From contig NZ_FOKV01000002.1 in NCBI RefSeq assembly GCF_900112105.1, positions 310,001 to 374,000 on the forward strand: 64,000 nt of DNA, read 5' to 3'. Positions 1-64,000 of the stretch are shown here, piece by piece; position 1 is the stretch's first letter; each line of letters begins with the position of its first letter. This stretch comes from Zunongwangia mangrovi (GTDB lineage: Bacteria > Bacteroidota > Bacteroidia > Flavobacteriales > Flavobacteriaceae). The position numbers and the translations under genes are program-made. The notes beneath the pieces are model-generated. The model was not told the origin of the DNA. It saw only the letters and a list, made by a program, of their open reading frames with translations, and did no database searches.

Positions 1-278
<278 letters not shown>

Positions 279-324
279 TTTAAATTGTGTTGTGGTGGTA
301 TAAATGTAAGAAGCTATTAGATAT

Positions 325-357
325 AAAAAAAGGCGTTACCTAAAAAGTAACACCTTT
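325..357 (-). terminator. Intrinsic terminator after rpmH
   Basis: Inverted repeat AGGCGTTAC (331-339) with GTAACACCT (347-355). It forms a 9-bp stem on the reverse strand with one G-U pair and is followed there by seven T residues (331-325). It sits just downstream of rpmH and upstream of carB. Confidence 0.8.
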
Positions 358-381
358 AATATTTAAAATCACTAACTATCA

Positions 382-540
382 TTAGTGTTTATGTCTGTTT
401 TCAGAAGATACAGATAATTTCTTTCTTCCTTTTGCTCTTCTTCTAGCAAGCACCTTTCTACCGTTCACACTAGCCATACGCTCTCTAAATCCGTGCTTGT
501 TTTTTCTTTTTCTCTTAGATGGTTGAAACGTTCTTTTCAT
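382..540 (-). CDS. rpmH: 50S ribosomal protein L34
   Basis: A 52-residue reverse-strand ORF starts at ATG 538-540 and stops at TAA 382-384. The protein starts [20 protein letters not shown] and continues with [23 protein letters not shown]. This is the near-invariant L34 sequence, a very basic protein of the large ribosomal subunit. Bacteroidota L34 commonly has the short C-terminal extension seen here ([10 protein letters not shown]). A promoter-like element lies at 600-630 and a strong terminator at 325-357, so it appears to be a monocistronic unit. It is too short to appear in a 60-residue ORF scan. Confidence 0.97.
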
Positions 541-599
541 TTTACTGTATCTTTAAACTTCTGTGAAATCTTTTTAATTGCTCTTTTTAAAACTGCGTG

Positions 600-630
600 C
601 AAATATACAAAGCTTTTTAACTCTTCCAAA
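600..630 (-). promoter_or_regulatory. Putative Bacteroidota-type promoter for rpmH
   Basis: Read on the reverse strand, TTTG (630-627) is followed after 19 nt by TATATTTG (607-600). This matches the Flavobacterium/Bacteroides consensus TTTG-N17-23-TAnnTTTG. The predicted start of transcription lies about 50 nt upstream of the rpmH start codon. Confidence 0.6.
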
Positions 631-662
631 CAGAAAATTAAAATATTTTTAAATCTTTTTAT

Positions 663-670
663 TACCTTTG
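663..670 (+). promoter_or_regulatory. Putative -7 element for the 693 gene
   Basis: TACCTTTG at 663-670 fits the Bacteroidota -7 consensus TAnnTTTG. No clear -33 TTG was found at the right distance. The start codon is only 22 nt downstream, implying a very short leader. It is divergent from the rpmH promoter. Confidence 0.4.
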
Positions 671-692
671 GCGGCTCAAAAATCAATAGACT

Positions 693-1208
693 ATGTTCAA
701 TAAAAATATAAAGTTAGTTTTAGCGGGATTAGTTTTAGCGGCAGCCGTTTGGCAATTTATCGAAGGATACATTGGCAATGGTATAATGCTTATACTTTTA
801 GCAGGGATCTTTGTATTTTTATATTTTAAGAACGAGATTATTCTTCTAGCTTTTTTACGTTTAAGAAAGCAGGATTTTCCAGGTGCTAAAAAGTGGTTGG
901 ATAAAATAAAGGATCCAGAAGGTGCACTTACTAAAAAACAACAAGGTTACTATTGGTATCTACACGGTTTAATGGTTTCTCAAACCAATATCACTCAGGC
1001 TGAGAAACACTTTAAAAAAGCAATAAAACTTGGTCTAGCCATGGATCATGATCTTGCTATGGCGAAATTGAATCTTGCGGGAATCGCTATGACGAAAAGA
1101 AGGAAACGCGAAGCCACCAATCTTCTTGCTGAAGCCAAAAAACTTGATAAACATGGTATGCTTACCGACCAGATAAGAATGATGAAACAGCAAATGAAAA
1201 AGATTTAA
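693..1208 (+). CDS. Membrane protein with a TPR-like cytoplasmic region, function unknown
   Basis: This 171-residue protein has two hydrophobic segments near the N-terminus (about residues 9-25 and 29-46), separated by a short loop. The remainder is helical, basic and TPR-like. Residues about 65-150 contain helix pairs such as GYYWYLHGLMVSQTNITQAE and AMAKLNLAGIAMTKRRKREA, each with TPR-style small and aromatic residues. I do not recognise a named family; similar small TPR membrane proteins are common in Flavobacteriaceae. The ATG at 693 is chosen because the hydrophobic segment begins right after it and a -7 element lies just upstream. It stands alone between divergent rpmH and the next gene. 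No enzymatic motif is visible; a scaffolding role is only a guess. Confidence 0.75.
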   Translation: MFNKNIKLVLAGLVLAAAVWQFIEGYIGNGIMLILLAGIFVFLYFKNEIILLAFLRLRKQDFPGAKKWLDKIKDPEGALTKKQQGYYWYLHGLMVSQTNITQAEKHFKKAIKLGLAMDHDLAMAKLNLAGIAMTKRRKREATNLLAEAKKLDKHGMLTDQIRMMKQQMKKI

Positions 1209-1389
1209 GCTGTAAATCTTGATTCTCTTCAACTCAAAACTACCTGGAGGCAAGTCTGTAAGTCATTTTTTTAAATCGTCTTTGTATCGAGGCAAGCCTT
1301 TCGACTTTTAATCTCTATTATCGAATTAACTAATGGGCTAATAATTATGTCCTTAGTCGAAATTATTTCTTTTTACCCTTAGTATTGTC

Positions 1390-1397
1390 TATCTTTG
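1390..1397 (+). promoter_or_regulatory. Putative -7 element for the 1427 gene
   Basis: TATCTTTG at 1390-1397 matches TAnnTTTG exactly and lies 29 nt before the start codon. A convincing -33 box is not visible. Confidence 0.4.
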
Positions 1398-1426
1398 ATA
1401 TACTATTAATTACAGTCTAAACTTCA

Positions 1427-2176
1427 ATGAAGCAATATTTATATGCATTATTGATTTTTCTGTCTTTAAGCGCGTCATCAGTTTCTGCCCAAAAAACCGA
1501 CACGATCAATAAAGATAAAGTGCTTTTCACTGAAGCTTTAGCCCTACATTTAGCCGATTATAACGAGAAAGCAGACTTTGCTTTTAGACAGAGAAATTAT
1601 AAAGAAGGTCAGCGTTTATTCGATTCTTTAACGGTAAACCACCTGGCAGGATCTTATATTGACAATTTTAAGTTTAATAACTTAAAAGGAAAAGAAGTAG
1701 ATCTTTATGATTTCGAAAAATCAATTTATTTGATCACCTATGCATCATGGTGCATCCCCGGTAAAGGCGCCATTCCCGCTATAAACGATATTGCATCGAA
1801 ATATCGAAATAAAGTTCAGGTTGTTGTTTTATTTTGGGATACTCGCGAGAAAGTGAAAAAAGTTTCTAAAGAATTTAGTAACGCTGTCGATATTGTTTAT
1901 GTAGACGAAACTAAAAATAAGTCACCTTATGTCGTAAAACAATTGAAGCATTCTTTAGGTCTCCCCACTTGCTTCCTTATCAACAATGATAAGAAGATAA
2001 TGGATATCACTAGATACACTGCAGTGGCTTATGGAACTCCGATTGAAAATGCATTAAAGAAAAACTTCAATCAAATCGATGAAGGAATCACTTCTTTTTT
2101 AATTAAAGATGACGAAACTATTTCAAAATCAAGATTAGCTTCATCAAATAAAGAAAAAAATAAAAACGAGCGTTAA
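1427..2176 (+). CDS. Exported thioredoxin-fold (TlpA/redoxin-like) protein with incomplete active site
   Basis: The 249-residue product has a signal peptide (residues 1-21, ending SSVSAQ) and a thioredoxin-like core from about residue 70 to 205. The strand-loop YASWCIPGK corresponds to the WCxxC motif of TlpA/ResA proteins, and a cis-Pro-like segment GLPTCFLI follows near residue 184. The second active-site cysteine is missing: W108-C109-I-P-G112, so a classical dithiol-disulfide exchange is not possible with this motif alone. A second cysteine occurs in the GLPTC segment. TlpA relatives act in the periplasm in thiol reduction or cytochrome maturation. This one may be a divergent or single-cysteine version. 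The C-terminus is highly charged. It is followed by a hairpin overlapping the stop codon and appears to be a single-gene unit. Confidence 0.75.
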   Translation: MKQYLYALLIFLSLSASSVSAQKTDTINKDKVLFTEALALHLADYNEKADFAFRQRNYKEGQRLFDSLTVNHLAGSYIDNFKFNNLKGKEVDLYDFEKSIYLITYASWCIPGKGAIPAINDIASKYRNKVQVVVLFWDTREKVKKVSKEFSNAVDIVYVDETKNKSPYVVKQLKHSLGLPTCFLINNDKKIMDITRYTAVAYGTPIENALKKNFNQIDEGITSFLIKDDETISKSRLASSNKEKNKNER

Positions 2177-2189
2177 AACGCCCGTTTTC
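2162..2189 (+). terminator. Probable terminator overlapping the stop of the 1427 gene
   Basis: AAAACGAGCG (2163-2172) can pair with CGCCCGTTTT (2179-2188), with one mismatch and a 6-nt loop. The stem overlaps the stop codon and ends in a short T run. It separates the convergent gene on the reverse strand. Confidence 0.5.
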
Positions 2190-2213
2190 GATTTACAATC
2201 TTATACTAATTTC

Positions 2214-3179
2214 TTATTTAACTTCTGAATATCCCTGAGTATAGTAACCTTCCTCTGGAATATCGATATAATAGGTTTTTCTGGAAGCATTATTTAAATG
2301 TGCTTCCCGCAACCATGGATTATGTATTTTTAAGATCTTATAAGTAACACCAAATTCTGAAGCAAAATCAGGGAAATCGTTTACAACGGTATCTACTTTA
2401 ACTTTTTTCGTCGGAATATGTTTATAAAGATCTGATTCTTCAAATTTGAAACCATATTCGTAAGGGTTCGACATGATTTCTTTTAGCGCCAAAATCCTGA
2501 ACATGTAACGACCAGTTTCTTCTCCTAGCAACAAATCATAATAATCGGTTACTTTTTGTCGTTCTTGCTGTCTTGCTACACCTGCCCTACCCGCATTGTA
2601 AGCCGCTGCCGCCAAGGTCCAACTTCCAAAATCTTCCTTCGATTCTTTTAAATACTGGCATGCAGCTCTTGTAGCTTTTTCAATATGGTAACGCTCATCA
2701 ACGTTGCTATTAATTTCAAGACCAAGCTCACGACCAGTTCCTTTTAATAATTGCCAAAATCCAACAGCATTTGCAGGACTTACCGCCTGTGTCAATCCGC
2801 TTTCGATAACAGCCAAATATTTAAAATCATCTGGCACACCTTCTTCCTTCAAAATTGGTTCTATTACAGGGAAATATTTATTGGCTCGTTTCATCAACAA
2901 TAATGCATTAGATTGCCAATACGTATTTACCAATAATTCTCTATCTAAACGCTCATAGATATCAGGATCTGTTAACGGAACAGATTCTCCTGCAAAATCA
3001 ATATTTTCAGGAATACTTAAAGCTTTAATTGTATAAACTTTAGCCACATTTTTATCGAATGTCTCCTGATAGACTTCTTTATGCTCTTCCTGTATATCCG
3101 GACTCTGTACCGCCTCTGTAATTGCGAAAAAGACTGTTGCGGCTCCTACTACAATTAGTCCTGTTTTTAAGATTTTCAT
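2214..3179 (-). CDS. Lytic murein transglycosylase (SLT domain, MltD-like)
   Basis: This 321-residue protein begins with a hydrophobic export segment (residues about 5-22). An SLT/goose-lysozyme-like domain covers roughly residues 100-230. The catalytic glutamate is predicted to be E126 in YLAVIESGL. It is followed by the family blocks AVGFWQLLKGTGRELGL and LAAAAYNAGRAGVARQ. Such enzymes cleave the MurNAc-GlcNAc bond of peptidoglycan with 1,6-anhydro product formation in the periplasm. The C-terminal 80 residues resemble the linker after the SLT domain in MltD proteins, but no clear LysM repeat is visible, so the protein is shorter than full MltD. It starts 1 nt downstream of the stop of the upstream hydrolase gene (3181-3894) and probably shares a transcript with it. 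Confidence 0.88.
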   Translation of the reverse strand: MKILKTGLIVVGAATVFFAITEAVQSPDIQEEHKEVYQETFDKNVAKVYTIKALSIPENIDFAGESVPLTDPDIYERLDRELLVNTYWQSNALLLMKRANKYFPVIEPILKEEGVPDDFKYLAVIESGLTQAVSPANAVGFWQLLKGTGRELGLEINSNVDERYHIEKATRAACQYLKESKEDFGSWTLAAAAYNAGRAGVARQQERQKVTDYYDLLLGEETGRYMFRILALKEIMSNPYEYGFKFEESDLYKHIPTKKVKVDTVVNDFPDFASEFGVTYKILKIHNPWLREAHLNNASRKTYYIDIPEEGYYTQGYSEVK

Positions 3180-3180
3180 G

Positions 3181-3894
3181 TTATATTTTAATAATTTTCG
3201 GATTATTCTCTATTGCTTCTTTTCCTTTCAGAATTAAATCTGGCAGATATTTATTAAACCATCGAAATCGATTAATGATCATCACATGGGTTCCTCCTTT
3301 TATAACGATCGCATCGTTAATATATTTAATAGGAAATACGATATCCTTATCACCATGAATATGTATGATCTCAGGATTTACCGTACTACAATCCCATGCT
3401 ACCATATTCTGAATGGCCCACGAAAGATAATATTTATCACGAACCGACAAATATTGTCGATATAATTTTGCTCTTTTTTTTAAATAATCATTTACAGCCA
3501 CTTTTTCCAGGTGATCGATATAATCCAGTAATCCAATTGGTAGCAATCTATGAACCCCTGTCTTGTGGGCGAATTTCATTTTTTTAGGTAATTCGTCTCG
3601 GCATTTTATGCTAGAAATGATAATCAAACGCCTTACCTTAATATGTTTAGCCATTTCCTGCACAATAACTCCGCCAAAAGAAACGCCTATTAAAACTATA
3701 TTTTCATGTTGGATATTTTCTACAATTCTTTTAGAGTATTCCTGGATACTTTCATTTTTAACCGGAATTAGCCATGTTAACCAATGAATTTTAAATTGAT
3801 CTTCGGGTAGCTCGATAAACTCAAAGATCGAGGGATTGGCTGCCATTCCTGGCATAAAGTATACGTGAATCAATTGGTTATCACTATCACTCAT
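3181..3894 (-). CDS. Alpha/beta-hydrolase, cytoplasmic
   Basis: The 237-residue protein has the nucleophile elbow GVSFGG (about residues 72-77), giving a catalytic Ser. An acid region follows at HIHGDKDIVFP (about residue 178) and a terminal histidine at KGGTHVMII (about residue 203). This is a complete Ser-Asp-His arrangement of the alpha/beta-hydrolase fold. There is no signal peptide. The N-terminal HVYFMPGMAANPSIFE resembles the oxyanion segment of small carboxylesterase/acyltransferase-like members. Substrate cannot be read from the sequence. The gene lies directly upstream of the lytic transglycosylase on the same strand with no room for a separate promoter, suggesting co-transcription. 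Confidence 0.8.
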   Translation of the reverse strand: MSDSDNQLIHVYFMPGMAANPSIFEFIELPEDQFKIHWLTWLIPVKNESIQEYSKRIVENIQHENIVLIGVSFGGVIVQEMAKHIKVRRLIIISSIKCRDELPKKMKFAHKTGVHRLLPIGLLDYIDHLEKVAVNDYLKKRAKLYRQYLSVRDKYYLSWAIQNMVAWDCSTVNPEIIHIHGDKDIVFPIKYINDAIVIKGGTHVMIINRFRWFNKYLPDLILKGKEAIENNPKIIKI

Positions 3895-4100
3895 GTTAGT
3901 AAAAGACTAAATGCAGCCTTAAAAATTGTAATTTTACTCAATAATTGAGATTAAACATTCTGGTCGCGTCCCGCAAATTAACGAGATCGGCTAGCAGTAA
4001 AAAATATAAATTTTGGGTAAACTTCTATCCTCATTACTCAGAGGAAGTTTACTTTCAAAAATAAGATTTAATTATTGGCTTACATAAAAGAAAAAGAAAA

Positions 4101-4817
4101 ATGAAAAAGACAATTTATCCAGCAGAATTAAGAGGAAAAGCAGATTTTGGATGGCTTAATGCCCGCTACTCATTTAGTTTTGCTAATTACTTTAATCCTA
4201 ATAATGTTCATTTTGGACTATTAAGAGTTTTAAATGATGATCTTGTTAAGGGCGGAATGGGTTTTGGAACGCATCCTCACCAAAATATGGAAATTATAAG
4301 CATCCCGCTACAAGGTGCCATTGCTCACAAAGATTCTATGGGAAATGCTTCAACCATTAATGCGGGTGAAGTACAAGTGATGAGTGCCGGTACTGGTGTA
4401 GAGCATAGCGAGTTTAACCCAAATCATTCTGAAACGCTTAATCTTTTACAGATCTGGATCTTTCCTGAAAAAGAAAATGTAGAACCAAGATATGATCAGA
4501 AAAACTTTTCAGAATTACTAAGTCCCAATAAACTCGTAACCGTTGTTGGACCTAAAGGAAATGATTTTGAAAATGCCCTTTGGATCCACCAGCAAGCTTA
4601 TCTGTCTCTTGGTAATTTTGAAGAAGGCACAAATTTTGCTTATACTATAAAAGGAAAAAATAGCGGTGTTTACGTATTTTTAGTTGAAGGCGAAGCCAGC
4701 ATCGACGGCGAAAAGCTGAATAAGAGAGATGCAATGGGAATTTCAGAAGTTACATTTTTTGAAGTTTCCTTCAGCAAAGACAGTAAAATACTGCTTATTG
4801 AAGTACCAATGAAGTAA
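4101..4817 (+). CDS. Pirin family protein
   Basis: A 238-residue bicupin protein. The N-terminal cupin contains FGTHPHQNMEIISIPLQG and MSAGTGVEHSEFNPN, carrying the two His residues, the later His and the Glu that bind the metal in pirins. The second cupin (about residues 125-238) is degenerate, as is usual. Some bacterial pirins (YhhW type) oxidise quercetin and others regulate metabolic enzymes; which applies here is unknown. Length is typical for the YhhW group. The gene is followed by a strong 14-bp hairpin and then by a small GNAT-like gene on the same strand. No signal peptide is seen, so it is cytoplasmic. Confidence 0.9.
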   Translation: MKKTIYPAELRGKADFGWLNARYSFSFANYFNPNNVHFGLLRVLNDDLVKGGMGFGTHPHQNMEIISIPLQGAIAHKDSMGNASTINAGEVQVMSAGTGVEHSEFNPNHSETLNLLQIWIFPEKENVEPRYDQKNFSELLSPNKLVTVVGPKGNDFENALWIHQQAYLSLGNFEEGTNFAYTIKGKNSGVYVFLVEGEASIDGEKLNKRDAMGISEVTFFEVSFSKDSKILLIEVPMK

Positions 4818-4829
4818 GAATAACACTTT

Positions 4830-4864
4830 CTGAATTCGGTAAAGTTCATATTTACCGAATTCAG
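4830..4864 (+). other. Perfect 14-bp stem-loop between pirin and GNAT-like genes
   Basis: CTGAATTCGGTAAA (4830-4843) is the exact reverse complement of TTTACCGAATTCAG (4851-4864), with a 7-nt loop. No T-tract follows, so it is not a standard intrinsic terminator. It lies 12 nt after the pirin stop and 17 nt before the next start codon. Confidence 0.7.
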
Positions 4865-4881
4865 AATTAAATATTTATAAG

Positions 4882-5187
4882 ATGAATGATGAGGAATTTA
4901 AAATTACCAAAAATGAATTTTTACGACAATTCGAAACGACCCTAAACGGAGAATTGGCGGTTATCGAATATTCAGATCAGGACCGAAAGATCTTTTTAAC
5001 GAAACTTAGAATGCCTAAAGATTTTGAAGATGAAGAGAATACCAACAAATTTATTGAAGCCGTTTTAGCCGAAATTAAAGAAAATAGCAATTCTCGTGTT
5101 ATGCCAACGCATCCAGATATTGCTAAATTTATGCGGCGTAATCGCAGAAGATATAAAGATCTTTTACCAGTTGGAATAAATATTTAA
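4882..5187 (+). CDS. Small GNAT-fold acetyltransferase-like protein (COG2388 type), divergent
   Basis: A 101-residue protein. The overall plan matches the short YjdJ/Gtn10-like N-acetyltransferase group: a strand with GELAVIEYS, a middle strand KIFLTKLRMPKDF, a helix, and a C-terminal strand RVMPTHPDIAKFMRRN followed by the usual YKDLLP-type ending. However, the acetyl-CoA pyrophosphate-binding loop (R/Q-x-x-G-x-G/A) that follows the TxVP-like strand is absent. The equivalent stretch reads PKDFEDEENTNKFIEAVL. It may therefore be a non-catalytic relative. Its stop overlaps the stop of convergent mtaB by 4 nt. Confidence 0.65.
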   Translation: MNDEEFKITKNEFLRQFETTLNGELAVIEYSDQDRKIFLTKLRMPKDFEDEENTNKFIEAVLAEIKENSNSRVMPTHPDIAKFMRRNRRRYKDLLPVGINI

Positions 5188-6515
5188 GCACTAATTGCTT
5201 CTTTAGCGTATGCAAATCTTACAAGACCATCTTCGTCGATTTCAGTAAGCTGAATTTGATGAAGCGTATTTACAAGCTCCGGATTCCACGGGGCTTTTAC
5301 TTTTACGTAATTCTCTGTAAATCCGTGAATGTAACCTTCTTTATTTTCACCTTCAAAAAGAACGGTGTGCGTTGTTCCTAACTGACTTTCGTAAAATGCT
5401 CTACGCTTTTTAGCAGAAAGACCACGCAACATTTTACTACGCTTTTTACGCACCTTATTAGAGACTACTCCACTCATCTCGGCGGCAGGAGTATTATCTC
5501 GTTCAGAATAGGTGAAAACGTGTAGATAGGAAATATCAAGTTCAGTCAAAAATTTATAAGTTTCCAGAAAATGTTCATCGGTCTCACCAGGAAAACCAAC
5601 GATCACATCTACACCAATACAGGCATCTGGCATCACCTCTTTGATCTGCGCAACGCGATCTACGTATAATTCACGCAAATAACGACGACGCATCAATTTT
5701 AAAATATCATTACTCCCACTCTGTAGCGGAATATGAAAATGCGGCACAAACGTATTGCTTTGCGACACAAAATCGATGGTCTCGTTTTTAAGCAAATTCG
5801 GTTCGATAGAAGAAATTCTTAGTCTCTCGATACCGTCAACTTCATCTAAAGCTTTTACCAAATCCAGGAAAGTATGCTCATGCTTTTTATTGCCGAACTC
5901 ACCTTTCCCGTAATCACCAATATTCACCCCGGTAAGCACAATTTCCTTAATCCCTTGTTCAGAAATTTCAGCAGCATTTTTTAAAACATTCTCCAGCTTG
6001 TCACTCCTTGAAATTCCACGTGCTAAAGGAATTGTACAATACGTACATTTATAATCACAACCATCCTGAACTTTGAGAAAAGCTCGGGTACGATCGCCAA
6101 TAGAATAGGATCCTACGTAAAAATCGGCTTCCTGAATTTCGCAGCTGTGTACTTCTCCAAAATCGTTTTTAGAAAGATCATTAAGATAATCTGTAATCTT
6201 GAATTTTTCTGTAGCTCCCAAAACAAGATCAACTCCATCTACCGCAGCCAGTTCTTCTGGTTTTAATTGCGCATAACAACCTACACCAACAATAAAAGCA
6301 TCTTCATTTGATTTCTGAGCCTGTTTTACAATGGTTTTAAAGCGCTTATCTGCATTTTCTGTAACAGAACATGTGTTGATCACATAAATATCTGCATGCT
6401 CGTTAAATTCTACCTTCTGAAATCCTTCATCCTGGAAAGATCTAGCTATCGTTGAAGTTTCAGAGAAATTTAATTTACATCCTAGCGTATAAAAAGCAAC
6501 TTTTTTATCCATCAT
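5184..6515 (-). CDS. mtaB: tRNA t6A37 methylthiotransferase MtaB
   Basis: The 443-residue protein follows the methylthiotransferase plan. An N-terminal UPF0004 domain carries the first iron-sulfur cysteines (TLGCKLN near residue 13, NTCSVT near 49, GVGCYAQ near 83). A radical-SAM core has the CxxxCxxC motif in CDYKCTYCTIP (about residues 153-163), and a C-terminal TRAM-like domain follows. It inserts a methylthio group at C2 of t6A37 in certain tRNAs, using S-adenosylmethionine and two 4Fe-4S clusters. The motif NTCSVTENADKR distinguishes MtaB from MiaB/RimO only moderately, but length and the CKLNxxE start favour MtaB. The start ATG at 6515 lies 47 nt downstream of a -7 element. It is convergent with the GNAT-like gene. 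Confidence 0.9.
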   Translation of the reverse strand: MMDKKVAFYTLGCKLNFSETSTIARSFQDEGFQKVEFNEHADIYVINTCSVTENADKRFKTIVKQAQKSNEDAFIVGVGCYAQLKPEELAAVDGVDLVLGATEKFKITDYLNDLSKNDFGEVHSCEIQEADFYVGSYSIGDRTRAFLKVQDGCDYKCTYCTIPLARGISRSDKLENVLKNAAEISEQGIKEIVLTGVNIGDYGKGEFGNKKHEHTFLDLVKALDEVDGIERLRISSIEPNLLKNETIDFVSQSNTFVPHFHIPLQSGSNDILKLMRRRYLRELYVDRVAQIKEVMPDACIGVDVIVGFPGETDEHFLETYKFLTELDISYLHVFTYSERDNTPAAEMSGVVSNKVRKKRSKMLRGLSAKKRRAFYESQLGTTHTVLFEGENKEGYIHGFTENYVKVKAPWNPELVNTLHQIQLTEIDEDGLVRFAYAKEAISA

Positions 6516-6561
6516 TTTCCTGCTCTTTTCAGCAAAAACACGTTTTACCTTATTTGGGCTG

Positions 6562-6569
6562 CAAATATA
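6562..6569 (-). promoter_or_regulatory. Putative -7 element for mtaB
   Basis: On the reverse strand 6569-6562 reads TATATTTG, an exact TAnnTTTG match, upstream of mtaB. No good -33 box is visible. Confidence 0.4.
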
Positions 6570-6808
6570 CTATCTAAAATTGGTTTACTAAAATTGACGG
6601 TATTGTTTTAATTATTGAAAATCAACCGCTTAAAAAATTATTCACCTCTTTTAACCAATATCGATTTTCCAGCAAGATCAATTTCTGAAAATTTCTGAAA
6701 AAACAAAACTTCAAAACCACCAATTTCAGTGCAGATATTTCTAAAGCTCAACTACAAAACTGCTGCCATTTTTCAACAATCTTAGGTTTACGAGCATTTA
6801 TAAAAAAT

Positions 6809-6816
6809 TATATTTG
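6809..6816 (+). promoter_or_regulatory. Putative -7 element for the HipA-like/DUF3037 pair
   Basis: TATATTTG at 6809-6816 matches the -7 consensus. The start codon at 6833 is only 17 nt downstream, so the leader would be about 10 nt or the mRNA nearly leaderless. Confidence 0.4.
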
Positions 6817-6832
6817 CTGAAAATAATAAAGG

Positions 6833-7630
6833 ATGAGCAGCAAAGCTTTGGAATTACGAAGGGTTAATGTGATGCGATACATCACGCCTTTACGAGAAGG
6901 CGGTTCTTTACCTGCACTAGCCGATGCCGACGATGGTTTTAAATATGTGATAAAATTTAGAGGCGCCGGGCATGGTAGCAAAGCTTTAATTGCCGACTTA
7001 ATTGGTGGGGAAATTGCACGTTTTTTAGGCTTTAATGTTCCTGAAATTGTTTTTGCTGAATTAGACGAAGCTTTTGGTAGAACTGAGGGCGATGAAGAAA
7101 TTCAGGATTTACTAAAAGGGAGTCAGGGTTTAAACTTAGGCCTTCATTTTTTATCTGGAGCGATAAATTATGATCCTGTGGTTACTGAAATCGATCCTGA
7201 AACCGCTTCGAAAATCGTTTGGCTGGATGCTTATTTAACCAATATCGACCGTACTTTTCGAAACACCAACATGCTAAGCTGGCACAAAGAATTATGGCTT
7301 ATCGATCATGGTGCATCCTTGTATTTTCATCACTCTTGGACCAACTGGGAGAAAACCGCAAAAACACCGTTCGCTTTTATTAAAGATCACGTTTTACTGC
7401 CACAAGCCGCTAAACTTAAGGAAGCCGATAACGAGTTTAAAAAGAAATTAACTCCTGAAGTTTTACAACATATCGTGAATTTAATTCCTGAAGATTGGTT
7501 ACTTTGGGAAGGTGCCGACGAATCTCCTGAAGAAATTAGAGAAGTTTACTTTAACTTCTTAAAAATACGTTTAACTCATTCTGAAATTTTCACAAAACAA
7601 GCGCAAGATGCAAGAGAATCACTTATATGA
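6833..7630 (+). CDS. HipA-like kinase-fold protein (HipA_2 type)
   Basis: The 265-residue protein resembles the stand-alone HipA-like domain family rather than full-length HipA. A nucleotide-binding lysine region is seen at FKYVIKFRGAGHGSKALIAD (about residues 36-55). The catalytic-loop motif is NIDRTFRNTNM with D139, R140, N144 and N146. The metal-binding equivalent of DFG is LIDHGASL with D158. These match the kinase core of HipA Ser/Thr kinases, but the N-terminal HipA subdomain and an HipB-type DNA-binding partner are absent. The downstream DUF3037 gene overlaps by 23 nt, indicating translational coupling and a two-gene unit. The biological role of this pair is not established to my knowledge. 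A kinase with a dedicated regulatory partner is one inference. Confidence 0.75.
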   Translation: MSSKALELRRVNVMRYITPLREGGSLPALADADDGFKYVIKFRGAGHGSKALIADLIGGEIARFLGFNVPEIVFAELDEAFGRTEGDEEIQDLLKGSQGLNLGLHFLSGAINYDPVVTEIDPETASKIVWLDAYLTNIDRTFRNTNMLSWHKELWLIDHGASLYFHHSWTNWEKTAKTPFAFIKDHVLLPQAAKLKEADNEFKKKLTPEVLQHIVNLIPEDWLLWEGADESPEEIREVYFNFLKIRLTHSEIFTKQAQDARESLI

Positions 7631-7991
7631 GTATGCCGTAATTAGGATCGTTCCTAAAGTTGAACGTGAAGAATTTATAAATGTGGGCGTGGGAATTTAT
7701 TCGAAAAGCACCAGATTTATAAATATGCGCTACCATCTTAATAAAGAAAAATTAAAAGCGATTTGCCCCGATTGTGATCTAGAGGAAATCGAAAAGAACT
7801 TAGATTCTTTTAAACGAATTTGTAAAGGTGAAAAAAATGCAGGGCCAATTGGACAAATGGATGCAGCTTCCAGGTTTCGATGGTTAACCGCTACAAGAAG
7901 TTCAGTAATTCAAACCTCTAAAACACATCCGGGCTTTAGTAAAGATCTCGAGAAAACCTTAGATTGTTTAATTGAAGAATTGGTTTTGTGA
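7608..7991 (+). CDS. DUF3037 domain protein paired with HipA-like kinase
   Basis: A 127-residue cytoplasmic protein that starts inside the 3' end of the kinase gene. The N-terminal YEYAVIRIVPKVEREEFINV, followed by GVGIYSKSTRFINMR, is typical of the DUF3037 family. A later segment, GPIGQMDAASRFRWLTATRSS, is the other conserved block. No catalytic motif is known to me for this family. It is commonly the immediate neighbour of HipA_2-type genes, and the 23-nt overlap here points to obligate co-expression. It could be a substrate, adaptor or neutralising partner of the kinase; nothing in the sequence decides among these. Confidence 0.75.
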   Translation: MQENHLYEYAVIRIVPKVEREEFINVGVGIYSKSTRFINMRYHLNKEKLKAICPDCDLEEIEKNLDSFKRICKGEKNAGPIGQMDAASRFRWLTATRSSVIQTSKTHPGFSKDLEKTLDCLIEELVL

Positions 7992-8653
7992 GATAAAAAC
8001 TGGATTATCGAACATTATAAATACCAGACGAAATGTTTTTTTAATAATTTATTGAATTTTCTTTATATTTTCTGTTTTAAAATTAATCGTCATCGAGTCT
8101 ATACTCTTGTCTATATTTTCTTTTTTCTAAATTAAAATATGAGTTTTGGTAGTGCCATAGCAGCAATTGTAAGTCAGCTGAACAACAGGAGAAAAAGAAC
8201 ATCTCAACTAGAGCGCTATGCCGAAAAAACAGGGGCTAAACATTGAAAACTTAGCGACTACGATAAACTTTCTGAAGAAGAACTAAGCGAATTAGGCAAA
8301 AAAATTAGGGTTGAAAATAACAAAAAGCGGCAAAGAGTTATCGCCTTTACCGCTGTAATTATGATTATTGCTATTTCAACATTTATATTTTATATGTTCT
8401 AGACTCCATGCTTTTTTGGATATTAAAAACTTCTAATATCTAAAGCGAAGCGATCTAAAATCTAATAAGATAAGATCCCGGATCAAGTCCGAGATGACAC
8501 AAATTCAATTAATCCTAGTCATTCTGAATCCTTAGTCTTAAAACGATTTCTCATAAAGCTAAGAACTGAAGGCTGAAAGACTCTAATTCAACAGAAAGAA
8601 ATGATAAGCATTTGACTTAAATTCACTGTAAACTGTAAACCGTAAACTATCGA
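7992..8653. other. Gene-poor stretch with the broken small gene and a dispersed-repeat remnant
   Basis: Apart from the interrupted small membrane-protein frame (8139-8402) this region carries no intact ORF. At about 8465-8535 it holds GATCCCGGATCAAGTCCGAG, then ATGAC and later GTCATTCTGAATCC. These resemble the short GTCAT...-type intergenic repeats scattered through many bacterial genomes. At 8619-8651 there is a small tandem pattern of GTAAACTGTAAACCGTAAACTATCG type. Confidence 0.45.
8139..8402 (+). pseudogene. Small membrane protein gene interrupted by an in-frame TGA
   Basis: Reading from ATG 8139 gives 35 codons (starting MSFGSAIAAIVSQLNNRRKR, ending GAKH), then TGA at 8244-8246. The same frame then stays open for 51 more codons to TAG at 8400-8402. 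The downstream part reads KLSDYDKLSEEELSELGKK, then a basic region and a C-terminal hydrophobic helix (VIAFTAVIMIIAISTFIFYM). The whole reads as one 87-residue small protein of a type often seen in Flavobacteriaceae: an N-terminal amphipathic segment, charged middle and C-terminal membrane helix. A single nonsense change is the simplest explanation. Alternatives are a sequencing error or a genuine 35-residue peptide. I saw no reason to invoke selenocysteine. Confidence 0.6.
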
Positions 8654-9826
8654 CTAATACCTACGGTACTTTGAGGTTTCTTCGAAGACATGTTCTAAAA
8701 TTGCTTCATCCTGCGCATTGAATTCCATTTTACGACGCTCTAAAACAAGTCTGGCAACTTCAAAAACTTTTTTGGTTTGATAGGTAGTCATTCCGGCGCT
8801 TCCTCCCCAACTAAAACTCGGAATAAAATTTCGTGGATATCCAGTTCCGAAGATATTACAACTCACGCCAACAACTGTACCGGTGTTAAACATTGAATTG
8901 ATTCCGCATTTACTATGATCGCCCATCATTAAACCACAAAATTGGAGTCCGGTTTTAGCAAAACCTTCAGTCTCGTAATCCCATAAACGGACTTCAGCAT
9001 AATTATTTTTAAGATTCGAGTTATTGGTATCTGCACCTAAGTTACACCATTCACCCAACACCGAATTTCCTAAATAACCTTCGTGTCCTTTATTAGAGTT
9101 TTGGAACATCACAGCATTGTTGATCTCTCCTCCTGCTCTACTTCCGGGGCCAATTGTTGTCGCTCCGTAAATCTTGGCACCCATTTTCACAATAGCTTCT
9201 TCACCAATCGCAATAGGTCCTCTAAAAAAACAACCTTCCATTACCAATGCATCTTTACCAATATAAATGGGCCCATTACTGGCGTTTAACGAACAATTCT
9301 CTACGACAGCACCTTCCTCGATAAAAATATTCTCAGCGTTTTTTACATAATTTGAAGGATCTATAGGCTGAGATTCGCGATCTTCAGTAATTAATTGAAA
9401 ATCGAATTTTATTGCAATATCATTCTTTGAAAAAATATCCCAGGTATGCTCTAATTTTAGTACATCTCCAGCGATTTCCAATTGTTTATATGCTGAAAAA
9501 TCTACTTCCTGATCTTCTTCGGTGTAAAAAGCGACAATTTCTTCTCCATCAAAAATTGCTTCATTTTTTTGTAGATTCTTGATCTGATTGATAAATGCTG
9601 AAGAAGGAAAATAAGCCGCATTGATCATAACATTTTGTTCGAACTCTACCAAAGGCCATTTTTCGCTTAGATAATCTTCTGTGATCGTTGAAGTGGTAGA
9701 TCCCAATATAAGTTCCCAGCGCTCTCTCATGCTAAGAATTCCAAAACGAATATCTGCCACCGGTCTTGTAAAAGTAAATGGGAGCAATTGATTTCTTACC
9801 GAACCATCAAAAAGTATATAATTCAT
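8654..9826 (-). CDS. GlmU-like UDP-GlcNAc diphosphorylase / glucosamine-1-phosphate N-acetyltransferase, Bacteroidota type
   Basis: The 390-residue protein starts MNYILFDGSVRNQLLPFTFT and continues RPVADIRFGILSMRERWE, a signature of the alternative GlmU-like family of Bacteroidota (TIGR03991 type). The N-terminal half is a divergent nucleotidyltransferase. The C-terminal half, from about residue 170, is a left-handed beta-helix built from hexapeptide repeats such as GPIYIGKDALVMEGCFFRGP and IGEEAIVKMGAKIYG. The predicted role is formation of UDP-N-acetylglucosamine for peptidoglycan and LPS, but the sugar specificity is inferred from the family. It is monocistronic on the reverse strand. The upstream gap before rpmE2 contains the rpmE2 terminator. 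Confidence 0.82.
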   Translation of the reverse strand: MNYILFDGSVRNQLLPFTFTRPVADIRFGILSMRERWELILGSTTSTITEDYLSEKWPLVEFEQNVMINAAYFPSSAFINQIKNLQKNEAIFDGEEIVAFYTEEDQEVDFSAYKQLEIAGDVLKLEHTWDIFSKNDIAIKFDFQLITEDRESQPIDPSNYVKNAENIFIEEGAVVENCSLNASNGPIYIGKDALVMEGCFFRGPIAIGEEAIVKMGAKIYGATTIGPGSRAGGEINNAVMFQNSNKGHEGYLGNSVLGEWCNLGADTNNSNLKNNYAEVRLWDYETEGFAKTGLQFCGLMMGDHSKCGINSMFNTGTVVGVSCNIFGTGYPRNFIPSFSWGGSAGMTTYQTKKVFEVARLVLERRKMEFNAQDEAILEHVFEETSKYRRY

Positions 9827-9960
9827 TTCCGCACAAAATTTTTATAAAGTTAAAGCGAATTAGGGAAGTTTAAAGAAAATGACGTTAAATTCAATCTAAA
9901 ATTGCTTGTTTTTAAATCAGATTATAAAACATAACAATTTCAAAATGAATTATTTGCAAT

Positions 9961-9986
9961 AAAAAAAGGCTGCAAATTGCAGCCTT
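9961..9986 (-). terminator. Intrinsic terminator after rpmE2
   Basis: AAGGCTGCAA (9966-9975) and TTGCAGCCTT (9977-9986) form a stem on the reverse strand. It is followed by a run of T (9967-9961 read in reverse). It lies about 25 nt after the rpmE2 stop. Confidence 0.85.
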
Positions 9987-10011
9987 ACTATATCGTTGAA
10001 TCCTAAGAAAA

Positions 10012-10269
10012 TTATTTTTTCTTTTTGAATTTCGCGTATTTATTCTTGAATTTATCAATTCTACCAGCACTATCCACAAGCTTAGTTTGCCCGGTATAGT
10101 ATGGATGAGAAGTTCTAGAGATTTCCAATTTGATTAATGGATACTCATTACCTTCTACTTCGATAGTTTCTTTTGTCTTCGCGGTAGATTTTGTAATGAA
10201 TACATCGTCGTTAGACATATCTTTAAATGCTACCAATCTATAATTTTCCGGATGGATTCCTTGCTTCAT
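10012..10269 (-). CDS. rpmE2: 50S ribosomal protein L31 type B
   Basis: An 85-residue protein starting [20 protein letters not shown], with the later block [20 protein letters not shown] and a lysine-rich tail. This is type B L31, the zinc-independent form lacking the CxxC cysteines of type A. No cysteine is present in the sequence, consistent with that class. It is a component of the large ribosomal subunit at the subunit interface. The reverse-strand gene has an upstream -7 element at 10297-10304 and its own terminator, so it is a single-gene unit. Confidence 0.96.
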
Positions 10270-10296
10270 CGCTTTGATCTTTTAATTTTCAGGGTG

Positions 10297-10304
10297 CAAA
10301 TTTA
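10297..10304 (-). promoter_or_regulatory. Putative -7 element for rpmE2
   Basis: The reverse strand at 10304-10297 reads TAAATTTG, matching TAnnTTTG, 28 nt upstream of the rpmE2 start codon. Confidence 0.45.
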
Positions 10305-10373
10305 AACATTTTCTTTATTAATACAATAGAAATTAAAAAATATTTTTTATTTATTCCCTATGTAACGTTTTAC

Positions 10374-10381
10374 TATATTTG
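10374..10381 (+). promoter_or_regulatory. Putative -7 element for the 10418 gene
   Basis: TATATTTG at 10374-10381 matches the -7 consensus, 36 nt before the ATG at 10418. It probably drives the DUF4199-glycosyltransferase pair. Confidence 0.45.
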
Positions 10382-10417
10382 CTTACTAACCGATAAACAA
10401 CAAAATTAATCAAAAAA

Positions 10418-10957
10418 ATGGAAAACTCTACTTCAGTTAAATCGGTTGCCGCTCCTTTCGGAATTTACATTGGTATATTTCTAAGTTTAGTAACTGTACT
10501 CGCTTATGCATTCAATTTAGAATTATTTACAAAATGGTGGCTAGGTGTTCTTAATTTCATCATTATAATTGCATTTTTAGTTGCTGCCGAAATCAAAACA
10601 AGAAAAGTAATAGCCAATCCCGCTTTTTCTTTTAAAGATGCATTTATCGCTGCTTTTATTCCAATTGCAATTGGAATGCTTATTAGTACAATTACAACAA
10701 TAATTATCTTTAATTTTGTAGATCCTGAGGCAGCACAAGTAGTTATGGAATATACTGCTGAAATGACTAGAAATATGATGAGTGGATTTGGTGTTCCTGA
10801 AGCAGATATTAACGAAGCGGTTCAGGAAGTAATGTCCAATAATCAATTTTCATTATTAAACCAGCTTAAATCATATATATATCAGTTGGCTTTTTGGGCG
10901 GTAATTGGTCTTATTCTGGCATTGATTTTCAGAAAAAAAGATCCTCAGGCTTATTAG
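10418..10957 (+). CDS. DUF4199 family integral membrane protein
   Basis: A 179-residue protein with four hydrophobic helices: about residues 13-32, 40-58, 72-97 and 150-169. The loop between helices two and three contains KTRKVIANPAFSFKDAFIAA. The long loop between helices three and four (about 100-145) is acidic and helical. This layout and the FSFKDAF block are typical of DUF4199 proteins, which are abundant in Bacteroidota and of unknown function. The next gene, a glycosyltransferase, starts 13 nt after the stop, so the two are likely co-transcribed. A role in envelope lipid or glycan handling is suggested only by that neighbour. Confidence 0.8.
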   Translation: MENSTSVKSVAAPFGIYIGIFLSLVTVLAYAFNLELFTKWWLGVLNFIIIIAFLVAAEIKTRKVIANPAFSFKDAFIAAFIPIAIGMLISTITTIIIFNFVDPEAAQVVMEYTAEMTRNMMSGFGVPEADINEAVQEVMSNNQFSLLNQLKSYIYQLAFWAVIGLILALIFRKKDPQAY

Positions 10958-10970
10958 AAAATAAAATTTA

Positions 10971-11930
10971 ATGCAGATTTCCGTAGTAATACCTCTTCTT
11001 AACGAAGAGCAATCTTTAGCAGAATTATACAATTGGATCGCAAAAGTAATGCGATCCAATTCCTTTTCTTATGAGATCATCTTTATAGACGATGGTAGTA
11101 CAGATAATTCCTGGAAAACTATCGCTGCAATTGCCGATAAAGACAAAGCGGTTAAAGGCATAAAATTTAATCGTAATTATGGCAAATCTCAGGCTTTACA
11201 TGCCGGATTTTTAAAAGCTGAAGGTGATGTGGTGATCACCATGGATGCCGATCTACAGGACAATCCAGAAGAAATTCCAGAATTGTACATGATGGTTACT
11301 GAAGAGGAGTATCAATTGGTTTCTGGCTGGAAAAAGAAAAGATATGACTCGGTTTTAGCTAAAAATCTACCTTCAAAATTATTTAATGCTGCGGCAAGAA
11401 AAACTTCAGGATTAAAATTACACGATTTTAACTGCGGATTAAAAGCCTACAACAAAGCGGTAGTAAAAAATATTGATGTTTATGGCGAAATGCATCGCTA
11501 CATTCCGGTTTTAGCCAAAAATGCAGGCTTTTATAGAATTACAGAAAAAGAAGTTAAGCATCAGGCTAGAAAATACGGTAAGACTAAATTTGGCCCAGAA
11601 CGCTTTATCTTTGGTTTTCTGGATCTATTAACCATTTGGTTTTTATCTAAATTTGGCCGCAGACCTATGCATCTGTTTGGATCTTTAGGTGTTTTGATGT
11701 TTATCATAGGATTTTTTACTGCTGGATTTGTGGGATTTTCTAAATTATATAAAATGTATAATCACGAACCTAATATCCTTGTTGCATTAAATCCCTGGTT
11801 CTATATTGCACTAACCGTGATGATTATAGGTTCTCAACTTTTCCTTGCAGGATTTGTTGGTGAGCTTATCTTAAGGAGCAAGCGAGATAAAGAACGTTAT
11901 CTTATTACTAAAACTACAGAGAATTATTAA
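10971..11930 (+). CDS. Family 2 glycosyltransferase of the polyprenyl-phosphate sugar (GtrB/DPM1) type
   Basis: The 319-residue protein has an N-terminal GT-A domain starting VVIPLLNEEQSLAELY. The nucleotide-binding DDGSTDNSW follows near residue 42 and the DADLQDNPEEIP motif (DxD equivalent) near residue 92. Two transmembrane helices lie near the C-terminus (about residues 236-258 and 272-297), after a conserved amphipathic ERFIFGFLDLLTIWFLSKF segment. This matches GtrB/DPM1-like enzymes that move a sugar from a nucleotide donor to undecaprenyl phosphate on the inner face of the membrane. Sugar identity is unknown. It follows a DUF4199 gene closely and is followed after 68 nt by a phosphohexomutase that could supply precursor. 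Confidence 0.85.
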   Translation: MQISVVIPLLNEEQSLAELYNWIAKVMRSNSFSYEIIFIDDGSTDNSWKTIAAIADKDKAVKGIKFNRNYGKSQALHAGFLKAEGDVVITMDADLQDNPEEIPELYMMVTEEEYQLVSGWKKKRYDSVLAKNLPSKLFNAAARKTSGLKLHDFNCGLKAYNKAVVKNIDVYGEMHRYIPVLAKNAGFYRITEKEVKHQARKYGKTKFGPERFIFGFLDLLTIWFLSKFGRRPMHLFGSLGVLMFIIGFFTAGFVGFSKLYKMYNHEPNILVALNPWFYIALTVMIIGSQLFLAGFVGELILRSKRDKERYLITKTTENY

Positions 11931-11998
11931 GTTTCAGGATAGAATATATTATTTTTGAACTCTATTTTGTGTAAACTACTAAAACTAAAACCAAAATT

Positions 11999-13729
11999 AT
12001 GTCACAACCTAAACCAGAAATTTTAGCGAAAGCCCAAACCTGGCTTACCGATGTTTTTGATGAAGAAACAAAGCAGGAAATCAATAATCTTATAGAAAAC
12101 GATCCATCAGAACTTGAGGATAGCTTCTATAAAAATGCGGCGTTTGGTACAGGTGGAATGCGTGGAGTGATGGGTGTTGGTACAAACCGAATCAATAAAT
12201 ATACGCTAGGGAAAAATACGCAGGGACTTTCTAATTTCCTTAAAAGGGAATTTTCTGGTGAAGCGCTAAAAGTTGCGATCGCTTACGATTGTAGAAATAA
12301 TAGTAAAGAGCTTGCTCAGGTTGTTGCAGATGTTTTTTCTGCTAATGATATCGAGGTTTTCTTATTTTCAGATCTAAGGCCTACTCCAGAGCTTTCTTTT
12401 GCAGTAAAGGAGCTTGATTGTCACTGCGGAATTGTTTTAACAGCGAGTCATAATCCACCAGAATATAACGGATATAAAGTGTACTGGCAGGATGGTGGCC
12501 AGTTAGTGCCGCCACAGGATAAAGCTTTAGTTGAAGAAATTAATGGATTAGAATATGAAGCAATTAGCTTTGATGCTAAAGCCGACCTTATTCACAAGAT
12601 CGATAAAGAAGTTGATGAAAAGTTTATAGATGCTTCTGTAGCGAACGGAAGTTTTGATACTTCAGCAGAAGCAAAATCAGACCTTGGAATCGTTTTCACT
12701 TCGCTACATGGTACTTCTATCACTATGGTTCCGCCGGTGCTGGAAAAAGCAGGTTTCAGCAATGTAACTATTGTTGAAGAGCAACGCGAACCAGACGGTA
12801 ATTTCCCTACAGTAAAATCTCCTAACCCAGAAGAGCCAGAAGCTTTAAAAATGGCTTTGGATATTGCTGAAGAAAAAGGAGCTGATATCGTAATTGGTAC
12901 AGATCCAGATTGTGACCGTTTAGGAATTGCAGTTAGAAATAGCGAAAATAAGCTGGAGCTTTTAAATGGTAACCAAACCATGATCGTAATGACCTGGTTC
13001 CTTTTAGAGCAATGGAAAAAAGCTGATAAGATGGATGGTAACGAGTTTATTGCTTCTACCATTGTTTCTACACCAATGCTTAAAAACCTTTCTGAAGCAT
13101 ACGGAGTTGAATACAAAGAGGTGTTAACCGGATTTAAATGGATCGCCAAGTTAATTAAAGATCACCCAGAATTAGATTTTATTGGTGGTGGTGAAGAAAG
13201 TTTTGGTTATATGGTAGGTGACTTTGTTCGCGATAAAGATGCTGTAACCTCTACCCTATTAGCTTGTGAAATTTCAGCATTCTTAAAAGCTCAGGGAAGC
13301 TCGTTCTATGAAAAATTATTAGAACTTTATACCACTTACGGTTTATATAAGGAAGAATTAATTTCTTTGGTCAAAAAAGGAATCGAAGGTGAGCAGGAGA
13401 TCAAACAAATGCTTATCGACCTTAGAGAAAAACCATGGGAAACCATAGATGGTGAAAAAGTGGTTTTAGTTGAAGATTATCAATCTTCTATCGCTACAAA
13501 CCAAAACGACCATACCGAAAGCGAAATCACAATACCAAAATCTAACGTATTAATTTATTATACGGAAGATGGAACCAAGATCGCAGCTCGCCCAAGTGGA
13601 ACCGAGCCGAAAATTAAATTCTACTTCAGTGTAAATACTTCTTTAGAAAGTGTAAGTGATTTTGAAGAAAAGAATAAAGAATTAAAAGAAAAGATCAGCC
13701 GAATTAAAGCTGAATTGCAATTAGGCTAA
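11999..13729 (+). CDS. Phosphohexomutase (phosphoglucomutase/phosphomannomutase, PgcA-like)
   Basis: The 576-residue protein carries all alpha-D-phosphohexomutase blocks. They are the active-site serine loop TASHNPPEYNGYK with S150, the metal-binding loop GTDPDCDRLG with D302, D304 and D306, a sugar-binding GGGEESFGY near residue 400, and the phosphate-binding RPSGTEPKIKFY near the C-terminus. Length is in the range of PgcA-type bacterial enzymes, longer than ManB/GlmM. It interconverts glucose-1-phosphate and glucose-6-phosphate, or the mannose equivalents. Specificity for glucose over mannose is inferred from length. An ABC exporter gene begins 15 nt after its stop, so they are likely co-transcribed. 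Confidence 0.92.
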   Translation: MSQPKPEILAKAQTWLTDVFDEETKQEINNLIENDPSELEDSFYKNAAFGTGGMRGVMGVGTNRINKYTLGKNTQGLSNFLKREFSGEALKVAIAYDCRNNSKELAQVVADVFSANDIEVFLFSDLRPTPELSFAVKELDCHCGIVLTASHNPPEYNGYKVYWQDGGQLVPPQDKALVEEINGLEYEAISFDAKADLIHKIDKEVDEKFIDASVANGSFDTSAEAKSDLGIVFTSLHGTSITMVPPVLEKAGFSNVTIVEEQREPDGNFPTVKSPNPEEPEALKMALDIAEEKGADIVIGTDPDCDRLGIAVRNSENKLELLNGNQTMIVMTWFLLEQWKKADKMDGNEFIASTIVSTPMLKNLSEAYGVEYKEVLTGFKWIAKLIKDHPELDFIGGGEESFGYMVGDFVRDKDAVTSTLLACEISAFLKAQGSSFYEKLLELYTTYGLYKEELISLVKKGIEGEQEIKQMLIDLREKPWETIDGEKVVLVEDYQSSIATNQNDHTESEITIPKSNVLIYYTEDGTKIAARPSGTEPKIKFYFSVNTSLESVSDFEEKNKELKEKISRIKAELQLG

Positions 13730-13744
13730 GGCCTTAGATTTTAT

Positions 13745-15574
13745 ATGAGTTACTTAAAAAAAGTTCTTCAGTTTGCGAAGCCTTATAAACGCTACGCAAT
13801 ATTGAATATTATTAGCAATGTTTTTTATGCCCTTTTTAGCACCTTATCTTTTCTGGCATTTATTCCGATGCTGCAGGTGCTATTTCAGGTAAACGAACCA
13901 ATTACCACAAAACCCATTTGGGATGGTGATTTGCTTAGTTTCAAAGATTTTGCTGAACAGTATGCGAACTTTTTTTTAAATCAACGGATAGAAGAATATG
14001 GGCAGATCTCTGCCCTTATTACTATCTGTATTGTGATAGTTATCCTGTTTTTTATCAAAAACATGTTTAATTATCTAGCGATGTATTTTATCGCAACTTT
14101 AAGAAATGGGATGCTTAAAGATATTCGCGATAAGATATATTCTAAAATTACAGAGCTTCCTGTCTCTTATTTTTCTGAAAAGCGTAAGGGTGATATCATT
14201 TCAAGAATTACCAGTGATGTGCAGGAAATACAATCTTCGTTTTTAAGTATGTTAGAAATGTTCGTAAAAGAACCACTAACATTACTATTCACCTTGATTT
14301 TTATGATCGTCCTTAGCTGGAAACTAACAATTTTTGTTCTTATATTTTTACCGATTTCAGGATTGATAATTTCTTCAATAGGTAAGAAATTAAAGGCAAA
14401 ATCTACTAGCGCTCAACAGGAAAATGCCCACTTTTTATCTATTGTTGAAGAAACACTTTCTAGCCTTAAGATCGTTAAAGGTTTTAATGCTGAAGATAAA
14501 TTCAAAAGCAAGTTTAAAGAAAGTACGAGCCGATTAAACAATATTTTAAATGCTTTACTGCATCGCCAAAATCTGGCTTCTCCTATGAGTGAGTTTTTAG
14601 GAGTTTTGGTTATTACTATTGTGCTTTGGTTTGGAGGAAACATGGTTTTGATCGATCAAACTATGGATGCCGCTACTTTTATAGGCTTTTTAGTTTTAAC
14701 CTATAACATTCTTACTCCGGCGAAAGCAATTTCAAAAGCAACTTATAGCGTTCAAAAAGGAAATGCGAGTGCCGAGCGTATTTTAGAAATCATCGAAACC
14801 GAAACTACTTTAAAAGATGCTCCTAACGCTATTAAAAAAGAAAGTTTCGATTCGAAAATTGAAGTCGAAAACATCGATTTTAAATATGAAAAAGAGCTGG
14901 TATTAAAGAATTTCAGCATGAATGTTCCAAAAGGGCAAACAATAGCTCTTGTTGGACAATCTGGTAGTGGAAAATCAACCATAGCCAATCTTATTACCCG
15001 CTTTTACGATGTTACCGGTGGGACTATCAAAATAGATGGTACCGATATTCGAGAAATTTCGAAGCATTCTTTACGAAACTTAATGGGGCTTGTTACCCAG
15101 GATTCTATATTATTTAATGATACGATTCGAAACAATGTTGCCTTAGGAAAAGACGATGCTACAGAAGAAGAGATCGTAGAAGCATTGAAAATTGCCAATG
15201 CCTGGGAGTTCATCTCTCAAATGCCTGCTGGCTTAGACACTAATATTGGTGATTCTGGAAATAAACTAAGTGGCGGACAAAAACAACGACTTTCTATTGC
15301 TAGAGCGGTACTAAAAAATCCACCGATCATGATCTTAGATGAAGCCACTTCAGCATTAGATACAGAGAGTGAAAAATTAGTACAGCAAGCCTTGGAAAAT
15401 ATGATGCGAAATCGAACTTCGATCGTTATTGCGCACCGACTGAGCACTATCCAAAATGCCGATAATATTATCGTAATGCAGCGAGGTGAAATCGTAGAAC
15501 AAGGGAGGCACGAAGAATTACTTGGTAAAAAAGGAACTTACCAGAAGCTCGTAGAAATGCAATCTTTCGCCTAG
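13745..15574 (+). CDS. ABC transporter, fused permease-ATPase (MsbA-like)
   Basis: A 609-residue half-transporter. The N-terminal membrane domain has about six hydrophobic helices between residues 15 and 330. The C-terminal ATPase contains Walker A GQSGSGKS (404-411), the signature LSGGQKQRLSIARA (about 510), Walker B MILDEATSALD (about 531) and the H-loop IAHRLSTI (about 566). The type is that of lipid or lipid A flippases and multidrug exporters, working as a homodimer in the inner membrane. MsbA is the best-fitting named relative, but this cannot be proven from the sequence. A long insertion with a WDGDLLSFKDFAEQYANFF segment lies in the first external loop. It is closely downstream of the phosphohexomutase and ends in a strong terminator. 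Confidence 0.88.
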   Translation: MSYLKKVLQFAKPYKRYAILNIISNVFYALFSTLSFLAFIPMLQVLFQVNEPITTKPIWDGDLLSFKDFAEQYANFFLNQRIEEYGQISALITICIVIVILFFIKNMFNYLAMYFIATLRNGMLKDIRDKIYSKITELPVSYFSEKRKGDIISRITSDVQEIQSSFLSMLEMFVKEPLTLLFTLIFMIVLSWKLTIFVLIFLPISGLIISSIGKKLKAKSTSAQQENAHFLSIVEETLSSLKIVKGFNAEDKFKSKFKESTSRLNNILNALLHRQNLASPMSEFLGVLVITIVLWFGGNMVLIDQTMDAATFIGFLVLTYNILTPAKAISKATYSVQKGNASAERILEIIETETTLKDAPNAIKKESFDSKIEVENIDFKYEKELVLKNFSMNVPKGQTIALVGQSGSGKSTIANLITRFYDVTGGTIKIDGTDIREISKHSLRNLMGLVTQDSILFNDTIRNNVALGKDDATEEEIVEALKIANAWEFISQMPAGLDTNIGDSGNKLSGGQKQRLSIARAVLKNPPIMILDEATSALDTESEKLVQQALENMMRNRTSIVIAHRLSTIQNADNIIVMQRGEIVEQGRHEELLGKKGTYQKLVEMQSFA

Positions 15575-15882
15575 GCTAAAAAGAGTAAAAATTTGATCAT
15601 AAAAAAATGAATGCAGTTTAAGCATTCATTTTTTAATCTTTGATTGTGGGCAAAAAAGATTTTTATTTCCTATTTAACTACCTCAAAATTAGACAATAAG
15701 TCTAATCAAACAAAGATTAAAATTTGGTTTAACAGCAATTTATGCTTTTTACCTATTTATGATGTAGTCTCTGTAAGGATTTTCCTCACTGTAATTTTAT
15801 AACACAATAATTACTCAGCTTTAAAGTTTTATATATTTTAGCCGAACCATCTTAAAGGGATAGTTAATTAAATTTTTTTCCC
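15575..15882. other. Intergenic region upstream of the ECF sigma operon, 308 bp
   Basis: It holds the ABC terminator (15601-15634), then an AT-rich stretch. A TATATTTT (15832-15839) differs from the -7 consensus at the last base and may be the sigma-operon promoter. No ORF or RNA gene was recognised. Confidence 0.4.
15601..15634 (+). terminator. Intrinsic terminator after the ABC transporter gene
   Basis: AAAAAATGAATGC (15602-15614) pairs with GCATTCATTTTTT (15622-15634), with a 7-nt loop and terminal T run. Confidence 0.85.
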
Positions 15883-16428
15883 TTGGAAAAAACCGAAAAT
15901 TTACTTGTACAACAACTAAAGGATAAAAAAACTTCACAGGAAGCCTTCAGGGAACTTGTATCGCAATACAAGGAGCGTTTGTATTGGCAAATTAGAAACA
16001 TTGTGAAAGATCACGACGATGCTCACGATGTTTTACAAAACACCTTTATCAAAGTTTTTAGAAATATCGATCAATTTAAAGGAGATAGTAAACTATTTTC
16101 CTGGATGTATAGAATTGCGACCAACGAATCGATCACATTTCTAAATAAAAAATCAAAGCGTTTACAAATTTCATCAGAAGAACTTCAGGATTCTATAATC
16201 AATAATCTTGAAAGTGATGTTTATTTTGAAGGATCCGAAATTCAGCTAAAACTTCAAAAAGCTATTGCCAGTTTACCACAAAAGCAACAGCAGGTTTTTA
16301 ACATGAAGTATTTCGAAGAATTAAAATATCGGGAAATTGCTGATATTTTAGAGACAAGTGAAGGTGCTTTAAAGGCATCTTATCACATTGCCGTAAAAAA
16401 AATTGAAGAATTTTTAAAAACAAATTAA
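15883..16428 (+). CDS. ECF-type RNA polymerase sigma factor
   Basis: A 181-residue sigma-70-like factor with only regions 2 and 4. Region 2 runs from about residue 25 to 90 and includes the DDAHDVLQNTFIKVFRNIDQ core-binding helix and a WMYRIATNESITFLNKK segment. Region 4 (about 125-175) has the helix-turn-helix with LPQKQQQVFNMKYFEELKYR and EGALKASYHIAVKKI. The start codon is TTG at 15883; no in-frame ATG or GTG precedes it within the open frame, and the family N-terminus fits. It heads a three-gene unit with a membrane protein and a periplasmic sensor, the standard pattern for membrane-signalled ECF control. Confidence 0.92.
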   Translation: MEKTENLLVQQLKDKKTSQEAFRELVSQYKERLYWQIRNIVKDHDDAHDVLQNTFIKVFRNIDQFKGDSKLFSWMYRIATNESITFLNKKSKRLQISSEELQDSIINNLESDVYFEGSEIQLKLQKAIASLPQKQQQVFNMKYFEELKYREIADILETSEGALKASYHIAVKKIEEFLKTN

Positions 16429-16460
16429 ACCTTTTTAATTTATACAAGTCAAATATTCAA

Positions 16461-17003
16461 ATGAAGGAAGAGAAAATACCATATCATGGCGCCTCTGGCT
16501 TTAAAGTGCCTTCCGGATATTTCGATAATCTGGAGGATAACTTATTTGATAAGGTTTTTAATGAAGAAAAGCAGTTAGAGGAGACAGCATTACCTGCTAA
16601 AGCTGGTTTTAAAGTTCCTAATAATTACTTTGACGGTCTTGATGATGTTCTGGTTAAAAAAGTAGAAACCAAAAAAACAGAACATCAGCCAAAAGTGATT
16701 AAGGGCGATTTCAAGAAAACTTTATTCTATGCCGCTGCGGTAGCCGCTATTTTTATTGGTTTATATACCACAATTTTTACGCTGGGTAATAAACAAACTG
16801 CAAGTTGGGATGATGTAGAACTTTCTGCGATCGAATCTTACATCGATCAGGGTTATATCGACCTGTCTGATACAGAATTTTCTAGTATGATCATCGAAGA
16901 TGGTTACATTGTAGAAGAATCAGATTTTACTACAATGAGTAATGAGGCTGTATTTGAATATATAGATGAGAATGTTGAAAATCCTTCGTATATTTTAGAA
17001 TAA
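16461..17003 (+). CDS. Single-pass membrane protein, likely anti-sigma partner
   Basis: A 180-residue protein with an N-terminal cytoplasmic part of about 86 residues, one transmembrane helix (about 87-108) and an acidic C-terminal part outside the cytoplasm. The N-terminal part contains a duplicated motif: GFKVPSGYFDNLEDNLFDKV (13-32) and GFKVPNNYFDGLDDVLVKKV (49-68). No zinc-binding HxxxCxxC anti-sigma motif is present, so it does not belong to the ZAS class. Its place 32 nt after the sigma gene and before the periplasmic sensor suggests it holds the sigma factor at the membrane; this is inference from gene order. The C-terminus is strongly negative (many Asp and Glu). Confidence 0.75.
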   Translation: MKEEKIPYHGASGFKVPSGYFDNLEDNLFDKVFNEEKQLEETALPAKAGFKVPNNYFDGLDDVLVKKVETKKTEHQPKVIKGDFKKTLFYAAAVAAIFIGLYTTIFTLGNKQTASWDDVELSAIESYIDQGYIDLSDTEFSSMIIEDGYIVEESDFTTMSNEAVFEYIDENVENPSYILE

Positions 17004-17008
17004 TTGCT

Positions 17009-17461
17009 ATGAAAAAGATTGTATTAGTACTCTTATTGATTTTAGGTTTTTCGACAGCGCAGGCGCAGGATGATAAAGAACGAGAAAGAATAAAATCTCT
17101 AAAAACAGCATTTATTACTCAGGAACTTAACCTAAGTAATAAAGTAGCTCAAAAATTTTGGCCCATTTATGATAGATACGAAGAACAACGTCGTGAACTT
17201 TATCATAGGGAGCATAGGGATATAAATGATGTTGAATGTATATCTGAAGATAAGGCAAACGACCTTTTAAAGGAATTTATAGAGATCGAAAAAGAAGATT
17301 ACGAGCTTAAACGTAAATATTTTGCAGATCTAAAATCGATTCTTTCTGCTCAGGAAATCATCAAATTACATCAATTAGAAGAAGATTTCCACAGGAAATT
17401 GATTAGAGAATATCGCGCTCGCCAGCAAAAAGAGCGTCAAAAAAATAATGAAGAAGAATAA
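17009..17461 (+). CDS. Periplasmic helical sensor protein of the ECF sigma operon
   Basis: A 150-residue protein with a signal peptide (residues 1-19, ending TAQAQ) and an all-helical, highly charged mature part. It resembles the Spy/CpxP-like proteins annotated in Flavobacteriaceae as 'sensor of ECF-type sigma factor'. Blocks include FITQELNLSNKVAQKFWPIY, near the start of the mature domain, and RKYFADLKSILSAQEIIKLH in the second half, comparable to the LTxxQ repeats of that fold. There is one cysteine, in NDVECISED. It starts 6 nt after the preceding stop, so it is part of the operon. It probably senses envelope stress, but its ligand is unknown. Confidence 0.8.
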   Translation: MKKIVLVLLLILGFSTAQAQDDKERERIKSLKTAFITQELNLSNKVAQKFWPIYDRYEEQRRELYHREHRDINDVECISEDKANDLLKEFIEIEKEDYELKRKYFADLKSILSAQEIIKLHQLEEDFHRKLIREYRARQQKERQKNNEEE

Positions 17462-17503
17462 TTTAAAAGTATAGAACTTTTAGTTTTTTGGTTAGTTAGT
17501 AGT

Positions 17504-17547
17504 AAGAATTCCGGTTGGCATTAGGTTGTCCTCCGGAATTCTTTTTT
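17504..17547 (+). terminator. Intrinsic terminator of the ECF sigma operon
   Basis: AAGAATTCCGG (17504-17514) is the exact complement of CCGGAATTCTT (17533-17543), with an 18-nt loop and a following T run to 17547. Confidence 0.85.
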
Positions 17548-17628
17548 ACAACAGATTTAAATCTTTTTTTATTTCTGAAAAAACCTTTCAAGCCTAAAAG
17601 CTAAGATTCGATGTTCTGAAACTAAATT

Positions 17629-18702
17629 CTATTTAAAATGAAGTTTTGCAATACGTTTAGAACCTGCAGCATAAGCGGTAGAATCATTTAAGAAGCGAAG
17701 TGTAAAAAAACCTTCATCACTTAATTTCTCCCAGGTTTTACCAGCATCTTTTGTATAAGAAATTCCGGTAAATCCTGCCGCTACAATTTCTTTTCCATTT
17801 CCGCTAGGCACATAACGTACACTACTTTTATAATTTGGCTCCTGCCCGTCCGCAATTAGATTCCATGTTTTACCGCCATCTTTTGTGATCGCTTTATTAC
17901 CCGTATTCCCTTCAGGATCTTCATAATTTCCTCCTATGATAATTCCGTTTTCAGCATCATAAAAATCCATACTGTAACCGCCTAAAGTTGGCTTTCCCTG
18001 TAATAAAGGTGTCTCTGCAACTTCCCAATTCTCCCCTTTATCAGCTGAGTGGAAAACTCTGGATTTCATACCACCACTTAAGATCCAAACATGATCTCCT
18101 TCAATAGCGATATTAGAGTTACTCGCTGCAAATGCTGCTTCACCTTCAGCCGCTTTTGGTAATTTTGAGCAATCAATTTTTTCCCAGCTGTTTCCGCCAT
18201 CTCTGGTAACAATTACAGACAAACAATCATCTGTAGGATCTCCCATAGCGATTCCTTCTTTATCGTTCCAAAAAGCTATGGCGTCATAAAAAACTTTTTC
18301 ATTTTCTTCTTTATAAACCAGCTTCATTTTACCATCATCTCCGGTTTTATACAACAAAGCGGGATTGGCAACGCTTAGCATAAAAAAATCGCTTGCCGTA
18401 CTGCCTACCGCTCTAAATTCCGGCGTTAAACTATCATACTTTTGCTGAGATAACTTCCAGGTTCCTGCAGCCGAATTGTATAACCCATACGTACCGTGAT
18501 TAGCGGCAAAGGCCAGATTACTACCAATCACTTCAATTGCACGAATACTTAAAGAGTCGCTTTCTAAAATAGGCTCGATTTCAACTTTTTCAAAAATACG
18601 ATGTGTACTAACTTGGTCTTCTTTGGTAGATTCTTCAGTAGATTTTGTATCATTTTTACAGGCCGCAAAAGCCAGTAAGGCCATGATCCAGACTTTTTTC
18701 AT
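17629..18702 (-). CDS. Ycf48/BNR-repeat beta-propeller lipoprotein
   Basis: The 357-residue protein starts with a lipoprotein-like leader MKKVWIMALLAFAACKND, with a lipobox cysteine at about residue 15. The rest is built from repeated beta-propeller blades with the BNR-type motif, e.g. VTRDGGNSWEKID, SADKGENWEVAE, ITKDGGKTWNLIA and YTKDAGKTWEKLS. This is the fold of sialidase-like and photosystem II assembly factor Ycf48-like proteins. It is described in flavobacterial genomes as 'oxidoreductase' or 'YCF48-related', but no enzymatic residues can be named. It sits alone on the reverse strand, divergent from the rRNA methyltransferase, and is probably anchored in the outer or inner membrane facing the periplasm. 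Confidence 0.78.
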   Translation of the reverse strand: MKKVWIMALLAFAACKNDTKSTEESTKEDQVSTHRIFEKVEIEPILESDSLSIRAIEVIGSNLAFAANHGTYGLYNSAAGTWKLSQQKYDSLTPEFRAVGSTASDFFMLSVANPALLYKTGDDGKMKLVYKEENEKVFYDAIAFWNDKEGIAMGDPTDDCLSVIVTRDGGNSWEKIDCSKLPKAAEGEAAFAASNSNIAIEGDHVWILSGGMKSRVFHSADKGENWEVAETPLLQGKPTLGGYSMDFYDAENGIIIGGNYEDPEGNTGNKAITKDGGKTWNLIADGQEPNYKSSVRYVPSGNGKEIVAAGFTGISYTKDAGKTWEKLSDEGFFTLRFLNDSTAYAAGSKRIAKLHFK

Positions 18703-18759
18703 TTAATTGGTTTTTGATGGATTTCCTTCAAATATAAATGTTTCAGCAATAAAAAAGAT

Positions 18760-18767
18760 TACCTTTG
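18760..18767 (+). promoter_or_regulatory. Putative -7 element for the RsmB-type gene
   Basis: TACCTTTG at 18760-18767 matches TAnnTTTG. The ATG at 18786 is 18 nt downstream, implying a leader of about 12 nt. On the opposite strand a TATATTTG (18736-18729) could serve the divergent lipoprotein gene. Confidence 0.4.
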
Positions 18768-18785
18768 TGCCCTTAAATTTTAGCA

Positions 18786-20000
18786 ATGCGTTTACATAGA
18801 AATTTAGTTTTTGCAACAGTCGATGCCCTTTTAGAAATTTTTAATGAAGGGCAGTATGCCGATAAAGTGATCGAAAAAACCTTAAAACGTGATAAGCGTT
18901 GGGGAGCTCGCGATCGTAGTTTTATTGCTGAAACCACCTATGATATTGTAAGATGGAAACGTCTTTATGCTGAAATTGCTGAAGTTAAAGAGCCTTTTTC
19001 CAGAGAAAATGCGTTTAGGTTATTTGCCGTTTGGGCAACTTTGCGCGGTATCGAATTACCAGATTGGAAACAAATTGAAGATACTCCTACTCGCCGAATC
19101 AAAGGACGTTTTGATGCACTAAGTAAAATTAGAAAGTTTAGAGAATCTGTTCCAGATTGGTTAGACGAACTTGGCGTTGCTGAACTTGGTGAAGAAACCT
19201 GGGAAAAAGAAATTGGAGCACTTAACAAACAAGCCCCTGTTATTATTCGTGCAAATAGATTAAAAACCGATGTCTTAACGCTAAAACAGAAACTGGCAGA
19301 CGAAGGTTTTGAAACTATCAATCTTAAAGATTATCCAGATGCATTACAACTGGTAGAGCGTGCGAATATTTTTAAGACCGAAAGTTTCCAAAATGGATTA
19401 TTTGAAGTCCAGGATGCTTCTTCGCAACTTGTAGCCGATTTTCTTGGCGTGCAACCTGGCGATCGCGTGGTAGATACTTGTGCTGGTGCCGGTGGAAAGT
19501 CATTACACCTTGCCGCTTTAATGGAAAATAAAGGACAGGTAATCGCTTTAGATATCTACGGAAATAAACTAAAGGAACTAAAACGTCGCGCTAAACGTGC
19601 CGGTGCTCATAACATCGAAACTCGTGCGATCGAAAATAATAAGGTGATCAAAAAGCTTTACGGTAAAGCTGATAAAGTCTTGATCGATGCGCCTTGTAGC
19701 GGACTCGGAGTTTTAAGCCGAAATCCAGATGCAAAATGGAAATTAGAACCTGAATTTTTAGACCGAATTAGAAAAACACAGCAGGAAATTATTCGCCAGT
19801 ACTCCAAAATCGTTAAAAAAGGTGGTAAAATGGTTTACGCTACCTGCTCTATTTTACCTTCAGAAAATCAATTACAGGTAAAAGACTTTTTAGCTTCAGA
19901 AGAAGGTAAAGACTTCAAATTAGTTGAAGATCAAAAAATTCTTTCTTCAGAAACTGGTTACGACGGATTTTATATGGCGCTTTTAGATAAAGCCAATTGA
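18786..20000 (+). CDS. RsmB/NOP2-family RNA (cytosine-5) methyltransferase
   Basis: A 404-residue protein. The N-terminal region (1-150) is a helical NusB/RsmB-like RNA-binding part. The C-terminal catalytic domain has the SAM-binding motif DTCAGAGGKSLHLAALM (about residue 228) and the two cysteines of m5C RNA methyltransferases: C304 in DAPCSGLG (motif IV) and C354 in ATCSILPSEN (motif VI). E. coli RsmB methylates C967 of 16S rRNA; the same target is likely but not proven here. It acts in the cytoplasm on free rRNA. The gene stands alone, upstream of purL by 113 nt. Confidence 0.9.
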   Translation: MRLHRNLVFATVDALLEIFNEGQYADKVIEKTLKRDKRWGARDRSFIAETTYDIVRWKRLYAEIAEVKEPFSRENAFRLFAVWATLRGIELPDWKQIEDTPTRRIKGRFDALSKIRKFRESVPDWLDELGVAELGEETWEKEIGALNKQAPVIIRANRLKTDVLTLKQKLADEGFETINLKDYPDALQLVERANIFKTESFQNGLFEVQDASSQLVADFLGVQPGDRVVDTCAGAGGKSLHLAALMENKGQVIALDIYGNKLKELKRRAKRAGAHNIETRAIENNKVIKKLYGKADKVLIDAPCSGLGVLSRNPDAKWKLEPEFLDRIRKTQQEIIRQYSKIVKKGGKMVYATCSILPSENQLQVKDFLASEEGKDFKLVEDQKILSSETGYDGFYMALLDKAN

Positions 20001-20073
20001 TTTTGGTTAATAACCTATTAAAAAATATATGTTTAGTCGCGCTTGTTTAATTTCAATATTCAGTTTAAAAAAG

Positions 20074-20081
20074 TAAATTTG
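20074..20081 (+). promoter_or_regulatory. Putative -7 element for purL
   Basis: TAAATTTG at 20074-20081 matches TAnnTTTG, 32 nt upstream of the purL start codon. No PUR-box or purine riboswitch was recognised in the short gap. Confidence 0.45.
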
Positions 20082-20113
20082 CGCTTTCAACAACAACACA
20101 AAACTTCTTTAGG

Positions 20114-23100
20114 ATGATCCTATTCTTCGGAACTCAAACCAATAAGGTTTATGCCGTGCAAACGCACACACAGCTTTTGGCTGAAGATATTTCTAAATTA
20201 AACTGGCTCTTTGGGGGCGCGCAAAAATATAAAGAATCTGCTTTGGCAGATTTTTTTGTTGGTCCACGTGCTGCAATGATTACTCCGTGGAGTACAAACG
20301 CAGTAGAGATCACCCAGAATATGGGTATCGAAGGAATTATTAGAATCGAGGAATTCTATAAAATCGATGAGAATTTTAAGGATTTTGATCCTATGCTTTC
20401 GCAGAAATATTCTGAATTAAATCAAGATATTTTCAAAATTGACATTGAGCCGGAAGCCATTAAGGAAATCGAGGATATTGAAGCTTACAACCAAAAAGAA
20501 GGTTTAGCTTTAAATACTGAAGAAGTTGCTTATTTACAGGGATTAGCTGAAAAAATAGGTCGAAAATTAACCGATTCTGAAGTTTTTGGATTCTCTCAGG
20601 TAAATTCTGAGCATTGTAGACATAAGATTTTCAACGGAACATTCGTAATCGACGGTGAAGAAAAACCTTCTTCTCTCTTCAAAATGATTAGAAAAACTTC
20701 CGAAGAAAATCCAAACGATATTGTATCGGCTTATAAAGATAATGTGGCCTTTGTAAAAGGACCAAAATTAGAACAATTCGCACCAAAATCTGCCGACAAG
20801 CCAGACTATTACCAAAATACAGAATATGATTCTGTTATCTCTTTAAAAGCAGAAACACACAATTTCCCAACTACTGTAGAGCCTTTTAACGGTGCTGCAA
20901 CTGGTAGTGGTGGTGAGATTAGAGACCGTCTTGCTGGTGGTAAAGGTTCACTTCCTTTAGCAGGAACTGCGGTTTATATGACTTCTTATAGTCGTTTAGC
21001 TGAAGATCGTCCTTGGGAGAAAGCCATGAACGAGCGTGAATGGTTATACCAAACTCCAATGGATATTTTGATAAAAGCATCTAACGGAGCCTCTGATTTT
21101 GGAAATAAATTTGGGCAACCACTAATTGCAGGTTCTGTACTTACTTTTGAGCATGAGGAGCATGGTAGAAGATTAGGTTACGATAAAGTAATTATGCAGG
21201 CCGGTGGTGTTGGTTACGGGAAAGCCGGCCAGGCGAAAAAAGATATTCCGCATAAAGGTGACAAAATCGTTATTCTTGGCGGTGAAAATTATAGAATTGG
21301 GATGGGAGGAGCTGCCGTTTCTTCAGCAGATACTGGAGAATTTAGCAGTGGTATCGAATTAAACGCGATACAACGTTCTAACCCAGAAATGCAAAAACGT
21401 GCTGCCAATGCGGTGCGAGGAATGGTTGAAGCGGAAGAAAATCCTATCGTTTCTATCCACGATCATGGTGCTGGTGGACACTTAAACTGTTTAAGTGAAT
21501 TAGTGGAGGAAACCGGTGGAAAAATCGACCTGGATAAACTCCCGGTAGGAGATCCAACACTTTCTTCAAAAGAAATTATTGGTAACGAATCCCAGGAACG
21601 TATGGGATTGGTAATTGGTGAGAAAGACATTGAAACACTTAGACGTGTTGCCGATAGAGAACGTTCACCAATGTATGATGTTGGAGACGTAACCGATTCT
21701 AATCGTTTTACTTTTGAAGGTTCTAAGGGTGGTAAAAAACCAATGGATCTGGATCTTTCAGATATGTTTGGAAGCTCTCCAAAAACCATAATGAACGATA
21801 GAACAGTTGCCAGAGATTACGATAAACTGGTATACTCGTCTAATAATATTCAGGAATACTTAAAACAGGTTTTGCAATTAGAAGCTGTTGCCTGTAAAGA
21901 CTGGTTAACTAATAAGGTTGACCGCTGTGTTTCTGGACGTGTTGCAAAACAACAAACAGCAGGACCATTGCAATTACCATTAAACAATGTTGGGGTAATG
22001 GCGCTGGATTACAAGGGAAAAAGTGGTGTTGCCACTTCTATTGGCCACTCTCCTATCTCGGCGTTAGTAGATCCTGTTGCTGGTTCTAAAAACTCGATCG
22101 CTGAAGCGCTTACCAATATCGTTTGGGCTCCGCTAGAAAAAGGTCTAAAATCGGTTTCATTATCTGCAAACTGGATGTGGCCTTGTAATAACGAAGGTGA
22201 AGACGCCAGACTTTACGAGGCGGTACAGGGAGTTTCAGATTTTGCGATTAGCCTTGGAATTAACGTTCCTACCGGTAAAGATTCGCTTTCGATGAAACAG
22301 AAATATAAAGATGGCGACGTCCTTTCTCCGGGAACTGTGATCATCTCGGCTGCCGGACACTGCGACGATGTTTCTAAGATCGTAGAACCGGTTTTACAGA
22401 AAAATGCTGGTGCTATTTATTATATTAACTTATCTCAAGATTCGTTAAAATTAGGTGGTTCTTCTTTCGCCCAGATTCTTAACAAGATTGGTGATGAAGT
22501 TCCAACGATAAAAGATGATAAAAAATTCGCAGATGCTTTTTATAATCTTCAGGGATTAATAAAAAAGGATATGATCGCTGCAGGTCACGATGTGGCTTCA
22601 GGTGGATTGATCACTACGCTTTTAGAAATGTGTTTTGCAGATCAAAATCTTGGTGCGAACATCGATCTTTCAGCATTAGGAGAAAGCGATCTTGTAAAAT
22701 TATTATTCAACGAAAATAGTTCGGTTGTTTTCCAGGCGACTGATGATACTGCGGAAAAAGTTTTAGCTGATAACGGAATTGAATTTTTCAAAATTGGTGA
22801 AGTTTCTGAAACAGCGACTTTGACCATAAATAATAATGCAGAAACGCTGAATCTTGATATCGCTGAATTACGTGATATTTGGTACAAATCGTCTTTTTTA
22901 TTGGACCAGAAACAAAGCGGAAAAGAAAAAGCAGCAGAGCGTTACGAAAACTATAAAAATCAGCCTCTTTCTTATAAATTCCCAGCGAATTTCACAGGAA
23001 AACTTCCTGAAATCGATCAAAATAAGCCTAAAATTAAGGCCGCGATTATTCGTGAAAAAGGATCGAATTCTGAACGTGAAATGGCCCGTGCAATGCACCT

Positions 23101-23779
23101 TGCCGGTTTTGATGTAAAAGATGTACACATGACCGATTTGATAAGCGGTCGCGAAACTTTAGAAGATATTCAGTTTATCGCAGCTGTTGGTGGTTTCTCT
23201 AATTCAGATGTTTTAGGAAGTGCAAAAGGTTGGGCTGGTGCTTTCCTTTACAACGAAAAAGCGAAAACTGCCTTAGATAATTTCTTCAAAAGAGAAGATA
23301 CGTTATCGCTTGGTGTTTGTAATGGTTGCCAATTATTTATTGAGTTAGGTTTAATAAATCCTACTCACGAAGAAAAACCTAAAATGCTTCATAACGATTC
23401 ACATAAATTTGAGTGTAATTTTACTTCAGTAGAAATTGCTGAGAATAACTCAGTTATGCTTGGCGATCTTGCGGGTAGCAAATTAGGAATTTGGGCAGCG
23501 CATGGTGAAGGTAAATTTAGCTTCCCTTATGCTGAAGAAAAATACAATATTGTTGGAAAATATGGATTTGAAGGATATCCGGCGAACCCAAATGGATCTG
23601 ACTTTAATACGGCGATCTTAACAGACGATTCTGGTCGTCACCTGGTAATGATGCCGCATTTAGAACGATCTACGTTCTCATGGAACTGGGCGTATTATCC
23701 AGAAGATCGCAAAGATGATAAAGTAACACCATGGCTTAGCGCTTTCGAAAACGCAAAAAAATGGTTAGAAAATAAATAA
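20114..23779 (+). CDS. purL: Phosphoribosylformylglycinamidine synthase, single-chain
   Basis: The 1221-residue enzyme converts FGAR to FGAM with ATP and glutamine in de novo purine synthesis. It is the large single-chain form: an N-terminal PurS-like part, a FGAM synthase core with SQVNSEHCRHKIFNG (about residue 168), ETHNFPTTVEPFNGAATGSG (about 250) and HDHGAGGHLNCL (about 455), and a C-terminal glutamine amidotransferase domain. The GATase nucleophile lies in LGVCNGCQLF (about residue 1076) and its histidine in MMPHLERSTF near the C-terminus. It is typical of Gammaproteobacteria and Bacteroidota, slightly shorter than E. coli PurL. It is transcribed alone and ends in a terminator shared with a convergent gene. 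Confidence 0.97.
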   Translation: MILFFGTQTNKVYAVQTHTQLLAEDISKLNWLFGGAQKYKESALADFFVGPRAAMITPWSTNAVEITQNMGIEGIIRIEEFYKIDENFKDFDPMLSQKYSELNQDIFKIDIEPEAIKEIEDIEAYNQKEGLALNTEEVAYLQGLAEKIGRKLTDSEVFGFSQVNSEHCRHKIFNGTFVIDGEEKPSSLFKMIRKTSEENPNDIVSAYKDNVAFVKGPKLEQFAPKSADKPDYYQNTEYDSVISLKAETHNFPTTVEPFNGAATGSGGEIRDRLAGGKGSLPLAGTAVYMTSYSRLAEDRPWEKAMNEREWLYQTPMDILIKASNGASDFGNKFGQPLIAGSVLTFEHEEHGRRLGYDKVIMQAGGVGYGKAGQAKKDIPHKGDKIVILGGENYRIGMGGAAVSSADTGEFSSGIELNAIQRSNPEMQKRAANAVRGMVEAEENPIVSIHDHGAGGHLNCLSELVEETGGKIDLDKLPVGDPTLSSKEIIGNESQERMGLVIGEKDIETLRRVADRERSPMYDVGDVTDSNRFTFEGSKGGKKPMDLDLSDMFGSSPKTIMNDRTVARDYDKLVYSSNNIQEYLKQVLQLEAVACKDWLTNKVDRCVSGRVAKQQTAGPLQLPLNNVGVMALDYKGKSGVATSIGHSPISALVDPVAGSKNSIAEALTNIVWAPLEKGLKSVSLSANWMWPCNNEGEDARLYEAVQGVSDFAISLGINVPTGKDSLSMKQKYKDGDVLSPGTVIISAAGHCDDVSKIVEPVLQKNAGAIYYINLSQDSLKLGGSSFAQILNKIGDEVPTIKDDKKFADAFYNLQGLIKKDMIAAGHDVASGGLITTLLEMCFADQNLGANIDLSALGESDLVKLLFNENSSVVFQATDDTAEKVLADNGIEFFKIGEVSETATLTINNNAETLNLDIAELRDIWYKSSFLLDQKQSGKEKAAERYENYKNQPLSYKFPANFTGKLPEIDQNKPKIKAAIIREKGSNSEREMARAMHLAGFDVKDVHMTDLISGRETLEDIQFIAAVGGFSNSDVLGSAKGWAGAFLYNEKAKTALDNFFKREDTLSLGVCNGCQLFIELGLINPTHEEKPKMLHNDSHKFECNFTSVEIAENNSVMLGDLAGSKLGIWAAHGEGKFSFPYAEEKYNIVGKYGFEGYPANPNGSDFNTAILTDDSGRHLVMMPHLERSTFSWNWAYYPEDRKDDKVTPWLSAFENAKKWLENK

Positions 23780-23797
23780 TCTTAGGTTATTTGAATT

Positions 23798-23828
23798 AAA
23801 AAGGAGCTGAAAATCAGCTCCTTTTTTT
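23798..23828. terminator. Bidirectional terminator between purL and the 23836 gene
   Basis: AAAAGGAGCTGA (23799-23810) and TCAGCTCCTTTT (23814-23825) form a stem with a 3-nt loop. A runs on one side and T runs on the other would serve both convergent genes. Confidence 0.85.
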
Positions 23829-23835
23829 GTTCATA

Positions 23836-24288
23836 TTATTCAAGTTTGAAATTGAGCGCTAATTGCCCATCTGATGTATCTATCAATTCCTGAAATTCTT
23901 TAATAATTTTATCTGCTTCTTCCTTGCTCCCGGTAAGCTTAATGAGTTCAGTATAAAACGCTATATCATCTGGACTGGTTTCCCATTCAAATTCGGTTAA
24001 TCCTTCTTTCATTTCCCAAACGATCATCATATCGTAAGAGCCAGTAAATGATCTTAAGATCATTTTAGGCAATTGTCCACCATATGCTTTAGACGCTTTA
24101 AAATAAAAATCATTCAAGATTTCTTTAGCCCGGTTATAATGGCCGCTTTTAAACTTGATTTTGGAAACATAATACCATTCGGGATTATCTAATTTCGTAG
24201 GTTTCATTTCCTCAGATTCTTCCTGGGCGTGCAGCGAAAAACATAAAAAACTAAAAATAATGGCAAAAGTAATGCTGAGATTTCTCAT
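23836..24288 (-). CDS. Exported protein of unknown function
   Basis: A 150-residue protein with a signal peptide (residues 1-21, ending SLHAQ). The mature part has a ferredoxin-like alternation: NPEWYYVSKIKFKSGHYNRA, then KMILRSFTGSYDMMIVWEM and a helical C-terminus. This is reminiscent of NIPSNAP or dimeric alpha/beta-barrel proteins, but I cannot assign it to a family. It has no cysteine. It is convergent with purL and shares its terminator. A 334-bp gap lies upstream. Function is unknown. Confidence 0.7.
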   Translation of the reverse strand: MRNLSITFAIIFSFLCFSLHAQEESEEMKPTKLDNPEWYYVSKIKFKSGHYNRAKEILNDFYFKASKAYGGQLPKMILRSFTGSYDMMIVWEMKEGLTEFEWETSPDDIAFYTELIKLTGSKEEADKIIKEFQELIDTSDGQLALNFKLE

Positions 24289-24622
24289 ATCTATATGGAT
24301 TTTAATTGGTTACAGAAAGAAGTTAATACAAGACTCCCTAAAGTTAATTTTAAAATCCATTAATTATTTATAAATAACTGATTTACAGTTGTTTTTATGA
24401 TTTATGAGGCAGAAATACTGAAAACTAAGATTAAATTGAAACAAAAGACCATATAATTATATTTTGTCTAATACTTATTACCAAAACAAACATTTAAACA
24501 TTGAAATTCAGACAGTTAAATATTTAAAAGCAGGATAAACAGTCGCTCTTAGTCTGATTTTCTAGAGATTACAAAAAAAAGGGCTGAAAAAAATCAGCCC
24601 TAATTTCATCGAATATTGATTA
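24289..24622. other. Intergenic region, 334 bp
   Basis: AT-rich. It must contain the promoter of the 23836-24288 gene, though no exact TAnnTTTG was identified on the reverse strand. It ends at the terminator (24573-24600) of the DUF4136 gene. No ORF or RNA gene was recognised. Confidence 0.4.
24573..24600 (-). terminator. Intrinsic terminator after the DUF4136 lipoprotein gene
   Basis: GGGCTGA (24581-24587) pairs with TCAGCCC (24594-24600). On the reverse strand the stem is followed by a run of eight T residues (24580-24573). Confidence 0.85.
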
Positions 24623-25225
24623 CTATTTTTTTGGATTATCCTGAAATGCTGGAAACTCACTAAAAATCTGATTTATCAATTCCTCCTGCGCTTCAAGATT
24701 AGCCGCGTTCACGATTGCTCCTGAAGTTTGACCACTCCACACCAGTTCTTTCGTTTGACTGTCTACTAGATTAATATCTACAGCTCCTTCCTGATATTGA
24801 TATGTATTTACATCATATCCGGTTATTGGTCCAAAATTGGCAAAACCAGAATAAAAATAATTACTGTAAAGCGGACTTACGGCCGTTACACCGGGATCGT
24901 AGGGATAGGAAGCATATTCAGCTTCAGTTTTTTGATTTTCTTCAATATTTGTGGTCGAATTAATTAGTACTAGTAGATCTGGATTTTCTGTGTCTAAAGT
25001 ATAACCTGCATTCTCCAAATTCATATTTACGGTTTCCAGAACAACTTGATTGATATCCTGATCGCTTTCCATCGTAGCAGAGTTAAACCCCGTATTTGGT
25101 AAATAAGCATAGGTTTGGTAGTTATCCAGGCTCTTATTCTTTGGATTGGTTGTTTTTACCTGACTTCCGCAGGAAATAAATAAAAGGCTAAAAATAACTA
25201 AACTTAAAAATTGGTTGGTTTTCAT
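24623..25225 (-). CDS. DUF4136 domain lipoprotein
   Basis: A 200-residue protein whose leader ends in the lipobox LLFISCGSQ, so it is a predicted lipoprotein with Cys at about residue 19. The mature part begins with a strand NYQTYAYLPNTGF, then has a helical segment LETVNMNLENAGYTL and a strand NPDLLVLINSTTNIEE. These are followed by a Tyr-rich loop and a C-terminal VDINLVDSQTKELVWSGQTS. This order is characteristic of DUF4136, a widespread envelope lipoprotein family of unknown function. It is monocistronic on the reverse strand with its own terminator. Confidence 0.85.
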   Translation of the reverse strand: MKTNQFLSLVIFSLLFISCGSQVKTTNPKNKSLDNYQTYAYLPNTGFNSATMESDQDINQVVLETVNMNLENAGYTLDTENPDLLVLINSTTNIEENQKTEAEYASYPYDPGVTAVSPLYSNYFYSGFANFGPITGYDVNTYQYQEGAVDINLVDSQTKELVWSGQTSGAIVNAANLEAQEELINQIFSEFPAFQDNPKK

Positions 25226-25463
25226 TGTTTTTTTTAAGCAATCTAGTCAACTAACCAATCGCAAAGAAAAAATAGCAGTCTTTTAAATCGAATTTAACTG
25301 ATTTTATAATTTATTAATATAAATTGTCGTTTAACACTATAGAAATTTAACTGAAATTAAAAATTCTATAATTTAAACCTTATTTTTAGTTTCTTTTTTA
25401 TTAATTTCATTTGAATTACTCCGCTATTTTGCTATTTTGCAAGGTATGCTAATGTTTAGATAG

Positions 25464-27245
25464 ATGAACGAGATAAAACGTCTTTTTGATTTTCCATATT
25501 ATCAGCAGAAAAACTTTCCGCTGCAAACTTCCCTTGCTACTAAGAAAAATGGCAATTGGGAAAAATTATCTACAAACGAATATTTAGATCAGGCCAACAA
25601 AATTAGTCGAGGTCTTTTAAGATTAGGAATTCAGCCAAATGATAAGATCGCTGTTATTTCTTCAAACAATAGAAACGAGTGGAATATACTCGATATTGGA
25701 GTTTTACAAACTGGGGCTCAAAATGTTCCTGTATATCCAACTATTTCTGAACAAGAATACGAATACGTTATAAATCATAGCGAATCGATCTACTGTTTTG
25801 TTTCAGACAAAGAGGTACTGGATAAAGTAAACGCGATTAAAGAAAATACACAGCTTAAAGAAGTGTATAGCTTTGATGATATTGAAGGTTGTAAGAACTG
25901 GAAAGAAGTTTTAGAGCTTGGTGAAGATCTTAGCAATCAAGACGAAGTGCAGCAGCGTATGGATGCCGTGACTTCTAAAGATCTGGCGACTTTAATTTAT
26001 ACTTCGGGCACCACCGGTAAACCTAAAGGCGTTATGCTTTCTCACGAAAATATTGTGAGTAATGTTATGGGAAGTGCTCCTCGTGTTCCTTTCGATTTTG
26101 GAACCTATACGGCTCTTAGCTTTTTACCTATTTGCCATGTTTTTGAACGAATGATCCTCTATTTATACCAATATTATGCGGTATCGATCTATTTTGCTGA
26201 ATCTATCGATATGCTAAGTGAAAACCTAAAAGAGGTTAAACCAAATGTGATTACAGCTGTACCAAGATTACTTGAAAAGGTTTACGATAAGATCGTAGCT
26301 AAAGGATCTTCTGCCGGTGGTGTTAAAACGGCATTATTTAATTGGTCTTTAGGATTAGGACATCAATATGAGCCATACGGAGCTAATGGCTCATGGTATG
26401 AATTTAAACTAGGTTTAGCCCGAAAGATCGTTTTTTCTAAATGGAAAGAAGGATTAGGTGGAAATATAGAATTAATTGTTTCTGGTAGCGCTGCTTTACA
26501 ACCCCGACTTGCCAGAGTTTTTGCTGCAGCCGGAATCCCTGTGATGGAAGGATACGGACTAACAGAAACTTCGCCGGTGATCGCGGTGAATGATGAACGT
26601 GATCATAATTTTAGAATAGGAACGGTAGGAAAACCTATTAAAAACTGTGAAGTTAAAATTGCAGAAGATGGTGAGATCTTAGCCAAAGGTCCTAATATTA
26701 TGATGGGCTACTATAAGGATGAGGAAAAGACGAGATTAGCAATTACAGAAGATCATTATTTTCATACGGGAGATATTGGTGAGATCGATGCAGATGGTTT
26801 CTTGAAGATCACCGATAGGAAAAAAGAAATGTTTAAGACTTCTGGTGGTAAATATGTAGCCCCGCAGATTTTAGAAAATACCATGAAGCAATCTCAATTT
26901 ATAGAGCAAATCATGGTTGTTGGTGAAGGAGAAAAAATGCCGGCTGCGTTAATTCAACCAAATTTTGAGTTCGTAAAAGAATGGGCATCACGCAAGAATA
27001 TCGACCTTGGTGATAATTCTGATAAAGAGATTGCGAATAATCAATTGGTGCATGATCGAATTCAACAAGACATTGATTTTTATAATAAAAAATTTGGTAA
27101 CTGGGAACAGATTAAAACATTTAGATTGACACCTGAAGCTTGGACGGTTGAAGACGGCCACTTAACTCCTACCATGAAAGTAAAAAGAAGAAATGTAAAA
27201 GAACGATACATAGAATTATACAATTTGATCTACGATCGAAAATAA
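25464..27245 (+). CDS. Long-chain fatty acid-CoA ligase (AMP-forming)
   Basis: The 593-residue enzyme has the AMP-binding P-loop motif LIYTSGTTGKPKGVMLSH (about residue 178), the A5 motif GYGLTETSPVI (about 367), FHTGDIGEIDADGFLKITDR (about 431) with the adenylate-binding Asp and Arg, and the C-terminal catalytic lysine region LTPTMKVKRR (about 570). Length and motifs fit long-chain acyl-CoA synthetases of the FadD/FAA group. It activates fatty acids to acyl-CoA at the inner membrane. It lies upstream of a MarR regulator and the fadN-fadA-fadE genes and is a functional companion of them. A terminator follows, so it has its own transcript. Confidence 0.92.
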   Translation: MNEIKRLFDFPYYQQKNFPLQTSLATKKNGNWEKLSTNEYLDQANKISRGLLRLGIQPNDKIAVISSNNRNEWNILDIGVLQTGAQNVPVYPTISEQEYEYVINHSESIYCFVSDKEVLDKVNAIKENTQLKEVYSFDDIEGCKNWKEVLELGEDLSNQDEVQQRMDAVTSKDLATLIYTSGTTGKPKGVMLSHENIVSNVMGSAPRVPFDFGTYTALSFLPICHVFERMILYLYQYYAVSIYFAESIDMLSENLKEVKPNVITAVPRLLEKVYDKIVAKGSSAGGVKTALFNWSLGLGHQYEPYGANGSWYEFKLGLARKIVFSKWKEGLGGNIELIVSGSAALQPRLARVFAAAGIPVMEGYGLTETSPVIAVNDERDHNFRIGTVGKPIKNCEVKIAEDGEILAKGPNIMMGYYKDEEKTRLAITEDHYFHTGDIGEIDADGFLKITDRKKEMFKTSGGKYVAPQILENTMKQSQFIEQIMVVGEGEKMPAALIQPNFEFVKEWASRKNIDLGDNSDKEIANNQLVHDRIQQDIDFYNKKFGNWEQIKTFRLTPEAWTVEDGHLTPTMKVKRRNVKERYIELYNLIYDRK

Positions 27246-27272
27246 TTCGAAACTAGATTCATTTTATTGCAC

Positions 27273-27302
27273 AAAACTCCCCATTTCCGGGGAGTTTTTC
27301 GT
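27273..27302 (+). terminator. Intrinsic terminator after the acyl-CoA ligase gene
   Basis: AAACTCCCC (27274-27282) and GGGGAGTTT (27289-27297) form a 9-bp stem, followed by a T-rich tail. Confidence 0.85.
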
Positions 27303-27384
27303 TTTGTCGAAAAAATATACAGCTAATAATATAAAATTAACAAATTTTACGTTTATTTATTATGCATGCATAGTATAATTTTAT

Positions 27385-27392
27385 TACATTTG
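27385..27392 (+). promoter_or_regulatory. Putative -7 element for the marR-fadNAE operon
   Basis: TACATTTG at 27385-27392 matches TAnnTTTG. A palindromic TATGCATGCATA lies just upstream (27361-27372) and could be a regulator site, possibly for the MarR protein itself; this is a guess. Confidence 0.4.
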
Positions 27393-27466
27393 GAAGGCTT
27401 GCTTTTCATGTAAAAAAGCTTGAAAAGTGATTTCTTAATCGAAATTCCCTACCAAAAGGGTTAAAT

Positions 27467-27925
27467 ATGAAAGAAAAGACAATAGATCATGTTTTAAGAG
27501 CTACCTGGATGGCTGTTTCTAAAATGTACAACGAAGAAGCTGGTAAAGCTGGCAGTACAATGGCTACAGGTTTTGCTCTTTTAAGTATAGATCCTGAAAA
27601 AGGAACCCCTTCGACTTCATTAGGCCCAAAAATGGGTATGGAAGCAACCAGTTTGAGCAGAATTTTAAGGACAATGGAAGATAAAGGTCTTATTGTTCGA
27701 AAAAGAAATCCTGAAGATGGTCGCAGTGTGCTTATTTACCTCACAAAATTTGGACTGGAAATGCGCAATTTCTCTAAAGGTGTTGTTCTAAGGTTTGATG
27801 ATGCCGTTAAAGAAAATGTAAGTGAAGAGGATCTAAAAACTTTTATAGAGGTTGCCAATACCATTACAGAACTTATAGCGAATAAGAAAATATATAAACA
27901 AGAAATAGATTTAAATAATGAATAA
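27467..27925 (+). CDS. MarR family transcriptional regulator
   Basis: A 152-residue protein with the winged helix-turn-helix of MarR proteins. Helix segments include GSTMATGFALLSIDPEKGTP and GPKMGMEATSLSRILRTMED (recognition helix about residues 62-80), then the wing DKGLIVRKRNPEDGRSVLIYLT. It is probably a dimeric repressor. Its position 54 nt upstream of fadN suggests that it controls the beta-oxidation genes, likely responding to an acyl-CoA or fatty acid as in FadR-like systems; this is inference from context. No DNA- or ligand-binding specificity can be read directly. Confidence 0.9.
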   Translation: MKEKTIDHVLRATWMAVSKMYNEEAGKAGSTMATGFALLSIDPEKGTPSTSLGPKMGMEATSLSRILRTMEDKGLIVRKRNPEDGRSVLIYLTKFGLEMRNFSKGVVLRFDDAVKENVSEEDLKTFIEVANTITELIANKKIYKQEIDLNNE

Positions 27926-27979
27926 TCAGGCTTCAATGCTACAGTGCATTGTAGCAATTCTAAAACCAGACCTAAAATA

Positions 27980-30388
27980 ATGAAGCGAACAATCAATAAA
28001 GTTGCTGTTGTAGGTTCAGGGATTATGGGTAGCGGTATTGCCTGCCACTTCGCCAATATTGGCGTCGAGGTATTACTGCTCGATATCGTTCCGCGAGAAC
28101 TCAATGAAAAAGAACAAAAAAAGGGGCTTACTTTAGAAGATAAAGAAGTGCGTAATCGTATCGTTAACGATTCATTGCAAAATTCTTTAAAATCGAAGCC
28201 CTCTCCTATTTACCATAAAAATTTTGCCAAGCGCATAACCACCGGAAATTTAGAAGATGATATCGCTAAAGTTTCTGAAGCAGATTGGATCATTGAAGTG
28301 GTAGTAGAACGACTTGATATTAAGAAACAGGTTTTCGAAAAACTTGAAAAACATAGAAAACCGGAAACATTAATTACTTCGAATACTTCCGGGATTCCCA
28401 TTAAATTTATGAACGAAGGTAGAAGTGATGATTTCCAGAAACATTTCTGCGGAACGCACTTTTTCAATCCTCCACGATATTTACGTTTATTCGAAATTAT
28501 TCCGGGACCAGCTACTTCAGATGAAGTGTTGAATTTCCTGAATGACTACGGAAAAAAATTCCTGGGTAAAAAATCGGTTATCGCGAAAGATACGCCGGCT
28601 TTTATCGGAAACCGCGTTGGGATCTTCAGTATAATGAGTTTGTTCCATATGGTGAAAGATATGGATATGACAATTGAAGAAGTCGATAAACTTACCGGTC
28701 CGGTAATTGGTCGTCAAAAATCGGCTACTTTCCGTACCGTAGATGTGGTTGGTTTAGATACCTTGGTGCACGTTGCTAACGGTTTGTACGAAAACGTTCC
28801 CGATGATGAGGCTCACGAGCTTTTTAAACTTCCAGATTTTATCCAAACAATGATGGATAATAAATGGTTGGGAAGCAAAACCAATAATACCGGATTTTAT
28901 AAAAAAGTAAAAAAGGACGATGGTTCCAGCGAGATCAAATCTTTAGATCTTGATAAAATGGAATTCCGTGATCGTAAAAGCGCGAAATTCGGAGTTTTAG
29001 AACAAACCAAAACTATCGATAAACTTAGCGATCGTTATAAAGTGCTTATTAAAGATGAAGGTAAAGCCGGTAAATTTTATCGCAAAAACTTCTCAGCACT
29101 TTTCGCTTATGTGTCAAACAGAATTCCGGAAATCACCGATGAACTTTACAAGATCGACGATGCGATGCAAGCCGGTTTTGGATGGGAACACGGACCTTTT
29201 CAGGTTTGGGATGCCATTGGTGTAGAAAAAGGAATCGAAATGATGAAAGCTGAAGGTTACGAGCCAGCAGCTTGGGTTTCAGAAATGGTAGATGCCGCTA
29301 TCACTTCATTTTATTCAGTAAAAGAAGGAAATACGTATTATTATGAGATTCCGAAGAAAGAACACGTAAAAGTTCCAGGACAGGATTCTTATATCATTTT
29401 AGACAATATTCGCGAATCTAAGGCTGTATTCCAAAACAGCGGAGTTGTAGTTGAAGATTTGGGCGATGGTATATTGAATCTGGAATTCCGAAGTAAGATG
29501 AATTCGATTGGTGGTGATGTTCTCGACGGAATCAACAAAGCGATCGATCTTGCTGAAAAAGAATACCGCGGACTCGTAGTGTCCAACGACGGAAAAAACT
29601 TCTCTGTAGGCGCCAATATCGGGATGATCTTTATGATGGCGGTAGAGCAGGAATACGACGAGCTGAATATGGCGATCAAATATTTCCAGGATACAATGAT
29701 GCGTATGCGCTACTCCTCTATTCCAACGGTTGCTGCGCCGCATAATATGGCGCTTGGTGGTGGTTGCGAACTTTCACTTCACGCCGATAAGGTGGTGGCT
29801 CACGCTGAAACTTATATTGGTTTAGTTGAATTTGGCGTTGGAGTAATTCCCGGCGGCGGTGGTTCTAAAGAACTAACTTTAAGAGCAGCTGATACTTACC
29901 AAAAAGATGATGTAGAACTGAATCGTTTACGTGAAAATTTCCTAACGATAGGGATGGCAAAAGTTTCTACTTCTGCTTACGAGGCTTACGATACCAATAT
30001 TCTTCAAAAAGGAAAAGATATTGTAGTGGTGAATCGTGATAATCAATTAGCAATCGCCAAAAAACATGCAATGTTAATGGCAGATAATGGATACACAAAG
30101 CCTATTATGAGAAAAGACATTAAAGTTCTTGGAAAACAGGCTTTAGGTGCTTTTTACGTAGGAACCGACCAGATGAACGCCGGAAAATACATTAGCGATC
30201 ACGATAAGAAAATCGCTAATAAACTGGCTTACGTAATGGCAGGTGGAGATCTTTCTGAAGCGTCTTACGTTAGTGAGCAATACTTATTAGACCTGGAACG
30301 CGAAGCTTTCTTAAGCCTTTGCGGAGAACGAAAAACCTTAGAACGCCTTCAGCATATGTTACAGAAGGGGAAACCGCTTAGGAATTAA
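27980..30388 (+). CDS. fadN: 3-hydroxyacyl-CoA dehydrogenase / enoyl-CoA hydratase (FadN-type)
   Basis: A fused two-activity enzyme of beta-oxidation. I choose the ATG at 27980 (802 residues) over the upstream ATG at 27944, because the NAD-binding motif GSGIMGSG (12-19) then starts at the usual distance from the N-terminus. The dehydrogenase part occupies about residues 1-400, including FCGTHFFNPPRYLRLFEIIP with the catalytic His region. The hydratase part follows from about 480, with NFSVGANIGM and GGGCELSLHADKVVAH forming the oxyanion-hole blocks. The domain order, dehydrogenase first, is that of Bacillus FadN and the opposite of E. coli FadB/FadJ. It is part of the fadN-fadA-fadE operon. 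The 71-nt gap downstream holds a repeat. Confidence 0.9.
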   Translation: MKRTINKVAVVGSGIMGSGIACHFANIGVEVLLLDIVPRELNEKEQKKGLTLEDKEVRNRIVNDSLQNSLKSKPSPIYHKNFAKRITTGNLEDDIAKVSEADWIIEVVVERLDIKKQVFEKLEKHRKPETLITSNTSGIPIKFMNEGRSDDFQKHFCGTHFFNPPRYLRLFEIIPGPATSDEVLNFLNDYGKKFLGKKSVIAKDTPAFIGNRVGIFSIMSLFHMVKDMDMTIEEVDKLTGPVIGRQKSATFRTVDVVGLDTLVHVANGLYENVPDDEAHELFKLPDFIQTMMDNKWLGSKTNNTGFYKKVKKDDGSSEIKSLDLDKMEFRDRKSAKFGVLEQTKTIDKLSDRYKVLIKDEGKAGKFYRKNFSALFAYVSNRIPEITDELYKIDDAMQAGFGWEHGPFQVWDAIGVEKGIEMMKAEGYEPAAWVSEMVDAAITSFYSVKEGNTYYYEIPKKEHVKVPGQDSYIILDNIRESKAVFQNSGVVVEDLGDGILNLEFRSKMNSIGGDVLDGINKAIDLAEKEYRGLVVSNDGKNFSVGANIGMIFMMAVEQEYDELNMAIKYFQDTMMRMRYSSIPTVAAPHNMALGGGCELSLHADKVVAHAETYIGLVEFGVGVIPGGGGSKELTLRAADTYQKDDVELNRLRENFLTIGMAKVSTSAYEAYDTNILQKGKDIVVVNRDNQLAIAKKHAMLMADNGYTKPIMRKDIKVLGKQALGAFYVGTDQMNAGKYISDHDKKIANKLAYVMAGGDLSEASYVSEQYLLDLEREAFLSLCGERKTLERLQHMLQKGKPLRN

Positions 30389-30457
30389 AATGTTGAATGA
30401 TGAATGTTAAATTTTAAATTATTTGAAATTCAACATTCAAAATTTAAAATTCAAAAC
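30382..30457. repeat. Inverted-repeat unit between fadN and fadA
   Basis: The gap contains AATGTTGAAT (30389-30398) and its exact inverse ATTCAACATT (30428-30437). It also contains a 25-nt segment (30428-30452) that matches the reverse complement of 31655-31679, beside the S23 gene, at 22 of 25 positions by eye. It looks like a solo copy of the repeats that bracket the four-helix gene. Confidence 0.65.
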
Positions 30458-30459
30458 AA

Positions 30460-31650
30460 ATGAGTAAGACTGCATATATAGTAAAAGCATATAGAACCGC
30501 CGTAGGGAAAGCGCCTCGAGGTGTGTTCAGATTTAAAAGACCAGATGAACTGGCAGCGGAAACCATCGAATATATGATGGATAAACTTCCGGAATTCGAC
30601 AAAACTCGTATCGACGATGTAATCGTTGGAAATGCGATGCCTGAAGCTGAACAAGGATTAAACGTAGGGCGTTTGATTTCTTTAATGGGATTAAAAACCG
30701 AAGACGTACCGGGAATGACGGTGAATCGCTATTGCGCTTCAGGTTTGGAAACGATTGCGATCGCTTCAGCAAAAATCCAAAGTGGAATGGCCGATTGTAT
30801 TATCGCCGGTGGTGCCGAAAGTATGAGCTACATCCCGATGGGTGGTTATAAACCGGTGCCAGACTATAAATTAGCGAAAGAAGGTCACGAAGATTATTAC
30901 TGGGGAATGGGGTTAACTGCGGAAGCGGTTGCCAATCAGTATAAAGTCTCTCGTGAAGATCAAGATGAATTCGCTTACAATTCGCATCAAAAAGCGATAA
31001 AAGCACAGGCGGAAGATCGTTTTCAAGATCAAATCGTTCCGATCACAATTGACCAAACTTATGTGGATGCCGACGGAAAGAAGAAAACCAAAAGCTATAC
31101 GGTAAATAAAGATGAAGGTCCGCGTAAAGATACTTCGGAAGCAGTACTTAATAAACTGCGCCCTGTTTTTGCTGAAGGCGGAAGCGTAACTGCCGGAAAC
31201 TCTTCACAAATGAGTGATGGTGCTGCTTTTGTAATGGTAATGAGTGAAGAGATGGTAAAAGAACTAAATCTTGAACCCATTGCCAGAATGGTAAGTTACA
31301 CTGCAGTTGGTGTAGAACCAAGAATTATGGGAATTGGTCCTGTAAAAGCCATTCCAAATGCAATAAAACAAGCCGGACTAAAACAAGATGATATTTCATT
31401 GATCGAATTGAACGAAGCTTTTGCTTCACAATCGTTGGCCGTGATTCGCGAATTAGGATTAAATCAGGATCTGGTAAATGTAAACGGTGGCGCCATTTCA
31501 ATGGGACATCCACTAGGTTGTACAGGAGCAAAACTATCGGTTCAGATCTTTGATGAAATGCGCAAACGCAACCTAAACAATAAATACGCAATGGTAACAA
31601 TGTGCGTAGGAACCGGACAAGGTGCTGCGGGGGTTTATGAAGTATTTTAG
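30460..31650 (+). CDS. fadA: Acetyl-CoA acyltransferase (3-ketoacyl-CoA thiolase)
   Basis: The 396-residue thiolase carries the acyl-accepting cysteine C92 in [11 protein letters not shown], the histidine in [17 protein letters not shown] (about residue 349) and the proton-donating cysteine in [12 protein letters not shown] (about 380). It catalyses the last, thiolytic step of beta-oxidation in the cytoplasm. The position after the fadN-type gene and before an acyl-CoA dehydrogenase fits Bacillus fadNAE. The start at 30460 has the usual [19 protein letters not shown] beginning. Separation from fadN is 71 nt, carrying a repeat; co-transcription is still likely. Confidence 0.93.
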
Positions 31651-31654
31651 TTAT

Positions 31655-31679
31655 GAATTTTGAATGCTGAATGTTGAAT
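31655..31679. repeat. Left inverted repeat flanking the four-helix-bundle gene
   Basis: This 25-nt segment is a near-perfect inverse of 32065-32089: 22 of 25 positions match, with mismatches at three central positions. The pair bracket the S23/IVP-like gene 31696-32046. Confidence 0.7.
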
Positions 31680-31695
31680 TAGAAATGAGAGAACT

Positions 31696-32046
31696 TTGAA
31701 AACAGAAAATATAATTATCGATAAAACTTTCAATTTCTCTCTGAGTATTATTTCCCTATTCAAAAAATTACAGGAAAATAAAGAGTTCATTATTTCAAAA
31801 CAGCTCTTAAGATCAGCGACAAGTATTGGTGCCAATGTTGAAGAAGCCACGGCAGCTCAATCGAAAAGAGATTTTATAAATAAGATGTCTATTGCTTCAA
31901 AAGAAGCCAGAGAAACTAAATATTGGTTACGATTACTGAATGATTCTGAGCTCACAACTCTCGATGTTTTAGATGAAATAAAGGAAGTAAACCATATCAT
32001 CAATATCATTACAAAAATCATAATTACAGCAAAAAATAATGTTTAA
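31696..32046 (+). CDS. Four-helix bundle protein (23S rRNA intervening-sequence/S23 family)
   Basis: A 116-residue, all-helical protein with the family signature FNFSLSIISLFKKLQ, then LLRSATSIGANVEEATAAQS and FINKMSIASKEARETKYWL. These are the hallmark blocks of the S23/IVP family, homologous to the Avd accessory protein of diversity-generating retroelements. The start is TTG at 31696; the family N-terminus (MKxENII..DKTFNFS) fits this start and no in-frame ATG lies upstream. The gene interrupts a fatty-acid degradation operon, between fadA and fadE, and is bracketed by a 25-bp imperfect inverted repeat. This suggests an inserted cargo-type element rather than a metabolic gene. Role unknown; family members are thought to bind nucleic acid. 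Confidence 0.82.
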   Translation: MKTENIIIDKTFNFSLSIISLFKKLQENKEFIISKQLLRSATSIGANVEEATAAQSKRDFINKMSIASKEARETKYWLRLLNDSELTTLDVLDEIKEVNHIINIITKIIITAKNNV

Positions 32047-32064
32047 CAATACTGAATTATAAGC

Positions 32065-32089
32065 ATTCAACATTTATAATTCAAAATTC
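32065..32089. repeat. Right inverted repeat flanking the four-helix-bundle gene
   Basis: This 25-nt segment matches the reverse complement of 31655-31679 at 22 of 25 positions and lies 18 nt after the S23 stop codon. The next gene starts 12 nt later. Confidence 0.7.
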
Positions 32090-32101
32090 TAAATAAAAAA
32101 G

Positions 32102-33907
32102 ATGGAAGCTAAAACAGATAAAGAAATATTACGCGGTGGTCAATTCTTAGTAAAAGAAACCAACTGCGAAGACATTTTTACTCCTGAAGATTTTAACGAG
32201 GAGCAAAAGATGATGCGTGATTCTGTGCAGGAATTTGTAGATCGTGAGATCATTCCGCATAAAGAAAGATTCGAGAAAAAAGACTACGCGCTAACCGAAG
32301 AAATTATGCAAAAAGCCGGAGAACTTGGCTTTCTTGGTGTTGCTGTTCCAGAGGAATATGACGGACTAGGAATGGGATTTGTTTCCACAATGTTGGTTTG
32401 TGATTATATTTCTGGGGCTACCGGATCGATCGCAACCGCTTTTGGAGCGCATACCGGGATTGGTACAATGCCAATTACCCTTTACGGAACCGAAGAACAA
32501 AAGAAAAAATACGTTCCTAAGTTAGCCACCGGCGAATGGTTTGGTGCGTATTGTTTGACTGAACCGGGCGCAGGTAGTGACGCAAATTCAGGAAAAACCA
32601 AAGCCATACTTTCTGAAGATGGAAAACATTACAGCATTAGCGGACAAAAAATGTGGATCTCTAACGCCGGTTTTGCAAATGTATTCATCGTTTTTGCTCG
32701 TATTGAAGATGACAAGAACATCACCGGATTTATAGTAGAAAACGATAAAGAAAACGGAATTTCGTTCGGGGAAGAAGAAAAGAAATTAGGAATCCACTCC
32801 TCTTCTACTCGCCAGGTTTTCTTTAGCGAAACTAAAGTTCCGGTAGAAAATATGCTGGCTGGTCGTGGCGAAGGTTTCAAAATCGCGATGAATGCCTTAA
32901 ACGTCGGCCGTATCAAGTTAGCGGCTGCTTGTTTAGATGCACAACGTCGTGTAACAGCTAATGCAGTTCAGTATGCTAATGAAAGAGTTCAGTTTAAAAC
33001 GCCAATTGCACAATTTGGTGCGATTAAACAGAAATTAGCAGAAATGGCAACTTCAGCTTATGTTGGAGAGTCTGCTTCATACCGTGCAGCTAAAAATATT
33101 GAAGACAGAATTAATATTCGCTTAGAAAGTGGTAATTCACATTCTGAAGCCGAATTAAAAGGTGTTGAAGAATATGCGATAGAATGTTCTATTTTGAAAG
33201 TTGCCTGTTCAGAAGATATTCAAAATTGCTCTGATGAAGGAATTCAGGTTTTTGGCGGAATGGGATTCTCTGCCGATACGCCAATGGAAGCAGCGTGGAG
33301 AGACGCTCGTATTTCCAGAATTTACGAAGGAACCAACGAGATTAACCGAATGCTCTCTGTAGGGATGTTGGTGAAAAAAGCGATGAAAGGTCACGTAGAT
33401 CTTTTAGGACCTGCACAATCTGTAGCCAACGAGTTAACTAGTATTCCATCTTTCGATAAGCCGGATTATTCTGAATTGTTTGCTGAAGAAAAGGAAATGA
33501 TTAAAAAGCTGAAAAAAGTATTTTTGATGGTTGCCGGTAGCGCTGTTCAGAAATTCGGACCTCAACTGGAAGAGCATCAGCAATTATTATTAGCTGCTTC
33601 AGATATTCTAATCGAAGTTTATATGGCAGAATCGGCTATTTTAAGAACTGAAAAGAATGCGAAACGTTTCGGCGAAGATTCACAGAAAGAGCAGATCGCA
33701 ATGTCGCAACTTTACCTTTATAATGCCGTTGAAACAATTAACGCTAAAGCTAAAGAAGGAATAATTTCTTTCGCTGAAGGTGATGAATTAAGAATGATGT
33801 TAATGGGATTAAAGCGTTTTACGAAATACGACAACTTCCCGAATGTTGTAAAATTAAGAACCCAAATTGCCGATAAATTAATCGCTGAAAATAAGTATTG
33901 TTTTTAA
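32102..33907 (+). CDS. fadE: Acyl-CoA dehydrogenase (FadE-type, long form)
   Basis: The 601-residue flavoenzyme has an acyl-CoA dehydrogenase core: FAD- and substrate-binding blocks YCLTEPGAGSDA (about residue 151) and KMWISNAGFANVFIVFARIE (about 183), and the catalytic glutamate E409 in IYEGTNEINRM. About 150 extra helical residues follow at the C-terminus, as in the 590-600-residue FadE proteins of Bacillus. It oxidises acyl-CoA to trans-2-enoyl-CoA, passing electrons to an ETF. It is the third metabolic gene of the fadN-fadA-(S23)-fadE unit. A terminator follows that also serves the convergent gene. Confidence 0.92.
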   Translation: MEAKTDKEILRGGQFLVKETNCEDIFTPEDFNEEQKMMRDSVQEFVDREIIPHKERFEKKDYALTEEIMQKAGELGFLGVAVPEEYDGLGMGFVSTMLVCDYISGATGSIATAFGAHTGIGTMPITLYGTEEQKKKYVPKLATGEWFGAYCLTEPGAGSDANSGKTKAILSEDGKHYSISGQKMWISNAGFANVFIVFARIEDDKNITGFIVENDKENGISFGEEEKKLGIHSSSTRQVFFSETKVPVENMLAGRGEGFKIAMNALNVGRIKLAAACLDAQRRVTANAVQYANERVQFKTPIAQFGAIKQKLAEMATSAYVGESASYRAAKNIEDRINIRLESGNSHSEAELKGVEEYAIECSILKVACSEDIQNCSDEGIQVFGGMGFSADTPMEAAWRDARISRIYEGTNEINRMLSVGMLVKKAMKGHVDLLGPAQSVANELTSIPSFDKPDYSELFAEEKEMIKKLKKVFLMVAGSAVQKFGPQLEEHQQLLLAASDILIEVYMAESAILRTEKNAKRFGEDSQKEQIAMSQLYLYNAVETINAKAKEGIISFAEGDELRMMLMGLKRFTKYDNFPNVVKLRTQIADKLIAENKYCF

Positions 33908-33931
33908 GTATTTTAATGGTTTATGTTAAGT

Positions 33932-33966
33932 TGGAGGCCACTTTTAAGCAGGTGGCCTCTTTTTTA
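33932..33966. terminator. Bidirectional terminator after the acyl-CoA dehydrogenase gene
   Basis: GAGGCCAC (33934-33941) and GTGGCCTC (33952-33959) form a perfect 8-bp stem, followed by six T residues. It overlaps the end of the convergent SMP-30-like gene, whose stop codon begins at 33966. Confidence 0.8.
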
Positions 33967-34872
33967 TTTTCTAAACCAACGCATTCCGTGGGTTTTCATT
34001 TTTAGTTTGTATACTGCATCTGAAGCAGTAATGAATAAAATATCCTGATCTTTCCCTCCAAACGTGACATTTGCCGTCCATTTTTTATCGATTTTAATAT
34101 GATCGATCTTATTGCCATTTTTATCGAAAATCGTTACTCCGTTTCCCGTTATATAAACATTTCCTTCATTATCTGTAGTCATTCCGTCTGAACCCATTTC
34201 AGCAAAAAGTTCACGCTCACTTAATTCTCCATTTTCTTCAATTTTGAACTTAAACGTCTTGTTTTTAGAACGATCGGCTACATAAAGAATTTTGTCCTTA
34301 GCTGAACCTATAATTCCGTTTGGAAGTACAAAGTTTTCCGCAGCGATTTTTACCATTTTATGATTTGGAGAGAGATAATACACTCTTCTTTCATTCATAT
34401 CAGCTGAAGTCCGCTGCCAATAATCCCTTTGATAATAAGGATCGGTAAAATAGATTCCGCCTTTATCATCGATCCAAAGATCGTTTGGGCCATTAAAATT
34501 TTTATTGCTGAAATTATCTAAAATCACCTCCACTTTTTTATTTGGACTAATCTTCCACAACTCAAAATTTTCGTCGGCACAAGCCCAAAGATTCTCATTA
34601 TCGTCAAAAAACAATCCATTAGAACGTCCTGCATCTTCCATAAACAGAGAAATTGAGTCTGTTTCAGCATTCCATTTTAAGATTCGATTGTTTGGCTGAT
34701 CTGTAAAGTAAATGTTTCCCATTTTATTTGAAGCGGGGCCTTCAGTAAACTCAAATTTATCTGAAATTAATTGTGGTTTGGCGCCATCTTCAATCGGGGA
34801 TAGGTTTTGACCGTAGACACCTGATAAAATCAGAAAAAAGATTGAAAATTGGAATATCGATAGCTTTTTCAT
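33964..34872 (-). CDS. SMP-30/gluconolactonase-like exported protein
   Basis: A 302-residue protein with a signal peptide (residues 1-21, ending SGVYGQ). A six-bladed beta-propeller follows, with SMP-30/LRE-type motifs: FEFTEGPASNKMGNIYFTDQ with the metal-binding Glu, NGPNDLWIDDKGGIYFTDPY with the Asn, VLPNGIIGSAKDKILYVADR with the second Asn, and GSDGMTTDNEGNVYITG with the Asp. These are the usual calcium or zinc ligands of gluconolactonases. The likely reaction is hydrolysis of a sugar lactone in the periplasm, but the substrate is unknown. It is convergent with fadE and alone on its strand. Confidence 0.85.
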   Translation of the reverse strand: MKKLSIFQFSIFFLILSGVYGQNLSPIEDGAKPQLISDKFEFTEGPASNKMGNIYFTDQPNNRILKWNAETDSISLFMEDAGRSNGLFFDDNENLWACADENFELWKISPNKKVEVILDNFSNKNFNGPNDLWIDDKGGIYFTDPYYQRDYWQRTSADMNERRVYYLSPNHKMVKIAAENFVLPNGIIGSAKDKILYVADRSKNKTFKFKIEENGELSERELFAEMGSDGMTTDNEGNVYITGNGVTIFDKNGNKIDHIKIDKKWTANVTFGGKDQDILFITASDAVYKLKMKTHGMRWFRK

Positions 34873-35047
34873 TTTTAAAATTTAAATGAAGATAAGTATT
34901 TTGGAATTTAAATTTTGAATTAGTTTCGATTTAGAAAAATAAAAATTAGGTTGTATTTAACTAAAATCGACAAAAATTCACAGTTTTTTTAGTGTTCTTA
35001 ACGCTTTACTAATAATTTATATTACTAAAACAGAGTACATTGGAATT

Positions 35048-36811
35048 ATGCCTTACAAATACTTATTCAGCCTCCTTCTCTCTGTATTTTTGTGTAATAT
35101 TTCAGTTGCTCAAGATCCCTCAGATAGCACCGATAGTAGTCAAAACACTCAACTTCCTTCAAAAGAACCTATAACAAAAAATAAAGGTAAATTCAGGCCT
35201 AACGCTATAGATGAATATAACGAAGCTTATTATATCATAAACAGGCTGAATGAAAGTATAGGTTTACCGCCGAATAATGTCAATTTTCAGACTCCACAGG
35301 CAACATTAGAACATTTTGTATTAAGCGCTCGAGAAAACGATTACATGAATGCCGCTTATGCCCTAAATTTGAATCTTTTACCATCTGACCTCTCTCATAA
35401 AGATGCTGCTTTACTGGCCGAAAAACTATATTTTGTAATTAACCAACGTGTGAAACTAAACTGGGATGATCTACCTGATAGGCCTGATGGGCAGATCGAT
35501 ATACAAACCAGTACCAACAAAGCTGTAGCCGGAAATCCACGAAGAAGCATCGTTTTTGGTGAAGTTGACCTTGATGGTAGAGATTATGTTTTTAGACTGC
35601 AAAGAGTTAAATACAAAGATTACGGTGCATTTTGGCTAATCTCACCCAACACTGTAGAAAATATTGATGAGCTCTATAAGTTTTATGGCCCCAGAAAATT
35701 AGATCGAATGATGCCAGATTGGGCAAGGATAAAATTATGGTCTATGCCGGTATGGAAATTTGCAGGAGCCTTACTTCTTATACTACTCTGCTATTATATA
35801 GGGAAATTATTTTCTTTTTACCTACGAAAATTCCTTATGAAATCGAATAAACAATGGATGCAAAATATCGCCGGAAAACTAACAACTCCGGCTGGTGTAG
35901 CTATTGGTGTTCTATCATTTTATCTTTTACTGAATAATCTGATATCATTTGCCGGATCTTTCGCTACAACTTTATATGCTATTCTATTAATAGTTGTGAT
36001 TGGTTCGATTACCTGGTTTTTTATGAGAATGGTAGACTATTTTATGCTTTATGTTGCTGAAAATAAAATTGGCGACACCAGTGTAGAAGAAAATTCTGAA
36101 GCCAGGAAAATGCTTACCTACATTTCTGTAGCAAGGAGAATAGTTACCTTTATCGTGATCATCTTTGGTATTTCTGTAATTCTATCTCAATTTAGATCTT
36201 TAGAAAAATTAGGGATTTCATTGATGGCATCTGCAGGAGTTGCTACCGTGATCCTTGGTATTGCGGCACAAAGTACGCTAGGGAATATTATAGCCGGTGT
36301 CCAAATAGCGCTTACAAAACCAGCCCGAATTGGAGACACCGTAATTATCGATGACGATTGGGGATACGTAGAAGATATTCGGTTTACCTATATGGTGGTT
36401 AGAACCTGGGATTGGCGCCGTATTGTTGTTCCGTTAAGATACGTAATATCCAATACTTTTGAAAACTGGTCGATGACCTCGGCACATCAAATACGACCAA
36501 TTAGTATATACGCAGATTATAGGATCGATGTAAAGAAAGTTAGAAAAAAATTCGAGGAGATCTTAAAAACTAAAGAAAGCTGGGATGAAAATAAACCACC
36601 TGTTGTTCAGGTTGTAGATACAACAGAAAAGTCGATTCAAATTAGGTTTCTTTGTAGTTCTAAAGATGCGGTTGAAGCATGGGATCTGCATTGTGAGCTG
36701 CGCGAGGAACTTGTAAGTTATATAAGTAGTTTGGAAGATGGATCTTACTTAGCAACTTCAAGAGTACGAGTTCAGGAATTTCCTTCTAATAATAGTAAAG
36801 ATAATTCGTAA
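35048..36811 (+). CDS. MscS-type mechanosensitive channel with large N-terminal extracytoplasmic domain
   Basis: The 587-residue protein begins with a signal peptide (residues 1-21, ending SVAQD), followed by a soluble domain of about 210 residues. Membrane helices lie at about 238-255, 280-298, 305-325 and 360-385. The pore-lining TM3 and MscS core start near LGISLMASAGVATVILGIAA (about 390-409), followed by QSTLGNIIAGVQIALTKPAR and GYVEDIRFTYMVVRTWDWRR. These match the MscS beta-domain. It opens under membrane tension to release solutes. It is followed 99 nt later by a second, shorter MscS gene. Confidence 0.88.
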   Translation: MPYKYLFSLLLSVFLCNISVAQDPSDSTDSSQNTQLPSKEPITKNKGKFRPNAIDEYNEAYYIINRLNESIGLPPNNVNFQTPQATLEHFVLSARENDYMNAAYALNLNLLPSDLSHKDAALLAEKLYFVINQRVKLNWDDLPDRPDGQIDIQTSTNKAVAGNPRRSIVFGEVDLDGRDYVFRLQRVKYKDYGAFWLISPNTVENIDELYKFYGPRKLDRMMPDWARIKLWSMPVWKFAGALLLILLCYYIGKLFSFYLRKFLMKSNKQWMQNIAGKLTTPAGVAIGVLSFYLLLNNLISFAGSFATTLYAILLIVVIGSITWFFMRMVDYFMLYVAENKIGDTSVEENSEARKMLTYISVARRIVTFIVIIFGISVILSQFRSLEKLGISLMASAGVATVILGIAAQSTLGNIIAGVQIALTKPARIGDTVIIDDDWGYVEDIRFTYMVVRTWDWRRIVVPLRYVISNTFENWSMTSAHQIRPISIYADYRIDVKKVRKKFEEILKTKESWDENKPPVVQVVDTTEKSIQIRFLCSSKDAVEAWDLHCELREELVSYISSLEDGSYLATSRVRVQEFPSNNSKDNS

Positions 36812-36910
36812 AGAAGCATTTGCAGTACGAAAACCTTTTCAGTTAAAGTAATTTTAACTAGAATAGCATATTCATTCATTTTATATAAATTATGGTCAAA
36901 TTCGACCAAA

Positions 36911-38014
36911 ATGACCCAAGATGTACTTACAGACGAAGCACTAAATACCACTTATCTTATTGGGGGAATCCTTGCTGTAGTAGTAGTTTTTGCTATTGCA
37001 TTTTTTATCATCAAAAAAATAGGAAAGGATCCAAAAAATGTTTTGCCCATAAATCTGGCGGGACGGATTCGCATTCCGCTTTTAATATTTCTGCTTTCCT
37101 TATTTCTTAAGGTTTGTCTTTTTCAAGATGTATTTTCTAATGCTGAATTGATCGACCTTGTAAAACATGCTAGTACGATAGGAATTATTATAAGTTTTAC
37201 GTGGTTCTTAATTGTTTTTCTGAAAGTCTTTAAAGAACGATTGCTAAAGAAATATGACTTTAATACTGATAATAACCTAAAGGCAAGAAAAGTTTATACG
37301 CAATTTACGATTCTTGAAAATATTGTCATCTTTATTTTGATATTACTGGCTATTGGGATTTCTCTTATGAGTTTTGAAAGTATTAGAGAAGTCGGTCTAA
37401 GTTTACTTACTTCGGCCGGTATTGCTGGTATCATCGTAGGTTTGGCTGCGCAAAAAGCTATTGGAACTTTGCTTGCGGGTATACAGATCGCCATTACTCA
37501 GCCAATACGATTACAGGATGCCGTTATTGTCGAAGGCGAATGGGGATGGATCGAAGAGATTACACTTACTTATGTTGTGGTTAAGGTTTGGGATAAGCGA
37601 AGATTAGTGGTTCCTTCTACTTATTTTATTGAAAATACATTCCAGAACTGGACGCGAAAATCGGCCGATATCATGGGGACGGTTTTTCTTTATACTGATT
37701 ATAATGTTTCTTTTGATGCTATTAGAGCTGAATTAACCCGACTTTTAGAAGGTTCACCACTTTGGGATAAGCAGGTAAATGTTTTGCAGGTTACCGATGC
37801 GACTGAAAAATCTGTACAAATAAGAATATTGGTAAGTGCTAAAGATTCGCCAACGGCCTGGGATCTTAGAGTGTATATTCGAGAAAAATTGATCGATTTT
37901 ATTCACCAAAATTATCCTCAGAGTTTACCAAGAACAAGAGTTGAATTACCACAGCAGGATCAAAACCCTTCAGAAAGTGTTAGTCCCAAACCTAAAGATC
38001 CTTCAGCAAAATAA
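36911..38014 (+). CDS. MscS-type mechanosensitive channel, short
   Basis: The 367-residue paralogue has four membrane helices (about residues 16-37, 57-77, 91-112 and 134-155). The MscS core follows with VGLSLLTSAGIAGIIVGLAA and QKAIGTLLAGIQIAITQPIR, then GWIEEITLTYVVVKVWDKRR. The core is clearly homologous to the preceding gene, so this is a tandem pair. Unlike it, there is no cleavable signal peptide or large N-terminal domain. The C-terminal tail is rich in Pro, Ser and Gln. The two probably respond to different tension or osmotic thresholds; this is inference. It is followed by a terminator shared with the GH15 gene. Confidence 0.88.
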   Translation: MTQDVLTDEALNTTYLIGGILAVVVVFAIAFFIIKKIGKDPKNVLPINLAGRIRIPLLIFLLSLFLKVCLFQDVFSNAELIDLVKHASTIGIIISFTWFLIVFLKVFKERLLKKYDFNTDNNLKARKVYTQFTILENIVIFILILLAIGISLMSFESIREVGLSLLTSAGIAGIIVGLAAQKAIGTLLAGIQIAITQPIRLQDAVIVEGEWGWIEEITLTYVVVKVWDKRRLVVPSTYFIENTFQNWTRKSADIMGTVFLYTDYNVSFDAIRAELTRLLEGSPLWDKQVNVLQVTDATEKSVQIRILVSAKDSPTAWDLRVYIREKLIDFIHQNYPQSLPRTRVELPQQDQNPSESVSPKPKDPSAK

Positions 38015-38040
38015 GAATAGAACTTAAAAAAATAGCAATA

Positions 38041-38073
38041 AAAAATCCCCAATATTAAGTTGGGGATTTTTTT
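38041..38073. terminator. Bidirectional terminator between the MscS and GH15 genes
   Basis: AAAATCCCCA (38042-38051) and TGGGGATTTT (38061-38070) form a stem with a 9-nt loop, A-rich on the left and T-rich on the right. Confidence 0.85.
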
Positions 38074-38116
38074 GATTCGAAGTATTTTCTTCAGAAGAAA
38101 ATATTATAGGTCAGAA

Positions 38117-39916
38117 TTAAAAGCCGCTAAAGGCATTTTCTTCTGAAGCATGTCCTTTACTAAAGTTTGCAGCAGTTTCAATTAAGGCTAAATGTGAATA
38201 GGCCTGCGGGAAATTACCAAGCAATCTTTTAGTTTCAAAATCGATGTCTTCACTAAACAATCCTAAGTGATTACTGTAAGAAAGTAATTGTTCGAACAAA
38301 GCTTTTGATTTTTCTTCTTCGCCAATTTTATAAAGGCTATTAATTAGCCAAAATGTACAAATCGTAAAAGAAGAAGATGGTAATCCAAAATCATCTTTGT
38401 TTTTATAGCGATACATCAATCCGTCGTTACACAATTCTTTTTCGGTTGCTCTTACTGTGCTTATAAAACGCGGATCCTTAGCATCTATAAATCCGTAAGA
38501 TTCCATCAATAAAGTACTGGCATCAAGATCTGCAGATCCATAAGATTGTGTATAAGCCTGTTTTTCCTCGTTCCATCCATTGTTATAGATATCATCGTAA
38601 ATTTCGGCTCTTAAAGTTTTCCAATGTGTATCATTAATACCCATTCGTAAAACCTCACCAATTTTTATCGCACGATCTACCGCTACCCAACAAAGTAACT
38701 TAGAGAATACGAAATGACGATCTTCAGTTCTTAGTTCCCAAATTCCTTTATCTGGTTTCTGCCAGTTTTCTTCAACAATCATCACGATACCACGAACTAC
38801 CGTCCAGAGTTCCTCACTATTTTCTAGTGAAGTCTCAAATTGTAGAAATTGCTGATAGATCACTTCCATCAAAATTCCGTAGATATCATTTTGCTTTTGG
38901 ATATAAGCGGCATTTCCCGTTCTAACAGGATAAGAATCTTTATAACCACTTAAATGATCTAAAATATGTTCGGTAAGCTCTTTTTGGCCATCGATACCGT
39001 ACATAATCTGAATTTTCTCATCTTTATCAGGGATGATATCGATGATAAATTGTAAAAATTCACGTGCAGATTTTACGTGTCCAAGCCCTGCCATTACTTT
39101 TATCACCATCGAAGCATCACGAATCCAGCAGAAACGATAATCCCAGTTTCGCTCCTCTCCTATGGTTTCTGGTAACGAAGTGGTCGCAGCAGCAAGTACC
39201 GCTCCAGATTTTTTATAGCTAAGTAGTTTTAAAACCAGAGCACTACGCATAATTTCGTTAGTGTAATGCGAATAACGTGTGGTTTTCTCACTCCAGTTCA
39301 TCCAGTAAGTCTTAGTTCTCTGGAATTTTAGATAGGAGCGATCTAGAGACTGTGTAATTAATTTTTCGTGATAACCTACTAAACAATACGCATTACCGGT
39401 TAACGTGATCTCTCTTTGCTGAAGAATATCATCTAAATCTAAATTAGAATAGAAGAACAGGGAATCGTATTTACCTTCTACAGTATAACTTTTTATATAG
39501 TTTCCCTTATTCTCATTATGGGTTTCTTCCCTGGCAAAATCCAATCTTGGATTATAGATTACCTTAAATTTTGGCTTTCCTTTTAATACTCTTAAAAACC
39601 GAATAATATCTGGTGGAGAATAATAAGAACCGTCATCTCTAGGATAACGTGGCATAAAATCGATAAGTTGAAAAGCATCTTCTCCATTATCGAATTCTGT
39701 AGATAATATATTGGTCTCCCAAAGATATTCTTGCGAGATATTGTAATCCTCACTAACTTTAAACTCGAAGCTACCGCCTTTTTTCTCATCAAGAATTTTG
39801 GCAAAAACAGCAGCCGAATCAAATGCTGGTAAACAGCACCAATCTAATGATCCCGTTTTTGAAACAAGCGCACAACTCTTACAATTCCCGATTATTCCGT
39901 AATCTAAATTGTCCAT
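38117..39916 (-). CDS. Glycoside hydrolase family 15 protein (trehalase-like)
   Basis: I choose the start at 39916 (599 residues), giving MDNLDYGIIGNCKSCALVSK. This is the typical N-terminus of the trehalase-like GH15 group; the longer frame from 39982 adds 22 residues with no family match. The (alpha/alpha)6 catalytic domain has SLPETIGEERNWDYRFCWIR followed by DASM at about residues 250-275. It lacks a signal peptide, so the enzyme is cytoplasmic. Members hydrolyse alpha,alpha-trehalose or related alpha-glucosides. The gene is divergent from a fused trehalose-phosphate synthase/phosphatase, which makes trehalose turnover the best guess. The 95-nt divergent gap is the shared promoter region. 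Confidence 0.88.
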   Translation of the reverse strand: MDNLDYGIIGNCKSCALVSKTGSLDWCCLPAFDSAAVFAKILDEKKGGSFEFKVSEDYNISQEYLWETNILSTEFDNGEDAFQLIDFMPRYPRDDGSYYSPPDIIRFLRVLKGKPKFKVIYNPRLDFAREETHNENKGNYIKSYTVEGKYDSLFFYSNLDLDDILQQREITLTGNAYCLVGYHEKLITQSLDRSYLKFQRTKTYWMNWSEKTTRYSHYTNEIMRSALVLKLLSYKKSGAVLAAATTSLPETIGEERNWDYRFCWIRDASMVIKVMAGLGHVKSAREFLQFIIDIIPDKDEKIQIMYGIDGQKELTEHILDHLSGYKDSYPVRTGNAAYIQKQNDIYGILMEVIYQQFLQFETSLENSEELWTVVRGIVMIVEENWQKPDKGIWELRTEDRHFVFSKLLCWVAVDRAIKIGEVLRMGINDTHWKTLRAEIYDDIYNNGWNEEKQAYTQSYGSADLDASTLLMESYGFIDAKDPRFISTVRATEKELCNDGLMYRYKNKDDFGLPSSSFTICTFWLINSLYKIGEEEKSKALFEQLLSYSNHLGLFSEDIDFETKRLLGNFPQAYSHLALIETAANFSKGHASEENAFSGF

Positions 39917-40011
39917 ATATCTTAAATTTCTTTTAAAAGAATGGTATTCTAAAATGAATTCCCGAAATTTAGTAAAATTCAAATTGGCAACAACAGCATT
40001 AGCATATAATT

Positions 40012-42219
40012 ATGAGTAAAACTATTATTATTTCTAACCGTCTACCCCTGAAAATCGCTTTAGAAGACGATAAACTACGAGTCACCCCAAGTGTTGGTGG
40101 TTTAGCTACTGGCCTTAAATCTTTTCATAAAGATGGCGATAGTATCTGGATTGGTTGGAGTGGTTTAACCGAAAAAGAAATTCCAGATCATCTGGAAGAC
40201 GAAGTAAAGGAAAAAGCAAAAGCTGAAGACTGTATAGCCGTAAACTTAACGGAAGAAGAAGTTGACGGCTTTTATTATGGCTTTAGTAATCGAACGATCT
40301 GGCCGCTGTTTCATTACTTTATGGAATTCACTGAAGCAGAACATTCGTCGTGGGAAATTTACAAGCAGGTAAATATTAAATATGCGAAAGAAGTTCTTAA
40401 ACATTATGAAGCTGGTGACAGGGTTTGGGTTCATGATTACCAATTGCTATTAGTTCCAAAATTAATTAGAGACGAAGAACCAGAAGCCATTATTGGTTTC
40501 TTTAATCATATACCTTTTCCTTCCTATGAAGTTTTTAGAACATTACCGTGGCGTGAATCGGTTTTAGAAGGAATGCTGGGAGCAGATCTTATAGGATTTC
40601 ATACCTACGATTACGAAAGACACTTTTTAAGTTCGGTTACTAGGATTTTACGCCATAAAGTTGATTTCAACGAAGTAACCCTGCCAGAAAGAATTGTGAA
40701 GGTAGATTCTTTTCCTATGGGAATAGACTATAAGAAATTTGAAGATGCTGCACTTAATCATTTCAGGGGTACCGAAGATGAACAATCTGAATTACAACGC
40801 AGACTGGACCTTCACCTAGAAGCTACTCCAGATGCCAAATTGATCCTTAGTATCGACAGGTTAGATTATACTAAAGGAATCGCCAATAGAATTAGAGCTT
40901 TTGAATATTTCTTAGATAAATATCCTGAATTTATCGAAAAGGTAAGATTAGTCATGCTGGCAGTTCCTTCTCGATCTAATGTACCACAATATCAAAGATT
41001 AAAGCGTGAAATCGATGAATTGGTTGGACGTATAAACGGTAAATTCTCTACGGTAAGTTGGACACCAATCTGGTACTTTTACCGCTCTATGCCTTTTGAT
41101 AATTTAATTGACCTGTATACTTCCTGCGATATTGCATTGCTTACACCAATTCGTGATGGGATGAATCTAGTTGCTAAAGAATATATCGCTACCAGAACAG
41201 ATCATACCGGAGTATTAATTTTGAGTGAAATGGCAGGTGCTGCTCACGAGATGAACGAAGCGCTAATTATTAATCCAAATAACTTTGAGCAAATAGCTTT
41301 AACTTTAAAACAAGCTATAGAAATGCCCAAAGAGGAACAGATTGAACGGAATAAAACACTTCAGAAAAGATTAAAAAGATACAACGTAGAAAAATGGGCC
41401 AAAGACTTTATGGGCGCCCTTAAGAATACGGAAGATAACCGAAGGTCTTTTGAATCCATTAGGATTACGCCTACCGTTTCAGAAAAACTAGTTGAGGATT
41501 ACAAAACTTCAGAAAAAAGAATTCTGTTTCTAGATTACGACGGAACCTTAGTTGATTTTGTAGACAAACCTGAAGATGCTCGCCCAGACCAGGAGCTTAT
41601 CGATCTTGTTACTCAGCTTAATTCACAGGAGAATACCGATGTAGTAATTATTAGTGGTCGCGATAAAGAAACACTTGGCGATTGGTGGAAAGGAACTTCT
41701 ATAGAACTAATTTCTGAACACGGCGCCTGGATGCGCCAAAAAAATTGTGAATGGGAGTTGTCTGAAAATGTTAAAAATGAATGGATGGATGCCGTTCGTC
41801 CCGTGATCGAAAGTTTTGTAGATCGTACGCCGGGTACATTTCTAGAAGAAAAAAACTATTCACTAGCATGGCATTATCGTAAAGCCGATCCAGAACTTGG
41901 TGATATTAGAGCGAACGAACTTTCTAATACTTTAAAAGGATTGGTTTCTAATCGTGGCTTAAGTGTATTGGCCGGGAACAAAGTTTTAGAAATTAAAAGT
42001 AGCGGAGTAAACAAAGGAAAAGCTTCCTCTAAAAAATTAGTGGGCGAAAATTACGATTTCATCTTTGCGATTGGGGACGACTGGACAGATGAATATATGT
42101 TCGAAGAGCTACCTAGAAAATCCTATACCGTAAAAGTAGGCATCAAAAAAACAAGTGCCAATTATTATGTAAACGATACCAAAAGAGTTCGTGAAATATT
42201 AAAATCGTTTTTGGATTGA
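40012..42219 (+). CDS. Fused trehalose-6-phosphate synthase / trehalose-phosphatase
   Basis: A 735-residue bifunctional enzyme. The N-terminal GT20 domain (about 1-470) has the NRLPLKIALE start, VGGLATGLKSF, VWVHDYQLLLVPKLIRDEEP, IDRLDYTKGIANRI and LLTPIRDGMNLVAKEYIATR. This is the complete OtsA pattern for UDP-glucose plus glucose-6-phosphate. The C-terminal HAD phosphatase (about 490-735) has the nucleophile D508 and acid D510 in LFLDYDGTLVDF, ISGRDKE and AIGDDWTDEYMFEE, i.e. OtsB. Together they make trehalose, an osmo- and stress protectant. The fusion order OtsA-OtsB is common in Bacteroidota. It is divergent from the GH15 gene. Confidence 0.95.
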   Translation: MSKTIIISNRLPLKIALEDDKLRVTPSVGGLATGLKSFHKDGDSIWIGWSGLTEKEIPDHLEDEVKEKAKAEDCIAVNLTEEEVDGFYYGFSNRTIWPLFHYFMEFTEAEHSSWEIYKQVNIKYAKEVLKHYEAGDRVWVHDYQLLLVPKLIRDEEPEAIIGFFNHIPFPSYEVFRTLPWRESVLEGMLGADLIGFHTYDYERHFLSSVTRILRHKVDFNEVTLPERIVKVDSFPMGIDYKKFEDAALNHFRGTEDEQSELQRRLDLHLEATPDAKLILSIDRLDYTKGIANRIRAFEYFLDKYPEFIEKVRLVMLAVPSRSNVPQYQRLKREIDELVGRINGKFSTVSWTPIWYFYRSMPFDNLIDLYTSCDIALLTPIRDGMNLVAKEYIATRTDHTGVLILSEMAGAAHEMNEALIINPNNFEQIALTLKQAIEMPKEEQIERNKTLQKRLKRYNVEKWAKDFMGALKNTEDNRRSFESIRITPTVSEKLVEDYKTSEKRILFLDYDGTLVDFVDKPEDARPDQELIDLVTQLNSQENTDVVIISGRDKETLGDWWKGTSIELISEHGAWMRQKNCEWELSENVKNEWMDAVRPVIESFVDRTPGTFLEEKNYSLAWHYRKADPELGDIRANELSNTLKGLVSNRGLSVLAGNKVLEIKSSGVNKGKASSKKLVGENYDFIFAIGDDWTDEYMFEELPRKSYTVKVGIKKTSANYYVNDTKRVREILKSFLD

Positions 42220-42412
42220 TCTAAGTCTTATTAAAAGAACGACAAATTAGGAATGATGAAGTGCTCTAGAACAACTTAAAACCTCTAATTGTTAAAATTA
42301 TTGACAAATTCTAATAAAGTTTATATCAAGATTAACTCGGTAAATATGGCTACAAGCCTGTTAATAAGTAATTTTACAGTACAATAATTTACGAACCGAT
42401 AAAAACTAAACT

Positions 42413-42703
42413 ATGAGATCAGGAGGAAAAATTTTAATAGGATTATTATCTGGAGCTGCAGCAGGTGTTGCGGCAGGTTTATTATTTGCCCCAAAAAAAG
42501 GTAAAGATACCAGAAAAGCAATTGCTGATACCAGTGATAACTATTATAAAGGAGCAAGAGGAAAAGTTACAGATTTTTCAGATTCTGTAGGTCATAAGAT
42601 CGATGCTCTTAAAGCTAAAACAAAGGCAAGTTTTTCTAATTCAAAATCTGAAGAAAAAATAAATGAAGCTAAAGCTGAAATTCACGAAATGAAAGCTAGC
42701 TAA
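42413..42703 (+). CDS. YtxH domain protein
   Basis: A 96-residue protein starting with a glycine- and alanine-rich hydrophobic segment (KILIGLLSGAAAGVAAGLLF) followed by APKKGKDTRK. The rest is a charged, helical tail. This is the standard YtxH pattern: a short N-terminal membrane anchor and a long coiled-coil-like tail, found in stress-induced proteins. The role is not known. It follows the trehalose gene by 193 nt and has its own terminator, so it appears separate. It belongs, with nearby small membrane and PRC-barrel proteins, to what looks like a stress-related region. Confidence 0.88.
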   Translation: MRSGGKILIGLLSGAAAGVAAGLLFAPKKGKDTRKAIADTSDNYYKGARGKVTDFSDSVGHKIDALKAKTKASFSNSKSEEKINEAKAEIHEMKAS

Positions 42704-42724
42704 AGATTATAATTTTGAACTCAA

Positions 42725-42757
42725 GAAAGCCCCGAATTAGTTTCGGGGCTTTTTTTA
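42725..42757 (+). terminator. Intrinsic terminator after the YtxH gene
   Basis: AAAGCCCCGAA (42726-42736) and TTCGGGGCTTT (42742-42752) form a strong stem, followed by a T run. Confidence 0.9.
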
Positions 42758-42918
42758 TGCATATTTTCTAAACTTATATCTTATTAAAATCTTCGAAAAA
42801 ACCATCCAAAAACATCAATACTTTAAAAATCAATATATTTTAACCATTTATTATGATAATTTAAAAATCCAAAGGGCAATATCTTTTCGTTTATATGATA
42901 TAACTAAAACTTATTATC

Positions 42919-43473
42919 ATGAAAAAATTATCATTTTTATTCAGCTTCACATTTGTACTTTTTGTTAGTGCCAATTTAAGTGCGCAAAAAACTAAAATGG
43001 TTGGTGGCGCTGAAATGTATCCATCCAAAACGATCGTAGAAAATGCATCACAATCTAAAGATCACACTACTTTGGTTGCAGCCGTAAAAGCAGCAGATCT
43101 CGTAGCCACCCTAAGTAGTGATGGTCCTTTTACCGTTTTTGCTCCTACAAACAATGCTTTTGAAAATTTACCGGCAGGAACTGTTGAAACTTTGCTTAAG
43201 CCAGAAAATAAACCGTCGTTGCAAGGAGTTTTAACTTATCATGTGATCGCCGGAAAATATGACGCTTCTAAAATTATGAAAGCTATTAAAAAAGGTAACG
43301 GAATGGCTTCTTTCGAAACAGTAAATGGTCAAAAAATTACTGCAATGATGGATGGTAATATGCTAAAAATTAAGGATGCAAGTGGTAATATTTCTACCGT
43401 ATCAATTGCAGATGTTCACCAATCAAACGGAGTTGTACATGTTGTAGATACAGTGTTTTTACCGAAAATGTAG
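42919..43473 (+). CDS. Secreted fasciclin domain protein
   Basis: The 184-residue protein has a signal peptide (about 1-22, ending NLSAQ) and one complete fasciclin (FAS1) domain. Conserved H1 segment VATLSSDGPFTVFAPTNNAF lies near residue 64, the YHVIAGKYDAS block near 110 and the C-terminal GVVHVVDTVFLP. FAS1 proteins mediate adhesion or protein-protein contacts outside the cell. A single-domain secreted form like this is widespread in Bacteroidota. The gene is alone with a following terminator. The ligand is unknown. Confidence 0.9.
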   Translation: MKKLSFLFSFTFVLFVSANLSAQKTKMVGGAEMYPSKTIVENASQSKDHTTLVAAVKAADLVATLSSDGPFTVFAPTNNAFENLPAGTVETLLKPENKPSLQGVLTYHVIAGKYDASKIMKAIKKGNGMASFETVNGQKITAMMDGNMLKIKDASGNISTVSIADVHQSNGVVHVVDTVFLPKM

Positions 43474-43497
43474 AGTTTTCACTAATAAAAGATTTGA

Positions 43498-43528
43498 GGC
43501 TGCTCTGGGAAAAAGAGCAGCTTTTTTT
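43498..43528 (+). terminator. Intrinsic terminator after the fasciclin gene
   Basis: GCTGCTCT (43499-43506) and AGAGCAGC (43514-43521) form an 8-bp stem, followed by seven T residues. Confidence 0.85.
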
Positions 43529-43600
43529 ATTTTGAGAAATCCTAATTTGCAAGAAGGCTTAAAGTTTACGTAAATTACAAATCCAAAAACCACCTTATTT

Positions 43601-44950
43601 ATGTTAAAAAAATTACCTATTAGCATTTTGATGTTGTCTGTAATATTACTTACCGGCAAAACTGTTTCTGCACAGGACACAGACCCTAAAATTTATGATA
43701 TTATTTCTTCAATATCAGCAGATAGTATCGAAGCTGATATAAGAAAGCTGGTAAGCTTTGGTACTCGAAATACTTTTAGCGATACCGTTTCTGATACACG
43801 CGGAATTGGCGCTGCTCGTCGTTGGATTAAATCTGAGTTCGACAATATTGCTTCAGATTGTAACTGCATGGATGTTTTTTACCAAAAGGACTTTGTAAAA
43901 AAAGAAGATGGCAGTAGAATTCCCAAAGATGCCTGGGTTGTAAATGTTGTTGCTATTCAGAAGGGAACAAAGTATCCAAATCGCTATATCATTATGAGTG
44001 GTGATATAGATTCTCGAGCTAGCAATACAATGAATTTTAAAATTGACGCACCGGGAGCTAATGATAATGCAAGCGGAATGGCCGGTACTATGGAAGCTGC
44101 TCGTGTTTTATCTAACTACAAATTCGAAAACAGCATTGTTTATGTTGGTCTTAGTGGTGAAGAACAGGGACTTTTTGGCGGTAAAGGCTTAGCCGAATAT
44201 GCTAAAAAGAATAACTGGGATATCATCGGGATCTTAAATAACGATATGATCGGTAATATTGAAGGCGTAGACGGTGTGATTAGTAATCGTGATTTCAGAA
44301 TATTTTCTGAACCGGTTCCTCCTACCGAAACTGAAAGAGAACGTACCATGCGTAGATTCTATGGCGGTGAAGTTGACGGTATTTCAAGACAATTAGCGCG
44401 CTACATTCATAAAACGACCAAAACCTATATGCCAGAAATGAATCCTATGATGATCTATCGTTTAGACCGGTTTGGCCGTGGTGGTCATCACCGCCCATTT
44501 AACGATCTTGGTTTCGCCGGAGTTCGTATTATGGAAGCGCATGAAAATTATAACCGCCAACACCAGGATATTAGAACTGAAAACGGAATCGAATATGGCG
44601 ACGTGATCGAAGGTGTTAATTTTGATTACGCAAAGAAACTGACTTCAGTAAATGCTATAAACCTGGCAAGCCTGGCCTGGTCTCCACCGGCTCCAGAAAA
44701 AGTTGAAATTGGCGGAATTGTAGAAGCAGATACCAAACTAAGATGGGAATCTGTAGAAGGTGCTGTCGGTTACAAAATTTACTGGCGTGATACTACCGCT
44801 CCACAATGGCAACATTCTCGTTTTGTGAAAAATGTTAGCGAGTTCACTTTAGACGGAATAGTGATCGATAATTTCTTCTTCGGGGTAGCTGCCGTTGGAG
44901 AAAATGCCCACGAAAGTGTTGTTGTATTTCCATCCGGTACTTTTAGATAA
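43601..44950 (+). CDS. M28 family zinc peptidase with C-terminal fibronectin type III-like domain
   Basis: The 449-residue protein has a signal peptide (residues about 1-25, ending VSAQD), then an M28 aminopeptidase-like domain and a C-terminal Fn3-like module (about 360-449: WSPPAPEKVEIGG and GYKIYWRDTTAPQW). Metal-ligand candidates are D155 in PGANDNASG, E187-E188 in LSGEEQGLFGG, D215 in LNNDMIGN and a histidine at 296/297 in GGHHRPF. The usual first zinc ligand, the His of G-H-x-D-S, is Asp here (SGDIDSR, D135). It is therefore a variant active site, though similar GDIDSR forms exist in other M28 proteins as I recall. Probably a periplasmic or secreted peptidase; no neighbour helps. Confidence 0.88.
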   Translation: MLKKLPISILMLSVILLTGKTVSAQDTDPKIYDIISSISADSIEADIRKLVSFGTRNTFSDTVSDTRGIGAARRWIKSEFDNIASDCNCMDVFYQKDFVKKEDGSRIPKDAWVVNVVAIQKGTKYPNRYIIMSGDIDSRASNTMNFKIDAPGANDNASGMAGTMEAARVLSNYKFENSIVYVGLSGEEQGLFGGKGLAEYAKKNNWDIIGILNNDMIGNIEGVDGVISNRDFRIFSEPVPPTETERERTMRRFYGGEVDGISRQLARYIHKTTKTYMPEMNPMMIYRLDRFGRGGHHRPFNDLGFAGVRIMEAHENYNRQHQDIRTENGIEYGDVIEGVNFDYAKKLTSVNAINLASLAWSPPAPEKVEIGGIVEADTKLRWESVEGAVGYKIYWRDTTAPQWQHSRFVKNVSEFTLDGIVIDNFFFGVAAVGENAHESVVVFPSGTFR

Positions 44951-44969
44951 TAACAGACTATTTTTATAT

Positions 44970-45004
44970 AAAGCGAAATCGGTAATCCTGGTTTCGCTTT
45001 TTTT
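44970..45004 (+). terminator. Intrinsic terminator after the M28 peptidase gene
   Basis: AAAGCGAAA (44970-44978) pairs with TTTCGCTTT (44992-45000), followed by T residues to 45004. Confidence 0.8.
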
Positions 45005-45125
45005 ATGACTTTTTTGCAACTGCTCTATATACTTCGTTAATTAACAATAGTTTACTTTTTCCTTAATGCTATTTAGCAAGCTACCTGTCTAATTTTATAA
45101 AGCAATCAACCAAATAAAATCTATT

Positions 45126-45329
45126 ATGGCAGAAATAAGAATTGAGAAAAAGAAACAAATATGGCCATGGATCATTGTTATTATCGTTGTTGGCGTATTG
45201 GCTTTCTTATATTTCTACGGAAGTGCGCAAAGCGATAATACCGAGGATAATAGCTCCCTTGAAGAAATTGGCCAAAGCGAAACACAAGCATCTTCGGCAT
45301 CCTCAAACAAAGTAATCTTCCAGTTTTAA
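45126..45329 (+). CDS. Small single-pass membrane protein, unknown
   Basis: A 67-residue protein with a short basic N-terminus (AEIRIEKKKQ), one hydrophobic helix (WPWIIVIIVVGVLAFLYFYG, about residues 13-32) and a Ser- and acid-rich tail (DNTEDNSSLEEIGQSETQAS). No family recognised. Similar small proteins accompany PRC-barrel genes in Flavobacteriaceae as I remember, and here the PRC-barrel gene starts 28 nt downstream, so they are probably one transcript. The protein is likely in the inner membrane with the tail outside. Confidence 0.7.
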   Translation: MAEIRIEKKKQIWPWIIVIIVVGVLAFLYFYGSAQSDNTEDNSSLEEIGQSETQASSASSNKVIFQF

Positions 45330-45357
45330 ACCAGTTAACCTACTAAATCAAAATGTT

Positions 45358-46236
45358 ATGAAAACCAAAGAGAAACATTTATATAGTCTAAATGAATTAG
45401 GCGATTATAAAATAGCTAAAAACGATCATGATATTCGCGGTTGGGAAGTAAGAGATCGTGATGCAAAAAGTATTGGTAGAGTAGATAATTTACTTGCCAA
45501 TAAAGATCTAGGAAAAGTGGTTTATGTTGATGTTGAAGTAAACCAATCGATAATCGATAAAAATCACGATCCTTTTTCAGCAAATAACGATTCGGGATTT
45601 AAAGAATTTATAAACAAAGATGGAGAGAATCATATCATTATCCCCATTGGATTGATCGATATTCATCCAGAAGAAAAGTACGTGCACACCAATTCTTTAG
45701 ATTATAACACGTTCGCAGCTACCAAGCGTTATAAAACCGGTGAGCCTATCTCCAGGAACTACGAAAAACAAATTCTATCTTCTTATAAGGCCAATTATCG
45801 TCCTAACGAAATTAAAGGAAAACATGATCCTTTAAAAGAGGATGAATATATTGAAAGTGAGTACAGCGCAAGAAAAAGGGAAAGCCGACCAAAGTATTCA
45901 AATGAAGGATATTCAGAAAAAGAAACAACTAAAGAAACAACTCAGGATCGCATTGAAAGAGAAAGAGCAAATCTAAAATACAAATCTGAAGTTCATCACG
46001 ATCGAGAAGAAACTGATGAAGAGCGAATGGAAAGAGAAAGAGCTCATCTACGAGCAACTTCTGGTCAACCAGATCCTAATTTTAAACCATCCAGAACCTA
46101 CGATGACGATGGAAATTGGGTTAGAGAAAAGGAATATTTAACTGACGCAGAGATCGAGTCCAGACGAAAAGGCCGAATTAGAAATGATGAAGATTTTTAT
46201 AATCAGGAAGAATTTAGGCCAAGAAGAAGATACTAA
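45358..46236 (+). CDS. PRC-barrel domain protein with charged repeat tail
   Basis: A 292-residue soluble protein. Residues about 15-120 form a PRC-barrel-like domain with DIRGWEVRDRDAKSIGRVDN, KVVYVDVEV and IIIPIGLIDIHPEEKYVHT. The C-terminal half is highly charged and contains a repeat: TQDRIERERANLKYKSE (about residue 199) and TDEERMERERAHLRATSG (about 219). The tail ends in RRRY. PRC-barrel proteins of this type are stress-linked in many bacteria but their roles are unclear. It follows a small membrane protein gene and ends in a terminator shared with tex. Confidence 0.82.
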   Translation: MKTKEKHLYSLNELGDYKIAKNDHDIRGWEVRDRDAKSIGRVDNLLANKDLGKVVYVDVEVNQSIIDKNHDPFSANNDSGFKEFINKDGENHIIIPIGLIDIHPEEKYVHTNSLDYNTFAATKRYKTGEPISRNYEKQILSSYKANYRPNEIKGKHDPLKEDEYIESEYSARKRESRPKYSNEGYSEKETTKETTQDRIERERANLKYKSEVHHDREETDEERMERERAHLRATSGQPDPNFKPSRTYDDDGNWVREKEYLTDAEIESRRKGRIRNDEDFYNQEEFRPRRRY

Positions 46237-46249
46237 AAACGCCTAACAA

Positions 46250-46280
46250 AAAAATCCCTGCAATTTGCAGGGATTTTTTT
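46250..46280. terminator. Bidirectional terminator between the PRC-barrel gene and tex
   Basis: AAAATCCCTGCAA (46251-46263) and TTGCAGGGATTTT (46265-46277) form a near-perfect stem with A and T runs on the two sides. Confidence 0.85.
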
Positions 46281-48406
46281 TAATCTATCATAGAAAGCTG
46301 AATCCTTTTCCGATCCAGATCTACATCTAAGACCGTAACTTCTACTTCCTGATTTAATCGCACAATTTGGGTCACATCGCTAACATAAGTGTTCGATAAT
46401 TTAGAGATATGTACCAAGCCGCTTTGTTTTAAACCAATATCTACAAAACAACCAAAATTGGTAATGTTATTAACCAATCCCGGTAATTTCATTCCCTTCT
46501 TAAGATCGGTAATTTCACGTATATTTTCATCAAAAGAAAACATGCTAATTTTCTCTCTGGGATCTACGCCCGGCTTTTCCAATTCTGCCAAAATATCTTT
46601 TAAAGTCGGCAATCCCGTATTCTCTGTGATATAATTCTCTAATTTTAATTCCTGAAGTTTCTTTTTATTTCCTACCATCTCTGAAATTTTCACAGAAAGA
46701 TCTTTCGCCATATTCTCAACGATCTTATAACTTTCTGGATGCACGGCAGAATTATCCAAAGGATTCTTAGCATTTCTAATTCTTAAAAATCCAGCCGACT
46801 GTTCAAAGGCTTTGGCCCCTAAACGCGGAACTTTAAGTAATTCTTTTCTAGATTGAAAACCACCATTTTCGGTACGTAATTTTATAATATTTTCAGCTAA
46901 AGAAGGGCCTAAACCACTCACATAAGAAAGTAATTCTTTACTCGCGGTATTCAGGTTGATCCCAATTTTATTTACAGTACTCATTACTGTGGTATCCAAA
47001 CGCTGTTTCAGGAGATTTTGATCTACTTCGTGCTGATACTGCCCTACTCCAATAGATTTTGGATCTATTTTTACCAATTCTGCCAAAGGATCACTTAATC
47101 GTCTACCAATAGAAACAGCACCACGTACCGTAATATCGTAATTAGGAAACTCGTCTCTAGCCACTTTTGAAGCTGAATATACTGAAGCTCCCGCTTCGTT
47201 TACGACATAAACTTCCAGATCACGATCAAACGGAATCGATTTTACAAACTGCTCGGTTTCCCTGCTTGCCGTACCGTTTCCTATAGAAATCGCTTCAATT
47301 TTATGAGCATTTACCAGCGATTTTATTTTCTTCGCAGCAAGACTACGTTCTTTTTGTGGAGGATGCGGATAGATATTTTCGTTATGCTCTAACTTTCCGT
47401 TTTCATCTAAACAAACCACTTTACAGCCCGATTTAAATCCAGGATCGATTGCTAAAATTCGTTTTTCACCCAAAGGCGGTGCCATTAGCAACTGCTCTAA
47501 ATTCAGCGAAAAAACCTTAATTGCTTCTTCATCTGCTTTTAGCTTGGTTTCATTTAAAAATTCAGTAAAGAAAGATGGTTTTAACAATCTGGAATACGCA
47601 TCACTCGCTGCTTCTTCAATTAAATCTGCCGATGCCGATTGTCGATTTTTGATAATTGCATCGGTAATTATTTTTAAGGCTTCCGCTTTGTCGACTTCGA
47701 TCTTCAATTTTAAAATCCCTTCTTTATCTCCGCGGTAGATGGCTAAAAATCGATGCGACGGAATTCTTTTTAAAGGTTCGTCCCACTCAAAATATTGCTG
47801 AAATTTTTGCGCATCTTCTTCAGCAGATTTTGCTTTAACCACTTTAGAGGAAATCTCAGCTCGTCTTGAATATAACTGTCTGATTCGTTTTCTTACAAAT
47901 TGATTTTCGTTAATCCATTCAGCAATTATATGTTTTGCTCCTTCCAGCGCTTCATCTTCAGAATTAACCGCATTTTTAACGAATTTCGATGCTGCGGAAT
48001 AAATATCTGGCGAGTTTTGCGCCATAATTATTTTTGCCAGCGGTTCTAATCCGTTTTCCCTTGCGGTATCAGCCTTGGTTTTACGTTTCTTTTTGAATGG
48101 AAGGTATAGATCTTCAAGAATCGTAAGATTTTCAGCATTTTCTATCTTCGATTTTAATTGATCGGTAAGTGCATCCTGATTTTCAATGGCTTCCAGAATA
48201 GATTGCTTTCTTTTTTCAAGATTGTTGAAATATTGAAGCTCTTCTGATATTTGCTGAATTTGGGTTTCATCTAAATTACCGGTTTGCTCCTTTCGGTAAC
48301 GCGCAATAAAGGGCACCGTGGCATCTTCTTGAAGTAATTTGATGGTATTTTGAACACTTTTAGCCGGTAGGCCAAGCTTTTTGATTACAAATTGATCTAA
48401 ATTCAC
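46280..48406 (-). CDS. tex: Tex family RNA-binding transcription accessory protein
   Basis: The 708-residue protein has the Tex architecture: an N-terminal helical part with VPFIARYRKEQTGNLDE, a YqgF/RNase H-like domain (about 315-440) with RILAIDPGFKSGCKVVCLD, a helix-hairpin-helix part (about 480-555) with INLNTASKELLSYVSGLGPS, and a C-terminal S1 RNA-binding domain (about 635-705) with GLVNNITNFGCFVDIGLKQSGLVH. Tex proteins affect transcription and stress tolerance, binding RNA or DNA. Length is slightly under the typical 770. It is monocistronic on the reverse strand. Confidence 0.93.
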   Translation of the reverse strand: MNLDQFVIKKLGLPAKSVQNTIKLLQEDATVPFIARYRKEQTGNLDETQIQQISEELQYFNNLEKRKQSILEAIENQDALTDQLKSKIENAENLTILEDLYLPFKKKRKTKADTARENGLEPLAKIIMAQNSPDIYSAASKFVKNAVNSEDEALEGAKHIIAEWINENQFVRKRIRQLYSRRAEISSKVVKAKSAEEDAQKFQQYFEWDEPLKRIPSHRFLAIYRGDKEGILKLKIEVDKAEALKIITDAIIKNRQSASADLIEEAASDAYSRLLKPSFFTEFLNETKLKADEEAIKVFSLNLEQLLMAPPLGEKRILAIDPGFKSGCKVVCLDENGKLEHNENIYPHPPQKERSLAAKKIKSLVNAHKIEAISIGNGTASRETEQFVKSIPFDRDLEVYVVNEAGASVYSASKVARDEFPNYDITVRGAVSIGRRLSDPLAELVKIDPKSIGVGQYQHEVDQNLLKQRLDTTVMSTVNKIGINLNTASKELLSYVSGLGPSLAENIIKLRTENGGFQSRKELLKVPRLGAKAFEQSAGFLRIRNAKNPLDNSAVHPESYKIVENMAKDLSVKISEMVGNKKKLQELKLENYITENTGLPTLKDILAELEKPGVDPREKISMFSFDENIREITDLKKGMKLPGLVNNITNFGCFVDIGLKQSGLVHISKLSNTYVSDVTQIVRLNQEVEVTVLDVDLDRKRIQLSMID

Positions 48407-48568
48407 AATAAAAATTTTAGCGGATTGCGAAGATAAGATTCCGCTTTAAAAAAAGTGTCTTAAAATATAGAAACTGAATTGCTAAGTTTCAAATTAAAAG
48501 GTCAGAAGAATCTTATAGCAATTAAAGATCAGATTGAAAAATCACGCTTCAAAATGGCCAATTTCAGT

Positions 48569-49537
48569 CTAAATAATTTCCATTTTTTTAGAATGTGCAA
48601 TCGCCTGCTCGCTGTTTTTAAAATAGCAGGTGCCAACATTCAAACTTTCGATATTTGTTAAAACTTCTGTGATCTCTTCTTTTTGTTTTTTCCCGGTTTG
48701 TCGAATATAGATCGATTTTACATTTTCTGGATAAGTCTTACAAATTCGCTCGTAAATATGCACGTCCTGTTGCGAATCGTCTCCAAGTAAAACATACTCT
48801 AAATTTGGATAAAATGAGATAATATCTTTTACTTTCTGAAATTTATGATCATGACTTCCCCTACCCGTTTTTACAAAATCTGAAATTCCGGTTTTTATTT
48901 TCTTCAGTTTGATAACCGCTTTAGGTAGATCGTGCATTTCGGCAAATTCAACAATAAAATCGTATAAATTCCATTCGCTACTAGATACATAAAAGAAAGA
49001 ATTTGAAGCTTGTTCGCTGTCCTGCCCTGCTTTACTTAAAGCTTTGTAATGGTCTACAACATCTTCGAAGATCTTACGGCGATTTACATTTTTAGAAAGC
49101 ATTACATAAAGCTTCTTAAAAAAGCTGTTGCTGTGGGAAATTAAAAATGTATCATCGATATCTGAAATAATGCCAAGCTGACTATCATAAGGTTTTAATA
49201 GTTCTCCTTTTTCGATGATTCCAAATTGATCTTCCATTTTGGCAACAACTTCGTATTCGTGCCAACCACTTTCTAATTCTTCTTCAAAAGGAACCGTAAA
49301 CCTAAAATAGCCATCTTCCATGGTTTTTGTTTTCCATTCTTTTCCTTTAAAACAAAGATGTAGCTCGTAATTAGATAATGGTTTGATCCTGAATTTATGG
49401 ATTATGGCAGAAGTATGTTTTATGCCTTTGCGATCTAAACGATATTTATCTGGCGCCCAGCTTTTAAAAAGATGACCAAAAACTACTAATTCCTGATCAT
49501 TTACATAGCCGCGATAAAGTTTTAAGTCAAGTTTCAA
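48569..49537 (-). CDS. App1-type phosphatase (phosphatidate phosphatase catalytic domain)
   Basis: A 322-residue protein without signal peptide. The HAD-like catalytic motif is IISDIDDTFLIS with D126 and D128 (DxDxT type). It is followed by the conserved FFYVSSSEWNLYDFIVEF (about residue 182) and YVLLGDDSQQDVHIYERI (about 261), all hallmarks of the App1 catalytic domain. The N-terminal 115 residues form a beta-rich domain (GYVNDQELVVFGHLF). Yeast App1 dephosphorylates phosphatidate to diacylglycerol. The bacterial substrate is not proven. It is divergent from a YegS-like lipid kinase gene (49606), which catalyses the reverse type of step. Confidence 0.85.
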   Translation of the reverse strand: MKLDLKLYRGYVNDQELVVFGHLFKSWAPDKYRLDRKGIKHTSAIIHKFRIKPLSNYELHLCFKGKEWKTKTMEDGYFRFTVPFEEELESGWHEYEVVAKMEDQFGIIEKGELLKPYDSQLGIISDIDDTFLISHSNSFFKKLYVMLSKNVNRRKIFEDVVDHYKALSKAGQDSEQASNSFFYVSSSEWNLYDFIVEFAEMHDLPKAVIKLKKIKTGISDFVKTGRGSHDHKFQKVKDIISFYPNLEYVLLGDDSQQDVHIYERICKTYPENVKSIYIRQTGKKQKEEITEVLTNIESLNVGTCYFKNSEQAIAHSKKMEII

Positions 49538-49605
49538 ATTTTTTAATTTTTTATAAAGAATAGGCTAGCTCCAAATTAGTTAATTTTAATCGCAATTATA
49601 TCGAT

Positions 49606-50481
49606 ATGGCAGACTTTAGGAATATTTTAATGGTCGTGAACCCAATTTCAGGAGGAGAAGAAAAAGACGACCTAATTACAGAAGTACAACGCGCAGTAGA
49701 GCAACAAAACTGCAGGTTTCAACTCTTTAAAACAACCGGAGAAAACGACATCCAAAAAATAAAGGATGAAATCGAGCAATTTGAGCCAGACCGTGTACTC
49801 GTAGTTGGTGGTGATGGTACGGTAAAGATTGTTGCTGAAGCTCTATTTCATAAAGATTTGCCTATTGCCATTTTTCCGGCAGGATCGGCAAATGGCTTAG
49901 CGCTTAATCTTGGTATTCCTGATAATAGAGAACAACAAATCGAAATTGCTTTAAGTGATAATTTCACCGATCTGGATGTTTTACAGGTAAACGACGAGCT
50001 ATGTCTACATTTAAGTGATATTGGTTTAAATGCTGAGTTGATTAGAAACTACGAATCGTCTTCTGTTCGTGGCAAGTTTGGATATTTAATGCAATCTATT
50101 CCTACGTTGATAAAAAGCAAATATCCTTATGAATATGAGGTAGAAATAGATGGAGAGATTTATAATCACAAAGGCATTATGCTTGCCATTGCCAACTGCA
50201 AGAAATATGGTACCGGCGCTAATATTAATCCTGAAGGAAAACACGACGACGGAAAGTTTGAAATCATCATCTTTAAAAACATCGATATTACAGAAATTTT
50301 GGGCACCTTACGAGAAGATGTAAAATTTGATCCAAACTTTGCTGAAACCATTTCTACCAAAGCAGCAAAGATTCGTTGTAAAAAGCCTATTGCTTTCCAA
50401 ATTGACGGTGAATTTATCGAAAATACGCAGAAAATTGAAGTCAAAATTGCCGAAAAAAGCCTGAAAATAGCCGTAAAATAA
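49606..50481 (+). CDS. Diacylglycerol/lipid kinase family protein (YegS/DgkB-like)
   Basis: The 291-residue protein has the diacylglycerol kinase catalytic core. VNPISGGEEKD lies at the N-terminus, VLVVGGDGTVKIVAEALF (about residue 66) contains the GGDGT nucleotide motif, and IFPAGSANGLALNLGIP (about residue 87) and a C-terminal beta-sandwich with IAFQIDGEFIE follow. The family phosphorylates diacylglycerol, ceramide-like or other lipids with ATP at the membrane. It has no predicted membrane helix. It is divergent from the App1 phosphatase, separated by 68 nt, so the two may share control of a lipid phosphorylation balance. Confidence 0.88.
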   Translation: MADFRNILMVVNPISGGEEKDDLITEVQRAVEQQNCRFQLFKTTGENDIQKIKDEIEQFEPDRVLVVGGDGTVKIVAEALFHKDLPIAIFPAGSANGLALNLGIPDNREQQIEIALSDNFTDLDVLQVNDELCLHLSDIGLNAELIRNYESSSVRGKFGYLMQSIPTLIKSKYPYEYEVEIDGEIYNHKGIMLAIANCKKYGTGANINPEGKHDDGKFEIIIFKNIDITEILGTLREDVKFDPNFAETISTKAAKIRCKKPIAFQIDGEFIENTQKIEVKIAEKSLKIAVK

Positions 50482-50688
50482 GATTTGTTAGATTTTTTTT
50501 TCAGAGTTTTCAACAATTCTACTCATAAACGTTGGAAATACGCTTATTTTCTGTTAAAATCTGCTGAAACCGCACCAGTATTGAGATGCTTCAAATAAGT
50601 GTTAAAAACACACAATTATCATATTGTAAAAATTAAGCATTGAATTTTGTTTTTTCCTTAAACGATAACCTTTTCAATTTCATAATTA

Positions 50689-50720
50689 TTGATTTTTAGT
50701 GTGAATTTTTATTAAATTTA
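50689..50720 (+). promoter_or_regulatory. Weak candidate promoter for the SusCD operon
   Basis: TTG at 50689-50691, then 21 nt, then TAAATTTA (50713-50720), which matches TAnnTTTG except for the last base. It is 48 nt upstream of the SusC start codon. Confidence 0.3.
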
Positions 50721-50768
50721 CACCTGGAAATTATAAGGTTTAGTTAATCAAACTGTAAAATTATTTTT

Positions 50769-53700
50769 ATGAAACAAGGATTATTAAGGATCAGTTTGTT
50801 TCTGCTTGCCGTTTTAAGTTTTTCATTTGCAAAAGCGCAAACGGTTTCGGGAACAGTAACAGATGGCTCAATGCCTATTCCAGGGGTTAACATTCTGGTA
50901 AAAGGTACTTCAAATGGTACCACAACAGATTTTGACGGTAACTTTACGCTAAACGATGTTGCAAATGACGCAGTACTCGTTTTTAGCTTTGTTGGTTTTT
51001 CACAACAAGAGGTACCGGTTAATGGACGTTCTACTATTAACGTCACACTATCTGAAGATGCAGCTGCATTAAGCGAAGTAGTTGTAATTGGTTATGGATC
51101 TACTACAGTAAAAGATGCGACCGGTGCGGTAGCAACTGTTTCTGCTGAAGATTTTAACCAGGGAGTTATTTCTTCTCCTGAAGAATTGATTCAGGGTAAA
51201 ACTGCAGGTTTACAGATCACTACAACTAGTGGTGAGCCTGGAGGTGGCGTAAACATTAGAATTCGTGGTACATCTTCTGTAAGAGGTGGTAACAATCCAT
51301 TATTTGTTGTAGACGGTGTTCCATTAGCAGGAAACGAGGTTTCTTCTGGTGGAGACGATGTTGGATTTGGATCAAGTTCAGCAAAAAACCCGCTTAACTT
51401 CTTAAACCCTGCAGATATCGAAAGCATGAGTGTATTAAAAGATGCTTCTGCAACTGCAATTTATGGGTCTCGTGGTGCGAACGGTGTAGTAATTATTACT
51501 ACAAAATCTGGTCGAGGTAGCAAAGGTAGACTGGATTATGGTACTACTTTAAGTTTAGCTTCTCCAGCAAATGAATACGATCTATTGGATAGAGATGAAT
51601 ATCTATCTGCAGTAGAAGAATTAGGTGGAGATCTTGCTGTTTTGGATCAAGGCGGTAACACAGACTTCCAGGATGAGATCACTAGAACAGCGTTCTCACA
51701 GATTCACAATCTCTCTTATGCAGATTCTTACAATACTGGTAACTATAGAGCTTCTTTAAGTTATGCAGATCAGGAAGGTATTGTAGAAAACTCTGCTTTA
51801 GAGCGTCTTTCAGGAAGATTCAATATTACTCAGCGTTTATTCAATGATAAATTAAAACTGAATTTACAGTCTACATTATCCAGAGTAAATGATACCAGAG
51901 CGCCAATATCTAATAATGCAGGTTTCCAGGGAGATCTTTTAGGATCTGCTTATCAGGCAAATCCAACTTTCCCAGCAGATCCAGATTTTCAGCCACTGGG
52001 AAGTATTATCAATCCTTTGGCTCTATTAAAATTTACTTCAGATCAATCTGAAACAGATCGTGTTCTTTTAAATTTCTCTGCAGATTATGAGATCTTCGAA
52101 GGATTAGACGCTAAATTAAATTTAGGATACGACACTTCTGAATCTAATAGAGAAGCTGCAATTTCTGGAGGATTAACAGGAATCCAATCTGGTGTACCAG
52201 GAAATGGTCGTGGAAATTTAAACCAGGTAGAGTCTATTAACCGTTTAATGGAATTCACATTGAATTACCAAAAAATGTTCGAAAACTCGAAGTTTGAAGC
52301 ATTAGTTGGTTACTCTTTCCAGGATTTTGAAAGAAAAGGATATAATGTTAGCGGTTTTGGTTTCCAGAGCGAAGATTTAGGAGCTATGACTAGTAGCTTA
52401 AGTGCTGCAAATAACATTTTAAGAAATAATATTTCAGGTTCTTATCAGCAATATGGTTACGATCCTAACGGTTTCTTTGTAACCAGATTATTCCCAAATA
52501 TTGCAACAGAAGATTTAACTTCTCCATCTGGAATTGGGCCAACTTCTGTAGCTTACGATAGTTTTAACACTACAGATGAATTACAGTCTTATTTTGCTCG
52601 TGTAAATTATGAGCTTGCAGGAAAATACTTATTCACTGCAACAGTAAGAGCTGATGGTTCTACAAGATTTGGAGGAAACAATAAATATGGGGTATTCCCT
52701 TCTGGAGCTTTTGCATGGCAATTAGCAGAAGAAGATTTTATTCCAGAAACTTTCTCTACTCTTAAACTTAGATTAGGTTATGGTATTACGGGTAACCAGG
52801 AAATTCCTTACAACCAGTACACGGTTAGAGAGCGATATGCAGGATTCGGAATTCAGGATAACGGAAATATTAACCGTCCTGGTGTGACTCAGGTTTCTTT
52901 TGCAAACCCAGATTTACAGTGGGAAGAAACAAGCCAAACCAATCTTGGTTTAGACTTTGGATTTATGCAGGATAGATTAAGCGGATCTTTAGATTTCTAC
53001 TATAAGAATACAACAGATCTTCTTATTCAGGTATTCTCTGCACAACCTTCACCACAGCCTTTCGTGTATCAAAACTTAGATGCGCATGTAATTAACAAGG
53101 GGGTTGAATTTGCTATCGACTACAACATTGTAGATAACGATGATTGGTTCTGGAACTTTGGGTTCAACATTGCTTATAATGATAACATGGTTGAAGATTA
53201 TGCCGGGCAAAACAGAACTGGTGAAATTAATGGACAAGGGCTTACTGGTGCATTTGCTCAGTTACTTGCTGGTGGACAGCCATTATTTTCTTACTACCTA
53301 AGAGAGTTTGGTGGATTTGATGAAACAGGACAAAGTATCTATCCTGCCGGTGATGTACAAAGCTTTATAGGTAAGAGTGCACTTCCAACAACCAATGTTG
53401 GTATCTCTACTAGAGCAGAGTATAAAAACTGGGATCTATCTATCTTCATGGCAGGACAGTATGGTCACTATATCTATAATAATACTGAAAACGCATTCTT
53501 TACTAAAGGTGCTTTAAATAATGGTCGTAATGTGACACGTAATGTAGTTGATAACGGTGAAGCTGCTTCTAATGCTCCAGATGTATCTACAAGATTCCTG
53601 GAAAAAGGAGATTTCTTAAGAATGCAAAATGCAACTTTAGGATACAACTTCGATCTTAACGAAGGTAGCATGTTCAACACCTTGAGATTATACCTAAACG

Positions 53701-53852
53701 GGCAGAATTTATTTGTAATTACAGATTATTCTGGTTTAGATCCTGAGGTTGATACCAACAAAGCTTTAAATGGAATTCCATCTGCAGGTATCGATTATAC
53801 TGCTTATCCTAAGCCAAGAACATTCACTTTTGGGTTGAACGTATCATTTTAA
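50769..53852 (+). CDS. SusC/RagA-family TonB-linked outer membrane transporter
   Basis: The 1027-residue protein has a signal peptide (about 1-23, ending FAKAQ), a carboxypeptidase-regulatory-like domain (about 24-100; GVNILVKGTSNGTTTDFDGN) and a plug domain with the SusC signature (VVVIGYGSTTVKDATGAV, about residue 105, and ATAIYGSRGANGVVIITTKS, about 227). A long 22-stranded beta-barrel follows, ending in the terminal strand FTFGLNVSF. It imports large or complex nutrients through the outer membrane, driven by TonB-ExbBD. No N-terminal STN (FecR-signalling) domain is present. It is the first gene of a SusC-SusD-VCBS-VCBS-haloperoxidase locus. Substrate is not known from the sequence. Confidence 0.95.
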   Translation: MKQGLLRISLFLLAVLSFSFAKAQTVSGTVTDGSMPIPGVNILVKGTSNGTTTDFDGNFTLNDVANDAVLVFSFVGFSQQEVPVNGRSTINVTLSEDAAALSEVVVIGYGSTTVKDATGAVATVSAEDFNQGVISSPEELIQGKTAGLQITTTSGEPGGGVNIRIRGTSSVRGGNNPLFVVDGVPLAGNEVSSGGDDVGFGSSSAKNPLNFLNPADIESMSVLKDASATAIYGSRGANGVVIITTKSGRGSKGRLDYGTTLSLASPANEYDLLDRDEYLSAVEELGGDLAVLDQGGNTDFQDEITRTAFSQIHNLSYADSYNTGNYRASLSYADQEGIVENSALERLSGRFNITQRLFNDKLKLNLQSTLSRVNDTRAPISNNAGFQGDLLGSAYQANPTFPADPDFQPLGSIINPLALLKFTSDQSETDRVLLNFSADYEIFEGLDAKLNLGYDTSESNREAAISGGLTGIQSGVPGNGRGNLNQVESINRLMEFTLNYQKMFENSKFEALVGYSFQDFERKGYNVSGFGFQSEDLGAMTSSLSAANNILRNNISGSYQQYGYDPNGFFVTRLFPNIATEDLTSPSGIGPTSVAYDSFNTTDELQSYFARVNYELAGKYLFTATVRADGSTRFGGNNKYGVFPSGAFAWQLAEEDFIPETFSTLKLRLGYGITGNQEIPYNQYTVRERYAGFGIQDNGNINRPGVTQVSFANPDLQWEETSQTNLGLDFGFMQDRLSGSLDFYYKNTTDLLIQVFSAQPSPQPFVYQNLDAHVINKGVEFAIDYNIVDNDDWFWNFGFNIAYNDNMVEDYAGQNRTGEINGQGLTGAFAQLLAGGQPLFSYYLREFGGFDETGQSIYPAGDVQSFIGKSALPTTNVGISTRAEYKNWDLSIFMAGQYGHYIYNNTENAFFTKGALNNGRNVTRNVVDNGEAASNAPDVSTRFLEKGDFLRMQNATLGYNFDLNEGSMFNTLRLYLNGQNLFVITDYSGLDPEVDTNKALNGIPSAGIDYTAYPKPRTFTFGLNVSF

Positions 53853-53861
53853 AAAATTATT

Positions 53862-55403
53862 ATGAAAAATAGATTTATAAAACTTTCAATACTCTTAGGA
53901 GCGCTGGGTTCTTTCACAGCGTGTACAGACCTGGAGCTAGAAGATACAGATTCTGTATCGCGTGTGCAGACTACTGGAGACTTTACAGGTGTTTCTGATG
54001 TTGCAGGATCTTTAAGTAACGCCTACAACAGCCTTAGAGGAAATGTAGAAACTCACGAAAATTTATACGGACTTAATGAAGGTACTTCAGACGAGCTTTT
54101 AATCCCTACTAGAGGTACAGACTGGGGTGATAACGGAGTTTGGAGAACCTTACACCAGCATACCTGGGATGCAAACCACAATTTTGTTTTAAATACGTGG
54201 AATGCATTTAACTCGGCTATCTTTAACTTGACCGAGATCATTGCGCCAGAGAGTAATGCCAGCGCACAGCAAGTGGCTGAAGCAAAGTTCTTAAGAGCCT
54301 TCCATATGTTTTGGGTAATGGATCTTTACGGGCAGGTTCCTTTTAGAGAAGTTGACGAAGGACCAGATGTAAATCCTAGAGTAATGACAAGAAGTGAAGC
54401 TTTTGAATTTGTTATGCAGGATCTTAACGATGCGATGGCAAATTTACCAAGCATAGGACCTGGTGATGGTACAGTGCAGGCTTCTAAAGCTGCTGCTCAT
54501 TATCTATTAGCGAAATTATACCTTAACAAGCATATTTATTTAGGAACAGGATCTGCTGCGGCTGCAGATATGACTGCGGTTGTAGATCATGTTGATGCGA
54601 TTATGGGTGAAGGTTTTCAGCTTCAGGAAGGTTTCTTCGAAATTTTTGAACCTTCAGATGATACAGAGACAATTCTGTATACAACTTCTAGTGCTGGTAA
54701 CAGAATGTGGTCTACCCTACACTATGCACAAGGAACAGACGATAACGCAGCTGGTGGATGGAATGGTTTCTCTACTTTAGCTGAATTCTATGACCTTTTC
54801 GAAGGAGATCCAAATGTAAATACACCAGGATCTGGACAGGAAGAAAGACGTGGTTATGTACCTCTTGATGGTAATTCAAGCGGAACTTATATCGGTAAAG
54901 GTTTCCTTATAAATCAGCAATATGGTGCAGATGGTTCTCAATTAACCGATAGAGCTGGTAATCCACTGGTATTTACCAGAGATTTCCCAGGACTTTTAGG
55001 TAACAACGAAAGAAACGGAATTCGTGTACTTAAATACCATCCATCAAACGGAGCTTACACTGGGCATGTTGTAGTCTTTAGATTTGCAGATGCTTATTTA
55101 ATGAAAGCTGAAGCTATTATGAGAGGTGGTTCTAGTTCTGAAGATGCTTTAACTATGGTTAACGACCTACGTGAACTTAGAGAAGCTAGTCCTTTATCTT
55201 CTTTATCTGAACAAGATATGCTAGACGAACGTGGACGTGAATTATACACTGAGTACTGGAGAAGACAAGACCAAATTAGATTTGGAACCTTTACTTCTAC
55301 CTGGGAATTCAAAGATAATACAGAAGAATTTAGAGTACTATTCCCAATTCCTTCTGTGGCTCTAACTTCAAATCCGAATCTGACGCAGAATCCGGGATAT
55401 TAG
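53862..55403 (+). CDS. SusD/RagB-family outer membrane lipoprotein
   Basis: The 513-residue protein starts with a lipoprotein leader ending LGSFTACTDLE (Cys at about residue 21). The SusD fold is alpha-helical with TPR-like parts: ARVQ- and NNA-type blocks such as SGSLSNAYNSLRG, AKFLRAFHMFWVMDLYGQVP (about 141) and SKAAAHYLLAKLYLNKHIYL (about 209). Its C-terminal part has the typical FRFADAYLMKAEAIMRGG (about 407), RGRELYTEYWRRQDQIRFG and LFPIPSVALTSNPNLTQNPG. It binds substrate on the cell surface as the lid of the SusC channel. It starts 9 nt after the SusC stop, so they are co-transcribed. Confidence 0.95.
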   Translation: MKNRFIKLSILLGALGSFTACTDLELEDTDSVSRVQTTGDFTGVSDVAGSLSNAYNSLRGNVETHENLYGLNEGTSDELLIPTRGTDWGDNGVWRTLHQHTWDANHNFVLNTWNAFNSAIFNLTEIIAPESNASAQQVAEAKFLRAFHMFWVMDLYGQVPFREVDEGPDVNPRVMTRSEAFEFVMQDLNDAMANLPSIGPGDGTVQASKAAAHYLLAKLYLNKHIYLGTGSAAAADMTAVVDHVDAIMGEGFQLQEGFFEIFEPSDDTETILYTTSSAGNRMWSTLHYAQGTDDNAAGGWNGFSTLAEFYDLFEGDPNVNTPGSGQEERRGYVPLDGNSSGTYIGKGFLINQQYGADGSQLTDRAGNPLVFTRDFPGLLGNNERNGIRVLKYHPSNGAYTGHVVVFRFADAYLMKAEAIMRGGSSSEDALTMVNDLRELREASPLSSLSEQDMLDERGRELYTEYWRRQDQIRFGTFTSTWEFKDNTEEFRVLFPIPSVALTSNPNLTQNPGY

Positions 55404-55420
55404 GATTAGTCATGCTTTTT

Positions 55421-55466
55421 AAGAGACTTAAGAGGCGGCCTTCCGTCACTTAGGTCTCTTTTCTTT
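55421..55466 (+). terminator. Hairpin after SusD, possible partial terminator
   Basis: AAGAGACTTAAG (55421-55432) pairs with CTTAGGTCTCTT (55449-55460), with one G-U pair and a 16-nt loop, followed by a T-rich tail. Downstream genes are in the same direction, so it may reduce rather than end transcription. Confidence 0.6.
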
Positions 55467-55513
55467 TAATTATTTTTCTTTACTTGAAGGTTTTTTAATC
55501 AGCGTACCCCACT

Positions 55514-58500
55514 ATGAACAAATTATCATCACTTTCAAACTTCACAAAGGTACTTGGGTTAGTATTGCTCTTTCCTTTATTTTATTCCTGTAACAACACT
55601 TCAGAAGATCAAAAAGAAGAACCTAAAGATGTTCTTTTTACCCAAATGCCTGCAGATTCTACTGGCATCTCTTTCATCAATCATGTAAAAAACGAAAAAG
55701 AATTTAATATTTTTAGGTATCGAAATTTCTATAACGGTGCCGGTGTTGGTATTGGCGATATCAATAACGATGGTCTTCCCGATGTGTATCTTACTTCAAA
55801 CATGGGAAAAAACAAGCTTTATCTTAATCAGGGAGACTTTAAATTTAAAGACATATCCAAATCTTCAGGAACTCAGGGAAACAGGTCCTGGTCTACCGGA
55901 GTTACTATGGTAGACATCAACAACGATGGTTTATTGGATATTTATGTTTCAAATGCAGGAAATATAGAAGGTGACGATCGTCGCAACGAACTTTTTATCA
56001 ATAATGGCGATCTAACATTTACCGAGGCTGCTTCAGAATACAATTTAGATGAAGATGGTTTTACAACCCACGCTGCATTTTTTGACTACGATCTTGATGG
56101 CGATTTAGATGTCTACATCCTAAATAACAGTTTTATCCCGGTATCAAGCTTAGGTTATAATAACAAAAGAGAATTACGCGGTAAGGATTGGGATTTACCT
56201 GATGTTTTTAAAGGTGGTGGCGATAAACTCTTACGAAACGACGATGGCAAATTTACCGATGTTAGCGAAGAAGCCGGTATTTTTGGTAGCCTAATTGGCT
56301 TTGGACTTGGGGTTACCCTTGGTGATGTAAACAATGATATGTTGCCAGATATTTACGTTTCGAACGACTTTTACGAGCGCGACTATTTATACATCAATAA
56401 TGGCGATGGGACTTTTAGGGAAGACATCAAAAATCAGGTGGCTCACCTTAGTATGTCTTCGATGGGAGCCGATATGGCCGATATAAATAACGATGGTTTA
56501 CCAGAAATCTTCGTAACGGATATGCTTCCTGAAAGTGATGAACGTTTAAAAAACACCAGTGAATTTGAACGTTATGACCTACACAAATTAAAGGAAGATC
56601 GTGATTTCTTTCATCAGTACATGCAAAACAGTCTTCAGTTAAATAATGGAAATAACAGCTTTTCTGAAATTGCTTTTTATAGCGGTGTAGCACAAACAGA
56701 TTGGAGCTGGGGCGCACTAATTTTCGATATGGATAACGATGGATTTAAAGATATTTATGTAAGCAACGGCATCTATCACGATCTTACCAACCAGGATTTT
56801 ATGGATTTCTTCGCCAACGATATTCTACAGGATATGGTAATTACCGGGCAAAAGAAAGAATTCGACTCTATATTAAACGAAATGCCCAGCACTCCTATTC
56901 CTAATTATGCATTTAAAAATAATGCCGATTTAAGCTTTATCAATGCGACAGAAGATTGGGGATTTGATACGCCTAGTTTTTCTAATGGTTCAGCTTATGG
57001 CGATATGGATAATGATGGTGATTTAGATCTTATCGTGAACAATGTAAATATGGAATTATTTGTTTACCGTAACGAAACCAATAAAAAACGAGATCATAAT
57101 TACACAAAGGTTCAGCTTAAAGGGAACGGTAAAAACACCTTCGCCATTGGCAGTAAAGTAACGGTTTATACTGAAGATCATCAATTAACACAACAGCTTA
57201 TTCCTACTCGTGGTTTTCAGTCTTCCGCAGATTATAACTTAACTTTTGGCTTGGGAACAACTAAAAAAATTGATTCCATTCGTGTAATCTGGCCAAATAA
57301 AACCGCTTCTTTAAAAACCAATATTGGCATTAATAAGCTTGTAGTTTTCAACCAGGAGGAAGCTGAAGAATTTAACTTCCCAGAGCTTAAATCCAGCCAA
57401 TATTTTAAAGAAATCGATAACAATTTTAACGCGCATAAAGAAGATAACTATATAGATTACGATTATGAAGGCTTGATAAATAAGATGCTTTCTCGGGAAG
57501 GTCCTGCAATCGCAGTTGGTGATATAGATAACGACGGAAATGATGATTTTTACGTGGCCGGAGCACGAAACCAGTCGGGCGTAGTTTATATTCAGCAATC
57601 TAACGGGAAATTTTCACAACGCATTTTAGACGAAACTGAAGAATCCAAGGTTTTTGAAGAAACCGGCGCGATTTTTACAGATATTAATAATGATGATTCT
57701 AAAGATCTAATCTTAATTTCTGGCGGAAATAATATTTATGCTGAAAAAGGGCAATATGAAACCAGAATTTATTTAAATGATGGAAAAGGAAATTTCAGCA
57801 AAACTGATTCTGCTTTACCTATAAATGATCAAAATGCGGCGGTTATTGCGGCAAATGATTTCGATAAAGATGGAAAAACCGATCTATTTATCGGTTATCG
57901 AAGCATTCCGGGAGTTTATGGTGTAAATCCAACTCATCAATTATTAAAAAACGCTGGAAATGGGAAATTCAACGCTTTAGATACTTCTATTTTAGACGAT
58001 CTTGGTATGATCACCGATGCAAGTTGGGTAGATATCGACAATAATGGAACGCCAGAACTTATCCTTACCGGCGATTGGATGGCTCCTAACATTTTTAAAA
58101 TTCAGGATAAAAAATTAAGCCCAAAAACCTCTAATCTTAGCGAATATTCTGGAGCGTGGAATAGCATGAAAGTCGCAGATCTTAATAAAGACGGGCTACC
58201 AGATCTAATTTTGGGTAATCGTGGTACTAATTCTTTTTATAACGCCAGTAAAGAAGATCCGGTGAAAGTTTACATCAGCGATTTTGATAATAACGGTACA
58301 ACCGAGCAAATTTTTACCCGTACCATAAACGGAAAAGATGTGCCTATTCATTTACGAAGAGAACTTTCTGGCCAGATTTCCTCGGTCAAGAAACAAAACC
58401 TGAAATTCGCTGAATACGCGACAAAATCTATAGATCAGTTATTTTCTAAGGAGGTTTTAGACAAGGCCCTGGTTAAAGAAATTAGCAGTTTTAAAAGTAT

Positions 58501-58858
58501 TATCGCGATAAATAAAGGTGATGGAAATTTTGAAGTTCAGGAAATGCCGGCGCAGGCACAATTTAGTTCTATTCATGCCATAGAAACCATGGATATTAAT
58601 TATGATGGCAATCTGGATATTATAATTGCAGGAAATGATTACGATCTAAAACCTCAATTTTCAAGATTAGATGCAAATTATGGTCTTGTATTAATCAACG
58701 ACGGCAATGGTAATTTTAAAGCTGAAACTTCAGAAAAAACAGGCTTATTTTTTAAAGGTCAGGTTCGTGACTTAAAAATAATTCAGAATAAAAAAGGCGA
58801 AAAGTGCTTATTAGTAGGAATTAACGACGAGAAACCGCAATTGTACAAACTTCAGTAA
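55514..58858 (+). CDS. VCBS/FG-GAP repeat lipoprotein with ASPIC/UnbV domain (CRTAC1-like)
   Basis: A 1114-residue surface lipoprotein (leader ending LLFPLFYSCNNTS, Cys at about residue 26). It is built from many FG-GAP/VCBS blades with calcium-binding motifs of the type DINNDGLPDVYLTSN, DINNDGLLDIYVSNA, DYDLDGDLDVYIL and DMDNDGDLDLIVNN. An ASPIC/UnbV-type module lies at about residues 530-610, with NTFAIGSKVTVYT and DSIRVIWPNKT. A second half repeats propeller blades. This is the CRTAC1-like architecture. Such proteins are thought to bind ligands or carbohydrates outside the cell, but the function is not known. It follows SusD by 110 nt and overlaps the next gene by one base. Confidence 0.9.
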   Translation: MNKLSSLSNFTKVLGLVLLFPLFYSCNNTSEDQKEEPKDVLFTQMPADSTGISFINHVKNEKEFNIFRYRNFYNGAGVGIGDINNDGLPDVYLTSNMGKNKLYLNQGDFKFKDISKSSGTQGNRSWSTGVTMVDINNDGLLDIYVSNAGNIEGDDRRNELFINNGDLTFTEAASEYNLDEDGFTTHAAFFDYDLDGDLDVYILNNSFIPVSSLGYNNKRELRGKDWDLPDVFKGGGDKLLRNDDGKFTDVSEEAGIFGSLIGFGLGVTLGDVNNDMLPDIYVSNDFYERDYLYINNGDGTFREDIKNQVAHLSMSSMGADMADINNDGLPEIFVTDMLPESDERLKNTSEFERYDLHKLKEDRDFFHQYMQNSLQLNNGNNSFSEIAFYSGVAQTDWSWGALIFDMDNDGFKDIYVSNGIYHDLTNQDFMDFFANDILQDMVITGQKKEFDSILNEMPSTPIPNYAFKNNADLSFINATEDWGFDTPSFSNGSAYGDMDNDGDLDLIVNNVNMELFVYRNETNKKRDHNYTKVQLKGNGKNTFAIGSKVTVYTEDHQLTQQLIPTRGFQSSADYNLTFGLGTTKKIDSIRVIWPNKTASLKTNIGINKLVVFNQEEAEEFNFPELKSSQYFKEIDNNFNAHKEDNYIDYDYEGLINKMLSREGPAIAVGDIDNDGNDDFYVAGARNQSGVVYIQQSNGKFSQRILDETEESKVFEETGAIFTDINNDDSKDLILISGGNNIYAEKGQYETRIYLNDGKGNFSKTDSALPINDQNAAVIAANDFDKDGKTDLFIGYRSIPGVYGVNPTHQLLKNAGNGKFNALDTSILDDLGMITDASWVDIDNNGTPELILTGDWMAPNIFKIQDKKLSPKTSNLSEYSGAWNSMKVADLNKDGLPDLILGNRGTNSFYNASKEDPVKVYISDFDNNGTTEQIFTRTINGKDVPIHLRRELSGQISSVKKQNLKFAEYATKSIDQLFSKEVLDKALVKEISSFKSIIAINKGDGNFEVQEMPAQAQFSSIHAIETMDINYDGNLDIIIAGNDYDLKPQFSRLDANYGLVLINDGNGNFKAETSEKTGLFFKGQVRDLKIIQNKKGEKCLLVGINDEKPQLYKLQ

Positions 58859-61800
58859 TGAAAAAGATTTGCTACATATTCATTTTTGCTGTTTTAGCGG
58901 CCTGTTCTAAGAACGAAAAGGAAGTTCAGGAACCTGCCACTCCTCCCCTTTTTAAAGAATTAGATGCTAAAATCACCAATATTGATTTCAGCAACAACTT
59001 AACAGAAACTGATAGTCTAAATATTTTAGATTACCTGTATTATTATAATGGTGGCGGCGTGGCGATTGCCGATATCAATAACGATAGTCTGCCCGATATT
59101 TTTCTTACAGGAAACCAGGTTCCTAATAAATTATTTCTGAACAAAGGAAACCTGCAATTTGAAGATATTACTGAAACCGCTGGAGTTGCAGGAAATTCAG
59201 ATTGGAATACAGGTACAGCGATTATCGATATTAATGGCGACGGACTTTTAGATATTTATGTTTGTGCCGTTGTGGGCATAAATGGATTAAAAGGAAAAAA
59301 TGAGCTTTTTATCAATAATGGCGACGGAACTTTTACCGAAAAAGCGGCTGATTTTGGTTTAGATTTTCAGAATTATAGTACCAATATTGCTTTTTTTAAT
59401 TATGATAACGACGGCGATCTAGACATGTATTTATTGAATCATGCCGTGCATACCGTAAACACCTACGGCCCTGCTGAAATTAGGGAAAAACGAAGCGAAA
59501 AAAGTGGCGATAAATTGTTAAGAAACGATAACGGTCACTTTATTGATGTTAGTGAAGAAGCCGGAATTTACGGTGGCCCTAACGGATACGGACTTGGCAT
59601 TACTACAGCCGATTTTAATAACGATGGTTTTACTGATATTTATATTAGTAACGACTTTCATGAAGACGATTTTTATTACCTGAATAATGGTGACGGCACG
59701 TTTACTGAAAGCCTGAAATCTAAATTTGGGCATACCAGCAGGTTCTCTATGGGAAGCGATGTGGCCGATGTGAATAATGACGGTTTTTTAGATATTCTCA
59801 CTTTAGATATGCTCCCCGATGATGAAAAAGTGATCAAAGCGAGCATGGGTGACGACTCGCCAGATATCCATAAAATGAAAAGTGAACGCCTGCATTATCA
59901 TGAGCAGTTTAGCCGAAATATGCTGCAAATAAATCAGGGTGGTGAGTACTTTCAGGATCTGGGATTAATTAGCGGATTGGCCGCAACAGATTGGAGCTGG
60001 AGTGCGCTGTTTGCAGATTACGATCTGGATGGACATCAGGATGTTTTTATTTCTACCGGAATTCCGAAACGCCCAAACGACTACGATTATATAAAATATG
60101 TCTCAAATAATCAGATTCAGAAAGAACTAAGCCAGGGAAACAAAATCGATAAAAAAGCGATCGAAATGATGCCTTCTGGCGCGGTTGCTAACCGAATTTT
60201 TAAAGGAAATAAAAACTTAAACTTTCAAGATCTTTCTGGTGCCTGGATCTCGAAAGATAGTATTATGAGTACCGGTTCTGCTTATGCAGATCTCGATAAT
60301 GATGGTGATTTGGATATTGTTACCAATAATATCAATGCACCGGCAAGAATTTATGAAAACCGAATTGCTAAAAACAATCAAAATTACTTGAAAATAAAAC
60401 TGGAATATAAAAACCCGAATATCCAAGCGATTGGTAGTAAAGCAATTGTTTATCAAAATGGTAATCGACAGGTAAAACAATTATTTACCACACGCGGATT
60501 TCAATCGGCTTCTGAAGCAGTGTTACATTTTGGTTTTCAGGATGCTTCAAAAATCGATTCGCTTTTGGTGATCTGGCCAGATAATTCTATTCAGAAATTA
60601 TCGAATATCGATTTAGGGCAAAGGCTTTACATAAAACTGGCAGAAAGTCTTGAAAAAGTAAATTATGCCAATTTGTTTACGAAGAAAAAAGCCTGGTTTA
60701 CAAAGATCGATTCTTTACCCGGTTTAGATTATGAGCACAAGGAAAATCGATACCAGGATTTTGATCGCCAAAAACTAATTCCGTATCAAATTTCAGATCG
60801 TGGTCCTGCGGTGGTGGTTAAAGATATTAATGGCGATGGGAAAGATGATATTTTCTTCGGAAGTGCGAAATTCGCTAATTCTGCCATCTATTTTCAAACC
60901 AAAAATGCCTTCGAAAAACAAACAATTTCGGCTTTAGAGGAAGACATGCGTTCCGAAGATGTTTCCGCAGTTATTGAAGATTTTGACAATAATGGTGAAA
61001 ATGATCTGTTGGTAGTCTCTGGCGGCGGCGAATATTATGGTGAGAACAAAGCTTTATTAGATCGTTTGTATCTTCAAAAGGAAAAATACTTCAGCAAAAC
61101 TGATTTCCCGAAATATTTTGAAAACGGAAGTGCAGTAAAGGCGGCCGATTATGATAATGACGGTGATTTAGATTTGTTTATTGGCGGTGCAGCGGTTTCT
61201 AACGATTTTGGTAAAATTCCGCAGTCATTTTTATTGAAAAATGAGAATGGAAATTTCAGTATCGATAAGGAAAATGAACTCGGTGAGATAGGAATGATTA
61301 CCGATGCGATTTGGACAGATTTTAATAATGATGACCAAATAGATCTTATTGTTGTTGGCGAATGGATGGCGCCAAAATTCTTCGAAAATCAAAATGGAAA
61401 GCTTAAACCTTACAAAATTGAAGCTGGTTTAAAAGGTTTATGGCAAAGTATCGCTGAATTTGATATTGATGGCGATGGCGATAAAGATTACCTGTTAGGA
61501 AACTGGGGATTAAATACAAAATTAGTCGCAAACCGGGAAAATCCCCTAAAAATGTATTATCTTGATTTTGATAACAATGGAAGCACAGAAACCATTCTCG
61601 CCCAGGAGAAAAACGGCAAATATTATCCCGTAAATGGTTTAGATATGCTGGTAGGACAATTGTCTTATCTGCGCAAAAAATTCCCCAATTATAAAAGTTT
61701 TGCTGGCAAAAGCATAGAAGAAATTTTCGATAAGGAACAGCTGGAAAAATCTGAAATCTTAGAGGTTGAAACATTAGCTTCAGGATATCTTTTAAATGAC

Positions 61801-62127
61801 GATGGAAACTTCAGTTTTAAAGCTTTTAAAAATTCATTGCAAATTTCGCCAATAACAGCATTTTTAGAACACGATTTTAATAAAGACGGTAAAACCGAGA
61901 TGCTAATTGGCGGTAATTATTTTGGAACAATACCATACCACGGCAAATTTGATCAACTCGCCGGCAGTATCTTGCAATCTGTCGACACTTATATCGAAGC
62001 CAAAGATCTTGGTATTAATTTTACGCAAAAAGCAGTAATTAGTCTTGATATTTTAAATTTTGAAGATCAGGATTATTTACTAGTAACCTATAACAACCAT
62101 AAACCACAGGTTTATAAACTCAACTAA
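58858..62127 (+). CDS. Second VCBS/ASPIC-UnbV lipoprotein, paralogue of the preceding gene
   Basis: The 1089-residue protein has a lipoprotein leader (FAVLAACSKNEK, Cys at about residue 16) and the same architecture as its neighbour: VCBS blades (DINNDSLPDIFLTGN, DINGDGLLDIYVC, DYDNDGDLDLFIG), an ASPIC/UnbV module at about residues 505-585 (IQAIGSKAIVYQNGNRQ and DSLLVIWPDNS), then further blades. Parallel segments such as SGDKLLRNDNGHFIDVSEEA correspond to GGDKLLRNDDGKFTDVSEEA in the first protein, so the two arose by tandem duplication. The start codon overlaps the previous stop (TAATG), implying translational coupling. The next gene begins 2 nt after its stop. Confidence 0.9.
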   Translation: MKKICYIFIFAVLAACSKNEKEVQEPATPPLFKELDAKITNIDFSNNLTETDSLNILDYLYYYNGGGVAIADINNDSLPDIFLTGNQVPNKLFLNKGNLQFEDITETAGVAGNSDWNTGTAIIDINGDGLLDIYVCAVVGINGLKGKNELFINNGDGTFTEKAADFGLDFQNYSTNIAFFNYDNDGDLDMYLLNHAVHTVNTYGPAEIREKRSEKSGDKLLRNDNGHFIDVSEEAGIYGGPNGYGLGITTADFNNDGFTDIYISNDFHEDDFYYLNNGDGTFTESLKSKFGHTSRFSMGSDVADVNNDGFLDILTLDMLPDDEKVIKASMGDDSPDIHKMKSERLHYHEQFSRNMLQINQGGEYFQDLGLISGLAATDWSWSALFADYDLDGHQDVFISTGIPKRPNDYDYIKYVSNNQIQKELSQGNKIDKKAIEMMPSGAVANRIFKGNKNLNFQDLSGAWISKDSIMSTGSAYADLDNDGDLDIVTNNINAPARIYENRIAKNNQNYLKIKLEYKNPNIQAIGSKAIVYQNGNRQVKQLFTTRGFQSASEAVLHFGFQDASKIDSLLVIWPDNSIQKLSNIDLGQRLYIKLAESLEKVNYANLFTKKKAWFTKIDSLPGLDYEHKENRYQDFDRQKLIPYQISDRGPAVVVKDINGDGKDDIFFGSAKFANSAIYFQTKNAFEKQTISALEEDMRSEDVSAVIEDFDNNGENDLLVVSGGGEYYGENKALLDRLYLQKEKYFSKTDFPKYFENGSAVKAADYDNDGDLDLFIGGAAVSNDFGKIPQSFLLKNENGNFSIDKENELGEIGMITDAIWTDFNNDDQIDLIVVGEWMAPKFFENQNGKLKPYKIEAGLKGLWQSIAEFDIDGDGDKDYLLGNWGLNTKLVANRENPLKMYYLDFDNNGSTETILAQEKNGKYYPVNGLDMLVGQLSYLRKKFPNYKSFAGKSIEEIFDKEQLEKSEILEVETLASGYLLNDDGNFSFKAFKNSLQISPITAFLEHDFNKDGKTEMLIGGNYFGTIPYHGKFDQLAGSILQSVDTYIEAKDLGINFTQKAVISLDILNFEDQDYLLVTYNNHKPQVYKLN

Positions 62128-62129
62128 GC

Positions 62130-63470
62130 ATGAGAAAAGCTCTAGTATTACTTTTAAGTATTGCAATTTTTAGCAGCTGTGCAGATGATAAGAACACTAA
62201 TGTTGAAGCGATAAACATAAGTGCGGCAGATTATCATGCCTCTTTAGACCAGATCACCAATATCATGGTGCACGATATTTTCTCGCCACCGGTAGCAAGC
62301 CGAATTTATTCGTATTCCAATCTTGCTGCTTACGAGATCGTAGCACAGCATAATCCCGAATTCGAATCACTCACAAAAAGGATAAATGCAGATATTTCTA
62401 TCCCTGCATTAGATACGACCAAAGCTATCGATTACAAAATGGCGGCCTTGATCGCGCAGTTGGAAATTGGTAAAACGCTTATTTTTTCTGAAGTTGAAAT
62501 TACCAATTACAGGGATAGCTTATTTGTAAGCTGGAAAGAAAATAATGAAGAGATCTTTACAAATTCTGAAGCCTACGGAATGCAGGTTGCAGATGCATTT
62601 AAAAAATGGATCGATAAAGACAATTACAAAGAAACGCGTACGATGCCTAAATTTTCGGTATATACTGAAGATGTTTCGCGATGGCAACCTACTCCCCCAA
62701 CCTATATGGATGGAATAGAACCACATTGGATGAAGATTAGGCCTTTCACTTTAGATTCAGCTTCACAATTTAAGCCAGAACCTCATCCCGAATTTTCCAT
62801 GGAAGAAGGATCTGATTTTTACAAAGAATTGATGGAGGTATATGAAGTACGAAACGAAATGGATATAAGCGGTAACAAATCTGAAGAAATGTCTATCGCC
62901 AAATTTTGGGATTGTAATCCTTATGTTTCTACCCAACGTGGGCATTTAATGTTTGCAACAAAAAAGATCACTCCTGGTGGTCACTGGATTGGTATTACAA
63001 AAATTGCCGGTAGAAGAGCTAATCTCGATTTCGATAAAACCGTTTACGCTTATACGACAACAAGTATGGGAATTGCCGATGCTTTTATTAGTTGTTGGGA
63101 CGAAAAATACCGTAGTAATTTGGTACGCCCGGAAACGCTAATCAATAAGTATATCGACGACCAGTGGAAGCCGGTTTTACAAACACCACCATTTCCAGAG
63201 TACACCAGTGGACATTCTGTGGTAAGTGGAGCTTCAGCAGAAATATTAACGCAACTATTTGGTGATCAATTTCAGTTCTTAGATGACACTGAAGTCCGTT
63301 ATGGATTACCAGAAAGGGAATACACCTCTTTTAGAAATGCAGCGCAAGAAGCGGCTTTAAGCAGACTTTATGGTGGTATCCACTATCGTGCAGCTATCGA
63401 AAATGGTCTAGACCAGGGAATCGACCTGGGAAAACATGTAGTTAACACCTTAAATGTAAAAGCACTTTAA
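62130..63470 (+). CDS. Vanadium-dependent haloperoxidase-type lipoprotein (PAP2 superfamily)
   Basis: The 446-residue protein has a leader ending IAIFSSCADDKN (lipobox Cys about residue 17). The vanadate/phosphate-binding pattern is complete: K326-x6-R333-P334 in KYRSNLVRP, S360-G361-H362 in YTSGHSVV and S411-R412-x3-G-x-H418 in SRLYGGIHYR. These define both vanadium-dependent haloperoxidases and PAP2 acid phosphatases. Overall length and the N-terminal helical part fit the haloperoxidase-like branch. Whether it oxidises halides or dephosphorylates a substrate cannot be told from the motif. It is tightly coupled to the VCBS genes (2-nt gap) and to the following gene (3-nt gap). Confidence 0.87.
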   Translation: MRKALVLLLSIAIFSSCADDKNTNVEAINISAADYHASLDQITNIMVHDIFSPPVASRIYSYSNLAAYEIVAQHNPEFESLTKRINADISIPALDTTKAIDYKMAALIAQLEIGKTLIFSEVEITNYRDSLFVSWKENNEEIFTNSEAYGMQVADAFKKWIDKDNYKETRTMPKFSVYTEDVSRWQPTPPTYMDGIEPHWMKIRPFTLDSASQFKPEPHPEFSMEEGSDFYKELMEVYEVRNEMDISGNKSEEMSIAKFWDCNPYVSTQRGHLMFATKKITPGGHWIGITKIAGRRANLDFDKTVYAYTTTSMGIADAFISCWDEKYRSNLVRPETLINKYIDDQWKPVLQTPPFPEYTSGHSVVSGASAEILTQLFGDQFQFLDDTEVRYGLPEREYTSFRNAAQEAALSRLYGGIHYRAAIENGLDQGIDLGKHVVNTLNVKAL

Positions 63471-63473
63471 TCG

Positions 63474-64000
63474 ATGAAGAAATTACTTTTGGGACTATTG
63501 ATCGTAGGCTTAGTTGGTATTTCTATTTGGTATCTTGCTGTTAAACCCTACGATTATAGCATCGCCTTTACCACCAATACTCCAAGTGGTATTATTTATG
63601 AAAAAATACAATATTGGAAATATGATCATTTTAATGATGCTGAAATCCTTGACCAAGAACTCAATAAAAGCGTAACCCACGAGCTCGATTTTAGTGACAA
63701 ATCCTTGGTTATCGATTGGAATATTTCACCAATAAATGATTCTGTAAATCAAGTAAAAGCAGTAGTAAATCATCCCGAAAACCTTATTTCTAATCGTATT
63801 TCTTTATTAACCGGAGAAAGTGAAGAACAAGACAGTCTTAAAGCGGAGCTCGAAATTCTTAGAAAATCGCTTGAAGACGATAAAGGCAATTATAATATCG
63901 AAATCTTAGGCGAAACAAAAGCGCCAAAAACAGATTGCGCTTGTATGAGCTTAAAAGGGCAGCTACAACAAAAAGCCATGCTTATGATGACCAATATTGG
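63474..64000 (+). CDS. Membrane-anchored protein of unknown function (cut by window edge)
   Basis: The frame opens at ATG 63474 and is still open at the window end (over 175 residues). The N-terminal hydrophobic segment LLLGLLIVGLVGISIWYLAV is followed by a soluble, beta-rich region starting KPYDYSIAFTTNTPSGIIYE. This resembles flavobacterial proteins with an SRPBCC-like or GyrI-like effector-binding part behind a single membrane helix, but the C-terminal half that would decide is missing. It starts 3 nt after the haloperoxidase stop, so it is part of the same transcript. Confidence 0.7.
   Translation, partial: MKKLLLGLLIVGLVGISIWYLAVKPYDYSIAFTTNTPSGIIYEKIQYWKYDHFNDAEILDQELNKSVTHELDFSDKSLVIDWNISPINDSVNQVKAVVNHPENLISNRISLLTGESEEQDSLKAELEILRKSLEDDKGNYNIEILGETKAPKTDCACMSLKGQLQQKAMLMMTNI

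What the first reader, a model, noticed from the sequence alone, without database searches (positions are those of the whole stretch)
31655..32089. S23/four-helix-bundle gene bounded by a 25-bp inverted repeat inside the beta-oxidation operon
The S23/IVP gene splits fadA from fadE. It is bracketed by 31655-31679 and 32065-32089, which are inverted copies matching at 22 of 25 positions by eye. This looks like a small insertion unit of about 435 bp carrying only a nucleic-acid-binding Avd-like protein. How such units move is not well explained, as there is no transposase or reverse transcriptase in it.
Basis: partly seen in the sequence, partly recalled or inferred. Interest (0 to 1): 0.62.

Follow-up and report, generated by a model that had tools for sequence, protein, structure and literature searches.

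The report
S23 repeat-bounded insertion units in operons
A small gene wedged between two fat-burning genes sits inside a hairpin built of seven-letter repeats; the same package sits in many operons and in ribosomal RNA genes of distant bacteria, which suggests a neglected class of intervening sequences that may also underlie an old puzzle of bacterial seven-base repeats.

Summary
In detail: 31655-31679 and 32065-32089 match at 22 of 25 positions, and 0 of 5000 dinucleotide shuffles reach the score of these flanks. The arms are degenerate heptads (TGAATNN). All six S23 genes of this genome lie between inverted repeats, each with its own sequence. Of 204 S23 genes from several phyla, 103 have flanking inverted repeats scoring 16 or more (11 of 389 ordinary genes), mostly with period 7, less often 8. 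A true intervening sequence (IVS) in an Azospirillum 23S rRNA gene has the same inverted heptads; the Coxiella IVS is published with heptads and a 28-bp stem. The window unit is best read as an IVS-type element in a protein operon. Empty sites exist: hydrolase and menC are 0-5 nt apart in 10 of 21 genera and enclose the unit in others, with no visible target duplication. Some gene-less hairpins match particular S23 units. At one junction species carry different S23 genes, each with its own repeat. Cyanobacterial plasmid S23 genes lie beside heptads (14 of 15). How it moves is unknown; purifying selection on S23 suggests a function beyond parasitism.

The parts
31645..31679 (+). left arm: heptad array (TGAATNN), overlaps the fadA stop codon (31648-31650)
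   Evidence: the repeat finder; period-7 scan; dinucleotide-shuffle test
31696..32046 (+). S23 / 23S-rRNA-intervening-sequence protein, four-helix bundle, 116 aa, TTG start
   Evidence: AlphaFold2 model pLDDT 92.9, best PDB match 2rld; dN/dS 0.04 and 0.12 against the two orthologues at the same site
32065..32099 (-). right arm: the same heptads inverted, ends 2 nt before the fadE start codon
   Evidence: RNA fold of 31640-32105 closes the unit on these arms, MFE -87.5, z -2.34, 2 of 100 shuffles fold as well
30394..30453 (.). gene-less heptad hairpin in the fadB-fadA junction; its arms match the S23 unit at 31645-32099
   Evidence: its three best matches among 204 S23 units are L074, L009, L075 = this unit and its two orthologues, scores 45, 43, 41, next 28
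27980..30388 (+). fadB-like 3-hydroxyacyl-CoA dehydrogenase/enoyl-CoA hydratase (host operon; name recalled from the sequence)
   Evidence: ORF
30460..31650 (+). fadA-like acetyl-CoA acyltransferase (host operon; name recalled from the sequence)
   Evidence: ORF
32102..33907 (+). acyl-CoA dehydrogenase fadE (host operon; name recalled from the sequence)
   Evidence: ORF; close relatives in 6 of 6 genomes of the genus and 59 of 60 of the family sample

Best explanation
The feature is an IVS-type element sitting in a protein operon: one S23 gene enclosed by two inverted arrays of roughly three to five heptads, lodged between the stop codon of fadA and the start codon of fadE and read in the operon's direction. 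SHOWN: this anatomy recurs at S23 genes of many phyla, including one inside a 23S rRNA gene; in most units the arms match each other far better than they match arms of other units; the same junctions are empty, filled, or filled with another S23 unit in relatives; closely related S23 genes at unrelated sites tend to keep their repeat type; some gene-less hairpins match particular S23 units; the protein is under purifying selection. INFERRED: in the operon transcript the arms form a stem with the S23 message in the loop, which RNase III can cut out as it does in rRNA, separating the fadA and fadE messages; the S23 ring (pentamer in a solved relative) recognises its own heptads, about one per subunit; the unit spreads rarely, as a whole or as a gene-less hairpin, by a mechanism that leaves no target duplication and for which no enzyme is encoded in the unit; the S23 protein is kept because it helps the copy or its host operon.
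For: IR at 6 of 6 S23 genes of the genome, each a different sequence. 204 S23 units: IR score >=16 in 103, 7/8-nt array on a side in 144, either in 162; 389 other genes: 11, 29, 37. Own arms score 15.8; the left arm of one unit against the right arm of another that shares a neighbour gene (45-60% protein identity, 600 pairs) 10.7; unrelated 9.2. Azospirillum S23 locus L339 lies within LSU rRNA and has inverted heptads (IR 26). Published Coxiella IVS: 428 nt, S23 ORF, 28-bp terminal stem, GACAGAT heptads before the S23 start with the RNase III site at the first repeat (PMC4990558). Empty/filled pairs. Pairs >=60% identical at different loci (130): flank similarity 23.3 against 18.75 (sd 0.42) permuted, 0 of 2000; one clade with similar repeats (flank scores 29-43 to L223) at hydrolase|menC, panB|serA, panB|rluA, lspA|rluA (gene names recalled). 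Gene-less hairpins: five of seven tested rank one set of S23 units on top. Orientation: 175 of 194 S23 genes co-directional with both neighbours, 0 antisense to both; ordinary genes 184 and 37 of 345. dN/dS 0.03-0.24 in 14 pairs.
Against: No transcript data. A wobble test that RNA-level selection could have passed failed: mismatches that would be G-U on the sense strand 181, on the antisense strand 241. At least three of 17 plasmid units have arrays in the same orientation on both sides, which do not pair with each other (L324, L333, L338), and one has none within 120 nt (L323). Three cyanobacterial units are antisense to both annotated neighbours. 101 of 204 units lack an IR of 16 or more, 42 lack array and IR. 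The global protein-versus-flank correlation is not significant (r 0.043, 145 of 2000 permutations as high); only close pairs show it. TGAAT heptads abound in all 6 genomes of the genus, also without this S23; G042 has a heptad hairpin but no S23 gene, and for the G042 and G021 hairpins no single set of S23 units stands out. None of the 14 different-locus pairs at 70% identity or more lies within one genome, so no recent jump was seen. Purifying selection argues against a purely selfish element. In Nostoc the published heptads are only rarely inverted pairs and absent from its plasmids (PMC4692102).
Confidence: 0.62

Rival explanations
1. An operon-resident regulator, not a mobile unit: S23 rings bind the heptads of their own transcript (and of solo arrays elsewhere), as TRAP binds tandem triplets (recalled), and so couple or uncouple expression of the two host genes.
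For: dN/dS 0.03-0.24 in 14 pairs, some with saturated dS; sense orientation; at least 22 of 59 genera have S23 near fadE in the positions of fadB-fadA or fadA-fadE (fadB-fadA mostly judged by distance); detectable period-7 arrays have a median of 34 nt, about five heptads, against a pentameric protein (PMC4990558; the threshold favours long arrays); solo TGAAT arrays in this genome lie in the sense of the upstream gene in 14 of 17 cases with an upstream gene called, and two of the three others are the right arms of the hairpin and of this unit.
Against: Patchy presence, replacement by unrelated S23 or by quite different palindromes at the same site, the rRNA setting, and hairpins without the gene.
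Confidence: 0.22
2. A MITE-like DNA element moved in trans by a transposase that recognises the terminal inverted repeats.
For: Terminal inverted repeats; gene-less forms; own arms far better matched than arms of relatives; the negative wobble test fits DNA-level pairing.
Against: No shared end sequence between units; no target duplication at the hydrolase-menC site; strong sense orientation; no transposase in the unit.
Confidence: 0.1
3. Retro-mobility: S23 as an Avd-like cofactor of a reverse transcriptase that copies the stem-loop RNA.
For: Some fold similarity to Avd and DGR-complex chains; sense orientation in operons; no target duplication.
Against: No RVT_1 reverse transcriptase in G000 or G005, which carry 6 and 7 S23 genes; no Avd family hit; unrelated bundles match the fold as well.
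Confidence: 0.05
4. Chance pairing of AT-rich intergenic sequence.
For: AT-rich flanks; 29 of 389 ordinary genes also have a 7/8-nt array nearby.
Against: 0 of 5000 shuffles; Fisher p 2e-44 for IR and 1e-58 for arrays, S23 against other genes (related S23 genes are not independent and the control genes are from one genome, so these p-values are too small).
Confidence: 0.01

Closest known systems
23S rRNA intervening sequences (IVS) with S23 ORF (Coxiella, Leptospira; PMC4990558, parts 1, 3, 4 of 6 and passages read)
   Same: One S23 ORF, unit of about 430 nt, complementary ends, heptads before the S23 start, sense orientation; rRNA example L339 seen here with inverted heptads
   Different: Lies between protein genes of an operon, not in rRNA; RNase III excision not tested; S23 under purifying selection here, reported as decaying and probably not expressed in Coxiella
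Cyanobacterial heptanucleotide repeats (STRR, name recalled) and Xanthomonas/Nostoc G-rich heptads (PMC4692102, passages read)
   Same: Intergenic tandem heptads, in Xanthomonas often as inverted pairs (70 and 75 cases in two genomes); here such arrays border S23 genes on cyanobacterial plasmids
   Different: That paper's text has 0 occurrences of S23; it finds few inverted pairs in Nostoc and none of its repeats on that strain's plasmids; most arrays carry no gene
REP/BIME and RAYT, MITEs (recalled)
   Same: Gene-bearing and gene-less palindromic intergenic forms sharing a repeat
   Different: No tyrosine or DDE transposase; the repeat differs between S23 units
Avd of diversity-generating retroelements
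   Same: Four-helix bundle (4dwl, 8ub7, 8ub8 chains)
   Different: No RT, template repeat or variable repeat known here; sequence family S23; weak fold score

Membership tests
S23 / PF05635 / TIGR02436 protein family | profile match above curated cut-off | tested here: met
   86.6 bits against 33.8; 99.5 against 24
S23 / PF05635 / TIGR02436 protein family | four-helix fold of the solved members | tested here: met
   2rld TM 0.77-0.88, 2gsc 0.68-0.73
23S rRNA IVS element | located inside an rRNA gene | tested here: not met
   between fadA and fadE; hence called IVS-type, not a 23S IVS
23S rRNA IVS element | complementary ends enclosing the S23 ORF | tested here: met
   35-nt arms 80% complementary; fold closes on them
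23S rRNA IVS element | excised by RNase III without ligation | not testable with these tools
   needs RNA; published for rRNA IVS (PMC4990558)
23S rRNA IVS element | sporadic presence among related strains | tested here: met
   empty and filled sites in the genus and family
DNA transposon / MITE | target-site duplication | tested here: not met
   none at hydrolase-menC, the one junction with a tight empty site; other junctions not alignable, so one site only
DNA transposon / MITE | near-identical copies at several sites of one genome | tested here: inconclusive
   one full copy of the unit and four short arm matches; one gene-less hairpin with its repeat in the next junction
Diversity-generating retroelement (Avd) | reverse transcriptase in the genome | tested here: not met
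   no RVT_1 match in G000
Heptanucleotide tandem repeats (STRR-like) | tandem heptads, intergenic, dispersed | tested here: met
   lag-7 peak in S23 arms, 72 genome matches to the TGAAT pattern against 7 control; identity with a named STRR class not tested

The most novel reading that the evidence does not exclude
S23 genes are the parent genes of bacterial heptanucleotide repeats: one ancient class of S23-plus-heptad elements spreads through operon junctions across phyla; 23S rRNA intervening sequences are merely the copies that landed in rRNA, and the orphan intergenic heptads of cyanobacteria (STRR), Flavobacteriia and perhaps Xanthomonas are their gene-less offspring, each family recognised by its own S23 ring.
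Probability: 0.33. Interest if true: 0.9.

Novelty: new variant of a known kind. Interest (0 to 1): 0.76.

Why it matters
S23 proteins have no known function (so stated in PMC4990558) although 45 of 60 genera sampled in this family carry them, up to 16 copies each. The origin of heptanucleotide repeats, reported long ago in cyanobacteria (PMC4692102, passages), is also open as far as I recall. A shared architecture of S23 genes in rRNA, operons and plasmids across phyla joins both questions and makes them testable: bind S23 to its own heptads, look for RNase III cuts in an operon transcript, and ask whether solo repeats match the S23 genes of their genomes.

Tried and rejected
Rejected: chance pairing; one shared transposon end (arms differ from unit to unit); a known RNA family (Rfam: two sub-threshold hits only); a reverse transcriptase in the same genome; phage carriage (no match for one S23 query, that of L050, in 50,697 phage records at 1e-5). 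A wobble asymmetry test for RNA-level selection came out negative. A global Mantel test was not significant. Solo TGAAT arrays as a mark of the matching S23 gene: not supported, they occur in all 6 genomes of the genus. In 17 solo-array loci scanned over about 320 nt, no reported inverted repeat involves the TGAAT array itself. At junction J5 three species hold a methyltransferase-like gene instead; set aside.

Literature: 10 searches on four-helix bundle/S23, IVS, heptanucleotide, STRR and Avd terms. No title or abstract listed links S23 genes in protein operons to heptads; led to the heptads inside the Coxiella IVS, described by its authors. Read: PMC4990558 parts 1, 3, 4 of 6 and passages; PMC4692102, PMC4679880 (TAACTGA heptads of Beggiatoaceae, 0 occurrences of S23) and PMC2408588 (long tandem repeats of Nostoc) by passages only. 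Preprints and most subscription journals are not held.

Rows dropped: of 38 S23 matches in the genus, 37 analysed (a weak fragment in G004 left out). Of 80 genome-contig loci, 2 too short (L232, L276) and also L275 (broken frame) from then on, so 77+127=204 units; 10 of the 204 lacked 500-nt flanks for the orientation count. In one search I gave 32 of the 36 sequences tried (L247, L267, L280, L301 left out). The S23 list was cut by the tool; I fetched only part of it, leaning to genomes with many copies. One search compares hairpins with the units fetched, not with every S23 gene of those genomes. 'Different locus' means no homologous neighbour found in the flank held, up to 1.5 kb; short flanks can hide one.

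Full report
OBSERVATION. The S23 gene (31696-32046) lies between fadA (stop at 31650) and fadE (start at 32102). In 5000 dinucleotide shuffles of the two 100-nt flanks the best score is 19 against 24 observed. The arms are arrays of the heptad TGAATNN. The left arm overlaps the fadA stop codon and the right arm ends two bases before the fadE start codon.

SAME GENOME. The genome has six PF05635 genes. Each has an inverted repeat of 19-42 nt beside the gene, and the six repeats differ. Among 392 genes called in 464 kb of the genome, 12 reach a score of 16; of the six S23 genes four do and two score 14.

OTHER GENOMES. The family search found S23 in 45 of 60 genera sampled, up to 16 copies per genome. 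I analysed 127 S23 genes from this family and 77 from the 80 genome-contig loci, 204 in all. IR score >=16: 103 of 204 against 11 of 389 other genes of the window's genome. A 7- or 8-nt array at either side: 144 of 204 against 29 of 389; both sides: 54 against 1; array or IR: 162 against 37. Of 408 arms, 157 have a best period of 7 and 40 of 8, with 6 of 408 shuffled arms reaching the threshold for any period from 5 to 11; the median length of the 158 period-7 arrays above threshold is 34 nt. Among the 78 genome-contig loci scored, 43 have IR >=16 (mispaired flanks 5.0%), including records labelled Kaiserbacteria, Gottesmanbacteria, Gracilibacteria, Verrucomicrobiia, Kiritimatiellaeota, Geothrix and Lambdaproteobacteria (labels of such records can be wrong).

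RIBOSOMAL RNA. The S23 gene on an Azospirillum replicon (L339) is inside a 23S rRNA gene (LSU_rRNA_bacteria over 2-2757 of the locus) and is bounded by inverted heptads (IR 26, both arms period 7). The Coxiella IVS paper (PMC4990558; read: parts 1, 3 and 4 of 6 and passages) describes a 428-nt S23 element with a 28-bp terminal stem, RNase III cleavage in mid-stem at the first repeat, and tandem GACAGAT heptads before the S23 start codon. So the rRNA elements and the operon units share one architecture. I infer a common kind; I built no tree of rRNA and operon S23 proteins.

THE SITE IN RELATIVES. At fadA-fadE the three nearest genomes share this unit (G000, G001, G003). G005 and G002 hold other S23 genes, each with other heptads, and G004 holds GC-rich palindromes. 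At fadB-fadA, G000 and G001 have a bare heptad hairpin, G003, G002 and G005 an S23 unit, G004 GC-rich palindromes. In 29 genera read at fadA-fadE, 12 have a bare spacer of 14-39 nt, 8 an S23 unit, and of the other 9 three have heptad-like hairpins (G021, G027, G042) and two palindrome pairs of another kind. Across at least 22 of 59 genera have S23 at one of the two fad junctions (the one upstream of fadA mostly judged by its distance from fadE); a Pedobacter record (fadB|fadA), a Flammeovirgaceae and a Pontibacter record (fadA|fadE) do too.

EMPTY SITES. Six further junctions were compared in the genus. At hydrolase-menC, G002 and G005 read stop codon TAA directly followed by ATG. In the family sample the hydrolase was found upstream at 21 of 30 menC loci; 10 of these have the start codon within 5 nt of the stop (one overlaps it by a base), 2 hold the S23 unit, 1 a decayed unit with both arms, 8 other spacers, one of which (G026, 94 nt) reads as a further hairpin. 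Aequorivita (L223) is filled too. In the filled genera the first repeat begins at or directly after the stop codon and the menC start codon is apparently TTG; no target duplication is seen. At ruvC-hemW (names recalled), two genomes have an S23 unit, three a bare hairpin, one GC-rich palindromes.

UNIT AND REPEAT. Among 19,361 pairs of S23 genes without a detected shared neighbour, the share with strongly similar flanks is 1-3% below 45% protein identity, 14.5% at 55-60%, 19.8% at 60-70% and 7 of 14 above 70%. For the 130 pairs at 60% or more the mean is 23.3 against 18.75 (sd 0.42) in 2000 permutations, none as high; the correlation over all pairs is not significant (145 of 2000). One clade carries similar repeats at hydrolase|menC, panB|serA, panB|rluA and lspA|rluA in different genera (gene names recalled). 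Of seven bare hairpins tested, the fadB-fadA hairpin of this window ranks L074, L009 and L075 first of 204; the three ruvC-hemW hairpins rank the S23 units of one other locus (L082, L067, L010, L081, L080) first for G001 and G002, and fill four of the five best places for G004; the G027 hairpin ranks fadB-fadA S23 units first. For G042 (no S23 gene in its genome) and G021 the picture is mixed.

ARMS EVOLVE IN CONCERT. Own arms average 15.8. Crossing arms between units that share a neighbour gene gives 14.3 at 60% identity or more, 10.7 at 45-60%, 10.1 below 45%; without a shared neighbour 11.8, 9.5 and 9.2. So arms change but stay matched. A test for RNA-level pairing (sense wobble mismatches) was negative, 181 against 241, so DNA-level pairing or copying between arms remains possible.

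ORIENTATION AND SELECTION. 175 of 194 S23 genes are co-directional with both neighbours, 13 and 5 with one, 0 with neither, 1 not called; ordinary genes of the window's genome 184, 61, 63 and 37 of 345 (neighbours taken as the longest open frame in 1 kb). Three cyanobacterial plasmid units, not in that count, are antisense to both annotated neighbours. dN/dS is 0.03-0.24 in 14 orthologous pairs, 0.04 and 0.12 for this gene; several pairs have dS above 1.5. The units therefore are not mere debris, though decayed copies exist.

CYANOBACTERIA. Of 17 plasmid S23 loci read (15 cyanobacterial, one Gemmatirosa, one Azospirillum), 16 have a 7/8-nt array on at least one side and 8 have IR >=16 (25 of 272 mispaired), with arrays such as AGTAGGG, GGGTGTA, GGTGACA, AACAGGG; at least three have same-direction arrays on both sides (L324, L333, L338), one has none within 120 nt (L323). 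These resemble the STRR heptads of this group; that name and resemblance are recalled. Heptads in Nostoc and Xanthomonas are described in PMC4692102 (passages), whose text has no occurrence of S23; it reports few inverted pairs in Nostoc and none of its repeats on that strain's plasmids. S23 genes also sit between cas6 and cas4 (L324, L328) and between cas10 and cmr3 (L330).

PROTEIN. The model (pLDDT 92.9) matches 2rld (TM up to 0.88), 2gsc (0.68-0.73) and, weakly, Avd and DGR-complex chains (0.55-0.78), no better than plant pectin methylesterase inhibitors. Invariant in 32 sequences: Q36, R39, S43, I44, N47, E50, E73. The pentamer is stated for 2gsc in PMC4990558.

VERDICT. Established here: a repeat-bounded S23 unit, recurring across phyla, with empty sites, swaps and gene-less forms, and of the same plan as S23 intervening sequences. 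Likely but untested: RNase III excision from mRNA and recognition of the heptads by the S23 ring. Unknown: how it moves. I file it as IVS-type, a new setting and wider definition of a known kind, not as a 23S IVS, since the rRNA location is not met.

Noticed in passing
L078 (G004 fad operon), L207, L217, L218: GC-rich palindrome pairs (CCCCTAACCCC...GGGGAGG type) occupy the same operon junctions that hold S23 units in sister species; possibly another exchangeable junction element.
   Followed up: partly
L055 (G001), upstream of the S23 gene: A 14-bp unit (two heptads) repeated some 25 times beside one S23 gene, evidence of array expansion.
   Followed up: no
L324, L328, L330: On cyanobacterial plasmids S23 genes with 7- or 8-nt arrays lie inside CRISPR-Cas gene clusters (cas6|cas4 and cas10|cmr3).
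   Followed up: no
L177, L194 (G062, G063), also several G000 intergenic loci: Further dispersed palindromes (GTCGAGCGCAGTCGAG and TTGTATCGAGAAGT types) in intergenic regions, the first also in the fadA-fadE junction.
   Followed up: no
L007, L050, L052, L053, L055 (one locus in five genomes): Two S23 types about 59% identical alternate at one chromosomal site with conserved flanks, with different repeats.
   Followed up: partly
L219-L221: At the J5 junction three species carry a methyltransferase-like gene where two others have an S23 unit and the window's genome has neither.
   Followed up: no
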